From Hydractinia symbiolongicarpus (Eukaryota > Cnidaria > Hydrozoa > Anthoathecata > Hydractiniidae), in the NCBI RefSeq assembly GCF_029227915.1, contig NC_079886.1:16158501-16222500 (forward strand): DNA of 64,000 nt. The letters run 5' to 3'. This document shows positions 1-64,000 of the stretch, piece after piece. Position numbers and translations under genes: made by a program. The notes below the pieces were generated by a model. That model saw only the letters and a list, made by a program, of their open reading frames with translations. It was not told where the DNA came from and searched no databases. Positions within the stretch are counted from its first letter, which is position 1. Every line of letters starts with the position of its first letter.

Positions 1-2050
1 GAGGCAATTATCGAGGGGGGAGTGCACTTGAGGGAAATTATTCAAGGGTACACTTACCAAGAGGAATTGTCCAAGATGGGTTTTGTTCGGAGTAATTATT
101 CAGAGGGCACAAGGAAAAATCATATTTGTAATTAAGTTATCTGTTTGTAATGTTGTTACAGAATTATTTTATAAAAGCAATTTTATGAGAATATAACCCT
201 CAGATTTGGGCTAAAAAGGAAAAAAAAGAACATTCTCGATCCTAAATCTGAGTTTTGCCATGAAGTAAGGATAATCCTAGATGTAAACTCTCTTAAAATT
301 CTTTCTCATGCTACCGATAATTGTTTTTGCGTGTGGTCACTTCTTCTTTGAAATTGAAATGAAAGCATGAAAAATCTTCACGTATCTGCGCGAAATTTCC
401 ATTTGTAATCCAACATTAACGTCACGTTATCTAAATAATATACAAAAGTAGCAAAATAACAACAACAAAGACATATACGAAACACCAAAAGCCATGCTTA
501 AACAGGGATGGAGCATCATTCCTTAAATTTTCAAGATTAAATTTTAAACTGCTGGTCGTCGTTCCTGTTACAGCTGTGAAGTCATTTGCTTTATGTTGTT
601 AACTAATAAAATTATTTTGTCACTCTTCCCTGGTGTAATTGTGCAAGATTGCATTTTTTTCAGTTTTTCTTTTTGCGTCATTTTTTTATTATATTATTTT
701 TTTGATTTGTCCATTTCTTATGACAATTAGTATTTTTTGCCAATGAATGAAGTTTTTTTATCAGGAATAGCAAAAATAACGAAAATAACCCCTTCTTGTT
801 AGGTTGAAGATTCCACATTCTTCAGTGACGTAACCACAATTTTAATATTGGGAGGGGGGGCTATATAGAAAAATTACATATATAAAGTGCACTTTATATA
901 GTGGCTACGCAAGGCTATGGTGGGCGCCGAGTGGGAAATTTTTAAATTTTACATGTCTAGATTAGCGGAAAATACTCTAGAAAAGCTGCATTGTTTCATT
1001 GGCATCAAAATTTCCATCAGAAACCAAAAGGTAGAAAAAGATATATACATATTTACATTACACTACTACAATAATGTAAAAAAATATAAGAACACTAAAA
1101 ACTTTAAGGGTGCTGGCACTTTTTAGAAAATGCGGTTCAAAGCTGATTACGATCGTTCGCTAACAGTATTTGTAGCAGGCATAACTAACATCAGTTTTCC
1201 CAAATTTATAACGTCAAACAAAAGTAGTTTTCATGGGTTATCTAACTTTTGGAAAAATGACACTAAATCTCTCTCTTTTTCTCTCTTTCTTGGTGGTTAC
1301 GGCACTGTTCTTCAAGTTAAAATACTTTGCGGGATCTTAATTAGCAGGTACAAAATAAATGTCGAGAAGAATGTGTCGTCGAAGAAATATTTTTGTCGGG
1401 AAATTATTTAGTTAGTGTATAGTGTATAGTTAGTATTTAGCATAACCTATGCTAAATCTAAGAAGATAGAAATATCTCTATTTTGATCCTTCTAGGCTAA
1501 ATATTCTATTTGCGTTTTTATATTTCGTATCTTAGAATTTGGCTGATTATTTAAGAAAAGTTCTTGTATCGTGGAACGAGAAAGTAAGGCACAAAACCCT
1601 TTTTTTTTAATTTTTTTTTTTAATAACACTAAAAATAAAGACCCCACATACTTCTGATATTAATTCGACCCCATATCTATCCATATTTTTTAATCATCTT
1701 GTTATGTTCTGTTGAAGATTCCCTTTCTTTTTTCCAGGCAGGTTTAGCTAAAAAAAGCCATGATTTTGAAGAAGGTTTCTAAACTTTTCACAAGAATTGT
1801 ATAGAATCCCGCTGACATTACTAAAAATTACCAAATAATGGCAATACCTTCTGCAAAAGAACTAGTGAATAGTGGATAAAGTTTGTTCAAAATAAAGTAC
1901 CCTGTTCAATTAAATAGAAAATTTCCGAGGGCAGTTTTCATCAATTGTTATTCATTATAGTATAACATACCGAATAGATAGAAACCTGCTATAACTCTAC
2001 AAATGTAAACACCATAAAAACTTTTGCCTCTTTATATATGAGGTTGGTTT
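1..2050. other. gene-free AT-rich stretch
   Basis: No convincing coding sequence on either strand. The longest open frames, at 917-1126 and 1130-1411, have no recognisable motif and amino-acid composition typical of random AT-rich DNA. A G-run near 851-859 and several A/T homopolymers are the only structure noticed. Confidence 0.6.
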
Positions 2051-2068
2051 CTTTTATCTTTCTAGCCG

Positions 2069-3300
2069 TTGTTCGGGATTCCCTGTCAAAGATTTTCTTC
2101 TCATCCTAATCAAATTGATGACTTCTGTTCCAGCTCTGGTCCGCAATTTTGTTTTTCTTCACATCTCCGCGCGCATATTTTCTTGAACTCGTTTCATAAA
2201 CTTTCTTTTTGTTTTGCCCATATATACTGCATCACAATCTTTACACGGGATTTCGTAAGCAACATTGCTTTGTTCTTCTAGGTTTATTTTTTCTTTTGGT
2301 TTAAAAAAAGTGCTTCGTAGGGTGTCTTTAGAGTTAAGAATGCAGTTGATCTTGTGTTGCCCTAAAACTCGACAAAAAAGATATCGCTGGTACCTGGTAC
2401 GAAGGGTAGGAATGCTGATGCGATAAATTCCACTGATGTTTCCTTGCTGTCTCGGTTGCATCTTCTCTTAATTTTTTTTTTTTTCTACTTGCGTGATGAC
2501 TGTATTCATTTGCAATTAATGCATCCTTTACATGTCGAATTTTTTCTTTCCTCTCCTTTTTGTTACTAACTACGCTGTTGGCACGATTTAGTAATGAAAT
2601 TATGGCTCTTTCTTTGCAAGATTTCTGATGGTTTGATTCGAAGTTAAGGTACTGGACAGTGTGTGGTGGTTTACGGTATAGTGAAACTGAGATGGAACCA
2701 TTCTTGCGTTTGGCCAAAGTGTCCAGGAAAGCAATATTCCATCTTGTTCAAGCTCAACAGTGAATTTAGTTTGTTTCATGGAACTCTTCTAGATGGGATT
2801 GTTTGATTATGGCGAATACGTCGTCAACAAATCTTCTTCAAACCTTTAGATGTCTATCTGGTAACTAATGTTGTTGTCTCATTGCATCTGTATTTCTGTA
2901 ACTACTTATGATGCAGGGCCTTCCATGGCAACTCCACTTGCTTAAAAACGCAGAAAATCCGGTTCTGGAATCTTTGTCTTTTCACCGAATGCAGCATCGT
3001 TTTCGATAAGGTCTTTAATGATGTTTAAGGTGTCTTTTTTATTGGAACATTTGCGTAGAGTGATGTGACACCAAATGATACCACGCATTCGCCGTCTGCT
3101 ATCTTTTTTTTTCAGATGTATTTCGAGATTTCTTTTGAGTTTTTGCTGTGATCACTTGCTGTAAATTTGTTGAGGATGGAAGCAAAAAATTTTGATAGAT
3201 TGTATAACGGTGTTGCAGTGCAGGAGATTGTTGGTAGAATTGGATTTTCCTGTTTATGAATTTTTGGTAGTCCGTAAACCAGCTTTAATCCCAAAAACAG
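2069..3300 (-). mobile_element. Penelope-like retroelement fragment (RT plus GIY-YIG), decayed
   Basis: On the minus strand the fragment reads from about 3300 down to 2090. It starts with an RT finger segment around 3290-3230 (LVYGLPKIHK), then a palm segment near 2930 (GVAM-GPAS, RT motif B). An FVDD catalytic box is at 2820-2831 in the context RRFVDDVFAIIKQSHLEE. A thumb/linker follows (LLNRANSVVSNKKERKEKIR), and a GIY-YIG-type endonuclease start near 2240 (YEIPCKDCDAVYMGKTKRK). RT followed by a C-terminal GIY-YIG nuclease is diagnostic of Penelope-like elements. Frames shift between blocks, so it is dead. No hammerhead-like tail was found at its 3' end. Confidence 0.85.
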
Positions 3301-3673
3301 AATTGCATATTATACACACGCATTTTTCCTAATAACTTAAGAATGCCCTGATCATAACAAATATACTTTGTGATGAAATGACCAATCAGGTCACGCATAT
3401 TTTCTGAGTTGGTATAATAATCTTGATATAACACAGTTTTTTACCGTTAATTCTCTAATTTAACGCGTGTTCTAATTAACGCGTAGCACCATTTTTTAGG
3501 GAAAGTCGTAATTTATTTCCGTCCAATTATTAACGTGTCGCCGAAATTTAGAATAATTTATTTTCGTCTAATTATTTCGCTTATCAAACCATAACGATAA
3601 ACATTTTCTGGTTGAAGAGACAAAACACACAATAAAGATAATCTTTTTTTTGTAATTTTCAAGTTTTTTATTA

Positions 3674-4025
3674 TCAACCTAGATATTTCTGGATATTTAA
3701 CAAATCAGTTGAAAAAGTATCATTAATAACGTCTTCTTCATCGTCAATACATTCCAAAGCCTTTGTCATAAATTTCTTGTAAAAGTCTGCATTACGAACT
3801 TTGTTGGGATGCGATGTCGTGATTCCACAGACTTTGAAAGAGCGCTTCACAATATGGTCAAATGCTTCCTTTATTCAATTTACTATTTGTTGGCGTGTTA
3901 AAGTTGGGATTTTAAAATTTGGATCTTTGTTTAAAAGGGAATTTTACTATAACACTTGTAATATAATTCACCCAGCATCTTAAGGTAGCTTTGAACGTCT
4001 TACTCAAACAAACATCCATCGGAAG
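3674..4025 (-). mobile_element. pogo/Tigger-like transposase C-terminal fragment
   Basis: Minus-strand translation gives a DDE-1 (pogo/Tigger) C-terminus. PMDVCLSKTFK lies near 4020, and further on IVKRSFKVCGITTSHPNKVR is followed by an acidic tail and a stop at 3674. These match the conserved 'P-(L/M)-D-V-x-(I/L)-x-K-x-F-K' and 'KSFxVCGI' blocks of that family, as known from the literature. A stop and a frame change separate the two blocks, so it is a pseudogene. Sequences with shared AATTTAACGCGTG cores near 3450 and, inverted, near 5190 may be its terminal repeats, which would place the insertion between the two PLE pieces. Confidence 0.6.
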
Positions 4026-4059
4026 AGGTGAAGAAGAAAAAGAAAGCCAGGAATAATTA

Positions 4060-5375
4060 GAATGTAATTTTTTGTTGTAATATTTGTATATTGTTATGAT
4101 CAAGTGTTTTAAATAAATCTTAATTTACCGCGTTTGAATCTTTTTCCGTCCAATTATTAAAGGAGAGGCGAACAAAAAGTTTTTTGTGGCAGCCAGAAAA
4201 TAAATTTTAAGCGAGTGAGAAAAAATATACATTTCTGAATCCTAAATTCCACTAACATAACTACTATAATGACAAATAAGAAACTATAATTCACGACTAA
4301 GTACCTAATATATCTTCCTAACCACATTTTTACAGAAATTTCATGATTGTATGGGGTGAAAAGAAGTAGGTTTTAAATGTACTTTTCTAGTAAACATCAA
4401 ACACAACATCTTTGGCTTGAGATAACCTACGTACTAAAGTAGTAACAGCTTCTTATAGCCTTCGTTAAAACTTTTTGGAACTTAAGGAATATCTGTTATG
4501 GCCAACAACAATATTGTTTTTATGTTTTAAGTCATTTTCTACAACATACTTCGAGCTTCAAACATGAAATTCGTTATGATGAGATGACGCCAAATTTAAT
4601 AAATAAGCAGACCGGAAACATTCAATAACAAATCGAACGCGTAAGGAAGATTCATCTTTATTCACAAACTTTAATTTCTTTTTTTTTTTTTACTTAAAAG
4701 TTTGTTCAGTAAGGTCAATAATGAAAATATGCTCGTCACATGTTGTTCAACATTTTTGCTATTTTGATCCACAACTTTCTTGTTTAATTATTTTGTGTGT
4801 ATTGATCCGTGGACATCACACTGTTTTATATTATGGTTCTAGTGCGTTGTCGTTCTGCAACGTTTATTATATGAGAAAAACATCGAATTCAATCTCTACG
4901 AATACGAACTCTACTAATATATTTCAATATAAAAACATTTCTTAGCTTTTGTTCAGATTTTTTTTATTATGATGGCTGTAACATGCAGATTTATTGATTA
5001 TTGACAGCAGACCAAGACAGTTGGTCTAGTCTTCAAAATCAGCGGTGTCATCATGAACTGTTGTTCAGCAGCCGTGCCGTGCGCTGTTCGCATCTCAAAA
5101 TGAAATGTTATAATTTTTTCAGTCTATTTTTCTACGCGTGCCGTCCAAAATATTTATTTTTTGCCACGCGTTAAATTATTAAATTCACCTAATTGGCGCC
5201 TTATTAAGTAAGCATCATGGCTAATCAGTCAAAACGCCATTGGAAGTATTTATTTCTCTTTTGCTAATCGAGGCAGTTATTACTTTCAAAACGTTTATAA
5301 AGATATTTAGGCCTATTACCGTCACGTTATGTTTTTTCATAAAATTAATCATGGTCTATTCATTCATTTATTCAT
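4060..5375. other. gene-free spacer, probably transposon interior
   Basis: No coding motif recognised. 4110-4160 repeats the string TTTCCGTCCAATTATTAA also present near 3515, in the same orientation. 5130-5200 contains ACGCGT-rich sequence matching, inverted, that near 3460. This is probably non-coding parts of the pogo/Tigger-like remnant. Confidence 0.4.
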
Positions 5376-5478
5376 TTGAAACACTACAAACAGAGGCAAA
5401 TTTTTCGTTCTCACAGCAAAATAAATTTAATGAAGCAGGACGGCTAATATCGAATTTTTGCCGCCACAAGACGAAAGG

Positions 5479-5586
5479 TGTGAAGAAAGTGTAAGTACAG
5501 ATCAAAAAAGTCTTATGCTCATCATTTCTAAGTGTGAAGAAAGTGTAAGTACAGATCAAAAAAGTCTTATGCTCATCATTTCTAAG
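5479..5586 (+). repeat. perfect 2 x 54-bp tandem duplication
   Basis: Two identical adjacent 54-bp units, at 5479-5532 and 5533-5586, lie inside the decayed PLE. The length is a multiple of three, so one frame gains 18 residues. Complete identity means the duplication is recent compared with the decay around it, or arose in assembly. Confidence 0.9.
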
Positions 5587-6371
5587 GGAATAGAAAGTGT
5601 GACAGGTCAAGGGATTACAAAGTTCGATGTATGTATATTTCTGCGAGTTGCCATGGGAGGCCCTGCATCATCAGTAGTCGCAGAAATGCAAAGAAAGTGT
5701 CATATCTTCATTACTGAATCGTGCCAACAGCGTAGTCAGTGACAAACAGGAGAGGAAAATAAAAATTCGACGTGTAAGAAATGCATTAATCGCAAATGGA
5801 TACAGTCGTAAAATCATCACGCAAGTAGAAAATAAAATAAAGAGTAGATGCAACGGAGACAACAAGAAAAAATCAGAGGAATTTATCGCGTCAGCATTCC
5901 TACCCTTCGTACCAGCGAGATCCTTCGTCGAGTTTTAAGGCAACACAAGATTAAATGCATTCTTAACTCTAAAGACACCCTAAGAAGCACTTTGTCTAAA
6001 CCAAAAGACAAAATAAACCTGGAAGAACAAAGCAATGTTGTTTACGAAATCCCGTGTAAAGATTGTGATGCAGTGTATATGGGCGAAACAAAAAGAAAGT
6101 TTAAGCAACGAGCACAAGAACATATGTGCGCAGTGAGAAACGGAGATGTGAAGAAAAAGGAAATTGCGGACCACAGCTGACAGAGAATCCAGAACAACGG
6201 CCAGGAAAATTAAAGAAACCATCAACAGTGTAGAACATAACAAACACATAAAGAGCAATTTTAATTACCGTAATTAACTGTAATTATCAGCTCGTTTCTG
6301 ATTGGTTAATTTTTATAAATTTCGATCATCTGCAATTATATAAATACATGCGCAACATCATTTTACTTTAG

Positions 6372-6403
6372 CCGATGATGGGAGAAGGATCTCCCGAAAC
6401 GTC
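6372..6403 (+). ncRNA. hammerhead-like ribozyme core in PLE tail
   Basis: Reads CCGATGA, then an extra T, then stem II GGGAGA/TCTCCC with an AGGA loop, then GAAACGTC. Hammerhead cores are CUGANGA, stem II, GAAA, and a UH cleavage site. Here U4 is C, and one base is inserted before stem II, so activity is doubtful. GAAACGTC followed by CTAAA able to pair with the upstream TTTAG fits stem III/stem I of the minimal type I hammerheads published for Penelope-like elements. Confidence 0.6.
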
Positions 6404-6429
6404 GCCTACTAAACTATCATGTTCAAGAA

Positions 6430-7110
6430 ATGATAAACTTTCCACAGTAAAATTTATTTTCATTTATAAACTTTTTAAAGAAAGTACTAGTTTATAAATT
6501 AAGAAAAATAAATTATTTATTATTATAAAGCTATTTTTTTGGCACTGGCTAAGAAAACTTCATGTCATAGCAGGCTGATTCTAACCTGGCTAACCGGGCT
6601 TATGTAATAATTCCCTTAAACTCGCTGCAAAAACAATCTTAATTTTTGCTGACGCCAGCGTAACCAATTTTAATTGTTCTGTAAATGCGCGCATGTTAAA
6701 CTGCACAACTACCACGTTGCGCTGTAGAGTTTAGATAGTTAAATGCTAAAAAATGCAAACTGTCCATCAATTTTTGTCTTAGATTGTATCCAAAGAATGC
6801 TTGGTCAGCTCTACTCAGGTGCCGGATTAAGCCTACTTGCTTACGACTATCTTCCATTTATTTTTCGCGGGACTTTCTGCGATCGAAAATATTAGGAAAT
6901 CGAGTTTTTGGGCGACTCTAAGCGATTGTTTATCGTATTTTCACAAATATGCAGGACGTAGCAAGCACAAAAAATGAAAACTAACTCAAAAACGTTACTT
7001 GCCATAAAAAGTAACAAAAAATAGTTTCAAAGGACTCTTTTGTTCTACTGGAAAACAAATAATTGATCAACAACTTGGAATATACTTAATATATTTGCGA
7101 AAGTGTCTTA
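6430..7110. other. intergenic, nothing recognised
   Basis: No coding sequence, repeat array or hairpin of note was seen on either strand. Confidence 0.5.
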
Positions 7111-7111
7111 T

Positions 7112-9250
7112 TCACATGTTTATGTGATTCTTAAGGCCAATACATCTTCTTATTTGAAAGCAAATTATTTTAAAAATAGCAACAACAACTAAAACAACAA
7201 TAATTAACAATGGTGCTGTTAAAATGACATGTTGAATCCAAACACTGTTTATGATTGCATTGATGCCAGGTACATTTGATTGATCGTTCATGTAAACAAA
7301 AGCATAAAACAAGTTCGCGATATTGATTATCATCAAAAAAGACAACGAAATAGTGTCTAATGGGTATTAAAATGTTGCTACGATATGGCGACACATAAAG
7401 ACGATGTACAAGGTAAGATAACAGTAAAGGTATCGTTAACCTTATTCATGCAACTGGATTCATCAAAAAATTGCAAATGACGGCAATCAATAATCGCCGC
7501 ACAATTACTACTGACTCCCAATTGTTTGGCCAGATCTGCTTAATCTAAACGCACCAGTAAACATTTCACATACGTCCTGGATTTTTTAAATTCATCTCTG
7601 TTAACATTGAAGGTGATCTGGCGATAAACATTGTGAAAGTAGTGATAGAAAGACGCAAGGGAAAAAGCTAAGAAGAAGTTTTAGGTTCAGTTTTCTTCTT
7701 TGCAGCATTTTTATCGAAAATGATCAGAATGAAATATTGCCACCATGTGTAACATATAATATCAGCTTTGATAAACAAGTGGTTCTGGTTACCTATTTCC
7801 ACACAATGGAGCATGGTTAAACAAAATGTGGCCACACCAGTGTAACTAAGTAAAGCGACTTGTATGAAGCAGCTCCATATTTTGTCCATGACTTGACATT
7901 GGCTAAAATGTTCAAAACATTTTGATTTTATCTGTTTTTTTATTTGAAGAATGAGAACAATGAAACCAACAGCAAAAACGAGCACCAAGAATAGCATGAA
8001 CACGTTGCTTATTTTGATTACTCGTTTAGAAACAGCAACAAGATTATTAACGGGACATATTTTCGATAAGTATAATTAAATCAACTCAAAGTCAAATATG
8101 TTCGAGATTGTGGTTTTAAATTGCTGTAAATAACCGTAACTGTCTTGTTCTCTGGCTGGTATATGTATCAAAACTTCTATTTGGTAAAAAAAATATAGAA
8201 TGGTCTTTATGCTAGAAGCAATGTAGCTATTCTCATTGTCGCTGTTTCGTTTTTCAGTTTTGTTTTTTATTCTTTTTTATTCTTCTTCTTCTTTTCTTCT
8301 TCTTTTCTTCTTCTTTTCTTCTTCTTTTCTTCTTCTTTTTCTTCTTCTTTTTCTTCTTCTTCTTCTTCTTCTTCTTCTTCTTCTTCTTCTTCTTCTTCTT
8401 CTTCTTCTTCTTCTTCTTCTTCTTCTTCTTCTTCTTCTTCTTCTTCTTCTTCTTCTTCTTCTTCTTCTTCTTCTTCTTCTTCTTCTTCTTCTTCTTCTTC
8501 TTCTTCTTCTTCTTCTTCTTCTTCTTCTTCTTCTTCTTCTTCTTCTTCTTCTTCTTCTTCTTCTTCTTCTTCTTCTTCTTCTTCTTCTTCTTCTTCTTCT
8601 TCTTCTTCTTCTTCTTCTTCTTCTTCTTCTTCTTCTTCTTCTTCTTCTTCTTCTTCTTCTTCTTCTTCTTCTTCTTCTTCTTCTTCTTCTTCTTCTTCTT
8701 CTTCTTCTTCTTCTTTTTCAAATAAAACATAGACGACACATTCTACCCTGTGGTAGATAAATTTCTTCTTAAAAGCAAAATAATTTGGTCCTTGTTCACA
8801 AAGTATTTTGACATAGCCATCATTAAAAATACAAACACTTTTTTATAGTACAACAAGAGAATCACGTAACACACACTATACATTACATACAACAACCATG
8901 ACGATGCTGTATGACAACCATCACTCTTAACACAGTTGTCACTGAAGTAGTTCAATGGAAACCCTTTTATGCACGTTTCACATAAAATCTCTTCTTCGTG
9001 TTTCTTGTAGTCATTATAGGATTCACATTGACGGGAACAGGAGTGAGACGAAGGGCACAGCAGAAAGTGTATATGATTATCTCTATTAACATATCCCCAA
9101 AAATGACCTTGAATTTTAATTTCGTAGTCACACCTTCCGCCTGGAGGACATGTTATGCATGTAAGATTAGATCCTTTTGTAATGAAGTTTTCTTCTTTGA
9201 AACTTCCTGAAAACGTAATAATGCTTTTATCGAGCACTACGAGTTGAGTG
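7112..9250 (-). pseudogene. cysteine-rich multi-pass membrane protein, decayed
   Basis: On the minus strand, 9240-8760 encodes an extracellular Cys-rich block: CITCPPGGRCDYEI, HFWGYVN, LLCPSSHSCSRQC, then ETCIKGFPLNYFSDNC. A first TM helix follows (WLLYVMYSVCYVILLLYY). Further TM segments are at 8003-7668 (VFMLFLVLVFAVGFIVLIL; HCVEIGNQNHLFIKADIICYTWWQYF), about 7500-7390 (WESVVIVRRLLIAVICNFL) and 7345-7112. I associate this Cys-block plus serial-TM layout with a large family of uncharacterised cnidarian receptor-like proteins; that is from memory. An in-frame TGA near 7447 and frame changes between blocks argue for a pseudogene, although some gaps could be introns. The 5' end is cut by the DIRS element near 9250. 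Confidence 0.55.
8281..8715. repeat. (TTC)n/(GAA)n trinucleotide microsatellite, ~435 bp
   Basis: Imperfect CTT/TTTTC units at 8281-8351 run into an essentially pure TTC tract at 8352-8715, about 120 uninterrupted triplets. It lies between coding blocks of the Cys-rich membrane gene, where an intron would be expected. The poly-Leu and poly-Lys frames it produces are artefacts. Confidence 0.97.
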
Positions 9251-9254
9251 CGCC

Positions 9255-10003
9255 TTAAAAATAATTGCTCCACTCCCGCAGCTTGCAACATTTTACAGTT
9301 CCATCTTGCAATAGTGCTAGATGTACAGCTTTGTGGGGTGAAACATAACTTATGAGAAGCCTTTTTTCATCGTTACGTAGACCACTAGTTCTAGCAAGGT
9401 ATTCTGTAAGGTTTTGCACAACACAGACTTTCCTGTTAGTGGGATTGCAAGAACTTTCAATGGTTTCTGGTGATTTGTCAGTCTACTTTGTTTGAGTAAA
9501 CTTTGAATAAAGAAAACACAATTTCATTTTCCCGATGCAAACTATGTAAAGATAAATCACTGAGTGTTTGTGATCGTTAACAACTATGAACACACATCAA
9601 GACAGCTAAACGTTGCGTTAATAATTGTAAAGATAACTCTTCTGGTGGTGGCAAAGAGTCAAGGTACCTCAACACGACATCCACATCAAAAGTGATTGCA
9701 TATCAAGGAAGAGTTGGTCTTTCCTTGAAAATGCTACGCAATAAACGTTTGATTATCTGTTGGTTGCCAATGTTATACCATGGTCAGGGTTTTATTATAG
9801 ATGATAGCTAGAGCAGATCTAGCTGTATTTAAAGCAGAGTATTCCAGCTTGGTGGAGTAAAATAACTTGTCTAAAAAATCTGAACCTGCAACCGTAGGAG
9901 CTGAGGTTGAATCAAGGTTATTGATGCTGCAATATTTAAGCCATTTCTTGATATAATGTGCATATTGCTTCCTTGTTCCAGAAGTCCATGATTTAATAAG
10001 CAA
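9255..10003 (-). pseudogene. tyrosine recombinase domain of DIRS element, truncated
   Basis: The N-terminal SAM-like DNA-binding part is at 10003-9773 (SWTSGTRKQYAHYIKKWLKY). A stop-interrupted frame then follows through 9770-9480, with RSQTLSDLSL as the probable first catalytic arginine region. Next come VQNLTEYLARTSGLRNDEKR and ISYVSPHKAV at 9440-9330, and STIARW near 9300. The downstream HxxR and tyrosine nucleophile are absent because the element is cut off. It would have mediated integration of the circular cDNA; this copy cannot. Confidence 0.75.
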
Positions 10004-10139
10004 AGACTTTACCTTGTCAGAAACATCAAATTGTACAATCAGATTCGAATCAGCACTGTAAAAAGCTCCATGTTCTTGTGTAGTGAATGGAGTAACGACG
10101 GTTGATTCAGAAGAAATAGCTGCTCCCTAGAAGGTAAAA

Positions 10140-10514
10140 TTACATAAGGATTTGTAACAGCAATCTGGAGAAGTAATGGATACCAGGATTGATTCGCCCA
10201 ATTTGGTACAATGATCAAACCTTTAATTTTACCCTGAATTGCTTTATGAACAACTGTATCTACACAGGCGAAAGGAGGAGAGCAATAGACTTTTTGACCA
10301 TGTCAATTAATAGTGAAAGCATTTGCATGTGTCGCACAAGGGTCTTGTTTATGTGAAACAAATGTAGCCAGTTGGGTATTGATTCTACTGGCAAATAAAT
10401 CAATATCAGGGAAAAATTGAAAGTGTGAAACAATGTCCAGAAAGATCTTTTCACTGAAATTCCATTCTGTTTTAATTTTATGCTTCCTAAATTCTACATC
10501 AGCTCCTACATTAA
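10140..10514 (-). pseudogene. DIRS post-RNase H conserved domain
   Basis: The minus-strand frame reads EWNFSEKIFLDIVSHFQFF, then DIDLFASRINTQLATFVSHK and SPPFACVDTVVHKAIQGKIK. The 'IDLFASRxNxQ' and 'PPF' motifs are typical of the segment between RNase H and the recombinase in DIRS/Ngaro polyproteins. The frame is continuous with the RNase H end at 11268 if the intervening TTAA MITE and one TTAA copy are removed, which dates the MITE after the retrotransposon. Confidence 0.75.
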
Positions 10515-11263
10515 CCCTATTCGGTCCGGGGGGGGGGGGCGGATTCCGCCCCCCCTGACGGTTTTTTTTTAATAACTCCTGATTGCTTTGTTATATGGCT
10601 ATGAAACTTACTGAGTTTCAACATTTATCTATTAGACACCTGCATGCAAATTTTTTAGGTCCCATACCTTTCAGAGGCTTTGATATTGGCCATTACTCGA
10701 AACTACCCCTAAAAATCTCAATGAAATCCTTATAATGGAGAAAATATAATAACTCCTGTTAGGATTATCCTTAGAACTTGAAACTTGCAACACAACTTTG
10801 TTTCATTAAGAAGAATCATTTTGATTAATTTGAACACGTGACTAATCCGATTTCCCGATTTTGTCGGATTTTACCCGAAAATCGGAAAAAAACGGATTTT
10901 CGGGCAATTTTTGGCAATTTTTTATCAGATCCATGTAAAAACCGGAAGATATGTTAAATAACTTTTATTTAGCTTTCAGAAACTTCAAACAGAATGTAAA
11001 AATTCGCTCTAGAACAAAAGTAATTATATTTTAAGCAGATAGTGGCATTTTTAACAATTTTTAAGCTTTTGATGACGTCACAGAAAATGTGCTGACGCAA
11101 GCAAATTTTTTTTGGCGCCATTTTGTTCCTTTTATGACGTACTATAAGTGTGCCAAGTTTGATTCAATTTAAACAACCCTATGAAAAGTTATTGAGGGGG
11201 GGCGGAATCCGCCCCCCCCCCCCCCGGTCATAGTATGTTCGAAAAACCCCGGACCGAATAGGG
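10515..11263. mobile_element. 749-bp TTAA MITE (piggyBac-type ends)
   Basis: Perfect 17-bp terminal inverted repeats CCCTATTCGGTCCGGGG (10515-10531) and CCCCGGACCGAATAGGG (11247-11263) are flanked by TTAA on both sides (10511-10514, 11264-11267). TTAA target duplication and termini starting CCCT are characteristic of the piggyBac superfamily. Inside each end is a G-run/C-run palindrome around GCGGAWTCCGC. No coding capacity was seen. Two related copies occur at 23.66 and 56.18 kb. Confidence 0.9.
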
Positions 11264-11316
11264 TTAAGAAGCCCTGGAATGTGTGATATAGTAAGCCAGT
11301 TGTCATCTTTAATGGC

Positions 11317-11741
11317 TCATTCTAAAATATACTTAACAGCAATGTCACAAGGGACAGAACGACAACTACCCATGTTGGTTATACAATATACCGCTATTGT
11401 ATTATCACACAATACTTTGATGTGGGTGTTGAAAACTGAGTCACATAATGACCTAAGTACAAAAAGAATAGCATTTAGCTCTAGTACATTTATATGCTGC
11501 TTCTGAGAATAAGCCACCAGTTTGTGATTTGGAACATACTGCACCCCACCCAAGCTTAAAAGCATCAGTAGAAATAGTCATGTTGAGGTTACCAAATGAG
11601 ATAGGACTGTATGATGAGGTAATATTGTCACACCACCACTGTGTATCTGCTATTGCATTAGCAGACAAAGTAGTGTATGATTCAAAATTGCCACAGTTTT
11701 TTCTTCATGAGTCTATCTTCAGACGTTATAAATCTCTATAA
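11317..11741 (-). pseudogene. RNase H domain of DIRS element
   Basis: Two overlapping minus-strand frames carry the domain. MTISTDAFKLGWGAVCSKSQ (11590-11530) provides the first Asp. HINVLELNAILFVLRSL provides Glu, and HIKVLCDNTIAVYCITNMG the second Asp, at 11500-11350. Upstream WWCDNI also fits DIRS polyproteins. A frameshift near 11520-11480 breaks the domain. This activity removes RNA from the RNA:DNA hybrid in reverse transcription. Confidence 0.8.
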
Positions 11742-11771
11742 TGAAGTTTTCCAAAAAACATAGCATGAAAA

Positions 11772-12080
11772 CTAGGGCTGAAGATTATTTTTTAAATCAG
11801 TTAAATACACTCTTATATTGACTGAATCGATGATGAAACCAAAGTATTCGAAGGTTTGAGTTGGAAGAAAATGTGATTTATCAGGATGTACAGAAAATCC
11901 CAAATCTCCTAATAAAGATACAATTCTCTTTATGTTTACAAAGTAGCCATTGCCAGACTTGTGCATGGTAATAAGGTCATCAATATAATAGGATGATCTT
12001 AAGATTACTCCTTTTTTAAGTAACCTGGTGATCTCTGATTTGATAAAATTGCTTCCATTAGCAGAGAAAGAACAATTCAA
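11772..12080 (-). pseudogene. reverse transcriptase remnant of DIRS element (YIDD)
   Basis: A finger-like start (FIKSEITRLLKKGVI) is joined directly to SSYYIDDLITMHKS. It continues GDLGFSVHPDKSHFLPTQTF, EYFGFIIDS and a LTDLK end. The YIDD box, 'LGFxVHPxKS' and 'FxGFxIDS' are conserved in DIRS RTs. The roughly 100 residues normally between GVI and YIDD are missing, indicating an internal deletion of motifs A and B. Confidence 0.8.
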
Positions 12081-12128
12081 TGACTTTGTTGTGGAGGATA
12101 TGATTGGTATTTCCTGCTGTTGTTGTAG

Positions 12129-12914
12129 CTATATGTACTGAATGAGGACAAGGCTAGCTTTAGAGGCTTCCTGCACTTCTCTCATACCCTTTTGTAAATC
12201 ATTCCCAATAAGGAATTCATTGCATGGTCTACTCGGGTTACATAGATCCTTGCATTGAGGGTTCAATGAGGTGCGAACATTTTGTTTTCTTTTATTATTT
12301 AGGTCTGTACTGACTGACTCGAGTAGTGTTATTGCATCAAGACAATTCATGACAACATATTTCGAATTCAAGGACTTTTTCCCCTCATCAGACTGTAAAA
12401 CATTTTCAACCACCTCTATAATGGCTGATGTTGCACTCAACATTGTTTGCTGTTTTTTATACATATTTCTTTCATTACGTTTTTGAATTTCTGAAAAACT
12501 TTTGAGATTAAAAACGCATTTGTTCATCTTCGACACAGCCCTTTTATTACAGTCTTTAGGCAGCAAGTGTCTTTTCCCTATCTTCTTTTTCACCTCTGGA
12601 GTAAGACATTTTTCCAGGAAATGAGCTGTAGTGGCAACATTTTCTTTGATTTTTCCACCAAGGTGTAATGACTGTGGCATTTCATTATCCACTTGTAACA
12701 GGATGTCTTTTGCAGCATCCAAATCACGGTAGCTTTTGACAGCATGCTTATTTGGAGTAAATAAATCTGGCATATTATCTCCAGGTATAGTGTTCTCAAG
12801 GGAATGCCTAGGTAAGTTATTTTCATCATTGTTGACATTATCATGCTCAGTAGAAGTATCTCCTGGTATATTATCCTCGCCATCAACATTATCCTCGCCA
12901 TCAATCATCGTCAT
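12129..12914 (-). CDS. gag-like ORF1 of DIRS element (possible fusion with Tigger tail)
   Basis: A 261-codon open frame. The first about 40 residues are acidic with an imperfect repeat (DGEDNVDGEDN). The middle is helical and Lys-rich (PEVKKKIGKRHLLPKDCNKR). The C-terminus (LNPQCKDLCNPSRPCNEFLI, GNDLQKGMREVQEASKAS) resembles the conserved end of DIRS ORF1 proteins. The start abuts the 3' end of the Tigger transposase, whose acidic tail (SEESVEKALNDDDD) runs into it in another frame. The first acidic residues may therefore belong to Tigger rather than gag. Confidence 0.55.
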   Translation of the reverse strand: MTMIDGEDNVDGEDNIPGDTSTEHDNVNNDENNLPRHSLENTIPGDNMPDLFTPNKHAVKSYRDLDAAKDILLQVDNEMPQSLHLGGKIKENVATTAHFLEKCLTPEVKKKIGKRHLLPKDCNKRAVSKMNKCVFNLKSFSEIQKRNERNMYKKQQTMLSATSAIIEVVENVLQSDEGKKSLNSKYVVMNCLDAITLLESVSTDLNNKRKQNVRTSLNPQCKDLCNPSRPCNEFLIGNDLQKGMREVQEASKASLVLIQYI

Positions 12915-12919
12915 CGTTT

Positions 12920-14623
12920 AAAGCCTTCTCGACAGACTCTTCAGAAATACCGGAATTTTTGAAACAGTTCAAAAAGTTCGGTCAGGAATAGAACCCCAAG
13001 CCTTGTTGAGCATTGCTATTGGTGTTAAGATTTGAAACTTCGGCAGCTGCTTTTCTTTCTCTAAGTTATCAAGTTGCTTATTAACTGAAAGAGAACGATA
13101 CTTAGCTTTGAGTGCTCTGATAACCCCCCGGTCCATAGGCTTCGTTACCGATGATGTGTTAGATGGAAGAAAGATGAATTCAACCCAAACGTGTGGGTGA
13201 GCAGGACAGTTATCCATAACCTAAGCGATTTTCCTATTTTTGACACCAAAACTACGGTCAAGGTCCTTGACCCATTCTTCAAAAAAGTCGGACGACATCC
13301 AACCTTTTGGCTGGGCTCGGTAACGACACGGAATACTTTTAATACTTTTGAAACTTCTTGGATTTTTTTTGCTTTTCCAATGACAAACACTGACAGTCTT
13401 TCACCTTTTGCATTTCCCGCTGCCACCCCGGTCAATCGAACTTTGCTATACTTGCCACCACACAGTTTTCTTTCTTAAAGTGAAAGGTCTTATTTGGAAG
13501 GCAGTGATAAAACAGACCGTATCCATCAGCATTGAAGATGTTTTCAAGTGGGTATCTGGTACGGATTGTCGGTAGCATCTCTTTTGTAACTGATTTAGAT
13601 TCGTCCACAATGGTCTTAAAGGATATTCCATACCTGTAAATAAGAAAGAAAAAAAAGTAAGTGGAACCCATGCCATTGGCAATATTTTTCAACTACGTAA
13701 TCTAAGCATGGCCACTATAAAACCATCGATCCAAGACATATTCATTAATCAAGACGAAATAATACCGATCGTCTTGAACAGGACATATGAAATTGAAGAA
13801 GGTACCGTCACGTTTAATTTTCACAGCAGAAGAAAATTACATCAGTATCTCAAAGAAAGATATTATAGCAAGAAATATGTACTTAGTAAATTAATATTTT
13901 AGTAATCAAAAAAAACAAACATTTCTTTCACTTGTTTAACCAGCCATCTGATGCTTGGAATTTCTCAAAGTTCAATTCTTTCGCATAATAAAGGGCTTTT
14001 TCCTTGATATGGATGCCACTAACAGGAACATTTTCAGCTTGTATACGTGTGAACCATTTCAATACAGCTTTATTAACTTGCTCGTGTGTATCAGGCTTCA
14101 TTCGTTTGGTATTGGCATTTTCATTTTCATAACCCTCAAAAACCTTTTCCTTGTTTTTTTCCAGATCAAAAGCGTATTAGACCAGATACCAAATGATTGT
14201 GCCACTTCTTTATTGGACTTCCCTTTTTCTAACTCCAACAAGCTTTGTACTTTGTCTCTAGCTTTTGATTTACATGGAGTCGCGTAGCCATTTTGAACGA
14301 GAAGTAAGACGCAGTTCATCAAACTATCAAACGCAATTTTATCAAAAAGTTAAAACATTTGAATTGAAATTTGAATTTCGAAAATAAAAATTCGAATGTA
14401 TTAACGGTTAGTTTACACGCCGATAATTTGAATTATCGAGAGTATTTTATCGAGGAAACCTAAAATTTTGTTCGAATTATAGAGGTTTTCAAATTAAAGA
14501 AATTCGAATTAAAGAAAGTAAGTTATAAGAGTTTCTTAACGAAAATTGACGGTGACTTTAAATTCGTTTGAATTAAAAAAAGATTCGAATAATAGAGATT
14601 CGAATTAGAGAGAGAGTCGACTG
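12920..14623 (-). mobile_element. Tigger/pogo DNA transposon with decayed DDE-1 transposase
   Basis: Minus strand. The CENP-B-type N-terminal helix-turn-helix is at 14322-14150 (EKGKSNKEVAQSFGIWSNTL), with a second HTH around 14100-13930. The catalytic core follows: NADGYGLFYHCLPNKTFHFK (13590-13470), TGVAAGNAKGERLSVFVIGK (13435-13370), MDNCPAHPHV (13217) and FLPSNTSSVTKPMDRGVIRA (about 13165-13105). Several frameshifts separate these, and the first Asp is NADG rather than the usual NxDE. The right end is TA (14624-14625) next to CAGTCGACTCTCTCTAATTCGAA, a typical Tigger terminal repeat. The left end is truncated against the DIRS gag ORF. Confidence 0.85.
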
Positions 14624-14817
14624 TACATGTATAGGGTATAAGCATAGTCATACGAAAAAAAGATAGTTTGGAAAATAACAATAGCTTATTGTTCTACACA
14701 TATTCATTGCGGTTTTGACTCGTTCCATACCCCAAACCATGCACAGAATTTAAAAATGGCGGCATGTACTTAATGTTTAAGAAGTTCTGTTACTGATTTT
14801 CCTCTTGTTTTCTTGCA

Positions 14818-16330
14818 ATATGCCTGGCAAATATTGTGCAATTTATGGTTGTTCAATCTCCAGGAGAAACGCTGAAATCAGTTTTTTTAAAATACCAAAG
14901 GAAAGAAATGATTTTAACTATAAAATGGGCAGCAGAACTTATCAACATCATAACCAAAGATCGTGTTGTTGACAATGTGCTAAAAGTTAAAATCGACGAT
15001 AAAGACCATAAAAAGCTATGGATTTGTGATCAACACTTCACCACCAACCAGATGTGGATTTACTCTGATCAAAAAAAGCTTAAGGAAGGAGAGTTACCAA
15101 CCTTAAATTTGCTTGTAAAGAACACTTTTACCTCACCCCCAGAACCACCTCGTTCATCTATTTCAATACATAAGTGAGAAGAATGCCGACGTCAGATTGG
15201 AGTACGCGTATAAAACCCGTATAAAGATTTTTCTGACTTCAAAAACCGTGTTTTTAAACTTTCTCTTGGGGATTTTTGGAAGGTAGAAGCAGTGGCTGCT
15301 AAATTTAGTTTATGCCATATTTAAAACACAGGAACATGTTTTGCCAAAATTTGAGATCTTTGTTGAAGATTCATTGTTGTTTACATTTTGTGTTTTCGGA
15401 TGGATGTTGCCAGAAGATCATGAAGTGTACAAGAAGTATGGTAGATCGTTTTTTACATGACATTTTCAAATTTTGAGTTAGGAAAGTCAAAGTTATGTCC
15501 TGGTATTCAAATACCTGACCCTGTAAAAGCAAGTTACTTTCAAAAACATGTGATTCCAAAAACATTTGACTATTTCAGTTTTACTCATTCTTCATCAAAA
15601 TCAAACTTGCATCAAGTGGAATACCATCGTGCATTGTGCTAACCCTACTTGACATGCAAAAGCAGTGTTGCAAAAGTTGTCAAGCATTGAATTTAAGAAC
15701 AAAGTGTGAAATTAATACGAAGAAAAGTAAGCTAGAAGTCCCAGATAAATTAAATGCTTTATAAAATTTACATCACTTGAACGAGAGAAACTCACCTTAC
15801 AAAAGCAACGACTTAAATGTAAACAGCTTGAACACCAAATTGAACAAATGAAATCTGCTTTAGAGAACTGTAGTGAGAGTATAAGTCCACAGATAGGTGA
15901 AGATTTGACATAAATTTTTCCAAAACTGATCAACTAAATATTCCACCTTTTGTGCAATTATTTTGGAAGGAACAGCAGAAATATTTGAGATGTTTCAGTC
16001 CATTCAGTGTCAGATATCATCCAATGATTATCAAATTCTGTTTAAACCTTGCTGCTAAGTCATCATCAGCATGTAATGATTTACGATATGATCCTAAAAC
16101 GGGTAATGGTATTTCGGCTCTTCCAAGTTCACGAACATTACGTGAATATAGAAATTACATTCGACCAACACGTGGTTTTAATCCAGCTATCATAAATGCA
16201 CTGGCCAAAAACAGCTGACTTTCAATCCTCTGAACGATTTGTTTCTATACTGTTTGATATTTGTAAAACTTGAAATCACAAAACAATCTTGCAACATTTT
16301 AAATACCAATGTCTTGCTATTAATTGATGT
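14818..16330 (+). pseudogene. THAP-domain P-element-like transposase, 5' half
   Basis: ATG at 14821 (GCCTGGCAAA) opens a THAP C2CH zinc finger. The first Cys pair is in YCAIYGCSISRRN. After a frameshift near 14890 come IITKDRVVDNVLKVK and LWICDQHF (second Cys/His), ending GELPTLNL. Decayed central sequence follows to 15900. A transposase core is at 15940-16218 (VQLFWKEQQKYLRC; RYHPMIIKFCLNLAAKSSSA; YIRPTRGFNPAIINAL), with a short continuation to about 16330. THAP plus this core is the layout of P-element/THAP9-like transposases. It carries multiple frame breaks, and the 3' half lies inverted next to it. Confidence 0.75.
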
Positions 16331-17210
16331 AACAAATGATTTGGTGTGTTTTCGAAATATTTTCTCACACTGAATAATTATTTTTTGGGTATGTGAACTT
16401 GTTTACCATAATCCTCCTCTATCTCTTATTTCGATGTATCTTTGGGAAATATCTGAATCAACTTTATAAGCTAGTAAAATTGACAAGTATTGTTTTTGAA
16501 ATATGTTGTTATGTTTTGAATATTTGTACTTCTTGTAAAGCTTGTGAATAATAAAACCTGCCAAATATTGTAAGACTTTGATTTCTTTTTCTGAAAGATT
16601 TGAAGCAGTAGTTAAAGTTGTGCTCTCATTGGAGGATGGAATAACATTGTTGTCACCAGAAAGATGTACTAACATAACATTAGCAACTTCGGTTAACAAA
16701 ATATTTGTAAGAGTGATATCTTCAAACTTTGTAGGAAGCAAACTTTCAGAGAGAAAGAATCGAGCATAAAATCGAGCATAAAAACTTTCAGCATTTCCTT
16801 TATATCCTTCTATAGTATTTTTGAAGTGATTCCAAAGTTGAAGGAAATTGTCTGAGTTGAAAAACAAAATTTTCGATGTAAATTTTGCCCTAACTTCTTC
16901 TGGTAAGCACATGTCGTTTGAGCATTTAATAGCACAGTTTTCACTATCTTATTAAGTTGAAGTGGGTGGAACTTCTTGAGAATGTTTTCTTTCTTTTGGT
17001 TTAACTGTGATATAGATGGGGTAACTTCAAGTGGAGCTATGATGGTGTGCTTTGTGTTTTTGTGTCTTGTGAGTCCTTGTGTTTTACAAACTTTATCACA
17101 CAAGTTACATTTAAAACTTTTTTCTAATGACTCTTCAATCAGAAGGGAATCTAAATCTTTATCAATTTCAAAATCTTCATCAAAATGCCACCATCAAGCA
17201 AGTAATATAA
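16265..17210 (-). pseudogene. THAP transposase 3' half (inverted) with C2H2 finger
   Basis: Minus strand, 17200 to 16265. An acidic stretch (IDKDLDSLLIEESLEKS) precedes a C2H2 finger FKCNLCDKVCKTQGLTRHKN with its final His at about 17055. After a frameshift near 16910 a 169-codon frame reads MCLPEEVRAKF and PTKFEDITLTNILLTEVANV. It continues IKVLQYLAGFIIHKLYKKYK and ends RDRGGLW. Past a stop come KIFRKHTKSFVTSINSKTL and KMLQDCFVISSF. Inference: it is the C-terminal half of the transposase whose N-terminal half is on the plus strand, meeting tail-to-tail at about 16220-16270. 16755-16780 holds a 12-bp duplication. Confidence 0.6.
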
Positions 17211-17259
17211 GTCGCCTAGATCTTCGCCCTCCAAATTTTGTGCAAGGTTAGCGTACCAT

Positions 17260-18985
17260 CGCAAAATTCTCTGATTTAATCTCAAAACAATAAGGGCGAC
17301 CCTTTTTTCGTATGACCATGGTATAAGGAATAAGGTATTTCACAAAATTATTTTGAAACAAGAATAAATAGAGTATATACTTTTTAGGAAATTATTATAT
17401 TTTTTACATGATAATAAATTAGCTAAATTGAACACTTTTTTATTGCAATGATTTACAGTCATTACATATAATGTTCTTGAAACAGCGTAAGTGTATATGG
17501 TTATGACGAAATAGTTAATAAATAGAACGCGAATTTTCTTTGAGATGATAAAGTATTCAAAGGCGGAGAAAAAGACAATTAAGCCGTGTATTGAGACACA
17601 GGCGACATTTAATTTGAAGTAATTAAAAAACAGTTTCTCATCAGAGCAGGAAGTAGAGTCACTGTTAATGTGAGGCTATCTTACCACAGAAAGTTTCGTA
17701 TGATAGTAAACCACGTCACAAACAGGGTTAAAAATTAATTGAGAAAAAATACTTTTTCTAACTTACATTTAGCTATAATTTTCCTGGGATTTAATTTATT
17801 TAGAAAATATGCCAGTGTTGTCATGGTAAAATGCTTTTATAAGCTTTAGGGGACCTTTGTTGGTTTAAATATTGTTACATTATTTTTTGTTGGGGTCATT
17901 AGTGTGACTACATTCTCAGCAATTATAAAATTCTTTGCCATTTGTACAAATTTGTACCGTTGGCAAAAAATTCAATGTCAAATGAATAATAACTATAGAA
18001 AAGATTTCTGTTTTACAAATTTTACAGGGTTTTTACGTTCCTTTCTTTATGAAGACCCATTGCCTGATTTCCGACAAAAAAGCAGGTCGTCCTAAACCAC
18101 TTACGAATCTGTAGTCTACAAATAACAAATGCAATGTATTTATATAGACGTGTTTTTGACTGCATGTAATAAGCTATACACGCAACCTAATTTTGATGAA
18201 TAATCAAATCACAGTTCAGTGCGGCCTTATTATGGCAAAAAAGGAAGATGCAACGACGTTACGCTGACGAAAACCATTTTGGAATTGATAGTGCTTAAAT
18301 TCGGGGGTCTCTTTTTGCCCGTTTTATTTTCGAAATAATATTTATTTATACAAATATTTTATTTTAAGAAGGTTTTTAGTATGCATCTTGAACTTGATAT
18401 CAATTTCAAGACGAAAGTTAAAGTACAGGAAAATACGATTTGGGTGTAATATCACCCCCCTTGGGCGAAAGAAAAGCGCAAACTAAATGAACATATCATT
18501 CAGGGGTAATGTAACTGTGATTGTGCCTATTATAATAAAAAAGAAAATGCAATAGAACATCCCAAAAGCAGACTTTTTAGGGATAAAGTATATTTTTGAT
18601 CTGAAACATTACCAAATTGGATATATTTTTTGTTTCAAACTCTTCCATCCTCTTTCATTATTCCCAACACGGGATCAAGCGAAAGCCTTCGCTGGATAAG
18701 AATAAAGATAATCTTCTTGTCAAATGAACATACAACTGTTGTGAAGAAGTAAATGAGTAGAAAAAAGTGTTCGCTAATGTCCGCTTTGTGGAGATCAATT
18801 TCAGGTATAATTTAATGCGAGTTCTTTTTGCTTTAGAAAGGTGTTTTATTTAGAAGAGGGCTTGCGTTGTGGTGTTTCTTGAAGCATTCAAAAGGTAAAA
18901 AAATAACTGTCCGCCTACAGGGAACTTTTAGACTTTCTTGTTTCTGGCAAGCAGTATGTGAATTTGGTAAGAACATTGTGGCGTC
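17260..18985. other. gene-free stretch
   Basis: No coding motif on either strand. Frame 17904-18095 is unconvincing. AT-rich with no long repeat noticed. Confidence 0.5.
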
Positions 18986-19033
18986 ACATTTGTTATTTAA
19001 GAATTAAACTATGATTATTGTTTCTTTATTAAC

Positions 19034-19065
19034 AATGTATTTCGGATAAATATATCCAACATCAG
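19034..19065 (-). ncRNA. hammerhead-like core, inverted 5' copy
   Basis: Minus strand CTGATGT, stem II TGGATA-TATCC, then GAAATACATTG. The last base of CUGANGA is U here, which should abolish activity. It is the inverted counterpart of the 3' copy at 21790. Confidence 0.5.
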
Positions 19066-19442
19066 GTCTAAAAGCAAATTAAAACGGTTAAAAAACGGTA
19101 TAAAATATTCACAATTCCTATATACATATATCATACAACAATCATAACTACATCCAACGTTATGATGAAAGCTAAATTAAATTTTGATTACTAACGCTCG
19201 GCTTCTATACTCATCGTTTGTATTCAAAATAGGTTTTATATAATTGCTCATTAACGCCTCGACAGTCATTAAAGGATATACGGAGTGTGTTGTGGAGCAT
19301 AAGATCGACATACGGGATAAATTTATCCGAAATATATTGTTAATAAAGAAATAATAATTATTGTTGGTTTAATTCTTAAATAAGAAATGTAACGCCACAA
19401 TGTTCTTATCATATTCGTTGTTTATATTGGAATTGAAACCAA

Positions 19443-21650
19443 ATGGTTTATGGAAACTCTTTAAAACATCTAAGGAAGAAAATCAGTCATGGTCTACGTA
19501 TCAATTTCCTGAAGAACTGTTCAAAAGCGAATGTTATTCCGAACTTTCTAAAGTTTCGGATTCCTGAAAATGGCTGTTTTGACGATAAAATAGTAGAAGA
19601 TATCCAATTACGTCTCTTAAGAAAAAAATTATTTAAAGCTAAAGGCGAACAGCCTTCTGTAGATGAGAAACTGATGAAATTCAGAAATGATTTAAGAACG
19701 ATTATTGAGACAAAACTCTTACCATCACTTATACTACATACAAGAATTCATAACAAGCTATATGAAAATGAGCACAGACAGAGGATAAATGAAAATCTTA
19801 TACGACTATGTAATGAACAGGATAAACATTGTTTAATATTGATAACACAGTAATTTGTTACCAGTTAGAAAATATCCCACCGAGATACGTTTTTGACACA
19901 TTAGCACTTGGTCCAAGAAATGCTGTCTTTGGAAGATTCAATAGGAATGATGTCTTTGTGGAGCTAGACGACCTGATATCTGCAGAAGACAAAAGGTGGA
20001 TGAAGATGTTATTACTGACATAAACGTTAAAACATTAGGTTATGTCAAACAATGTAACAAACAGAAAGGATCAAGAAATGTGAAAATGACAAACGAATAC
20101 CTGAAAGAGAATAACTTGATTGGCTTGCCTTTCCACAAGAGCATCGGAATTTGCATCATGAAGGTTGGAACTTACAATATAAAAATGAAGACTATTACTG
20201 ATGTACCGCAATTTGAAAAGCTTGTCCGACGAAGAAAGAACGAAAAACACCCTATTCTTAAAGAAGAGGAAAGAATCATATTGGAGTTAAAGTCAATGAA
20301 AGATGCTAATAAAATCTCGGACGCTTTGTATGACAAAATGAAACCAATAGGTAGCCAACCACCACGCTTGTATGGTCTAGCAAAAGTACACAAGAAAGAC
20401 ACGCCTCTTCGCCCAGTTCTATCCATGCCAGGCTCTGCGTATCATAAAATTGGTAAGCAAGTCTCCGATTGGTTGTCAATGTTCGATGAATGTAATATCA
20501 ATTCATCTACGAAAGACATCTCAGAGCTTTATCCCGAGTCCAGCTAGGTAGAAATGAAGAACTTATCAGTTTTGATGTGAAATCCTTGTACACAACGTAC
20601 CACTCAATGAAGCCATAGAAGATTGTACCGAACTGCTATACTCAGGCAAATACGAAAAAATTAAAAGTCTTGTTTCTTTATGTAGCCGCGACGTGATTAT
20701 GTTGACACACGATGGTTTATTACAAGCAAAGCGATGGCTCAGCTATGGGAAGCCCACCCGCCTCACAACTAGCAAATGGATGGCTCAGTAAGTTCGATTC
20801 TACCATAAAAGATAATGCTGAGTTATACTCAAGGTATATGGATGATGTTTTAAGAAACATCAGCCGTAATAACATTGATGAAAAACTCCAACAAATTAAC
20901 AACCTACATCTTTCACTTGAATTTACTATAGAACGAGAAGGAGAGAATGCATCTATACCTTTCCTAGATATGTTAATTTGTTGTTCGAACAACGCTTTAT
21001 CGTGCAAATGGTATACAAAGCCTACGGACACCGGTTTATTTCATAAAATTCATCGAGTTTGTAGCACATGGTTGAATTTTCATCAAAGTTTGGAAAAGGC
21101 TAAAATAATTCTTGAGAATAATCAATGGCCAAAGTCTTTTTACGATCCAATAATTGCAAAAACGATGTCAAAAACTGTTGAAGATACTAACAATATAAAT
21201 GCACCAGTAGAAACAGCTGCGAAAGAAGAACCCGAAAATACGCTGATATGCATACAGTATCGCGGACAAGTCTCAGAGAAATTCGAACAGTCCTTGAGAA
21301 AACTAGATGTCCCGTGCAAAATCATCTACACTTCGAGAAAGTTAAAAACGTGTTTGCCTCTGTTGAAGCCGCAAGTCAAAAAATGTTTCAAAAGTCGTGT
21401 GGTCTACAAAATGTCCACGATGTGAATGGTGCTATGTTGGACAACCGAGCCGACATTTGGCCACGCAGCTAAAGGAACACAATCGAGTTGGTCCTGTGGG
21501 AGAACATTGTAAAGAATGTAATTCTATGTTATCAATGGAACATATGTCGATCTTATGCTCTACAACACGCTCCGTATATCATTTAATGACTCTCGAGGCG
21601 TTAATGATCAATTATATAAAACCTATTTTGAATGCAAAAGATGAGTAAAG
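19443..21650 (+). pseudogene. Penelope-like RT with C-terminal GIY-YIG nuclease, frameshifted
   Basis: Blocks in order on the plus strand: an N-terminal helical region (19443-19853); PRYVFDTLALGPRNAVFGRF (19880-19940); a 183-codon frame 19996-20547 with RLYGLAKVHKKDTPLRPVLS (RT motifs 1-2); then GSAMGSPPASQLAN (motif B, about 20727) and RYMDDVLRNI (catalytic YMDD-type box, about 20836). The C-terminus is a GIY-YIG nuclease start CPRCEWCYVGQPSRHLATQL and a later H/C pair (VGEHCKEC) at 21397-21515, ending LEALMINYIKPILNAKDE. Two or more frameshifts, around 19850, 19990, 20550-20710 and 21400, break it. Catalytic motifs are otherwise intact. Confidence 0.9.
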
Positions 21651-21789
21651 AAGCCGAGCGTTAGTAATCAAAATTTAATTTAGCTTTTATCATAACGTTG
21701 GGTGTAGTTATGATTGTTGTATGATATATGTATATAGGAATTGTGAATATTTTATACCGTTTTTTAACCGTTTTAATTTGCTTTTAGAC

Positions 21790-21821
21790 CTGATGATGGA
21801 TAAATTTATCCGAAATATATT
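21790..21821 (+). ncRNA. hammerhead-like ribozyme core in PLE 3' tail
   Basis: CTGATGA (21790-21796), one extra T, stem II GGATA/TATCC with loop AATT, then GAAATATATTG. The conserved CUGANGA and GAAA boxes are both intact. The AUAUAU that follows GAAA is self-complementary, so stem III could form between two molecules. The upstream GAC pairs with the downstream GUU as a short stem I. The unpaired T before stem II is shared with the copy at 6372, so it may be a lineage feature. Function is inferred, not shown. Confidence 0.6.
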
Positions 21822-21940
21822 GTTAATAAAGAAATAATAATCATTGTTGGTTTAATTCTTAAATAACAATATGTGAATTGATTCTTTTTTCTTAAACATT
21901 TAGCACGAGAATGCCATTAATGTCTCTGTGACTCTAAGTG

Positions 21941-22008
21941 GATATCTTGGTTGCCCTTACAAGACCTTTATTGAAAACAGTAAATAAGAGAAACTGATAG
22001 ACTATGCG
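21941..22008. repeat. direct repeat, copy A (upstream of secreted-peptide gene)
   Basis: Shares GATATCTTGG, CAAGACC, ATTGAAAACAGTAAAT and CTGATAGACTAT with 23151-23263, in the same order and orientation. The two copies bracket the small secreted-peptide gene. Confidence 0.7.
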
Positions 22009-22511
22009 CTACTAACAATCTTAATAAATATATGTATTTTCATGCTAACATAAAATGACGCAGGGATTATCTAAACGTAAAAGTCGTTAATTTTACGCCT
22101 TCTTCCTCGAAATAAAACATTACCTTTCCGAAAAACAAGGATATGTTTTCTCTTGACTTCACCAGATATTTTGTTTCTATTCTGACAATGTTATTACTAA
22201 ATATTTTCCGCTTTTGGTAATGATAAATAATTAGTAATTAGTAGTTTGAGGTAATATTAAAGCATCGACAAAAAAAGTTTTCCTAGATGTTCTGACCTTT
22301 TCATGACCCTTTGTCATACCTAGACAATTAGTCGAAAATTTAGTCTCACGTCAAAGTTGTAACAAAAAGTTTCGGTGAGGTGATACCATTGGTAAGTTCA
22401 TGCTCTGTGTCACTTTTGACCTATACTAATTTCTTCTGATCAATTCAAGATCGTTAAACATTTAATGTCATGACATTTTTTTTCAATTTTTTTTTAATTA
22501 CGAAACACATA

Positions 22512-22518
22512 TATAAAA
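22512..22518 (+). promoter_or_regulatory. TATA box of the secreted-peptide gene
   Basis: TATAAAA in ACACATATATAAAAGACATT, about 88 bases upstream of the ATG. It would place transcription start near 22543 and leave a 5' UTR of roughly 55 bases. The AT-rich background makes chance matches common. Confidence 0.45.
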
Positions 22519-22599
22519 GACATTTATACAACGAGTAGAAATAAAAGGAAATTTCTCATGAAACAGTACATAGCTTAGCTTGTAACTAAAGAACACGTC

Positions 22600-22869
22600 A
22601 TGAAAAACTTATCACTGCTCATTTTGCTTCTACCTTTGATAACTGTGTCAGCAATGGACGATTGGGTAGTATTTTGCAGAAGATTGCATCTCAAATGTCC
22701 AGTATGGAACATAAAGTGGAGATCGCATGTGGTAAAAAAACCTCCAAAGATTTATCATGTAGGGCATCATGACTTACCTGAGAGAACAAGCAGTACTTAT
22801 AAAGGACTGATCCTCTCAAAAATACCTTTCCTGAAGAATGCTTTAAAGAAACATAGACTTAACAGGTAA
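22600..22869 (+). CDS. small basic secreted peptide (89 aa)
   Basis: Starts MKNLSLLILLLPLITVSA, a clear signal peptide with cleavage expected after Ala18. The mature part is about 71 residues, strongly basic (16 Lys/Arg against 4 Asp/Glu, 6 His), Trp-containing, with two Cys at 26 and 33 that could form one disulfide. A TATA box sits about 88 bases upstream and an AATAAA at 22886-22891 just after the stop, so a compact single-exon gene is possible. However, CAG|GTAATT over the final codons matches a splice donor, so a longer multi-exon protein is an alternative. No family recognised. Candidate roles are antimicrobial or signalling peptide, by inference from charge only. Confidence 0.5.
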   Translation: MKNLSLLILLLPLITVSAMDDWVVFCRRLHLKCPVWNIKWRSHVVKKPPKIYHVGHHDLPERTSSTYKGLILSKIPFLKNALKKHRLNR

Positions 22870-23150
22870 TTTACAGCATTTTTTTAATAAAGAGAGTTTT
22901 ACGAGGATGCATACTAAGGCTTTTTCATGGTTTACTACCATTCGCGATAAATTAATTATTAAATAAAGCAATCAGAAGTCTTCATAATGCTTAACGCTAT
23001 AGATAAGGTAATAGATATCTAAATGGAGTCATTAAATGAAACTATACATTCTTTTAGAAATCAAAAACGACAACCGAAAGCCACATTAAACTTGTGATGA
23101 TATAAGCATAACAATGCTGTGTACAATGGAAGTGTACTTGTCATCTCAAC

Positions 23151-23263
23151 TGATATCTTGGTAGCTTGTACTGAATATCTTGTTGGCCCTTAAATACAGC
23201 TGAACTTATTTTTACAAGACCCTCATTGAAAACAGTAAATTGCACAAGCTGATAGACTATCCG
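23151..23263. repeat. direct repeat, copy B (downstream of secreted-peptide gene)
   Basis: Second copy of the sequence at 21941-22008, with an insertion of about 45 bases between the TATCTTGG and CAAGACC blocks. Between the copies lies the secreted-peptide gene. The rest of 22900-23650 shows no gene. Confidence 0.7.
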
Positions 23264-23440
23264 TATGTTTAACTAGAACCTCGATAGATAATCTTGTTCT
23301 AAAAAGGGATTATCAAACCCTGTACAGAAATTAGGACTGTTGTAAAGAAAGTCAGTTTTGTTCTTACTTGAAAAAAAAGTCCAATTGATGACTTTCATGT
23401 CTGTGTATTTCTATGATCAGCATAACTTTGTGCATGTATT

Positions 23441-23463
23441 TAATAAATAAATAAATAAATAAA
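23441..23463. repeat. (AAAT)n microsatellite
   Basis: Five to six AAAT units. Confidence 0.9.
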
Positions 23464-23661
23464 TCATCATGTTGAAACCTAATGCATTTACAGGTACCCA
23501 TTTTGTTTTTTTAAAAAAGCTGCTTGCTTTTGGAACATAATTTTTTGCGTTGCATAAACCTAAATTGCTAGAATTTTATTTTGTTTTTACATTTCTGCAA
23601 CATATTTTATTTGCATAGTGTAGCCATGTACTGCAACATTAGATTTGCACTGCAACATTAG

Positions 23662-24110
23662 AATAGGGGCGCGGATACCGCCCCCCAACCTAACGTTTTT
23701 TTGTTATAACTTCTTAATGCTATGTTGCATGATACTTACTGAGTTTCAATTTTTATCTATTAGACACCTCCATGATAAATTTTAGGACCCATGCCTTCCA
23801 GAGGCTTTGATATTGGCTATTACTCAAAACTACCCCAAAAATCTCTATGAACCCTTATAATTGGGCAAATAAAATAACAATTGTTAGGATTATCCTTAGA
23901 ACTTGAAATTTACAACACTGCTTTGTTTTATCCAGAACAATCATTTCGCATGTGTTGGGCATGTGATTATCCCGATTTCCCGATTTTTACGAATTTTAAC
24001 CGGGAATGTGGAAAAGGCGGATTTTCGGGCAATGTTTTGACATTCTTTCAGCGAACTATGAAAAACCCGAAATATATGTTCAATAACTTCATATATAGGG
24101 TTAAGGGGAT
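23662..24110. mobile_element. truncated copy of the TTAA MITE family
   Basis: GAATAGGGGCGCGGATACCGCCCCCC starts the copy. It then follows 10560-10990 closely (TTACTGAGTTTCA-TTTTTATCTATTAGACACCT, CAGAGGCTTTGATATTGGC, GTTAGGATTATCCTTAGAACTTG, CCCGATTTCCCGATTTT). The second half and right terminal repeat are missing. Confidence 0.85.
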
Positions 24111-24139
24111 TTCGGAGATTTAATTTCGTCAATAACCAC

Positions 24140-24780
24140 GAAGTATTTTTTTCAGATTTGAGTGAAAGCTTAAAAATTCGCGAAACTTAATTGCTTTAAG
24201 TTAAAGCTGTCTAATAAGAAAATAAAAAGTTCTTTATAAAAAGAACATTATTATGGAAATTTGGATTTCGAAAGCTAAGTTCAAAGGTTTTAGGTGAAGT
24301 TCGTCATTATTTACACTGCACTTGCTTCAACCACACACACATAATTTGCAAGACATCTAGCATGTGGTGGTTATATGAGAAAAATTCCTAAGCTTTATGC
24401 ATTGCTTAAAGAGATGTCTTAAGTACCATTAGCAATATAAAGAAAGTTGCGCTGACGTTTGCATTTTCTATTTGATGTGATAAAATATTTCTAAGTAGTG
24501 CCGTTATGTAACTAATTTAGTGCTTCAAGGTAATCTAGAAAAACTCATTAATTAGTTAATTTGATACAAATTTGCCATTATACAACTAATTGAAATTGCC
24601 ATTAACATTCCCCTTTTTAAAAAAGTTCCATTTTAATACTAGATTTACACTGAATACACTTTTGCAATTCCGTCCAAGAATCACGTTTTTGTAGAAAAAC
24701 GCAAAAATCGAAAACAAAAAACGACATGAAAATGGAAAAAACTTTTTCAGATTAGATTCTGTTTCTGAATATATCCGTTT
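24140..24780. other. gene-free stretch
   Basis: No coding or repeat structure recognised. Confidence 0.4.
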
Positions 24781-24786
24781 CCGTTT

Positions 24787-24838
24787 AGGATTGGATTGTG
24801 TGTTCAAACCTGTCGGTTTGAACACACAATCCAATCCT
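24787..24838. repeat. perfect 24-bp inverted repeat with 4-nt loop
   Basis: Left arm 24787-24810 and right arm 24815-24838 are exact reverse complements around loop TGTC. The arms carry GGATTGGATTGTGTGTTC. It would form a very stable hairpin in RNA or a cruciform in DNA. No gene was seen next to it. Confidence 0.95.
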
Positions 24839-24903
24839 CATAAATCAATTAGAACATGATTAAAATCTGCCTATGCAAGAAAGTGGGACGGCTTAAACAC
24901 TCA

Positions 24904-24940
24904 CAACTGCCAGAAGGCTATTCTGGCCTTCTGTCAGTTG
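24904..24940. repeat. second hairpin, 15-bp arms, 7-nt loop
   Basis: CAACTGCCAGAAGGC (24904-24918) pairs with GCCTTCTGTCAGTTG (24926-24940), 14 of 15 positions. It lies 65 bases from the perfect hairpin. Confidence 0.9.
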
Positions 24941-24944
24941 AAAC

Positions 24945-27240
24945 AAGAAGGTTTTCAACTATCTACGCTTTTGTGGAAATGTTCTATTATAAGGAGTAGC
25001 AGCAGTACTTGCATACAGAGGGTGATGTCCATTAAAAAAACACTGTATATAAAGAACTTTTACTATAAAAAAATATTAGTAATACTTTTTATTTATTTTC
25101 TTTTAATAAATTATTTTCAAAAGCCATGAATAAAAAAAGAAAACACAATTAACTATATATATAAGTATATATATAATAAAAAGAAAGATACAACACTGGG
25201 TATGCGAAAAATCGATTCCTGTAAAATCCAATAGACAAGTCCTGTTTGTACCATCAGCACATCATATTACTGCAATTTTAAGTAACAAATTTGCAAATGA
25301 GAAAAAATATCACTTATGAAAGACAAGGAATTTATAAAAAGTAGCAGTTTGGATGTGATTCTCAAAAATCTTCACAAACATATCGGAATAGAAGTAACAT
25401 CAGGAAAAAAAGTACAGGTACTTAAAAATTGTATTATTTAATAAACGTTAAAACTGAGAAAATGGAGCCGAAAACTATTCTCATAAATCTCTATAACAAT
25501 ATTATGTATATAATTAATATATACATAAAATATATTAGGGAACCACATTTTTTTTCTTTCTTATATTCATTGCATTTTTTAAAAGTGAAAAAATATGTGT
25601 CCTCTACTATCCTTTTATTACTCCAGCGATCTTGCCACATAACATCCTGGTTTTTAACAAGGGTGCCGATAAGCCGCAAACGCCTGCATATATAAGGGCG
25701 AGCTCGGGCGACTTTTCGAATTGAATTGACCGTTGTCCGCCGAAGCTGCTCGCACTTTCCCAAACACACCCGGAGCATTAACATAAACATGGCGGACGAC
25801 AGTTGAAAGCATGCGTTTGAAGAGAAAGGAGTTAATAAAGTTTACGTTTGAGTTATTTATCAAGTAAATCTTATTAAAAACCATCAAAAACAGTTCTTTT
25901 AAGCACTTTGTCACCACATAGTTAGTTCATTTTAATTTTTAAACTTTTTTAAATAATTTGTGGTGAATTATTAAGTGTTTTTGTGGTGAATATATTTTTT
26001 TTGTTCGGGCATTGTTTGGTTCTATGTGGTTTTTTTCAGGCGAATACCTTAATTTTCAAAACGCCGAACTCGCCAATAAATTGCCCGTATAAGAGTTCTC
26101 GCCTTGAATTCGTGGAAAACAAAGCGAAATTCTATCTTTTACCAGCATATATCTCAGATACTCACAAAAATCTAATGAAGGAGAATTCAAAAGTATGGTA
26201 TGTAACTTCCTGCAGGTCCCTCCAATATGTCAAAAATCCCTTTGCAGACATTTAACGTTAATGTCAACAAAAAATATTCCAATTTAAATTTGGGCGGACC
26301 CCGTTTTTCTATTCTATCCCCTTCACATGCTTTGGTTACGAATATAATATATGTATAATTGCAACCGCTTTTTAGTAGCTAGTACACAGGCATGAAATCT
26401 GTGAGTGTTTTTTCATGATAAGTTGCACTTTTGCAAATAATTATAAGAAAAAGAAGAAAAAGAAGAACAAGAAAGTGTTTAAAATAACGTACATGTAAAG
26501 TGTGGTGACTCTGGAACGTCGCGCTTGCAATTAAAAATAACTCCTTCTTAATGAAATGGTTACGAAGACGTTGACGTTTAGTAATCTGTTAATATTTAAT
26601 TATTCAGTATGGTTATTTGTACAACGTTAATTAGTGGTTAACCTGAACTGTAAAGGCGAAGTTACATTTACGCGTTATCGATAAAAATATTTAATTTTTC
26701 AAAAAAAATGTACTTACAATATTAGTAAAACATTAAAAATCATGTCCCATTTATTCTATTTTTCAGTTAAATTGGAATTTCTTCCATTTAATTTAAAATA
26801 CGCAAAATGGGCACTTCAATACAATTATGCTGAAAAAAATATGATAGACACTTAATTCAAAACTTTGTGAGTCTAAAAGCTTTAATGCATACTTTAATTA
26901 GACTAAACAAGCAAGGCAATTGTGTGCTTTATTATTTCTGTAATATCAAAGTGTAGCTCTGTCTTAAAACTGAAATGTTACACACCATCACTTTTGTTTC
27001 AGCTTTGAACTTTTGCACTTATGGCATAACCATTTCGGTTTAGCCATCCTACGCAATAAACTGTGGTGGTAATAAGGTCGCAACAGAGTGCACATATTCC
27101 ACTCATTTTCCACGTAAAAGATGCGATGCGATTTTTAGGTACGTTTAAATTTTAAAAAACGGTAACAATTGGTTTGATACTTATTTAAGGTAAATTTCAG
27201 TAACGATGTAAGTTGTATAAATAGTCCGAATAAGGTTGCC
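24945..27240. other. no gene identified; one GC-richer patch at 25690-25800
   Basis: Mostly AT-rich. A TATATA tract lies at 25155-25180 and a purine run at 26445-26475. The patch 25690-25800 is GC-richer, with ACATAAACATGGCGGAC (a good Kozak-like ATG) that opens only five codons. The minus-strand frame starting at 25790 has Arg-rich sequence (TVNSIRKVARARPYICRRLR) but no known domain. The patch could be an unrecognised first exon or promoter on either strand. Confidence 0.35.
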
Positions 27241-27699
27241 CTTCTTACTAGGATGGATTTCTTAGATAGAAATAGCGAAATTAAAATATTAAATTTAACA
27301 TATCATTCAGCATTAAAATATTTTGTGGAGACGCGTCTTCACGTTCCCAGGAAAATCAGTTAAAAGATGGCGGCAATGTGTACGGCCATGCTTCGACTTG
27401 CTTTAGAGATAATTTTAATTCTTATGATAAAGAAACCGTCGTTAGCATCCAGCAACTCAATGTGTTACAGTTTTTATGGAGAAGAAGTAAAAGATGTAAA
27501 AAATACGTATATTACCGAATCAATGTTTGTGATACGTAGTAAAGTTAAAAAAAACCTAAAGTAGCTTTTCAGTATTTGTTGATTGTTGGAGATATTGAGA
27601 AGTGTCCGGGTCCAGCACAGCGATCAATTCCAGAACTTGAAATCTGTTAAGTTTTAGAGGAGTGTACATTTTTCATCAAAATGTAAGGGAACTGCTTAG

Positions 27700-28832
27700 C
27701 AATAAAGATTAAAAGTTTTAAAAACAAATTTCATATTTTTGCTCTTACGGAAACACATTTACAGAACGATATTGATTACGGAGATATTTTGAACATTCCG
27801 GGGTATCATTTTGTTAGCAAATCGAGAAAGAAAGGAAGTGGAGGTGGTGTTCGTGTTTATATCAAAAATTATTGGAAATGGAAAAGACGAAAAGATCTGG
27901 AAAGGGATGGAATTGAAGGTATTTGTCTTGGAATCTTTCCACCAAAAACAAAGAGTTATCTTGTGTTTATTATGTATCGACCCCCTGACTCATCCAAGTA
28001 TTTACATCGCAATTTTAACGCTCTATTTTCGGAATTATTAATGAAATTATCAGAGACACAAAAAGAAACAATCATTTTGGGAGATGTAAATGTAGATTTT
28101 TTAAAAAGCAACATTAACAAAGAATTTAAATCAATTTTGCAATTTTGTGGCTTTGGTCAGTTAATAGATAGTCCAACGAGAATACATGACGACACAGAAG
28201 CATTAATTAATAAAATCGCATCCAATAAAAGTGTAAACATTAGTGGATCGTCCGCTATACCTTGCGGAATCGCTGATCATGAGCTCATAGGATGTGTTTG
28301 CAAGGTAAACCAAATAAAATATCCATCTAGAAAAATTTATTGTCGTGATTATAAAAAATATGAAGCAACCGAATTAGACGATCACTTATCCACAATAGAT
28401 TGGTCCGTTATTTATAGTTGTAGAAATTTTAAATCTGCATGGAATTCTATGAAGGATATGGTAATTTCGGCTTTTAATCGCCTTGCTCCAAAAATTACAA
28501 AACAAGTTCGCGGAAAATCTTCTTCTTTGTTATTTTTCGATATTAAGTCCAAAATGAACGAACGTGACAAATTAATGCGTAAAGCCTGCAAATCTAAAAA
28601 TAAAAATATTCATGAAGAGTACAAAAGAAAACGTAATAAAGTAAATTCTATGATTCGTAAGGCAAAGTCCGACTATACGAGAACACTACTATCGGAACAT
28701 TCAAACAATCTTACAGGCTTTTGGGCTGCAATTAAGCGATTTTTCCCATCAAAATCAAAAATCAATCGAGTAGAGAGATCATCAAATGGTTTTTGTAATT
28801 ATTTTTCGATAGTCAAAAATTTCTTCCAATGA
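27700..28832 (+). pseudogene. APE-type endonuclease domain of LINE
   Basis: A 347-codon frame (27789-28832), preceded in an adjacent reading by FALTETHLQND, the catalytic Glu block. Later blocks are SRKKGSGGGVRVYIKN, FIMYRPPDSSKYLHRNF (YRPP motif), ILGDVNVDFLKS (GDxNxD) and GIADHELIGCV (catalytic SDH, here ADH). A linker toward RT follows (KMNERDKLMRKACKSKNKN; FWAAIKRFFPSKSK). The serine of SDH is replaced by Ala. The frame stops at 28832, before RT. Confidence 0.85.
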
Positions 28833-28859
28833 GTACACAACAAAGGTTTTTATTCGGTT

Positions 28860-29764
28860 ATGTGTCTGTTGTCGAAGTGATGAAACATTTGAAACAGGCG
28901 AAACGCAGAAAGACCGCTGGACACGACGATCTTCCCCCAGGAATGCTAAAAGATGCAGCTTAAACAATTTGTCAACCATTAGCCTCTATTATAAATTTGT
29001 CTCTAAACACTGGAATGTTTCCTGTGATTGGAAAACTGCAAATATAGTACCATTGCATAAAAGTAGATAAATAGACAGATAAATTTGAAAACTATCGCCC
29101 GATATCAGTTCCACCAACGCTCTTAAAAATCATTGAAAAGATAGTTCATGCAAGGCTGAATGAGTATTTGGCTGAGCATAATCTATTGTCAAAATTTCAA
29201 ATCGGTTTTCGAGCAAAAAGGTCGACTGAAGTAGCAGTTACATTGCTTATCGATTTTAGCAAAGCGTTTGACACTCTACTTCATGTTAAGCTACTCCTTA
29301 AACTATTCTCGTATGGAATCAAAAATAAAGAGCTAGAATGGTTTTCTGATTATCTTTTTATTAGAACTCAGTTGGTCAAGTATAACAACGTTTTGCCTGA
29401 TATAAATCACGTTACGTGAGGCGTTCCCCAAGGCTCGATCCTGGGACCTTTATTGATGGTTATTTTTGCAAATGATATTGAAGATTACATTCGGTTTACA
29501 AGCATTATTAAGTATGCTGATGATACTGTCCTGTACGTAGCTGGCAAGAGTATCGAAATTATTGAAACTCATCTAACGTCTGATTTAAACAGTTTGGCAT
29601 TGTGGTTTGAGGATAATGAACTTGCACTTAGCTTAAAGAAAGGAAATACTGAGGCTATATTGTTTGGCACAGGTAGACGCTTATCAGCCATAGCACGTCC
29701 GCTTAATGTCTTATACAAGCAAATGAGTATAAATTTGACAACATCGTACAAATACCTCGAGTAA
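28860..29764 (+). pseudogene. reverse transcriptase domain of LINE
   Basis: Reads AKRRKTAGHDDLPPGMLKDA, then FENYRPISVPPTLLKIIEKI, LLSKFQIGFRAKRST, and LIDFSKAFDTL (motif A). An in-frame TGA at 29417-29419 precedes GVPQGSILGPL, followed by KYADDTVLYV (YADD catalytic box, about 29513). Between RST and IDFSKAFD a short segment is missing. The domain ends with a stop at 29764. Confidence 0.85.
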
Positions 29765-29944
29765 ATATTGTTCCAACTTTAACACTGGTAATTTATTTCG
29801 ATAAATGTTACAAGAAAGCAACTGGTAGATTAGCTACATTTACTTAACAGACTACGTTCACAACTCGACAATAAATCTGCCACTGCAATATACAAGTCCC
29901 TTATTGTACCAGTATAGACGTATTGCAGTATATTATCAATTGTC

Positions 29945-30394
29945 ATGCCGAAAACACAAGCTGAACGTTTAACATCGATCGATAATCGTGCAAAGAAAAT
30001 CATACGTCGTGATTATGCAACACCTGAAAATACTGACATCCCCTCTATCGATTCAATTAACGCGTGCATGTTTGTGAGAAAGTGTATTAAAAATGATTAT
30101 TTTGAAATGATGTGTCACGAGAAACAAAGACACAATAACAATTGTTTGTATAAACTTTCACAAGTGAAAATTGAGTTTGCAGGGAAATCGGTTCATTTTT
30201 CCGCTGCGAAGCTTTTTAATGCGTTTCCAGCTAAAATACGCAAAGTTGAATCTAGTCTAAAGTTTCAGAAATGTTTAAAATTACAGCTTTTAAAACTTAT
30301 ATATTTTATGTATATTTTAGGTAGATTATGTAGAGCTGTGTTTAGACTTATTTCTCATTTTTTTTGCTTTTTTCTTTTTGTTTTTGTTTATTAA
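29945..30394 (+). pseudogene. LINE C-terminal domain
   Basis: QAERLTSIDNRAKKIIRRDY and later FNAFPAKIRKVESS match the short C-terminal region after RT in CR1/L2-type elements. The last about 50 codons are hydrophobic AT-rich read-through. Confidence 0.6.
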
Positions 30395-30609
30395 CCGGTT
30401 TGGTTTAGTGGATGTACTTTGCGCTTTCCATTTTATTTCTCGTTTCTTTTTTCTCACTAGCTTTAAGTGCGCACATATGTGTTTTTATAGTTTTAACATT
30501 TTACTAATATATATATTTGCATTTAAGCAGAACACACGTTGATAACAGTTTATATTTAACTGACGTGTTTTATCCTGTGGAAATATTCGTAAATAAATAA
30601 ATAAGAAAT

Positions 30610-31066
30610 AAATCGAAATCAGTCCTGGCCAAAGCTTTTTTTATGAAAGATATGCGTGACATTTAATGAGGGAAGGTTAAGCAGGATCCGCCACATTTTG
30701 ATATCTGACGCCTATTTAACTTGGCTTATTAACTGGGGTACCCGAGCTTTTTCCCAATCCTTTCGGCGTTCAACATACTTGCCATACTCACGCCGTTCTT
30801 ACGAAGTTGTCATGGTTATTCTTTGTATTATTTTTTTTGAGTACAAGTTTAGCGATGGCGGCGTGCTTGGTGGACAAACTAATGTAATGGTTGCCATTTT
30901 CTTTTCTAAAAGCTTTGCATTGTTCTTTTTATATGTTTTGCACGTTAGGATAAAAATGTTGTCACGATTTTTAACCATGTATAAATCTTTAGCAAACCGA
31001 TCTCAAGATTTTGGCTTCAAGCGTAGATTTCGAGGGAACATTTTTTATGTTTGAGTTTGTGGCTTT
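30610..31066. other. no supported gene
   Basis: A 132-codon plus-strand frame (30656-31054) has no recognised motif and no splice or promoter context. I treat it as chance. Confidence 0.4.
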
Positions 31067-31068
31067 TA

Positions 31069-31280
31069 GCTACAATCCCGGTCAAAAATAATGGCAGTAA
31101 GCCCTTTTTACACGTGTAGCAAGAGCAAGATAAGTACAAAGCCCCCTTTCCCCCAGTATCAATGTTAAAAAGTTGTGCTAACACGTTTCCAAACATTGAT
31201 AATGGGGGAGAGGGGGTAGGAAAGGATTATACTGCACTTTTTGAAGCTTACTGCTAATATATTTTGACCAGGATTGTAGC
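31069..31280. mobile_element. 212-bp foldback MITE, TA target (Tc1/mariner-type)
   Basis: Terminal inverted repeats of about 34 bp (GCTACAATCCCGGTCAAAA at left, its complement with a few changes at right) are flanked by TA (31067-31068, 31281-31282). Inner arms also pair (CCCCCTTTCCCCCAGTATCAATGTT with AACATTGATAATGGGGGAGAGGGGG), so almost the whole element folds on itself. No coding capacity. Confidence 0.85.
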
Positions 31281-31560
31281 TATCAAGCTGTTTATTACAT
31301 CTTGGTTTAAAAGTGAAAGTAGCTATTATATAGAAGCTAATACATTACATACATTTAATACAATACAATACATTTTGACTACACCAAATTTCTTAATCAG
31401 TAATTCTTTCGCTAAACGCAGTAAAGTAGTTACACCTTTTATTACAGTCGTAAAAAAAATTATTCTGCAAAGTGAAATTGCAGAGTGATTATTTTAGCTA
31501 GACGCGGTAACAACAGTCTGTTTCCTGTGTTTTTAATTAAAATAAAGTTGCAATTAAGTA

Positions 31561-31595
31561 TAATGTCACACATCCAATGTGGATATGTGACATTA
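31561..31595. repeat. 16-bp inverted repeat, 3-nt loop
   Basis: TAATGTCACACATCCA (31561-31576), loop ATG, then TGGATATGTGACATTA (31580-31595), pairing at 15 of 16 positions. Confidence 0.9.
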
Positions 31596-31599
31596 CCGC

Positions 31600-32630
31600 T
31601 ACCAAGCGCGCTTACCCGGGAGTAAAATTTATTTTTGTACTTTTGCTGGGGACATGTTTCTAAAAAGAGAAAAGGATGGTCGACCGTCTGCGTTAAGATG
31701 GGATAACAACGAATTGTAAACAGTGTTTTTATTTCAGCTAAAGAAGTTGCAAGTTATTTTTTGCAAGTTACTTCATGATGGTGTGCGGGCTTCACTTAAT
31801 TTACGACATACTGTATACTTGTACTAAAGAGCTCCACCTGGATATGTGGCACAGTTTACAGCTTTATTAGGCGCTCAACGTGGCTTTCAGAACCGGGTTA
31901 TACAGTTACTTGTGGCTTAAACAGGCGTTTTGACGACTAGTTTTTTGATTGTTCAATCATATGAATTGATTGAATGACTTAAATATTAACGCACTGCGGC
32001 CCAATTTATCGCAATACGCAGTCGACCTGGCTGTATCAACATTGTCCCTCTTAATTTTCTCGTGGCTCTCCCTCAGCTCAGTCATTTTGAAACATTTTGT
32101 TGTGTTGTGCTGTTTTGTATGTGTGTATTTGTTTGTGTTGAGGTAAATCAAATAATTCTTCTTTTTCATGCAATTATGGAATATTATTTATTTCATTTTG
32201 CCTAGCATCCCTGTTTTGTTTATCTAGTGGATTCCCATAGTCGATTTTCGTTTAACTTTAGTTGAAGTTCATCAATTTAAAAAACTGCTTTTCGTTAGTC
32301 CACCGCTATCTGCAATTTTATGTCATTTTCTCACACGGTAAAAGTAAAAATGAGAATTAAGATGATGTTTTGACCTATGTGGCAAATGACAATGTTGTTA
32401 TAATGAAAATGTTTTTTTCTTTTCTTTAGTGCATAAGTGCAAACAAAAGTGACAACAAATACCAGTCACTTTATTGACATAAGTCAGCAGTAGGACGTAT
32501 GATATGCATAGTTCACAGACCACAAACACTCGGCGAAATCCCAAAGCACCCGAGCACGAATTGATTTCTGGTTAAGCGAATTGAATCAAATAAAAAAAAT
32601 AAAAAATGCTATACATTATATATTCAAAAT
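31600..32630. other. gene-free stretch
   Basis: Nothing recognised on either strand. Confidence 0.4.
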
Positions 32631-32639
32631 GATTTTATT

Positions 32640-33011
32640 ACGAATTTACATTTACATGTTTTCCGCCGTATCTCTTTTACCTCTCCAGGCTTCCATTCCC
32701 GGATTATATATTTTTTGTCTTTGTATAGCATCTCTTCCATTTTTTCTAGTTTTGACACCGTCTGGTCCCGATTGCTGAATTTTAGGCCATAATTTTCTAT
32801 GCAGGACACTTTTCTTATCTTGTGTGATTTTTATTTCTCACATTCTTTATATTTTTGAGACCAGAACGTTGGTTTGCTTCACTGTTATCATTCTTTATAT
32901 CGCCTGCTAACAGATGTTTAAAATCATCGACTGGCAGAACAATCCTGTGTTTCAGCTTACCAACATGCGCTCCGTCAAAATTTTCATGTTGTTCATTTGA
33001 ATACAGTACAC
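32640..33011 (-). CDS. possible exon of an unknown gene
   Basis: On the minus strand CTTAG| (33012-33016) is followed by an open reading GVLYSNEQHENFDGAHVGKL, then KHRIVLPVDDFKHLLAGDIK, ending at a stop near 32815. An adjacent frame continues with SVLHRKLWPKIQQSGPDGVK and NPGMEAWRGKRDTAENM, to a stop near 32660. Composition is more gene-like than the surroundings, but no domain is recognised, and the frame change means either a second intron or decay. Confidence 0.25.
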
Positions 33012-33099
33012 CTAAGAAATGGAAACAGGTAGATAGAAAGACTATGTGTGTAGTTTTAATACAACAATACATGCTGTCTGTTAAAGTTAGAAAACTAAA

Positions 33100-35377
33100 A
33101 TTTTTTTTACCGATTGATGATGAAAGCAAAAATATAACGCTCCATTGTTGAAATTTCATTTTAAATATCTAAAAAGTAATAAATTCATAAAAACAATTAT
33201 TTTAAAATTTAACGTTTTAAAGCTTGATTATTTTGAAGTAAACAACCAAGGTACTAGGCTAATACTGTAGAATACATTAAGTTATAACAAAGACTAATTT
33301 TTAACATAGAGTGTGCAAGCCATTTTTTTAAAACATCTCTGTCACAGTTTACAAATTCCCACGTCATGTAGAGCAAAAGTTTTGGGAATAAATTGATGGG
33401 TGGTAAAACTAGCCTCCCTCTTCCCTTACGCCCTCCTACACACCCACAAAAAATAGTAAAAAAAAACGATATCTTAGAAAGAATTTTCACCTATAAAAAT
33501 TTCATTGGCTTCTCTTTGCGTCAAAATTTTTACCCACGAGAACTTGTTTTTTATGTTGTTTTTATACTAGATCTTTGTTTTTGAAGATGTTTTGATTAAA
33601 TTGAAGCAAATTAACTAGACAATATTGGAACGAGATTGAGGAAGGAAAAAAACAAGCGAAATGGGAATGTTTTTCTGGTTTCTCATTAACACATAATATT
33701 TACCAGATTGTATTTCACCTTGTTGTTACTTTAGTTTGAAAACTTTTTATTTCCACGCAGCTAATGGCGTAGCATATGTTTGCTTGTTTACGTGATGTTT
33801 TTCTCTTCTTTTTTCACAATTTTGTTTTTTAAATATTCTTCTTCTCAAGTATTACTTTCTTCACATGCCAATAATGTATTATTGGCTTTAAATACATCGG
33901 AAGCACGGTAATTGTTTTGTTTGTTGTCGGTTTCAGTTCAATCATTCATGACAGGCTGGTAATGGGAAAGGGATATGTATTTATCGTCTTTTCTGGCTCG
34001 TATAATCAGTTTTTGCATTTGTCTCAACTAATTTTTGCAAAAGTTGTCCGAGTTTTTAAAACTTGAATTTGGAGGTTACGTCCAAATGATTTTTTTGTGT
34101 CTTGGAAACATTCATTTTAAATTATTCTATACATTCTTGTAGATGTTTGCTCTAATGTTAAGCTTGGTTACACACTGTTTATTGCTGCCATGCATGTTGA
34201 CACATTAAATACAGCTGCACCTTAAAACATTTTTGGCGTAAAAACGGTTTGCTAAAACGGTTTGCCATAAGCAGATCGATGTTTTCTTGAAGTGAAAATA
34301 TTAGCATTCTTTAAACTTTATGTGAATGCTTACTTGTGATTAGGCTGCAACAGGGGATAAACATAAGAAAACGAACACAATAAGTGTAAACGGTGACAGC
34401 AAAGTGCTTTGGTAAAGTGTATACAGTAAACCACTCAGCTGGTGTACAACCTACAATGTAGACCATACAATTAAAAGAAGGTGCCCTTACATAATGTTTA
34501 ATCCAGGGAATGGAACGAATGGGTAAAAACATCTACGATAAGAAAATAATGTGTTATCCCCCTTTTCAGTGCAATTCCAAACGCATTTGGGCACCGATCG
34601 CGAATCACCCTGTGTGAAGGTTTTACCAACTTGACTGTTTAATATTTGATGCACTAATCAAGTTTGAAGACTGTCTAGCACACAGTACTAAAGATTATAA
34701 AGGACAAAACTAGCTGCGTAATTTTTTGGAAAAAGTAGAATTGGGGATTTTGAAAGATGTGAGCAGTGTCAAAATTATCCTGTAGTACATTTTTATGAGG
34801 TTTCCATGCATTATTTATTGGTTCTGTAATATTTTACGAGTATTTGCTCTAGGTTAGGTGATAATTTTTAGAGATAATCTTTGCTAAAAGTGTTGAGACA
34901 CTTTTTAAAATTCTATGTATGCACACCTTTACACCCGCACTCCCTAAAAAAACAGTAATTCTTTACTTATCGCCTTTTCTGCCAGTTAGCGATAGTCACC
35001 CATTTCTGCCTCAACTATATTTGACAAAGGCTGTAGCTATAATCGTCAAATGTTTAGAGTCACGTTAAGTAAAACACCAATGTACTTGTAACTGTTAGAT
35101 TGAGCGTCAATTACAAAAATACTTTCACGTCCATCTTTAATATGTATAGTTAGTATCATTCAACAGATTAATTAGTAGCTCGCTTATTTTGACAGTGATG
35201 AATACGAAACTTACTTCAGGAGTTTGGATTATGTTTCTCTGCGTGTTTATTTCAAAAAAAATTGGGATTTATGTGGTTTTTTAATCGGAGTTGCTTTAAA
35301 ATATCTTGCGACAAACGCCGGTAATTTCAACTTTTAACTTTAAATAATCCTTGAGAAAACACAGAAACCTTTCTACT
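33100..35377. other. gene-free stretch
   Basis: No coding sequence, array or element ends recognised. Confidence 0.45.
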
Positions 35378-35519
35378 TCCACCAGGTGCGGATCCAGGGT
35401 TAGTCAGATAAGTCGCGTGACTAAGTGTAAATTTGACGAAAAATGTTAGCCAAGCGAAGATGTCGACGATCCAGGCGTTGCAAACGGTGGGCGTTAAAAA
35501 TTGTAATTTTTTTACGGCG

Positions 35520-35750
35520 AAAAGCCATGGTTCACAGCCCTCTCCAATTCGCCTATAGCGATGTTGACGTCAAAGTTGTGACGTCGCTACCATATAGACT
35601 GAGAGGGTTGCAAATTATAGCTTACAGATTTTGACTGATTCATTTTGACTAATCAGTCACTCAGTCAGTCAAAAATCAAATAGCTATGGCCCGCAACCCT
35701 CCCCATCTCACCTAAGGGGCCTGTGACGTCAAAATCGTGACGTAATTTTC
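35520..35750. repeat. degenerate ~155-bp tandem duplication with TGACGTCA-type sites
   Basis: 35524-35585 (AAAGCCATGGTTCACAGCCCTC...GACGTCAAAGTTGTGACGTC) and 35682-35745 (TAGCTATGGCCCGCAACCCTC...GACGTCAAAATCGTGACGTA) are related units in the same orientation. Confidence 0.7.
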
Positions 35751-36867
35751 ACACTCTATGCGTAGTCCAACAATATGTGGCCCGCAGCCGGCGAAGGAAA
35801 TTTAGGTTCCGTACTGCGTGGTTACTGATAACCTGTTAGGCTATAGTTTTAACTCCTATCCGTCAGGATTAGTCAAAGACTCACGCCTTTTGGCTTGAAT
35901 TCTTTCCGTACTATTATTGATTATGGCTGCAGCAGATATGTTGGCGCGGGTGCTTACTGATTTAAAGTGTGATAATTTTGAATCTGTTCGTAAAATGCAA
36001 AAAGAACTTTTAGAAAGTGTTTATTCTCGAGCATTTTGTTGTCTGGGGATATTTATCCCTTCGTTGGTAAAAGTCTTCATCGGAATTTAGGTCCAGATAT
36101 ATACCTTCCATCTGAGGCGAGGTGTGAAGATAAAGGAATTATTGCTTTAACGTGAGAAGTATTTTTTTACTCTCCAACACACCTTGCATTTATTTAAAGG
36201 TTTTCAGTATATCTGCTACGAAAAGCTAGTTGGGGAGAGCTTTATACAACAGACTATTAAAACCAAATACAAAAAGATTTAATTAGCTAATAGCTAGGGC
36301 TAATACACCTCTACGATAATTCGGAAAAAATAACACTCCATCGCAGCTTATTTTGCAATCAGAGGAGGTAAACATTACACTTTTATAAGAGTTTATTAAG
36401 GAGAAAACACGTTTTTTCGTGATAACTTTTCTTGCCACGTTTTGTTTTTAATGAAAAGTAAACATAAGTTGTATCTTATTATTATTAACGTTTCCTGAAA
36501 ATTTGAAAGAAATTGATACGACGGAAGTTAAAAAACTGGAGAAAACACGCTTTCGTCTCTAACAAACTCTCATAAAAACATGAGTTTTACCTCCTTTTTT
36601 CCGATATTGTAAAACGATGGAGAGCCGTAGGAACGCATGTACAATTGAATTATCATAAAGGTGTATTGTTTTTGTAATATGAGCTTTGAACAGAATTTTC
36701 AGCATTGCGGAGGAATTCTTTCTCAATTTATATTTGTGTTGTTATTAGAAGCAAGAACTTGACATCTGGATAAGTAAGGTTGGTGATGAAAATAAACAAC
36801 TCTTCGAATGACTATTAAGAAACAAAGTTTGTTGAGTAAAAGGTCATGGTAAAATATATTATTTTTA

Positions 36868-37417
36868 GATCCAATCCATCAGGAGACTGTCTATACAGCT
36901 CAGCATCGTTGGTATAGGTATAGGTGATAATTCTCTTGTTGATGTTTTGAGAATCTTGACATCCATAGAACTTTTCTTGCATCCTTCTTTTTATTCCAAT
37001 CATCCTTGTTTTCAATTTGCTTTTAAAAACCAAAAGGCAAATATTTTTATATCTGAGAAAAGTTTATTCAGATTTTCCCTTTCCCATATTGTTTGTGATA
37101 TGACTCTTTCTCCTGAGGAGGCAGTTAAAGCAGAAGCAATCAACAACTGTACCCCCAAGACATGGTTTCCTTTTCTATCAATACTTGCCTTGTCAACAGT
37201 AATAAAGAGAAAAATTAACACATTTTACCCACAATTCGGTTTGTTACAGTTTGTTAAAACTTTCTTTACACAGTGTATATTGCCACACCCATCTATTTTA
37301 CCTGATGAAGATCAGTTAAAAATTTTATTTTGTTATGAAGATATTGTTAAGTCTGGTGTAGACTTCAAGCCAAATCATTACGTTCCCCTTTTTCCAGGTT
37401 GCAACTTTCTTAACTGA
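36868..37417 (+). pseudogene. OTU-like cysteine protease domain (vertnin-like), frameshifted
   Basis: SNPSGDCLYSSASLV at about 36870-36915 fits an OTU catalytic block (Asp/Gly before the nucleophile Cys). A GGTATA duplication near 36910 then shifts the frame into NSLVDVLRILTSIELFLHPS and the 156-codon frame to 37417. Conserved-looking blocks are VKAEAINNCTPKTWFPFLSI and TVIKRKINTFYPQF. The end is FKPNHYVPLFPG, supplying the expected catalytic His. From memory, similar vertnin/OTU-like proteins recur in cnidarian genomes, often with transposons. The protease role is inferred. It lies inside the TIR element 35383-38028. Confidence 0.55.
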
Positions 37418-37688
37418 AAGTTGCATTTTCCTATTTCAGCATGCAAAAAGCAGTGAAAAGCCCTTCTTAATTCTTCTTTTAAAGTTCAAACGAAACTTGA
37501 GTTTAGCCCTATGAATAAACAAATATATCTGAACAAATACATGGGTTGAGGTGTGTTTGTATCATATCACATGTATGTATATTTCATTTTCATTATCCTG
37601 ATCTTTCCATATTCTTATTGTTTTTGTTATTATTGTGTTTTATTTTGCTGTCCATGGCTGGTGTGATCATTTGATTCACCTAGTCATG

Positions 37689-37715
37689 CTGATGAAGCCT
37701 GATATTGGCAGAAAC
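37689..37715 (+). ncRNA. weak hammerhead-like motif
   Basis: CTGATGA, A, GCC-TGATATT-GGC, A, GAAAC. CUGANGA and GAAA boxes are separated by a 3-bp stem with one mismatched pair. It lies near the 3' end of the TIR element. Could be chance or the tail of an older PLE. Confidence 0.3.
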
Positions 37716-38039
37716 AGCAGGAGTTTATAAATATTGAAATATATTCACAATTGTCTCACTTTATTGTAGTTAATCCCTGTTAATTTTAGTGCTTTTATCT
37801 ATCTAAAATAAGACGTGTAAGACGGAGATTTGATTCTTATAAAAGATGTTCTTAGGAGATTTTGTTATTGCTTAGCGTTTCTTTTGGTCAATTTTATTAA
37901 TAACTAGATAAATCGGAAGACAATTTTTCGGCGATTTTTGTACCCGCAAAGCTTAAAATTTAGCCCCCGGCTTCTAAATTCAAGACTCAGTCTTGACTAA
38001 GTCTTGAAAAAGTCTGGATCCGCCCCTGTCCACTACAAC

Positions 38040-41000
38040 TACTTCGTTTATATTTATACATTGAGCAGAAACTTTCACGATTTTTGCGTGATTTGGTAAT
38101 TTCGCGAAAGTTTATGCGTTTAAAAATTGTTACGAATCAGCAAAATCCGATTTTTTTTTCACGCGAAGTCATGGATATTTTATATATATATAATAACTCG
38201 TTTAATAATCGTAAACTGTATACCAAAATCATGTGTTGGCGAGGTTCTAATTTAAAGAACTTTTTTACGGCCATCTTGTTCTATTATTAGATTGAGATAC
38301 AAAGGATTTGATTACACTCTCATCAACATGTGCTTGAAATATCCGCAGCTAATTTGTCCTGTTTTAATTAAAAAATGTCAGTAAATAGAAATCGCAGTGA
38401 TTTTTAACACAATAAAACGTATTAACAGAAATTAAGCACTTCCTTAACGATGCTTTCTTCGGATACAGTCAATAATTTCCTCTATAAATTACACAATTTT
38501 TTAACTCCTACTAAGGAGTCATTACGAGGGATTTGTAATGACGAATACCAAATTAGGAGAGAATGGACAAAGACACTATTCTTGTGTTGGTTAAACAGTG
38601 GTCCAAATAAAAATATGGTATGCAGGAGATCGTGACTTTCCCAATAATAATAGTTGTCTAGAATTTTCTATTTTGTAGAATAAACTCTTGTGACGTTAAG
38701 AAGACAGTTAAGAAGCAATTTCTTGTAACGCAGGATGCAACAACCTGTTTTTAGCCTCATCTCTTCAAAAACATCTAGCTACTAGCATTCTTATTTGCCC
38801 ATTAAGTTTCTATAAAAGTTAAAAAATAATGTCTCAAAGTGCCTACAACGGCGCGCCTTTTCATGCAACTTCGGTCTGGATAAAAACAAGCAATAGCCTT
38901 GTCCCTATCCTATCGAGCCAAAACCTTATTTATTAAGATTTTTTGTGCTCTTGTTCGTGGTAGAAAAAAAAGTTTAGTTAAAACCGTCACCAGTTTTCGT
39001 GAAAGTTCTATAATCAATTTTTATTTTAAATAGAATACATAGCCTACAGTAATTCGTACAAAATTAATTATAGCCTTCATCTGAACATGTCAAATATTCC
39101 TAAAAATACAAAGTCAAAGGTCAAAAAAAGTCCTTCAAACTTCAACACTACAACACCGAAACCAAAGTTGCCTTTATCACCGTTGCATGTTCCTTCATTG
39201 TCATGCCAAGGCCAAGGAGAAGAATCTAAATTCTTTATTTGTTAAAGTCAGGCTACCTGATAGCGTTACTTCTTGCGAATGGTAAATAAAAATCCGGTAA
39301 AAATATATTGCATTTCTTCTTTCCACCTTAAAGTTTTCGTGTGTCCTAAGCACATATCGCGCATATTGGCGATAAAGAGACAACGGGTAAAGAAACTGAT
39401 TTTGTGTGTTTAAAATAGCTATTTTGAACACACTAAAATATGGGTAAAAATAAAAGAGAAGTATATTTTTATTTTTATTTCGAAAAGTAAAGAAGGTTGT
39501 TTTTCGATGAAATTTATCTGTTAATTCGAAAATGCCAACCAGTAAACAGAGCACCAGAAGTTTACATTTTTAAGTTACATCATCAATGCTGTTTGTGGTG
39601 TCCGCAAAAACTATTTTAGTTCATTAATGCCCTTTGAATAATGTAATTTCCTTACCAGATTTGAAGACTTATTGACAACACGGAAAGCAAATAACAGTCA
39701 GCATTTTTATAATTCAACACTTCTAACGCAATTATTTTCTTTCCGCCGATTCTGCTCTTTCATCATTTGTTTTGTTTTTTCGACATTAATTTGTATTCAA
39801 AATGCATAAAGTCAAGCAGTGCTCGCATTTGCAAATGTTGTGGCGCATTTGCTATGGTTGAAAGCGTAGAGGAGCAAAACAGGGAGCTTCTTAAGTAATT
39901 GTGATTAGTTATAGCTACTAACCACAAACATTAAATTTATTTACTAAAAAATAACCTAATGGTTGTAAAATTATCTGACAAAATCACCGATTTTATAAAT
40001 ATTAGGAAGTGATGCAGCGATATTTAAATTAGATAACATTAGATAATCCGGAAAACAAAATGATAAAATATCTATTAACTAATAAGTCACATGCGAAGGA
40101 AAGGTTTAAAATTGATATCATTGTTAGTCATTAAAGCACACAGTGACGTCAATTTTTGCAGCGTCAATAGACACAGACGTTAAAAAAACAAACAGCCAGC
40201 CACACACTTATTCAATCTAAAATTTCAGATGATGTTTTCTATCATTTAAAGATAAACAGTTAAACAAAATTTCATGTTATAAGCACTATTTCCTATTTAT
40301 TAACACCTAAGTACTCATATTGACAGAAATTGTTTTATTGTCCGCCATTATGTTTAAAATGTTTCAAATAGTTTACGACATTTGCTACAAGTACTTATAT
40401 GGTGCTCAAGGCTGTCAATAATTTCTTCAAAAACATAAGCCTGATTCCTTTTTTTATTTTTTTTATATTTATATAGCTTTGGTGCATTTATTTATTTATT
40501 ATGAATCCGAAATGGTACAAGTGCATTACCTTGAAAGTCTATTAAAACTATTTTTGATTTTCGAGTTAATTTTTTACTGTTAATTTATATTATTATAACA
40601 TATACCAAGATAGGGCTAACTTTCAAAGTTCTTCCCTAGGATTTTAGACCTGGGTTATATAGTCAGATCCTTAGTCTAAAACAATACTAATTGTTGATGA
40701 AGTGACTGCACCGTAAACAATTTATTGTACCCTCGTCCTAGATTGTACCATAATGCTGACATTACAGAAAATGTAAACAGCTCATATTCAACGTTGTTTG
40801 AATGTCATATAATTCTGCCGAAAATACAACACACGCACCACACAGTTGATTAAGTCATGAAAACAAAATATTATGTCTGAGTTGTGGTTAAAATAATAAA
40901 TGCAGATTTCGCAGTTTTTATTTCTGACATCATTCGTTTACTATGACAAAGCATACTTTAGCAAAAAATGTTTCTTTTTTCTTTTTTTAACCTCAAATGT

Positions 41001-44000
41001 CTTAAATAGGTATGTTCTAAAATGTAAATAAATTTAAATTGTTTCCCACACGTTTTGAGAGTACCGTGTATAGTCAAAAAGATTCAAAGCACGTGCTTTC
41101 GCAACTTTATTACAAATTATTAATAATTTCGTTTCACAAATAAATAAAGAATCCAATGAATACACATATGGAATTATATTTGATGAGATGAATAAAATCA
41201 TTAAATAACAGACAACTATTAATATGTTTGAAGCATGGAAAGCCCAACCTAAAATTTTTTATATGACGTAGTATGAAGTAATCAGTAATCAGTATACCAC
41301 TACATCCCTCCCCTCCATTTTTAAGATGAAATTAGGCAAAATGTCAAGAATATCCTACGTGAAAACGCTACAACTTCGTCCCCATGGATTTTTAAGTTTT
41401 AAACCAAAGCCGTGTACTTCACATTGTATTTATTCTTGGTAGAGGCGTTGGGAAGTTGTGTAAAAGAAATAGGACACCCACGTCACCAATCGCCCTCCCT
41501 TTTAAATACAATCAAAAAAAGTTGATCAAGAAGACTAGTCTAAAACCGCCCCTTTTATCTCAACCATCAGCACAGTTTTAAATTTCTTATATACAACATT
41601 CTAACCTAACGCGCAGTGCATCAAGGAAGGAAAAGGTTTGATATAAAAAAATATGACTGGTAATAAAAGACTAACTTGGCTTACATTTTTATGATTTCCG
41701 TTATCAAGGTTGTCCGTTTAATTAAATGGGTGTACTCGTGAAGATGATCTGCGTTAATGACTGTCCGTTCTTTTCTCATGGATAGGTTGCAACAGAAAAC
41801 ACCAGAGGGAAATTATTTTGTATTTTCATTCATTCAAAAAACAAAAAATTTAATATTTATTCACAGCTTTTTGGGAAGGATATACTTCTTTGTGGAAAAA
41901 TATTAAGCAAGGTTTCCGAGAAGATTATTTGAGTTATTCTGTCTTATTTTAGACGCTGTTTTTCTACAGGCTGGCATCTTTTTAGTCATACCTTTTCACA
42001 AATCGTAGCTACTATTTTCTTTTTAAGTCTTCTTTAAAGTTAGGTTTCAGGTTAGGTTAGCGTTTTTATGTTTTATGTCTTGTTTAGAACAGTATCCGAA
42101 CACATAGGTGGTAATGCAATGCACAGGAACACGCCTTATTAAGCAACTACTGTTAAACAACAAGTAACTGCTCGAAAAGAACATATGACGGAATGTGAGC
42201 ACTCAGTTAATCCTTGGAGGAAAGAATACGGAAGGAGAAACAACTTCATTTCTGTACGCTTTAAATGTATTGAATTTTCTATTGTTTTTAATTTCAAAAG
42301 AATCAGTGCGTGAGGTGCTCGACCGAGTCTTTTTCGCAAAAAATGATCAAATCCATATTCTCCTTTAATAGGGGCTAACTTTTTTCTATTGAAATCTGAC
42401 TGTAACACGCTGCAGGCACGTGATTATTGTATGGAAAGTGTGCCTAATATAAGTCGGTAAACATTGCTGTTAAAAACTTCAACAATACGTTTGGAAATAA
42501 GCGTTTAACCATGATATTAACCTATTTTTGCAGGCTTGAGTATACCACTTTGATCATGAAAAACAATATACATAGATATGCGCCGGACGAGTGCCGACAA
42601 ATTGTGTGCTAGATTACTGTTTATTTTAACTAAAGAAATAACTTCTTATAACAGAACGTCGTTTTAAAACGAGATTTAAACTTTTTCTTTTTGTTTACAA
42701 AAGTGTCGAGCATGTGCTTCTTCGCTAATTATGTTAACATAAAAACAAAAGAAATTTTACCGATTTCAATATGGCTTCTTGTTTTGATAAAATTATCAAA
42801 TTCATCATCAAATTATCTAATTGTTTTTATAACCAATCATAGTTGCGAATTGTTATTCACGAATAATTTAGTCACACAATCGCCAAAATTTCAAATTAAG
42901 TTTCTATACAGACATCTGCTAGAACCTCACGCAGTGTTTCAATAGAATTAAAGGAGTTGTTTCTCCTTTCCTCCAAGGTTAATCTTAATGCTTTCTCTAT
43001 CGCTTCTAAAGCAGCGTGCAATAATGTTCTCGAAGTTAAGCAAATAATAATACAAAATGACGTTCCACTTTTAAATTAGATATTGAATTTTAAGCATTTA
43101 CATGTTTTCATTAGCAGCTCCATTAAAAATTCTGATTTTAGTCTCAAAATTGGTAATAAGTTACCAATAAGTGTAATATTGAAATTTAAAATTTGAGATT
43201 TAAGATCTCAGCCTGAGCCCTTAGCAACTGGTGTGGTCTTTTGAAATACTTTTTAGGTAGCCAGGAACGGGAGTTTGCTTTTCTTTAGCGTGGTTAACTT
43301 TATTTAAAACAAATAAAACTTTTTCCTGACCAATAATTAGTTCGGATTAGAGAATTTAACGAAAATTTCCGTTTTTAATAATTTAGATTTCCAGTTTTTA
43401 TATTATTAGATCACATTTACTACTTTCTTTTGCTAAGGTTGAACATTTCGCACGATAGGAAATAATTTGCTTTAAGGTACTTTAAAAGATAAAGATAGAT
43501 TGTGATATGTTTCTTGTAACCACTTTTAGCTAACAACAATGCAATCATAATCGCGACTCATTGCGTAACATTTCCCTATTATGCTGTCTAATATTTATTG
43601 AAGATAACGATACAAAGCAGAATCCGTGTTAGGAAATGATACAGCATTATGACAGATAGTGATAAAATAGTTATGAATTAAATTGTGTGGCTAGGTAATA
43701 GCTAATACAAGGAATTATTGCATCCAATTAGTTGCGGTAATTTAATAACAGACCATTACTAAAAAAAAAATGGATGGTGCATAGTCTCCGGAATGGTAGA
43801 TACACCGGTATTACAAAAAGTATTGCACCGGTCTTATAAAAGGAATATGCAAATCCATTGCAGTTGAATTGTTTTAACACTATGTGTAGACACAATACGC
43901 CTAGTCTTTTTTTAAAGCACTAAATCTGGCAGTTAAAAATGTAACCTCTTTGAACAACAACTTTTTCCCCAACATAAACATCATAACATTTTGTCACTTT

Positions 44001-44990
44001 TTCATATTGTTGAAAATTCTTATTCTTCCCAGTCATTTTTGCTAAAAAGACGGTAAAAAACATTAATTAACTGTACACTATAGATTTAAGTACGTGATTT
44101 AATACATAATATGTCGACAAACTTATTCGTCATCCTCGGAAAGTTCCGTCACTTCTGTCCGACGTTTTTTGCCCAATATGGTATAAATCTTTAAAGCTAT
44201 GGCAGTTCGTTAGTGGTTGTTAAGCGCCCGAGTATACAGGAGACGTTTTAACGTAGTCATCCGCATCAATGATGTAGTCATGAAGAATTTCGTACGTAAT
44301 TTAAAACACCAATCTTAACGTCAAGTCGTAAATTTCGCACTTAATTAGAGTAGTTGACAGAAGTAACACTCTGTTCAACACCATTTTTCATAATGAAACT
44401 CATACATTGTGACCGGAATTAAAAAAACTTGAACATTATTTATGCAAAAGCACGAATCTATTATTTTAGTTCATATATGCGTATTACCTCGCATTGCGTT
44501 GCTATTAAGCGCATAGTAACTTTTATAAAGAATTCTGCAAACTCATCATTAAGCAACATGTAAAAAAATTATCAGAAAGTTGACAGTTTTACCGGTTACA
44601 AGAATTTATTAAATTTAGGGAGTCTGTGGTTCTTTTAAACCGCAGTTGATAAAAAAAAGTGATGTTAATCTCTCGTAACTCACAACAAATGACCATGTCA
44701 AATTTGAATCTGTTTGATACGCTAAACAAATGGTAAAATCTGAAAGTCTGTAATGTTTTGAAATGTGGCATTTAAGTTTTCATGTGTTTCTCACTAAGAT
44801 TTAAGGACTACAAAATGTTAAGTATTTAACAATGTTCATATCCTTTGTCCGAGTTGATTCTTCCGGAAAGTGTCATTAGTGACATTTGATATACCGTTAG
44901 CCTCAAAACTCGTTATTGATTAGAAATATCCTATCTACCATGACAACATGTCTATCCGCAATGACTAGGCGTATTTTTAATTTCCTCTTT
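38040..44990. other. 7-kb gene-poor stretch
   Basis: No domain, exon series, repeat array or element ends could be supported. Frames such as 39201-39554 (-), 42139-42408 (-) and 42691-42945 (+) lack motifs. TATAAAAG followed by ATGCAAAT (octamer-like) at 43845-43860 resembles a promoter, but no coding sequence follows. May hold introns or regulatory DNA for MFSD12. Confidence 0.5.
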
Positions 44991-44994
44991 CTAG

Positions 44995-45000
44995 TATAAA
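44995..45000 (+). promoter_or_regulatory. TATA box of MFSD12-like gene
   Basis: CTAGTATAAAAAGGAG gives a consensus TATA box. Start would be near 45025, and the first exon ends at a perfect donor GAAG|GTAAGC (45074/45075), forming a non-coding exon 1 of about 50 bases. Confidence 0.6.
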
Positions 45001-45254
45001 AAGGAGACAAATAAAATATGTACACAACAAATAAACAGAGTGAGGTGGTCTAAAGACGATACCTAGGACAGAAGGTAAGCACGTAGTACTTTAATTAGAT
45101 GCGTAGAAAGTCTTGATTAATCGAGGGAGAGTTCTAAAAACTAAGGCTGGGTCGAAATCTCTTTGAGTCGTTCATTTGCCATACCTTATTCTAATTATTG
45201 TTCGTGCTGTCTGTCTATGAAATAAATTGATAGACGATTAATAGACTTGCATAA

Positions 45255-45350
45255 TGAGCATGATCCCGTTGGGTCATACGAGAGATTGTGTGTGAATCGG
45301 TTAATTTTGCTTATCGTTCAATATGAGAATAGGATTCATGTCTTAGGTGG
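45255..45350 (+). mobile_element. decayed SINE fragment in MFSD12 intron 1
   Basis: GTGTGAATC, CTTATCGTTCAATATGAGAATAGGATT and ATGTCTTAGG match, in order, the body of the SINE at 50690-50750 (GTGTGAATC, TTAGCGCTCAGCATTAGAATAGGATT, ATATCTTAGG). Confidence 0.6.
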
Positions 45351-45611
45351 TAAATTGTAAATGCAACCTCGATTGCGCATATAATATCGCAAATAAAGAC
45401 GTTTTTCTGTAATTAATTTTGATTATTTTTTTGGCGTGTAGCATGGTCATTTTATCTGCAATTTATTTTTTCTATCTATCACTACAAAATCCTACAAAAC
45501 GTACCTTGTCCAAGGGTATGAATAAAAAATATATTACAGATATTCTTTATTAACAAAAACAACTTTGCCTAATTTTCTTATCTTTACTGTCTGTAGAAAA
45601 AAAAACTTGTG

Positions 45612-48598
45612 ATGGATACCGTTAAAGATATGACACAATCTAAATTTATTTTGCCACGATCACAAAAAGTATTTTATGGTGTTGGTCATATCCTCAACGA
45701 TTTATGTGCAAACTGCTGGTTTAGTTATGTTTTAATATATATGACAAAGATAGCTGGACTATCCGAATCGAATGCTGGACTGGTGTTGCTGATTGGTCAG
45801 TTGGCTGATGCTCTGTTTACTTTAATAATTGGTTATAGTTGCGACAAAACAAAAATTACGTGGTATGGTAAGCGAAAATTCTGGCATGGCATTGGAACCA
45901 TTTGCGTGCTAATCAGTTTTCCCTTTGTGTTCAATCTCTGCATCAACTGCAGTAATTCATCAGCAATGATAAAACTGGTTTACTATTCTGCATTCGTGAT
46001 TGCTTTTCAATTCGGCTGGGCTGCAACACAGATAGCCCATCTGTCTTTAATTCCTGACATCACCTCTAAAGAAAGTCAAAGAGTTGAGTTAAATGCGATC
46101 AGGTAATGCTTTCGCTGAAATTTTGCTTTACTAAAGAAAATGCTTCATTTTTTTGTAATATTTATTGTAAGAAGTTATCGCTATGTTTACTTAGATCTGG
46201 ATTAACATTTGCTTGTGGTATATTTGTGTATGGAACAACCTGGCTGTTGCTTGGTACAACAGATGGCGATATGGTTGATTCATCCGTATCTAAGCAATTT
46301 ATGGTAAGCAAAATATTAGGAAAATGTAAAACATCTGCAGCTGATCTAAAGTGATAATTATACCTAATGTTGAATTTCGCGTTACTAGATACTGGCGTTT
46401 ATCGTTATTGGAACCGGCTTTGTCTTTTCATTGATCTTTCATATCGGTACAAAGGAAGAACGATATGTAAAAATAAAAACAACAGAAACAACAGGTAAAG
46501 GTCGGGTTTCTATAATAATAGCTGTAATTTGTGTCTGTCTGTCCGCAAAAAGTGTCGTACAACGGGCACATGAAACAACGTATAATTTAAAGACGGGCGA
46601 CCCCTTGGATTTTTTTACTGGTTAACGATTAATCTAATATATTCTCCTTCAAAATAATTTCCTTCGTCTTTTACCAATAGACAAGTACACCCCTTCAATT
46701 GAGAATATTACATCAATAACTTCCAATGGTAAAAGTGACGAATCAGTCGAAAGCGCAAATTCTGGCAATACTGACAAAACTGTTGTTGCTAAAGTGAGTA
46801 AGGGAAGAACCTGGAAGGCTTGGTTGAAAGACAGTCGGTTATACAAGGTATATTCCTTTTATACTATTACTTTTTTATCTCGTTAAGAAACAAATCTGAC
46901 GTTTGTAAGAAGAAAATTTACTTAGAAAAACAACGATAAGAAAAAGCGCTTAGTTGTATGCGTTAAATAACATTTTTTTAACTTAGTACATCTTTGTATT
47001 TAGACCGCCCTGATGTATATGTCCACTCGCCTGGCCATTAATGTTTTCCAATCTTATTTCGCATTGTATCTTACGGATGCTTTGCACTTTAAAAAGGTAA
47101 AATATTCGGCATAATTAATTCGTTTTTCTTTCTAACCATCATAGATGGAATAAAGTACATTGTTTCACTTTTATATTCTAGGAAGCCATTGCTTACTTTC
47201 CATTAATTGTACTGATTGCTGGGTCCGTTACAAGTTTCTTCTTAAAGTTTGTTACCAAAAGAATTGGCAGTCAGGTATTAACACTTTTCTTATCATTAGA
47301 AATAATTAGCTCCCTTTTTGCTTTATATGTTACTTGATCATTGTGAGTTTAACTGTAGATCGAATTTTTATTTTAGCTGACATACGTAGTGGGCGCTTTG
47401 ATGATCATAGGATCAAGCATTTGGTTATTTTCAGTTGGCGAAGAACATAGAGAAGCCGTTTATGGTGCAGCCTGGTTGGCAGGTAGTGGAAGCTCCATCA
47501 TTTTAGTTACAGCCCTTGCAAAAACGGCGGAATTAATCGGGACAGATAAGGTAAGCAGGCTAGACATTGTGAAGATAACACAACGACAGTATTTTTTATG
47601 TGGTACTTTCAAAAATCATAGGATATTCTATTTTTTATTATTTTTTCTAGAGATCAAGTGCCTTTGTTTACTCAGCAATGAGCTTTACGGAAAAGTTAGC
47701 AACAGGAATTGTTATCTTCATCATTCAAAGCTTAAAACCGAGCGCAGGAGTTGGGTAAGTTGGTTCAGCAAGCAGTAGAATAATTAATTACTTAATTCAC
47801 AGCATTTGTGTTGATTTATCGAAATTTCAATTTAGGGTTATGTGCCAAGACTGTGAAGTGTTCTCCAAAATTGTTCAAACTGTAGTACCTGGCGCAAGCG
47901 TTCTTCTTGGTTTGTTTGCGATAGTGTTTTTCTTCCCTTCAGAGTTTACCTGTGTACGAAAAAGTAAGTTGAATTTTTTAAAATATTGTTTCCAAAGGAG
48001 GGATAAAACAAAATATTTCTACCCGGGAGAGTGATCTCAACTCAATACGAGTTCCTCGTGATGGCGTGAACATTCCAAGCAAACGCCTACTAGATAAGGT
48101 GAAAATTTTCAAACTTAAAAGAGTCATTTTTAATCATGGACTATCTGAACCTGTTTCCCCAAAAAAATTTCTCTCCGTATTTTTATTTTTGTTTGTCAAC
48201 TAAAAAACCTTCTGAGCAGCATCGACAGTTTTTACTTCATGCTTGATTTTGTTTTAAATCTTACATGGCTAACTTTATATTTGATAACGAATATTATAGG
48301 CAACCTTTTGGCAAGCAATATTAACAGTAAAGACAGCGTACTGACTTCCAATGAAAAATCAAAGAAGAAATTATCAGGTGATGACGAACACAGTCAGGAA
48401 CAAGATATCTATATCGTTAGCAATGTTAACAACGAAGAGATTGTACCGACTTATACTGAAAAATCGAATATGAATCTATCGGGTTATGAACCCAATGAGG
48501 GACAAGATATTTATATCATACCATCCTATCCAACATCTTCATCAAACACACCAAATCAAAAACAGAAAAGCACGGAAAATGAGCTGGTTGAAAATTGA
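45612..48598 (+). CDS. MFSD12: MFSD12-like major facilitator transporter
   Basis: Twelve-TM MFS protein; the vertebrate orthologue imports cysteine into lysosomes and melanosomes. Start ATG is 45612 (MDTVKDMTQ). Coding exons by GT-AG and phase: 45612-46102, 46195-46303, 46389-46494, 46681-46847, 47004-47096, 47182-47274, 47377-47550, 47651-47754, 47836-47963, then 48300-48598, giving 587 aa. Diagnostic segments: HILNDLCANCWFSYVLIYMT, LIGQLADALFTLIIGYSCDK (MFS motif A region), WKAWLKDSRLYK before TM7, and MSTRLAINVFQSYFALYLTD. The central loop (exon 4-5) is hydrophilic, Ser/Thr-rich. A 47998-48098 exon would give a different C-terminus. AATAAA near 48756. All splice sites agree in phase, so the gene looks intact. 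Confidence 0.85.
47998..48098 (+). CDS. MFSD12: alternative penultimate exon of MFSD12-like gene
   Basis: CCAAAG|GAG acceptor and GATAAG|GTGAAA donor flank a frame open through 33 codons (RGIKQNISTRESDLNSIRVP). Entered from the exon ending 47963 it ends in phase 0. It then cannot read the long tail at 48300 (stop after about 14 codons), but joins 48220 for a short HRQFLLHA end. Predicted isoform about 530 aa. Confidence 0.5.
48300..48598 (+). CDS. MFSD12: long hydrophilic C-terminal exon of MFSD12-like gene, internal repeat
   Basis: In phase with the exon ending 47963. It encodes an acidic, Ser/Asn-rich tail with a twofold repeat: LTSNEKSKKKLSGDDEHSQ then QDIYIVSN, and YTEKSNMNLSGYEPNEGQ then QDIYIIPS. 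The YIxxS elements could be cytosolic sorting or phosphotyrosine sites (inference). Tail is unusual for the family, which normally stops soon after TM12. Confidence 0.55.
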
Positions 48599-48779
48599 TT
48601 TTCTATATGACTTGGATATTAAAACGATTTTTGGTATCTCGAATTACTAATTTATCACGAAATCCACATGGGTTGATATAAAGGTATTTTTATTTATAAA
48701 GACAGGAAGAAGTTTATATGTAACATTTATGCTATGTATATAAAAAACAAAAACAATAAAATATATCGATTTTATTTTT

Positions 48780-50600
48780 TGAAATTATTTTTTGCGTGAT
48801 ACCTCTTCCGGCATCTATTTCTTGAAAGATATCTACAAAACCTTGCAAACATTACAATATCGAGGATTAAAATGTAACAGGCACCAGCAACGTTGATGCT
48901 ATAGAAGATCACAGAACTATTCTCGTCTGTTCAATCCTATACTATATGTTTTCGGTATCACAGGGACACGGGCGAACTTTTTTAGGTATTAGTATTAAAA
49001 TTACGTAGTCTTCGTGTTGCCACTTCCAACAACAATTCAGAATCAACATTTTTGTATTCGGCTAAGCAGTATGTAGTTATTATACCGAATTGTTTCCTTG
49101 ATGTGTTAGAATGATACTTCTGTGGCTATGCGATATATTTTTGGACAATACACCTTTAACGAATTTCATAAATTTTGATATTTATGACGTCATCCAAAAT
49201 TTCATAATGGTTCTATGCTCTTCAAATAAGAAAATTCAGATAAATTATCATGACAAAAATGTTTTAGAGCAATATTATATTCTGGTTGGATTTTATTCAG
49301 ATTTAAAGAAAATAATTATTTTAAAAACGAGGCTATTCTTGGAACATATCGGATTTGAGGCATTTAACGAACAGAAATATTTACGAAATTAGGTAATTTG
49401 TTCTACCTTTTGCTAAAGAACTTAGGGATAAGAATCATTTTTAGTATCGACCTCTTTAATTGAGTTGGCATAATTAGGAAATTCGGGAAAGGTCTACTAT
49501 TTGTATTTGAAATTCATACCATTTAATTAATCGTACATTAAATGCCTAATTAATCGATAATTACTAATTGAGCTGAGTAATGCTGATTGCGTAATTCTTG
49601 AAAAGACAAAGATTAAATATGAGTCACATCCTTTATTTACTGTATTTAGGTTACAATAATTGCTCTCAGTTCTCAGTTTAACCACTTTTGGTCACTTTGA
49701 AAGTGCTAAATACCTTATTCGACTTTGTTAAGCTAAGGAAAATTACATTATTGTTTCTCGTCCACCGCCTTTGTCATTTACGATAAAGCATTTAGCAGTC
49801 CTTTTCCTCATCTTCTCACTCTTTTCTTCATCTTCTCACCCTCAACTAAACCCTTTTGCCATCCCAAGGTGGAGAAGCACTTACCAAAGAACATGACCTT
49901 TTTTGCAGAACATGGTGTCACTGAAAATATCTTTCTTTTACCGGAGTAATCTTTTTTATGAAATGAATAAACATAATATAATGAGCATGATATAAACGTC
50001 TGTTTGTATCAAACTTAATCTTTTTAACTGATGTAAAGGAAACAGGTATATATATTCAAGCACGCAACATTATAAATAAAGATTTGCAAACTACTGTTTC
50101 AAAAAATTTTAAAGATATCTATTCAGTGTAATGTACAGCTTTGGACAAAGCTGAAATTAGTAAAAATAAGAACCATTTGTGAAGCTCAAATAATCAAAAT
50201 TTTTAAAAAAACACAGGTTCAACCAACTTCTTAGGTTTCTTGCGAAAAGGGGATTTTTGTTCTCAGTTCACAAACGAAACAAACGGTTTAAAACAGGTAC
50301 GTTTTCACTGACCTGATTAAAAACAAGCTATATACTTTTGTAAACAAAAAAAAGAAAGTTTATATCTCGTTATAAAACAATTTCTGGAATCAGAACTTAT
50401 TGTATCAGTTAAAATAAACATTAATCTTCCACACATTTTGTTGGTCTTTGGATGGCCCCTTTTCATCAGTACGTACTTTTTTATATGATCAATCAAGTAT
50501 ACCTTAGCTTGTACAAAAAGCTTATTATTTCAGCTTTACGAATATTTTTGTAAAAACTTTTGTTAAACGTTTTTACATACAATTACCAACACATATCCAA
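48780..50600. other. gene-free stretch
   Basis: A 93-codon frame at 49111-49392 has no motif. Nothing else recognised. Confidence 0.45.
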
Positions 50601-50610
50601 TATACGGACT

Positions 50611-50905
50611 GGTAGCCTTATGGTAGAGCGTTCGCTTCCAGTGCGGACCGTCTTGAGTTCAAACCGGGTCAAGTCATGCCGGAGACTATAAAAGTGTGAA
50701 TCTATCCTTTCTGATTAGCGCTCAGCATTAGAATAGGATTAATATCTTAGGCAGTTGTCTAGTTGGGCGACTGCTGTGCTTGCACGACTTTCGTAGCTCA
50801 AATGGGAGCTTTGAATGCACGAGTTCCCCTTCGCAGGACCCTTGTTGATAGCAGGACCAATAGGAACTGAAGAGGCTATCCTGGGTAAATAATTTCAATC
50901 TCTTA
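50611..50905 (+). mobile_element. tRNA-derived SINE (~295 bp)
   Basis: The head resembles a tRNA: A box TGGTAGAGCGTT (about 50621), anticodon-arm-like CGCTTCCAGTGCG, B box GAGTTCAAACCGG (about 50655), and flanking GGACTGGTAGCC. The acceptor stem does not close, so it is not a functional tRNA. The body contains TTAGGCAGTTGTCTAGTTGG and CGACTTTCGTAGCTCAAATG, ending near a short TATAATAATA tail. A decayed relative sits in MFSD12 intron 1. Confidence 0.8.
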
Positions 50906-51119
50906 TAATAATACAAAGACTGTGTCTGCTTGTAACAGGCAAAGTGGGTGTCTTCATTTTCCTTTGATCTAGCCGAAAAAGGGATGTCTAATATGTTAAA
51001 TTTTCTGACGTTACAGCGCGACGTCAATAACACTACTTTAACGTCAATATCCTATATTAAATTAATGAAGCCGTTACAGTGCACTTAAAACTTTGAGGCC
51101 AAATAACTTGGAAACGAGG

Positions 51120-51800
51120 TGGCAATGATTTTTCACCGCGTGGGTAACTAGGGTCCACCTGGGACCAATTTGGGTAAGTTTCCCAAACCTGGGTCCGCGA
51201 ATCCGTTTCGGAATGGACGGGTTGATGACGTTATCACAAAACCTTCAAACCCCAATATCTCTGCAAAAGTTCATGTTCCTATACATTTTCTTGATCAGCA
51301 TTTCAAGATCTATACGATAATTGCAACGGGTGCACGAATTTGTGAAGAATTTTTTTTGGAACTTTTGGTAGGGACTTTGCTGACGTCAGCAAAATTTTAA
51401 CCCTTATATCTCCTTAAGCGTTTGTCAAAAACATACGATACTATACATTATTTTGATCAACGTTTCAACCTCTACACCTTACAGACAACGAATGACTAAA
51501 TTTCACCAATTTTCTTTTTGTATATACACTGCTGACGTCAGCAAAAAATCTAAAGCAACCTATTTTTCCATTTTTCTTCTGCCATAGTGGATTTTTCAAC
51601 GGGCTTTATTGACTAGTGTTATACTAATCGGTGACCCTGTGGAAAAATCCACGAGTTCGCCGTCCTTTTTATATCGCATTGCGTGTGTCCCGCTACTTGC
51701 GGTACCATTTTGCGTGACAGACAGACGCATGCGGGTATTTTAATACACATCCGGTACAATATTCTGATCAGCTTTTTAAGCTATACGCAATAGAAGCGGC
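51120..51800. repeat. degenerate tandem repeat with GCTGACGTCAGC palindromes
   Basis: Related segments recur at 51281-51316 (CTATACATTTTCTTGATCAG), 51440-51478 (CTATACATTATTTTGATCAA) and 51752-51787 (GGTACAATATTCTGATCAG), each followed by a CAAnnTCTATAC-like string. GCTGACGTCAGCAAAA occurs after the first two. Spacing is about 160 then about 310 bases, so a 160-bp unit with one lost copy is likely. No coding function seen. Confidence 0.65.
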
Positions 51801-52621
51801 GTATCATTAAACTAACGAAAAAAGTCTGTTTACAACATTGGCTGACGTTATCAAATATTTTAAGACTACTAATCCGTTTAATCTGTTGGTATCAACAATT
51901 GATTAAAAACGCACGTCGGTATCATCGAACTCCACTTTGGTTTTTACATCATCTACTTATTAACTTCTGAAATACAATTTTGAAAGCAAGAATAAAAAAT
52001 TGTACGGTAGTTTTTCACTTAAAAAGGAATTAAAAATTAAAAAAAGTAACATTAGACTTATGGTACGTAAGGCCAAACATACTTTAAAAATTCGGGGAAA
52101 AGCCCCTGAGGTTGCGAAGTGAGCAAATGGTCCCCTATAAGTTCGCCAAAAAATTAGCTTGTATGTGAAAAAAACTCAATATTTTACTGTTTTCATACAT
52201 TCACGTGGTAAACCTTAACCTAATACACGAATAAAAATGCAAAAACAATAAAAGATATAATTTTGGTGATGGGGAAGGACTCCAGATACGTTGTAACAAC
52301 TCCATGTTATTGGAAATGTAAAATTTATTGAAAAGTTAAGAGAAAACTTCTGTAGATGGTAGATGATGCAGGATTTTTCTGCAGAACTCTGCAACTTGTT
52401 TGGTATATGTTATTCCGTTTTAGAGAAAAACAACCCTAGACCGTGTTTTAGGGAGTGGTTAGTTAATGACTTTACATCAAAATATTCTGGTTATGACTTA
52501 CGTCGAAACATTTAGTATATCTGCACTCGAAATAATTAGAAATGATGATAAAAGGGTGTGTGGAGTTTTTCGTTCATTCATATTTTTCTACAATGGGCTT
52601 CTTTTTTGGAAAGATTCTTAG

Positions 52622-52843
52622 GTAGCATCTTCTGCTGCATCTAACGCTGTTAAAGGAATAAAAACATCTCCTTCACAATTTCATAACTGCATAATGTCTA
52701 AAAAAGTTAAAGAAGAACTAAAATGCTATCGGAGATTGCGTAGTGCAGTACTATATCGTCAAAAATTTCTACGTTACGAGCCATCTTCATTGTTATTAAA
52801 GCCAGAGCGACACGATGGATTTTTTTATGCTCATGAAATCTAG
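52622..52843 (+). CDS. possible orphan exon, unknown
   Basis: TTCTTAG| acceptor at 52621, then an open frame of 73 codons: VASSAASNAVKGIKTSPSQF, a central MSKKVKEELKCYRRLRSAVL and an end LLKPERHDGFFYAHEI. Basic, helical; no family recognised. Could be a gene or transposon fragment. Confidence 0.3.
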   Translation, partial: VASSAASNAVKGIKTSPSQFHNCIMSKKVKEELKCYRRLRSAVLYRQKFLRYEPSSLLLKPERHDGFFYAHEI

Positions 52844-53774
52844 CATGACGCATTATTGCAAAACAATAAAAGAATCTCTTGCGACAAAAAAAATGTCATA
52901 ACACAGGGGTAAAATAGGTTCATTCTAATTTGTTACAGGGACAATTGTTGTTGCAGGGCCAAATTTTCTAGAAACAATTTTGTAAAATGATAAATGCAAC
53001 ACCCATTTGTAACATATTTCATATGAACCAATTTAAATCACTCTTATGCCACCTCAAAATGTTTACATTCAGCATGTAATTCTTGATTTCTTTGATGTAA
53101 AGAGGCTGAAAAAAAGTCGAGCGTTTTCCCTCACGTTTCCAGATTCATCTTATTGGTCGACAAACCGTTAAGTGATTCTATCTTTTCTTGTTTTGTTTGT
53201 AAAAAAAATATCGTTGATCTTTGTGATGGCTACACAAATGCAATGACAAAATACGTACAAGTTTTCACTTGGCTTATTAGATTAATAACTTTTTAAGCCG
53301 GTGCTTTATTTTTCCTAAACACTTTATTTTATGAGATGATTTCCCTACGTAGTCATATCTATCCGCAACGTGTCAAGATGGTCAGTATTCGGTAGCCCAC
53401 AGAAATAATTATTTATTTTTGTCGTTTAAGTTTAAAGAGGTGTGTACAACAGCATGTCAGGAATATATTGTCACTTAAAAGAGGTATTATAAAAGTAGCT
53501 AAATAAATATACCAGCTAGAAAATTAATCGGGGAAGTAAACATCGTTCACCCCTTAAAAGCCAATAAGCCATTAAAGTTATAAGAAATTACAAAACCCAT
53601 CCTTTATTTTTGAGTGTTCGGCGAGTAAGTAAATAGACACAGTGCAAACACAATTGCTTGATGAGTACAGCAAATTCAAAAGCCATTTTATGGCAATTTG
53701 ACATTGAGTAAACACTATTGCTTGGTAAATATTAAAAAAATATAAAAAAATGTAAAAAACATTATGTAGCGATA

Positions 53775-55088
53775 CTAGATAACTGGCACTGGCTGTGATA
53801 ATGTCTTCTTCCTCGATATCAGAGCAAAAAGGAATAAAATGGATATCATATTTATGACTGGATAAAATACATTCATGTAGTCGTAATAAATGCCTATAAA
53901 AGCACCTCCAATTACCCGACCAGATTGGGTAGAAATAATGCGAACAGCTTCCATGAATGCCTGATTACACGAGAAAGCCAGTTTAGCACATACTACGACA
54001 GCGAATGTTTGGTCAGACAGTAAAAACAGGATTGAAGAAATTAACGAAGCTATGATCAACACATACCAGGTAATAACATTTCCCAGCTTATGATAAAGCA
54101 GAAACAAGAACGACGTTATTACTATTATTGATAATAAACTTGCAATACCAGTGTAATATACCTGCTTATCGGACAATTTCCAGTAAACGAGAAATACAAT
54201 TACAGCTGTATTGAGTACAGCAAAACCAACCAACGAACCGTTTAAAAAACCATATCCAAAATGTAGGTTTTCAATGATAAGAATTGGCAATACTCGAAAT
54301 ATCATTTGTTCGAGAATACCAAAGAACACTGACAACACTACAACCAGTAAAGTATCCGTAGTTTTCAGTATTTTTTTAAATGCTCCTAAAGCCGATTCAC
54401 TACTTGATAGTTCATGTCCTCGCTGTTCCTCTTTGCTCATGATGGCTGCCTTCATGTCGTACTCGCGTGACAAATCATGACAAAAAAATATAATGGTTAA
54501 AGTGATGGTAACACAAATTCCACAAAGGATTGGCCCAATTACGTTTGCATATGTAATATGAATTAATCCAATCCAAAAATCAACTTTTATCAAAAATGCT
54601 GAAATGCATGGACCAACTCCATAGCCAACCATACGGCTTCCATAAAGCAAGGGAAGGCGCTGTTTTACTTCGCTCTTCGTGTATGATCTTGCGACTTCGG
54701 ATACAATAACAGGAGTCAAGGCTATGCTGAAGCCACTTAAAAATCGTCCTAACAACGGAAAAAGATGGGATATATGAATCGGATACAAGCAGCTTCCAGC
54801 TATACATAAAAACATGATAGATACCAAACATACTTTCACCCGTCTTGTTTTGTCTACGAATCTTGACACAATAGGTGGGACAAATAAGGATGGAACGTAG
54901 AAAGCAGCATTTATTAAACCATACCACATCTTCACATTTTTCGGTTTAAGAACAGTTGATACATATATCCACAATGTTGCGTTAATACAGCCAAGTTCCA
55001 AACCAATGAGAAAGTATAGACACAAAAAAACCACATATGTTGCCGCGCGTTTTTTTTTCCATCTTACCATTTCTCTTACTGAAAGCAT
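53775..55088 (-). CDS. MFSD8-like major facilitator transporter, intronless
   Basis: A single uninterrupted 437-codon frame on the minus strand, MLSVREMVRWKKKRAAT at the N-terminus, about 12 TM helices and a polar loop between TM6 and TM7 (KAAIMSKEEQRGHELSSSES). VSRFVDKTRRVKVCL after TM2 is a degenerate MFS motif A. LGRFLSGFSIALTPVIVSEV and RSYTKSEVKQRLPLLYGSRM resemble the MFSD8/CLN7 and SPX-MFS group, which are lysosomal or vacuolar. A basic N-terminus without signal peptide fits. The frame is intact, so probably functional. The absence of introns, unlike MFSD12 here, suggests a retrocopy or a lineage-specific intronless paralogue. Confidence 0.75.
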   Translation of the reverse strand: MLSVREMVRWKKKRAATYVVFLCLYFLIGLELGCINATLWIYVSTVLKPKNVKMWYGLINAAFYVPSLFVPPIVSRFVDKTRRVKVCLVSIMFLCIAGSCLYPIHISHLFPLLGRFLSGFSIALTPVIVSEVARSYTKSEVKQRLPLLYGSRMVGYGVGPCISAFLIKVDFWIGLIHITYANVIGPILCGICVTITLTIIFFCHDLSREYDMKAAIMSKEEQRGHELSSSESALGAFKKILKTTDTLLVVVLSVFFGILEQMIFRVLPILIIENLHFGYGFLNGSLVGFAVLNTAVIVFLVYWKLSDKQVYYTGIASLLSIIVITSFLFLLYHKLGNVITWYVLIIASLISSILFLLSDQTFAVVVCAKLAFSCNQAFMEAVRIISTQSGRVIGGAFIGIYYDYMNVFYPVINMISILFLFALISRKKTLSQPVPVI

Positions 55089-55094
55089 TTTTGT

Positions 55095-56178
55095 ATCTCT
55101 GTTAGGGTTGAATGCTTTGACAAATATATTTACTTTTCAGTGTAAAAGTAAACTAAAAAAACATTTATTTTGCGCTGCTTTTACACGGTTCAATGATTTA
55201 CACAAATTATAATCCTACTTCGTCTCCCTGTGATTTGAACATTATACAAAGGAAAACTCTAAAAATAGATATATTTTTTAAAAAATTGTTTTTATTTTCA
55301 AAACAGTAGCGACTTTATTTCAATTATACAAACCCATAGTTCAACAGATTATCCGATTACACGAAAAACTTGCCTTTTGCACAAAATAGGCATTACGTTT
55401 GCGAAAGGATGGATGTTAAAAATCGCTGATGCTAAAGAAGCACGAAACAACGATTCCACAAGTTATATGTAATAAGATCTAAGATTAAGAGAATTATGTT
55501 GTTGCTCCTATAAGATATTTGTCTCACTAACATTACAACGGTTGGAAAGAACTGTCATCCCTCCCCAAATAAGTAACGAATTCAAAATGTGTTAGATTCT
55601 GTAATAAAAGTGCAGCCCTACGTTGAAATCATATATTGTTTTGACAGGCGTTGTAAAAATGTCGCACTAACAAAATCTCAACCTCGTCCCCAGAGTTTTT
55701 TTGCCTTTTTGGCATCGAGACGGACGGCGAAATTACCCCTGGCTGGTGAGTTCTGTAATACAATTGGCTTACATCCGACATGGATTATTTATACGCGCGT
55801 CATAATGTATGCCAAATTTACTATAAAGATGGCGGATTTTGTTACACAAAACATTGAAATATTATGAGAAATGGAAAAATGTTCAAAGAGATTGACTAAA
55901 AAAGGTGAGGTAAAAAATAAATATTTTTAGATATTGTTTTGGCAGATTTCTATTGTTGACATTTTGAATGAAAATGAGATTCTTCTAAAGCTTAGTAAAA
56001 AACATAAATTTACCGGATGAGAAAATGCATGTGTAGCTAGCCAGCAAATCTTGCTAACATGTACATTGCAGGCATAGTAAGCCATTACAAAATTTTTTTT
56101 TTTAATTTTTTATTTATTTTTCTACTTAAAAAAAGAAGTGCTCTTCCAATTATTATAAACAACTAACTGATGTGACTA
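55095..56178. other. intergenic, no gene
   Basis: A 92-codon frame at 55589-55867 overlaps a repeat-like string (CAACCTCGTCCCCAGAGTTTTTTTGCC) and is not believed to be coding. No other structure. Confidence 0.45.
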
Positions 56179-56183
56179 CTTAA

Positions 56184-56601
56184 CCGGATTCCGCCCCTCC
56201 CCCCCTTTCCCACCCTGACGTTTTTTTAAATAACTCCTTAGCGCTGTCCTGAATGGGCATGATACTAACTCCCTTAGTAACTTTTCATAGGCTTGTTCAA
56301 ATTGAATGAAACTTGGCACACTTATAGTACACACAAAAGGAACAAAACGGCAGCAATATATCCTAAGAATAGTTATCACATGTTTCCAATTATAACGATT
56401 TCATAGAGATTTTTAGGGGGTAGTTTCAAGTAATAGCCAATCTCAAAGCCTCTGAGAGGTATGGGGTCTAAAGATTTGGCACGTAGATGTCTAATGGATA
56501 TTGAAACTCAGTAAGTATCATAGCCATTCAACATAACATAAAAACGTTATTAAAAAACCGTCATCGCACCCCCCCCTTCCCCTGCTCCGTACCGAATAGG
56601 G
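56184..56601. mobile_element. reverse-oriented, internally deleted copy of the TTAA MITE
   Basis: Preceded by TTAA (56180-56183), with CGGATTCCGCCCC at the left. The right end ACCGAATAGGG is followed by TTGA in place of TTAA. The interior matches 10560-11200 of the full copy in reverse complement (GTTTCATTCAATTTGAACAAGC equivalent, AGAGGCTTTGAGATTGG, ACTGAGTTTCAATATCC). About 330 bp are missing relative to the 749-bp copy. Confidence 0.85.
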
Positions 56602-56605
56602 TTGA

Positions 56606-57460
56606 AACTCCAACCTCCTAACTTTTTTCCATCTATATGCATATGCTATCCAATATTTTTAATGCTTTTGTTCAAGAGCAAATACATTGAAACATAAAAT
56701 ATTTAAAATAATAAAAGCAGTAATTTGCAGTGTCTCGTATAAAATAACTTTTACTGAATCGTAAAGGGTAACTTATTATAATGGAGATAACGCATTTCTG
56801 GAAAGACTTTCTCCACAGTAAGGTGTTTAGTAAATGTGTAATTTTTCTCTCTTCTTTTCAATTCAGGTTTCACGTTACCATTTTACCGGGTCAACTGCGT
56901 TCAGGTATGAACGGTAAAATACTTTACATGTTACACTCAAAAACAGGTGAAAAAAACACAGGCAGGGGACCAATCATTTCTTTGTTTCCAATATTGAAAA
57001 AATGTTTAACACGGCTTTATTACAAAAAAAAAATAAACTAAAAAAATTAAACGCGGATTTAAATTGAGTTTTATCGAGTTGTCCTTAGACAAAGCATATA
57101 GTACAGAGATCTCTATTAAAATTAAACGCCTTCGATATATTTAAAAATAAACGGATTTACGTATGCTATGTTATCGGAAACTCTTGCGAAAAAATTAGTG
57201 TGGAAAGGAAAAGGTGGGGTATTAAATCCACAATAAATTTCTTTTATCTATTTATCCTACGACGATAGCATTAGTTTTTAGGCCTATCCTAAATAAGCAA
57301 ATCACCAAGCCAGCAAGTTTACACCACTAAGCAAATCGTTTTATTCCTTCTTGTTCTTGCTACTTCAGAAATCACAAATACGTAAAAAACGTGGCCATGC
57401 AAGTTGAGAAGAATTATTCCTGATCAAGAAAATGTATATAATCACGTGATTTTGATGAAT
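56606..57460. other. gene-free stretch left of virus-like cluster
   Basis: AT-rich; an 86-codon frame at 56781-57041 has no motif. No terminal repeat of the cluster could be identified here. Confidence 0.45.
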
Positions 57461-57483
57461 GGTTAATGAAAGATAAGTTTAAA

Positions 57484-58206
57484 GGCCAGAAGGGTTGGCC
57501 AACGAAATGAAAATTGGATTGAGGCTGTTGAAAAAGATCACTGGGCACTCAGGTATATCCTCAACAGGTTCAAGACGCAGGGCATGTGCAATAAGGCAGT
57601 TTGGGAGGACCTCTGGATGCTCGAATATGTGCCAGATCGGCCCAAGACGCAGGAAATGTGCAATAAGGCTGTTAAAAGGGAACCCGACATGTTTGATTAT
57701 GTACCAGATCAATTCAAGACCCAGGATATATGCAGGCTATTTAAAAGAATCCCGGGATCCTCAAAAATGTGCCGGATAGGTTCAAGACGCAGTGCATGTG
57801 TAACGAGACTGTTGAAAAGTATCCCCTTGCACTCGAGGATGTGACGGATGAATTCAAGACGCAGGACATGTGTAACAAAGTTGTTGGGGAGGAGCCCGAC
57901 ATGCTAATGTATGTGCCGGAACGGCTGAAGACGCGGGATATGTGCAGCAGGGCTGTCGAAAAGTATCCCTACGCGCTAGAGCATGTCCCGGATCAGTTGA
58001 AAACGCAAGACATAAGTGACAGGGTCGTTAAAAGGTTTAACTGGCTATTCCGATATATACCGGACTGGTTTGTCACCCGGGACATGTGCCCCAGAGTTTC
58101 CGAAAATGAGCCTGAATTACTCTCCGCCTACCAGCAAAGGAAAGCCGAAAAGGCTAGAATTAAGGGGGAGTTGGCTCCAATAACATTGGTACTTTTCAGA
58201 GGATGA
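57484..58206 (+). pseudogene. 24-residue tandem-repeat protein, array I
   Basis: Eight copies of a 24-residue (72-bp) unit of form VPDRxKTQxMCNKAVExxxxxLEY. KTQ-type signatures recur from 57571 every 72 bases (KTQGMC, KTQEMC, KTQDIC, KTQCMC, KTQDMC, KTRDMC, KTQDIS, VTRDMC). A +1 frameshift lies near 57765. After the array comes a basic tail (AYQQRKAEKARIKGEL) ending at 58206; a further shift near 58185 would extend into an acidic end. Each unit would form a helical hairpin, giving a solenoid. From memory, similar repeats occur in uncharacterised cnidarian and arthropod proteins. Start codon not established. Function unknown; protein binding is a guess. Confidence 0.7.
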
Positions 58207-58245
58207 AAAGGAAGATCTTTAAAGGTTGTCGGGATTGGCTTAGGC

Positions 58246-58284
58246 GGTTACTACTAATATATACTACTACTAATACTACTAATA
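58246..58284. repeat. (TAC/TAA)n microsatellite between repeat ORFs
   Basis: TACTACTAATATATACTACTACTAATACTACTAATAA immediately precedes the ATG of array II. Confidence 0.8.
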
Positions 58285-58287
58285 AAG

Positions 58288-58575
58288 ATGAGTTTCAGGA
58301 CACAAGACATGTGCAATAAGGCTGTTGAAAAGGAGCCATGGCTGCTGGAGTATGTACCGGACCGACTCAAGACGCGGGACATGTGTAATAAAGTTGTTGA
58401 AAAAGATCACTGGCTGCTAATGCTTGTACAGGATAGGTTCAAAACGCAGGAAATGTGTAATGGGGCCGTTGAAAAAAATCCACGCATGCTCAAATATATA
58501 TCAGATAGGATCAAGACACAGGACATGTGCAATAAGGCTGTTAAAAAGGATCCCGAGGTACTCGAATATGTGTAA
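58288..58575 (+). CDS. 24-residue tandem-repeat protein, array II
   Basis: 95 codons from ATG 58288 (MSFRTQDMCNKAVEKEP), comprising four units of the same 24-residue repeat (RTQDMC, KTRDMC, KTQEMC, KTQDMC) and an abrupt stop after LEYV. It is closely related to array I and probably a duplicate or broken remainder of one long gene. The frame is intact within the array. Short length suggests truncation. Confidence 0.65.
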   Translation: MSFRTQDMCNKAVEKEPWLLEYVPDRLKTRDMCNKVVEKDHWLLMLVQDRFKTQEMCNGAVEKNPRMLKYISDRIKTQDMCNKAVKKDPEVLEYV

Positions 58576-58617
58576 CATAATAAAATGTGGATCAAATGTC
58601 AATATAGCTTGAAAAGT

Positions 58618-58761
58618 ATGATTTTTATGACCTTCTTTACCGCTATCGGTCTATCCCTACCACTTGTATCCCTAGCATGTGTGCAAGAGGAGAAGGAGGA
58701 GTCTAATGAACGGAGAATTAAAGATTTGGAGGCTCGTCTGGACTTGCTAATAAACGAATGA
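58618..58761 (+). CDS. 47-aa protein with lipobox-like signal and helical tail
   Basis: MIFMTFFTAIGLSLPLVSLAC is a hydrophobic signal-like segment ending in LVSLAC, which mimics a lipobox. It is followed by a charged helix (EEKEESNERRIKDLEARLDL) and a stop TGA at 58759-58761. The following Cys-rich reading begins in the +1-shifted frame at the same place without its own ATG. The two may therefore be one protein split by a frame error or a slip. In a eukaryotic setting a signal peptide or TM anchor is more likely than lipidation. Confidence 0.45.
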   Translation: MIFMTFFTAIGLSLPLVSLACVQEEKEESNERRIKDLEARLDLLINE

Positions 58762-58963
58762 AGAATGCAATGACTGTGAAAGGGTACTCGATGCATATGA
58801 CAAATGTACCTGCGGACGTAAGTTTGTGGTAGGTGGTAAAATGCTATGCTGGTACTACTATCACGAATATATCACATATAACGGGGGCGGCTGTGCATGC
58901 ACCATGACATGTAATTCTCTGAAGTCGTTCGAATTATATAATAAACAAGATGCTGAAATTTGA
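58754..58963 (+). CDS. Cys-rich peptide without its own start codon
   Basis: Open reading from 58754: NEECNDCERVLDAYDKCTCG, then GGKMLCWYYYHEYITYNGGG and CACTMTCNSLKSFE, to TGA 58961-58963. Eight Cys as CxxC, CxC, C, CxCxxxC, suited to disulfides or metal binding. Tandem TAA stops lie just upstream, and there is no ATG before the first Cys pairs. It needs joining to the upstream signal-like protein or an unseen start. Its stop overlaps the next gene's ATG (58950) by 14 bases. Confidence 0.45.
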   Translation, partial: TNEECNDCERVLDAYDKCTCGRKFVVGGKMLCWYYYHEYITYNGGGCACTMTCNSLKSFELYNKQDAEI

Positions 58964-59204
58964 GAACGAATTTGTAAAATCTAATATATTCTATAATTTT
59001 GCTGCTACCTTTACAAACATCGAGGATATTAATATAGAATACCTTACGGTATCGGATCCCATGCCTGCCAATGGAGGTAAGGACAAACGATATGTGGTAG
59101 GGTACCATACACAGGACCTTGTGGTGGCCTTGAGGGTAAAGACGCCTAAAATCTGGTCCCCGAATGGGGTAACTAAATATAACACAATGCATCAGCGGCA
59201 ATGA
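58950..59204 (+). CDS. uncharacterised protein with YVVGYHTQD motif
   Basis: 84 aa from ATG 58950 (MLKFENEFVKSNIFYNFAAT). Beta-rich with LTVSDPMPANGGKDKRYVVG and YHTQDLVVALRVKTP, and NGVTKYN near the end. The stop TGA (59202-59204) overlaps the ATG of the next reading (59201) as ATGA. I believe related proteins recur in cnidarian genome annotations and are longer, so this and the next frame may be one gene with a frame break. No biochemical function known. Confidence 0.5.
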   Translation: MLKFENEFVKSNIFYNFAATFTNIEDINIEYLTVSDPMPANGGKDKRYVVGYHTQDLVVALRVKTPKIWSPNGVTKYNTMHQRQ

Positions 59205-59344
59205 GCCTCGATTTCCAGGAGTATCCAGACTGGATCACGAAATATCGTCAAGTATGGTCAAAAGTCGAAGAGTTGGTACTACCACCAAGTTCTATAGTAT
59301 GCCGGTACCCTATGATGAACCCTGCCAAGCCAGCATTATTCTAG
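59201..59344 (+). CDS. 47-aa continuation frame after ATGA overlap
   Basis: MSLDFQEYPDWITKYRQVWS then KVEELVLPPSSIVCRYPMMN, stop 59342-59344. Either an independent small protein translated through the ATGA junction, or the shifted C-terminus of the YVVGYH protein. It is followed by a hairpin before the convergent minus-strand gene. Confidence 0.4.
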   Translation: MSLDFQEYPDWITKYRQVWSKVEELVLPPSSIVCRYPMMNPAKPALF

Positions 59345-59433
59345 TCTTTTCTTCTGTATACGCATAAGGTTAAAATCACTACCCCCAGACACACATCATA
59401 GAATGTGGTTACTAAGCGAGGTCTAGAAAAACC

Positions 59434-59471
59434 ATATATTTTATAGGCTTCGTATGACCTATAAAATATAT
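59434..59471. terminator. perfect 14-bp hairpin between convergent genes
   Basis: ATATATTTTATAGG (59434-59447), loop CTTCGTATGA, CCTATAAAATATAT (59458-59471). It sits in the 205-base gap between the plus-strand genes ending 59344 and the minus-strand gene ending 59549, a position suited to bidirectional 3'-end formation. Terminator role is inferred from position. Confidence 0.55.
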
Positions 59472-59548
59472 ACAAAATTAAGGCCTACATTCGGGTGGGG
59501 ACTCTACATAGTGCTTGCATATTGCACAGATTGAAGCTTTTTTAAAAT

Positions 59549-60120
59549 TTAGTCTTTCCCCTCCTTCCTACCCTTGGCAACCAACTGGACACGTCCCTGT
59601 TCGTTGATAGCATTCACGATCCTATTAAACCTCATTTGTTCCTTGAGCAACATATACCTCTCCTTTTCACGGCTAATTAGGCTATACTCATGGTCACTGA
59701 TAATACCATTTCCCATTGCCTTGCTGATCAGATCAACGATGGAGTTTAATTTCGCCTCCGCAAGCAGCCTTATGCCCTCATGTTTTTTGGATTTAACACG
59801 TAGACGTTTTGAAGCTTTTCGGAGACCGGCCTGCCCTATTCCGGTGGCAAACGCGAGTCCCCCCATGGCAAAGGCCAGGGGAACCTCCAAACCCGAGGCC
59901 ATAGCTCCAATACCAAGCCACAACGTAATCACACTTACGCCAAGCAATCCATGGTCGCAGAAGTGTACCCCCATATTGTGTATTTTAAATTTTTTCGTCA
60001 ATCGCCAATTTCATACCTGAGATATTGTTCAATCTCCTCAATTTTATTCAGCCTAAAAACTTGTCCCTCATCCTGATCACAGTCTTGCGCGGGTGCACTC
60101 GGCAAACTCGGATATAACTT
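59549..60120 (-). pseudogene. membrane protein with hydrophobic core and helical tail, one frameshift
   Basis: The N-terminal part (about 60120-60003) reads LYPSLPSAPAQDCDQDEGQ then FRLNKIEEIEQYLRYEIGD. A frame change at about 60001 leads to the 150-codon frame (KKFKIHNMGVHFCDHG). Two hydrophobic segments follow (LLGVSVITLWLGIGAMASGL; VPLAFAMGGLAFATGIGQAG), then a basic turn (RLRVKSKKHEGIR) and helices (LLAEAKLNSIVDLISKAMGN; ISDHEYSLISREKERYMLLK). No in-frame ATG for the N-terminal part was found. I recall this protein type as recurrent and uncharacterised in cnidarian genomes. A membrane or holin-like role is only a guess from shape. Confidence 0.5.
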
Positions 60121-60165
60121 ACTTATATCACTTATTTATTCTATCAGCAAATGCATTGTGATGTC

Positions 60166-60182
60166 AAAAACGTGACGTTTTT
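60166..60182. promoter_or_regulatory. palindrome AAAAACGT-G-ACGTTTTT in divergent intergenic region
   Basis: 8-bp arms around one G, in the space between the divergent membrane-protein (-) and LYVSTEP (+) genes. Position suggests a shared operator or promoter element; no factor identified. Confidence 0.35.
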
Positions 60183-60243
60183 CTCATGATGATAGATGTC
60201 CGTTAGCATGATACAACCACTCTGCAAAGTACAAAAGTAACAG

Positions 60244-61419
60244 GGGGGATGGTCACTTGGTGTAAGCAATTTGGAGCATCAGGATCTGTACGTGAGTACA
60301 GAGCCCCATATTTCTGTGGTATTCTCAGAATTCACCAAGTACGCCATAAAGGTCCCAAAAACCTACCTTGATGACCCTGTTAATGTGAATTGGAAAGGGC
60401 AAGCGTTGGACTACTGGAATATTCAAGTGAACTTTGCCACACACTGTGCAACGACGGCCTTGGGCATCTGTAGCAAACACATGACGGTCTCGGTACCCCT
60501 CATCAACAGTATTTTCAAGTTTCACACGTACTATCATATGCGTCGTATTCTGGCATGGATGAAGGTCTCCATGCCATTTGACGATGGGTTCTCAAAGTAC
60601 AAAAACCCATACTCTACATCTGGATACGCACAGGTATGCCGCGAATACACCGCAGATCCCAATAGTCTGTACAAGTTTAAGGCCGTCATGTCGTCGTTGA
60701 CAAATGGTAGATGGTGGCCGCAGGTTGATGGGGATTGAGCAAAATGGATCATGCCAACAAGTCAGGGCTTAACATCTGAAGGGCTGACCAAGCTGAGTGA
60801 GAGTATTCGCGCCTGCGTGGTCTTATTGCTGGGGTCTCAGGCCGGTGCCAAAGCATCCCTGATTGGCTCCAATTCAGAAAATTATACAGCAAGACAAATT
60901 CTAGTACAAAAATTCGAGGCTATGATCCAAAGGCAAGAAAATGTAAGCCATGACATCACCGAATTTCAGAAGGTACTCCAGTATGCCAGGACCCCGGTGA
61001 ACTCTGCTGTAATGCACCACGTGTACATGCTGCCCAGTGACATGAATCTACGTATGGCGAGGATTGTGGGATATAACAACAACATCCTCATAACACCGGC
61101 CAGCGCCATTATTGGCATCAGGCTTGACCTGAATAACAAGCCTATTGTGCGGCATGCGTCTGCCACACCCCTCGAGCATACTATCAAAACATCCATACAT
61201 ACCCAAGCCATGCCGGGCCCCTATACCTCCTGTACATTCTCCCAATCATACTATGCCCCCGATCATACCATACAGGCCATACCATCTATACCTTCCGGCC
61301 CCACAACATCGTCTCCCATACCCGAACAAATCCACCCAAACCAACACGAGGATACCAAGACCACCATAATTATGGCAGGGGTAGGTCTCATTTTGGCCTA
61401 TATTTGGTTGAAAAAATAG
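60244..61419 (+). pseudogene. LYVSTEP protein, ~390 aa, split by one in-frame TGA
   Basis: First part 60244-60738: SLGVSNLEHQDLYVSTEPHI, then FTKYAIKVPKTYLDDPVNVN, NIQVNFATHCATTALGICSK, and a YYHMRRILAWM helix. It ends at TGA 60736-60738. Second part 60751-61419, in the same frame, starts MPTSQGLTSEGLTKLSESIR. It continues VVLLLGSQAGAKASLIGSNS, VMHHVYMLPSDMNLRMARIV, a Pro/Ser-rich linker and a C-terminal TM anchor (IIMAGVGLILAYIWLKK). The same frame and only four intervening codons indicate one ancestral gene, or readthrough. No ATG precedes the first part. Related unnamed proteins occur in cnidarians (memory). A tail-anchored virion or surface protein is an inference. Confidence 0.55.
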
Positions 61420-61462
61420 GGACTTATTTTACATATAGTACTACAAAACCGTATATAGATGT

Positions 61463-62676
61463 TTAATGTTTAACTGCATATGTAACGATGGTTGACGCTA
61501 CCCTCAGAAGGAAGGAGACCACTGTACCTATAATACCCGGCACTGCAACACCTGCTTTACCTGCTAGATATTTCAGAAAGTTCCCAATCTTTCAAGTTGC
61601 TTCTGCATGAACCCTTTTTCACCACCCTCTGCGGTTCCCCCTGCAGCACCTGCTGCCGCCAGCCCTCCTTCTGTAACGGCAAAGACAATGGTGGAAATTA
61701 GTAGACCTACAGCTTTTCAAGTAAAGGCATGTCATCCCCGACGATTTTCATCAACTCGGACTTAATATTCCGTAGATGCTTAAAAACCTCGGAGGAAATT
61801 AGACCATGCCTACCTAGTACAACATTTTCATCCTTCTTCAATTGATCAATATCTTCCTCCAGCCTGCCAATCTCCTGAGGTCTTTTCATCCCGGCCTTCT
61901 GCTTCTTGAACTCTTTTTTCAATTTACCCTTCTTCGTCTTGATGTCGCTTTCATATTTTATAATTTCACCCGTCACCTCCTTGATATTCTTCTGAGGGGT
62001 CTCAATTTTGATTTTTAATGATCTCATATCAACTGCGGGGGGGATCATTGTCAATGCCTGCAAATGAGGTATCCATATAGCCTTCAACGTCTTGGGCAAA
62101 ATTCTGAATACTATCAATCGTCTCCATCTCAATCACATCAGGCCTTATCAAAGTGGTCCTCTCATCATCCTTATCCCTATTCACAAGGACATTAACATCC
62201 TGGATGAGATTGTGGGCCTCTGTCCTACTACCTTTGTTGGAAGTTTGATACCCATCAAAGCCTATCGCTTTCATGCGTGTAGTACCTATCCTACTCTGGA
62301 GCTGTTTTATAGTTGGAAATTACCATCTTGCAACGTCAGTACTACTTCCGGTAGTAATTTCTTCCCTGTCACAACCTTCTTTATTCCAAGCTGACCATCT
62401 TCCCTCATTATAAACTTATCGTAATGTATCGCATTCGGCGTCATACTCAGCCCATCCCTAAGATTGGTGTATAGGCTATCAACCTTCGATTTAAATATTA
62501 CAGTCTCGTTCGACTCCATGCCCAACCCCAATCGCCTACGCGCACATACCCTGCTGCTGACCCGGCGTTAAAGTCCCTGATGTTCCGGAGGGTTGCGTTG
62601 ATTGTTCGGTATCCTCTTTGTCGCCCTTTTCATCTCTGCCTATATCCTCCTCGGGTGTAAATACTGGATTATCCAT
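61463..62676 (-). pseudogene. coiled-coil and C-terminal TM protein, ~400 aa, several frameshifts
   Basis: ATG at 62676-62674 (MDNPVFTPEEDIGRDEKGDK), polar N-terminus, frame change near 62545. Next come SNETVIFKSKVDSLYTNLRD (62531-62307) and EAHNLIQDVNVLVNRDKDDE (62274-62029). The coiled coil spans 62000-61750: NIKEVTGEIIKYESDIKTKK, then EIGRLEEDIDQLKKDENVVL. After another shift near 61707 comes a TM/Gly-rich end: VGLLISTIVFAVTEGGLAAA, then LAGKAGVAVPGIIGTVVSFL, with the stop at 61463-61465. A coiled-coil stalk plus hydrophobic C-terminus suggests a fibre, tail or membrane-active protein; inference only. It starts 33 bases from the divergent gene at 62709 and ends 44 bases from the convergent LYVSTEP gene. 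Confidence 0.55.
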
Positions 62677-62708
62677 TTATTTACCATATAATAAATAAGT
62701 ATGAACGC
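62677..62708. promoter_or_regulatory. short divergent promoter region
   Basis: AT-rich 32 bases (TTATTTACCATATAATAAATAAGTATGAACGC) between the ATG codons of two divergent genes; contains TATAATAAATA. A shared bidirectional promoter is inferred from geometry alone. Confidence 0.35.
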
Positions 62709-63369
62709 ATGCGGTATTCTGATGGACCCTTACGCAGAAAGCAAGCAGCTTCTTGGTATGAAAGGACGCCTGTAAAGAGTCCAGATTTCCCATACCCCAT
62801 CAACCATTGACCAGAAACACAAAATGATGTCATTATCCCGGGTAGCTTGAAGCTTCTATTTGATCTGACGCTGACCGGAACCAACATGACACGTACGATC
62901 GTATCGAATATAGGGAAAATCTGGTGAAAAATCTACTTATTACCCTAAATAACAAAGAGGTTCAAAATATATCGGATTACAATATCCTGGCATTGTATAG
63001 GCCTATGCTGGTGTTAACGAAACGTTTTATAACCCAAAACTCGAGAAGATTAGCATCACTGTCGAGGGGGAGCCAAACGAATTGTATAGCCATGCCATGC
63101 TCCCAAAAAACCATCTCGAGCAAATCGTCAATATCTTTGGCAGACGCTGGAACTCCAATGTAACCATCGAGCATTTTTTTAATGAACGGTATGCCCTGTT
63201 TGTGGATTTCTGTAGCTCACCTGATGACGTGCTACAAGGTAGTGGTAGACCACTAGAGCGAGTAAGTGATGGCATCACTCTACATATCACCAAAGAAGCC
63301 GATGGAACCGGTGATTTTAAATGCTACGTGTACCTGTTACATCCTGGATGGCAGGCTGGACCGTGTTGA
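62709..63369 (+). pseudogene. beta-rich capsid-like candidate with internal deletion
   Basis: ATG 62709 (MRYSDGPLRRKQAASWYERT), an in-frame TGA at about 62807, then VIIPGSLKLLFDLTLTGTNM and TRTIVSNIGK. A shift near 62915 leads to LLITLNNKEVQNISDYNILA and LYRPMLV. The sequence then jumps to FYNPKLEKISITVEGEPNEL near 63020, which suggests loss of a large middle part. The end is VTIEHFFNERYALFVDFCSS, GSGRPLERVSDGITLHITKE, and a beta strand before TGA 63369. Alternating-hydrophobic strands suggest jelly-roll folding, and a copy-rich family of such proteins exists in cnidarians (memory). Capsid identity is a hypothesis. AATAAA follows near 63380. Confidence 0.45.
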
Positions 63370-63765
63370 ATATTGAGTAAATAAAGGAACTATTACTGTG
63401 ATATCAGCCAAATCCGACAACTTCAACGCCTTATCTTTGATAACCTCGTAACAGAGTGCCCGATACTTATTCTCCTTAACTGAGACGATATGGAGCCCTA
63501 GGCGTTCAATATCATTCTCGAGATCATCATCGATCTCGCTTCTTGCAAATGTTGCCCATGCTTTTTCGCCTGATGCTATCCTGTGTAAAAGATCATCATC
63601 CGTGGGGTATTCAAAACCTTCATAGTATGCTCCGTCTCGATACCTAAAATTTTCTAGGCAGGTAGGGCAATAACTAGTTACTGATCCTGCCTTTATACAG
63701 CAATGCAGCACAGGTACCCGAATATCATAACCCCTTACTTGCTTTTTTTGTACATAGGCTTCCAT
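63337..63765 (-). CDS. 142-aa protein with paired-Cys motif
   Basis: Intact frame from ATG 63765 (MEAYVQKKQVRGYDIRVPVL). HCC at residues 21-24 and YCPTC at about 33-37 make a compact Cys cluster suited to zinc binding. An acidic region follows (FEYPTDDDLLHRIASGEKAW; EIDDDLENDIERLGLHIVSV). It overlaps the 3' end of the convergent plus-strand gene by 33 bases. Family not recognised. Unlike most neighbours its frame is unbroken. Confidence 0.6.
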   Translation of the reverse strand: MEAYVQKKQVRGYDIRVPVLHCCIKAGSVTSYCPTCLENFRYRDGAYYEGFEYPTDDDLLHRIASGEKAWATFARSEIDDDLENDIERLGLHIVSVKENKYRALCYEVIKDKALKLSDLADITVIVPLFTQYSTRSSLPSRM

Positions 63766-63937
63766 CTTTTTGATATTTCAGTATTTTTTATCTCGAAGCC
63801 AAACCGGTCAATGGGGTTGGGGTTGGGAAACCACCACTAAATGAGGATATTTTCGACTTATCGAGGGGGGCCATGGGAGATTCCCCACTTTTGATTACAA
63901 TTTTCACTACCCGCAAAAGTAGTGAAAAAGCGCCTGC

Positions 63938-64000
63938 TTATGACATATCGATGTCAAACATACCTTCGAATAGCTCGCGCGTATCATCATCGGGCAACGT
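63938..64000 (-). CDS. C-terminus of a further minus-strand gene (cut by window edge)
   Basis: The minus-strand reading LPDDDTRELFEGMFDIDMS ends at TAA 63938-63940. Acidic C-terminal tail; the rest lies beyond 64000. The 170 bases between it and the CxxC gene contain no other convincing frame. Confidence 0.5.
   Translation of the reverse strand, partial: TLPDDDTRELFEGMFDIDMS

Follow-up and report, generated by a model that had tools for sequence, protein, structure and literature searches.

The window analysed here, a stretch of 64,000 nucleotides of the Hydractinia symbiolongicarpus genome, consists for most of its length of AT-rich host DNA (34% GC), which at about 57.4 kb gives way to a compact cluster of genes on both strands (44% GC). 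The step is sharp: across 57 windows of 1 kb, the host DNA has a mean GC content of 0.335 (sd 0.024, maximum 0.393), compared to a mean of 0.439 in the six windows from 57.5 kb onwards. Very probably, the cluster is an old copy of an H. symbiolongicarpus virus-transposon of the Polinton/Maverick kind, now dead and decayed. In window coordinates, this remnant spans 57.4 to ~66.6 kb and thus extends past the window end at 64000.

Gene content and decay of the window copy

From left to right, the following parts can be distinguished.

57518–58566, + strand: remnant of a DUF4116 solenoid-repeat gene, in several frames (Pfam PF13475; tblastn to a stretch at C10:24.72-24.73 Mb)
58754–58960, + strand: small Cys-rich ORF (DNA match of 58749-58995 to locus L023)
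59004–59412, + strand: broken gene of the c176 family (tblastn, 70-82% identity to the copy at C2:20.28 Mb)
59434–59471, no strand assigned: hairpin between convergent genes (-13.7 kcal/mol, z -6.2)
59528–60135, - strand: membrane/coiled-coil gene (TMcoil), in two frames (tblastn, 46-48% to the copy at C10:24.73 Mb)
60136–60222, - strand: 3'-end DNA stub of the penton-candidate gene, remainder missing (DNA matches to L023 and L025)
60223–61416, + strand: A1-family gene, split by an in-frame stop (tblastn, 69% to the copy at C10:24.73 Mb)
61427–62676, - strand: gene for a coiled-coil and hydrophobic-helix protein (coilTM), broken into several frames (tblastn, ORFs and DNA match)
62695–63342, + strand: remnant of a putative major capsid protein gene, interrupted by frame breaks and missing a large internal part (tblastn, 46-85% to the capsid ORFs found in two copies)
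63340–63777, - strand: 146-aa ORF of unassigned origin, located where other copies have the integrase
63966–64000 within the window, - strand: BRO-family remnant, extending to 64477 (tblastn)
64746–65318, - strand, right of the window: broken ATPase gene (tblastn)
65591–66600, - strand, right of the window: sequence resembling the region upstream of the polymerase core (tblastn)

The first-pass annotation, made from the window alone, had described much of this correctly. Its GC step stands, the ORF list confirms the tight packing on both strands, and the short divergent gap lies near 62.68-62.70 kb. Its count of at least eleven genes does not hold, as the tally includes fragments of broken genes, and neither does its right end at 64000, since genes of the element continue to ~66.6 kb. 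The DUF4116, capsid and ATPase genes and the gene at 61.4-62.7 kb are each spread over several frames.

The proposed solenoid-repeat protein can now be named, with three pieces of the first gene matching the DUF4116 repeats of PF13475 (E 1.1e-5, 7.6e-14 and 8.7e-15). Inspection by eye likewise bears out the Cys-rich and coiled-coil-like products; the product of 58754–58960, which has no Pfam match, resembles the Cys98 ORF of another copy (L028:2547-2840), again by eye. The anticipated membrane protein corresponds to the 59.5-60.0 kb product, which contains one hydrophobic stretch, and the convergent hairpin is equally well founded, with none of 200 shuffles folding as well; possibly, it serves as a shared terminator or polyadenylation region. 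The penton-candidate stub was recognized at the DNA level, where the alignments of 60075-60224 with L023 and 59788-60214 with L025 extend into the end of this gene, while tblastn gave no protein match for it.

The two parts of the A1 gene, 60241-60735 and 60739-61416, share a single frame and match the same database protein, so that the gap between them is a stop codon; the tblastn match to the C10:24.73 Mb copy spans this stop. A 222-aa A1 query matches H. symbiolongicarpus LOC130654364 with E 2.1e-55 (67% identity over 68% of the query), and the full-length Hydractinia relatives that we read have 383-396 residues and a hydrophobic C-terminus. A1 is probably a minor structural or membrane protein. 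In the adjacent coilTM gene, 61427-62319 matches the C2:20.28 Mb copy by tblastn (65-80%), and 62319-62676 was assigned from ORFs and a DNA match to L025.

For the 146-aa ORF, there was no match in Pfam, and the best match in NCBIfam (E 0.027) falls far under its cut-off. To the right of the ATPase, the window copy matches ORFs of a second family (L038, 43-46%), and no match was found there to the polymerase core or to p214 of the C10 copies. A tblastn search of the window copy gave no integrase match either. Given that integrase and polymerase core are not detectable, that the penton candidate is largely lost and that the capsid gene lacks its middle part, this copy is incapable of the element's functions. 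It is dead and, in itself, ordinary.

A terminal inverted repeat (TIR) or target duplication was not found for the window copy, and the TIR of the C2 copy described below is unmatched in the window and in L009 at E <= 1e-3. A 59-bp direct repeat (57420-57478 and 67458-67516) was considered as a target duplication and dismissed, because a second, weaker copy is present on the right side; it looks like a host repeat. No tRNA was found in a scan, nothing matched Rfam at gathering scores, phage records held no match to 60241-60735, and a comparison with PHROGs yielded no convincing match (best E 0.0026).

Relatives in the same genome

The window element has more than 100 relatives in the hydroid genome. 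Searches against this genome yielded at least 186 matches for the A1 protein at E <= 0.001 (150 of 1,780 first-look candidates scored) and at least 117 for the integrase (116 of 2,200 candidates scored), both of which are lower bounds. The relatives are spread over many chromosome-scale contigs of the assembly, and many of them have long open frames.

Gene order was mapped at 18 of 43 loci, excluding host polymerase matches (L001-L008), loci to the right of the element (L010-L012), the window (L013), loci covered by others (L017 and L035, by L025 and L024), a duplicate copy and flanks (L029, L030, L032-L034) and the second family (L038, L039); L040-L043 were mapped separately. In all eight A1-anchored loci, which are all among the ten best matches of the A1 search, coilTM adjoins A1 and the capsid gene lies farther out; the penton candidate lies on the opposite side of A1 in seven of them, the exception being L022. 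The order continues to integrase, ATPase and polymerase in the three long copies (3/3), and both integrase-anchored loci have the order capsid-tm113-integrase-BRO. This conserved arrangement thus includes a family-B polymerase (by its motifs), a DDE integrase, an A32-type packaging ATPase, BRO-N and capsid, and the remnants in the window map in the same order by tblastn.

These observations also decide whether the cluster could consist of host genes, or could stem from a contaminating contig that was joined to the host sequence. NCBI does model P0001, P0121, P0124 and P0128 as Hydractinia genes, but dispersed single host genes would not share one conserved gene order, and a contaminant join is at odds with relatives on numerous contigs of chromosome scale within this assembly, many with long open frames. 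We therefore regard this explanation as refuted. The four models are all named 'uncharacterized protein', which for Hydractinia agrees with the earlier remark on unnamed multicopy proteins in cnidarian annotations. At least these four 'uncharacterized' gene models are hereby explained and should count as genes of mobile elements.

The copies at C10:6.95-6.98 Mb and C13:24.68-24.71 Mb are 99.8% identical. We rejected a fresh transposition as the cause, because the likeness continues into flanking reverse-transcriptase and satellite DNA.

Replication, integration and packaging genes

In a native copy, an open frame of 810 residues contains the polymerase motifs DANNLYG, NNSVFGKT and YMDTDS, recognized by eye. 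Pfam DNA_pol_B_2 was not reported for the polymerase, even at E <= 10, and the only Pfam match of this frame is to Endonuclease_7 (9.6e-5). PF00136 matched 11 pieces at three loci of the genome, which are probably host polymerases. The integrase of the native copy is of the RVE-type DDE kind that characterizes Polintons/Mavericks: it matches IS481 (6.6e-12), has DD35E spacing, and matches PF00665 at 4.5e-6, below the curated threshold (27.3 bits versus a cut-off of 32.6). The ATPase, with Walker A GPTSCGKT and Walker B FIVDD, matches Pox_A32 (1.9e-9), as expected of an FtsK/A32-type packaging ATPase, and its broken counterpart at 64746-65318 adjoins the window. Further domains of the native copy are BRO-N (1.4e-14) and Fic (7.7e-13). 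No adenovirus-type cysteine protease was found among the ORFs scanned with Pfam, which were part of the total. When the PDB was searched by sequence with queries from capsid, A1 and polymerase, no convincing match appeared, the best being a capsid piece against MecA (E 0.0064).

The capsid family and the penton candidate

The capsid family matches PF16903 (Capsid_N) consistently, in 59 of 62 members at E <= 1 (best 3.6e-5), compared to 3 of 62 for the next most frequent family, although each match is weak on its own and P0121 itself has no Pfam match. Judged by this profile, the family would represent a major capsid protein of the nucleocytoplasmic-virus type. By sequence, it has no relative in the PDB. 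Scoring of 8,000 candidates gave at least 998 relatives at E <= 0.001; of the 120 listed, which include P0121, P0124, P0128 and P0149, 115 share 35-50% identity with P0121.

The penton candidate, a gene of 225-235 residues separated from the capsid gene by two others in 7/8 short loci and 3/3 long copies, has no Pfam match; its name is a guess from position.

Termini

TIRs of 494-498 bp with 98.4% identity bound a copy of 14.8 kb at C2:36466134-36480970, and ATTTG (5 bp) is found on both sides of this insertion. Target duplications of Polintons usually measure 6 bp. The same TIRs occur at a duplicate copy at C2:5.59 Mb. Like the near-identical C10 and C13 copies, these two have flanks in common, and as duplicates of each other they count as one event for both the TIR and the target duplication. 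The C2:36.47 Mb copy, which was read at its ends and in one integrase match, is rearranged, since its left-end TIR runs directly into A1 from residue 70; the TIR was thus seen on a rearranged copy, and no repeat was seen on the DUF4116 side at the end of a full copy.

Nature of the element

DUF4116 repeats, BRO-N, ankyrin repeats and A32-type ATPases are common in giant DNA viruses. As all of these are present here and the capsid family matches Capsid_N, the cluster might be taken for a fragment of an endogenised giant (nucleocytoplasmic large) DNA virus in the hydroid. Such a fragment should be a large region rich in core genes. Instead, we find a short unit whose gene order recurs at many loci, which contains an RVE-type integrase and of which a 14.8-kb copy carries TIRs and a short duplication. 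The 14.8-kb unit with its TIRs largely refutes a giant-virus origin, which we consider very improbable.

The evidence points to a Polinton/Maverick instead. The first-pass annotation was right to suspect a degraded virus-like element or self-synthesising transposon, as the polymerase motifs, integrase, ATPase, capsid family and gene order are all found. Of the hallmarks it had expected upon extending the contig, to which we added other copies, polymerase motifs, integrase, packaging ATPase and, in one copy, TIRs came to light, and an adenain-type protease did not. By analogy with Polinton biology, intact elements would be replicated as linear DNA by the family-B polymerase that they encode, the integrase would join their inverted-repeat termini to the host genome, and particles could be built by the packaging ATPase together with the capsid protein and the adjoining membrane/coiled-coil proteins.

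A refinement compatible with the Polinton assignment is that these elements are a cnidarian-type integrating virus to be classed apart from animal Mavericks, replicating and integrating by the same machinery but having a separate capsid lineage common to metagenome and genome sequences. The 998 capsid relatives, with identities to P0121 as given above, speak for it, and so does a published network in which cnidarian capsid genes are placed apart from the main cluster of metazoan Maverick-Polintons (PMC10120064); their link to the Hydractinia capsids is a candidate one. Against it, searches of viral and genome contigs with capsid, A1, polymerase and integrase queries yielded no confirmed locus of relatives. 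We consider the refinement possible, though less likely than not. In the same tentative spirit, hydrozoan Polintons may form a separate viral lineage with a module of its own (capsid, coiled-coil/membrane protein, A1 and penton candidate), no adenovirus-type protease and giant-virus-like accessory genes, of which several families might have undergone a recent expansion in Hydractinia and might still be capable of forming particles.

Hydractinia is a laboratory animal. Its genome contains many open frames for integrase and A1, as well as one or more annotated capsid genes of full length (P0121 being one), so that it could serve to test whether animal Polintons form particles.

Comparison with known systems

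Polintons are already known in animals, including Hydra. The earlier suggestion of an undescribed class is accordingly the part of the first-pass interpretation that is not supported, whereas the element type and, for Hydractinia, the multicopy proteins stand: elements of the Polinton/Maverick kind have been reported in Hydra and Podocoryna (PMC4028283, PMC12220107, PMC13119343). What is new are the Hydractinia families and their accessory genes, and perhaps also a divergent capsid lineage.

The closest likeness is to the Polintons/Mavericks ('Polintoviruses'), including that of Hydra magnipapillata, which according to PMC4028283 share with the Hydractinia element the size of ~15 kb, the family-B polymerase, the RVE-type integrase, the A32/FtsK-type ATPase, the capsid protein and the TIRs (seen in one Hydractinia copy). 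While an adenovirus-type protease is given there for 74% of Polintons, it was not found among the Hydractinia ORFs scanned. The Hydractinia elements differ further in their accessory BRO-N, Fic, DUF4116, ankyrin and Rho_N/SAP-like genes, and in that the sole target duplication seen measures 5 bp.

The Mavericks of Podocoryna and Hydra belong to the same element class in relatives of Hydractinia and are known there, in the accounts of PMC13119343 (a preprint) and PMC12220107, as repeat counts rather than by their gene content or capsids: in Podocoryna, Maverick makes up 0.75% and is the first-named DNA transposon, and in Hydra, it is one of 14 families listed as putatively active, without ranking with those of the highest expression. 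Lastly, the adintoviruses and midsize linear DNA viruses of animals, to judge from their description in PMC11071296 (a preprint), resemble the Hydractinia element in that they also join polymerase, integrase and virion genes.

A decayed Polinton in the window

The window (C12:16158501-16222500 of the 480.9-Mb, 76-contig Hydractinia symbiolongicarpus assembly) holds host-like DNA up to ~57.4 kb, with a mean GC of 0.335 (sd 0.024, maximum 0.393; 57 one-kb windows). From 57.5 kb, the mean rises to 0.439 (six one-kb windows) and ORFs are packed on both strands, as the first-pass annotation had described; the convergent hairpin it reported, located at 59434-59471, is likewise real (z -6.2, 0/200 shuffles as good). 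To the right of the window, recognisable element genes continue as far as ~66.6 kb, and host-level GC resumes by ~67.2 kb (both in window coordinates). The following remnants were found:

Gene remnants of the window copy (window coordinates)
57.5-58.57 kb: DUF4116 repeats, scattered over several frames
60.1-60.22 kb: penton candidate, just a DNA stub of a gene known from other copies
60241-60735 and 60739-61416 (+): A1, one frame, both ORFs matching the 383-aa Hydractinia protein LOC130654364
61.4-62.7 kb: coilTM gene, scattered over several frames
62695-63342: capsid gene, middle missing, several frames
at the integrase position of other copies: 146-aa ORF without recognised relative
64746-65318: ATPase, several frames
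65591-66600: region right of the ATPase, matching ORFs of a second family (L038) at 43-46%

The two A1 ORFs, which share a frame and a matching protein, are separated by a stop codon. The segment at 65591-66600 is taken to be where the polymerase region begins, because a piece of the second family matches directly upstream of the polymerase core in a C10 copy; the core itself gave no match in a protein search of the window and its right extension. The window copy is a fossil with many lesions, the remnants of which retain the gene order of other copies. Its A1 protein is 73-80% identical to the nine best own-genome matches after itself, and many lower-ranked matches reach 81-85% over the first ~130-155 residues.

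In the surroundings, four TGACGTCA palindromes lie just outside the right edge of the element (66880-67540; L009:3379-4039), and another GC-rich block (0.42-0.43; L012, window coordinates 100502-103501), which may be another element, starts ~34 kb rightwards. Positions 8280-8719 are filled by a long array of TTC units (148 copies, 96%).

Copies and gene order

With the A1 protein (60751-61416) as query, 245 of 469 candidate database proteins match at E <= 0.001. Within the genome, A1 has at least 186 matches (150 of 1,780 first-look candidates scored) and the integrase of a C10 copy at least 117 (116 of 2,200 scored), both being lower bounds in which first-look candidates do not equal copies. 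Many A1 matches have stop-free open frames of 380-396 aa.

We inspected native sequence at C10:24.73 Mb, C2:20.28 Mb and C10:6.97 Mb, the last with its near-identical C13 partner, as well as the ends of two further C2 copies, and mapped a single protein set separately onto each stretch. With A1 forward, the order is TMcoil(-), penton candidate(-), A1(+), coilTM(-), capsid(+), tm113(+), integrase(+), BRO(-), ATPase(-), tm120(-), coil(-), polymerase(-) and p214(-). Three long copies and two integrase loci (L036, L037) are consistent with it as far as each extends; in the C2 long copy, the mapping found a partial integrase and no match for BRO, tm113 or Fic. Fic occurs in two of the three long copies, once between BRO and ATPase and once past tm120, and p214 turned up next to the polymerase region of the C10:6.97 Mb copy and in the terminal parts of the two C2 copies whose ends were read. 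Among eight short A1-anchored loci (L014-L016, L018-L022), all within the ten best A1 own-genome matches, A1 is followed by coilTM and capsid in every case and preceded by the penton candidate in seven, L022 having none.

The copy at C10:6.95-6.98 Mb and its counterpart at C13:24.68-24.71 Mb (L031, L028 and partners L029-L034) lie within a 372-bp satellite array. The entire block plus flanks is common to both chromosomes at about 95-99.9% identity; either it was duplicated recently from one chromosome to the other, or the assembly process created the likeness.

In the C2:20.28 Mb stretch, one ORF (L025:4136-5167) shows, by eye, recurring Cys-rich units (ECKG/ICPH) and an HNH-like terminus; Pfam gave no convincing match for it. 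This ORF abuts the remnant of an integrase, which looks as though it had been invaded by a homing-type gene. Elsewhere, a chimeric ORF (L023:4649-5188) combines, in a single frame, ankyrin repeats (Pfam Ank_3, 9e-15) with sequence around motif B of a polymerase.

Protein identities

In the C10:24.73 Mb copy, the integrase matches IS481 (6.6e-12) and PF00665 (4.5e-6; 27.3 bits, below the cut-off of 32.6) and has DD35E spacing, while the ATPase has both Walker motifs, A and B, and matches Pox_A32 (1.9e-9). BRO-N (1.4e-14) and Fic (7.7e-13) were also detected. The polymerase carries motifs A, B and C as DANNLYG, NNSVFGKT and YMDTDS (by eye); the sole Pfam report for its ORF is Endonuclease_7 at the start (9.6e-5), family-B polymerase being absent even at E <= 10.

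Scoring 8,000 candidates yielded 998 relatives of the capsid family (E <= 0.001), many of them unnamed sequences. PF16903 (Capsid_N) is matched by 59 of 62 aligned members at E <= 1, each match being weak (best 3.6e-5), and the runner-up Pfam family by three. The annotated full-length Hydractinia capsid protein, P0121, itself has no Pfam match, and a sequence search found no solved structure for the capsid. One relative (P0149) is listed in a MAG of the clam symbiont Candidatus Thiodiazotropha endolucinida; it may be DNA of the host or of a virus that ended up in a bacterial bin. The 225-235-aa penton is a candidate by position only, and the ORFs scanned yielded no adenovirus-type protease.

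Element ends

For the 14.8-kb copy at C2:36466134-36480970, of which we read the ends and one integrase match, inverted repeats of 494-498 bp (98.4%) coincide with GC steps and are flanked on both sides by the 5-bp ATTTG, a putative target duplication seen as a single event. The left repeat holds the p214 start and then runs into A1 from residue 70; the genes normally left of A1 are thus absent there, and this copy is rearranged. A second C2 copy (5.585-5.601 Mb) has the same ends, and since the flanks match too (98-99.9% in long alignments), the two represent one insertion, duplicated later. At its polymerase end, the C10:6.97 Mb copy matches the C2 TIR in two stretches (113 bp at 79%, 243 bp at 95%) and adjoins the 372-bp satellite array. 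The window copy has no match to the C2 TIR.

A second Polinton-like family

A second family is present at C7:32481501-32489500 (L038) and C5:17833501-17839500 (L039), with an integrase 61-62% identical to that of the first; 49 of the 117 own-genome integrase matches (counted by eye) show its open frame of 326-328 aa. Each locus comprises two head-to-head copies with inverted arms of ~2.8-3.0 kb at 99.8-99.9%; L038 also has a RING/Rho_N gene.

Comparison with known Polintons

Polintons are described, in the available part of PMC4028283, as 15-20-kb elements with a protein-primed polymerase, RVE integrase, FtsK-like ATPase, protease, double jelly-roll capsid and penton. By comparison, an intact Hydractinia element would replicate as linear DNA, its integrase would insert the element ends, and it might package itself. 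One open-access library yielded no paper on Polintons in Hydractinia; judging by their titles, the Maverick papers found there concern other species. The suggestion of the first-pass annotation that the class may be undescribed fails, as the excerpts available name Maverick first among the DNA transposons of the related Podocoryna (0.75%; PMC13119343) and, in Hydra, list it with the putatively active families, of which it is not one of the most expressed (PMC12220107). What may be new is the capsid: a published network, as far as the accessible text goes, places cnidarian capsid genes, alone among those of metazoans, outside its main Maverick-Polinton cluster (PMC10120064), and the Hydractinia capsid family, with its many unnamed relatives, could be this cnidarian lineage.
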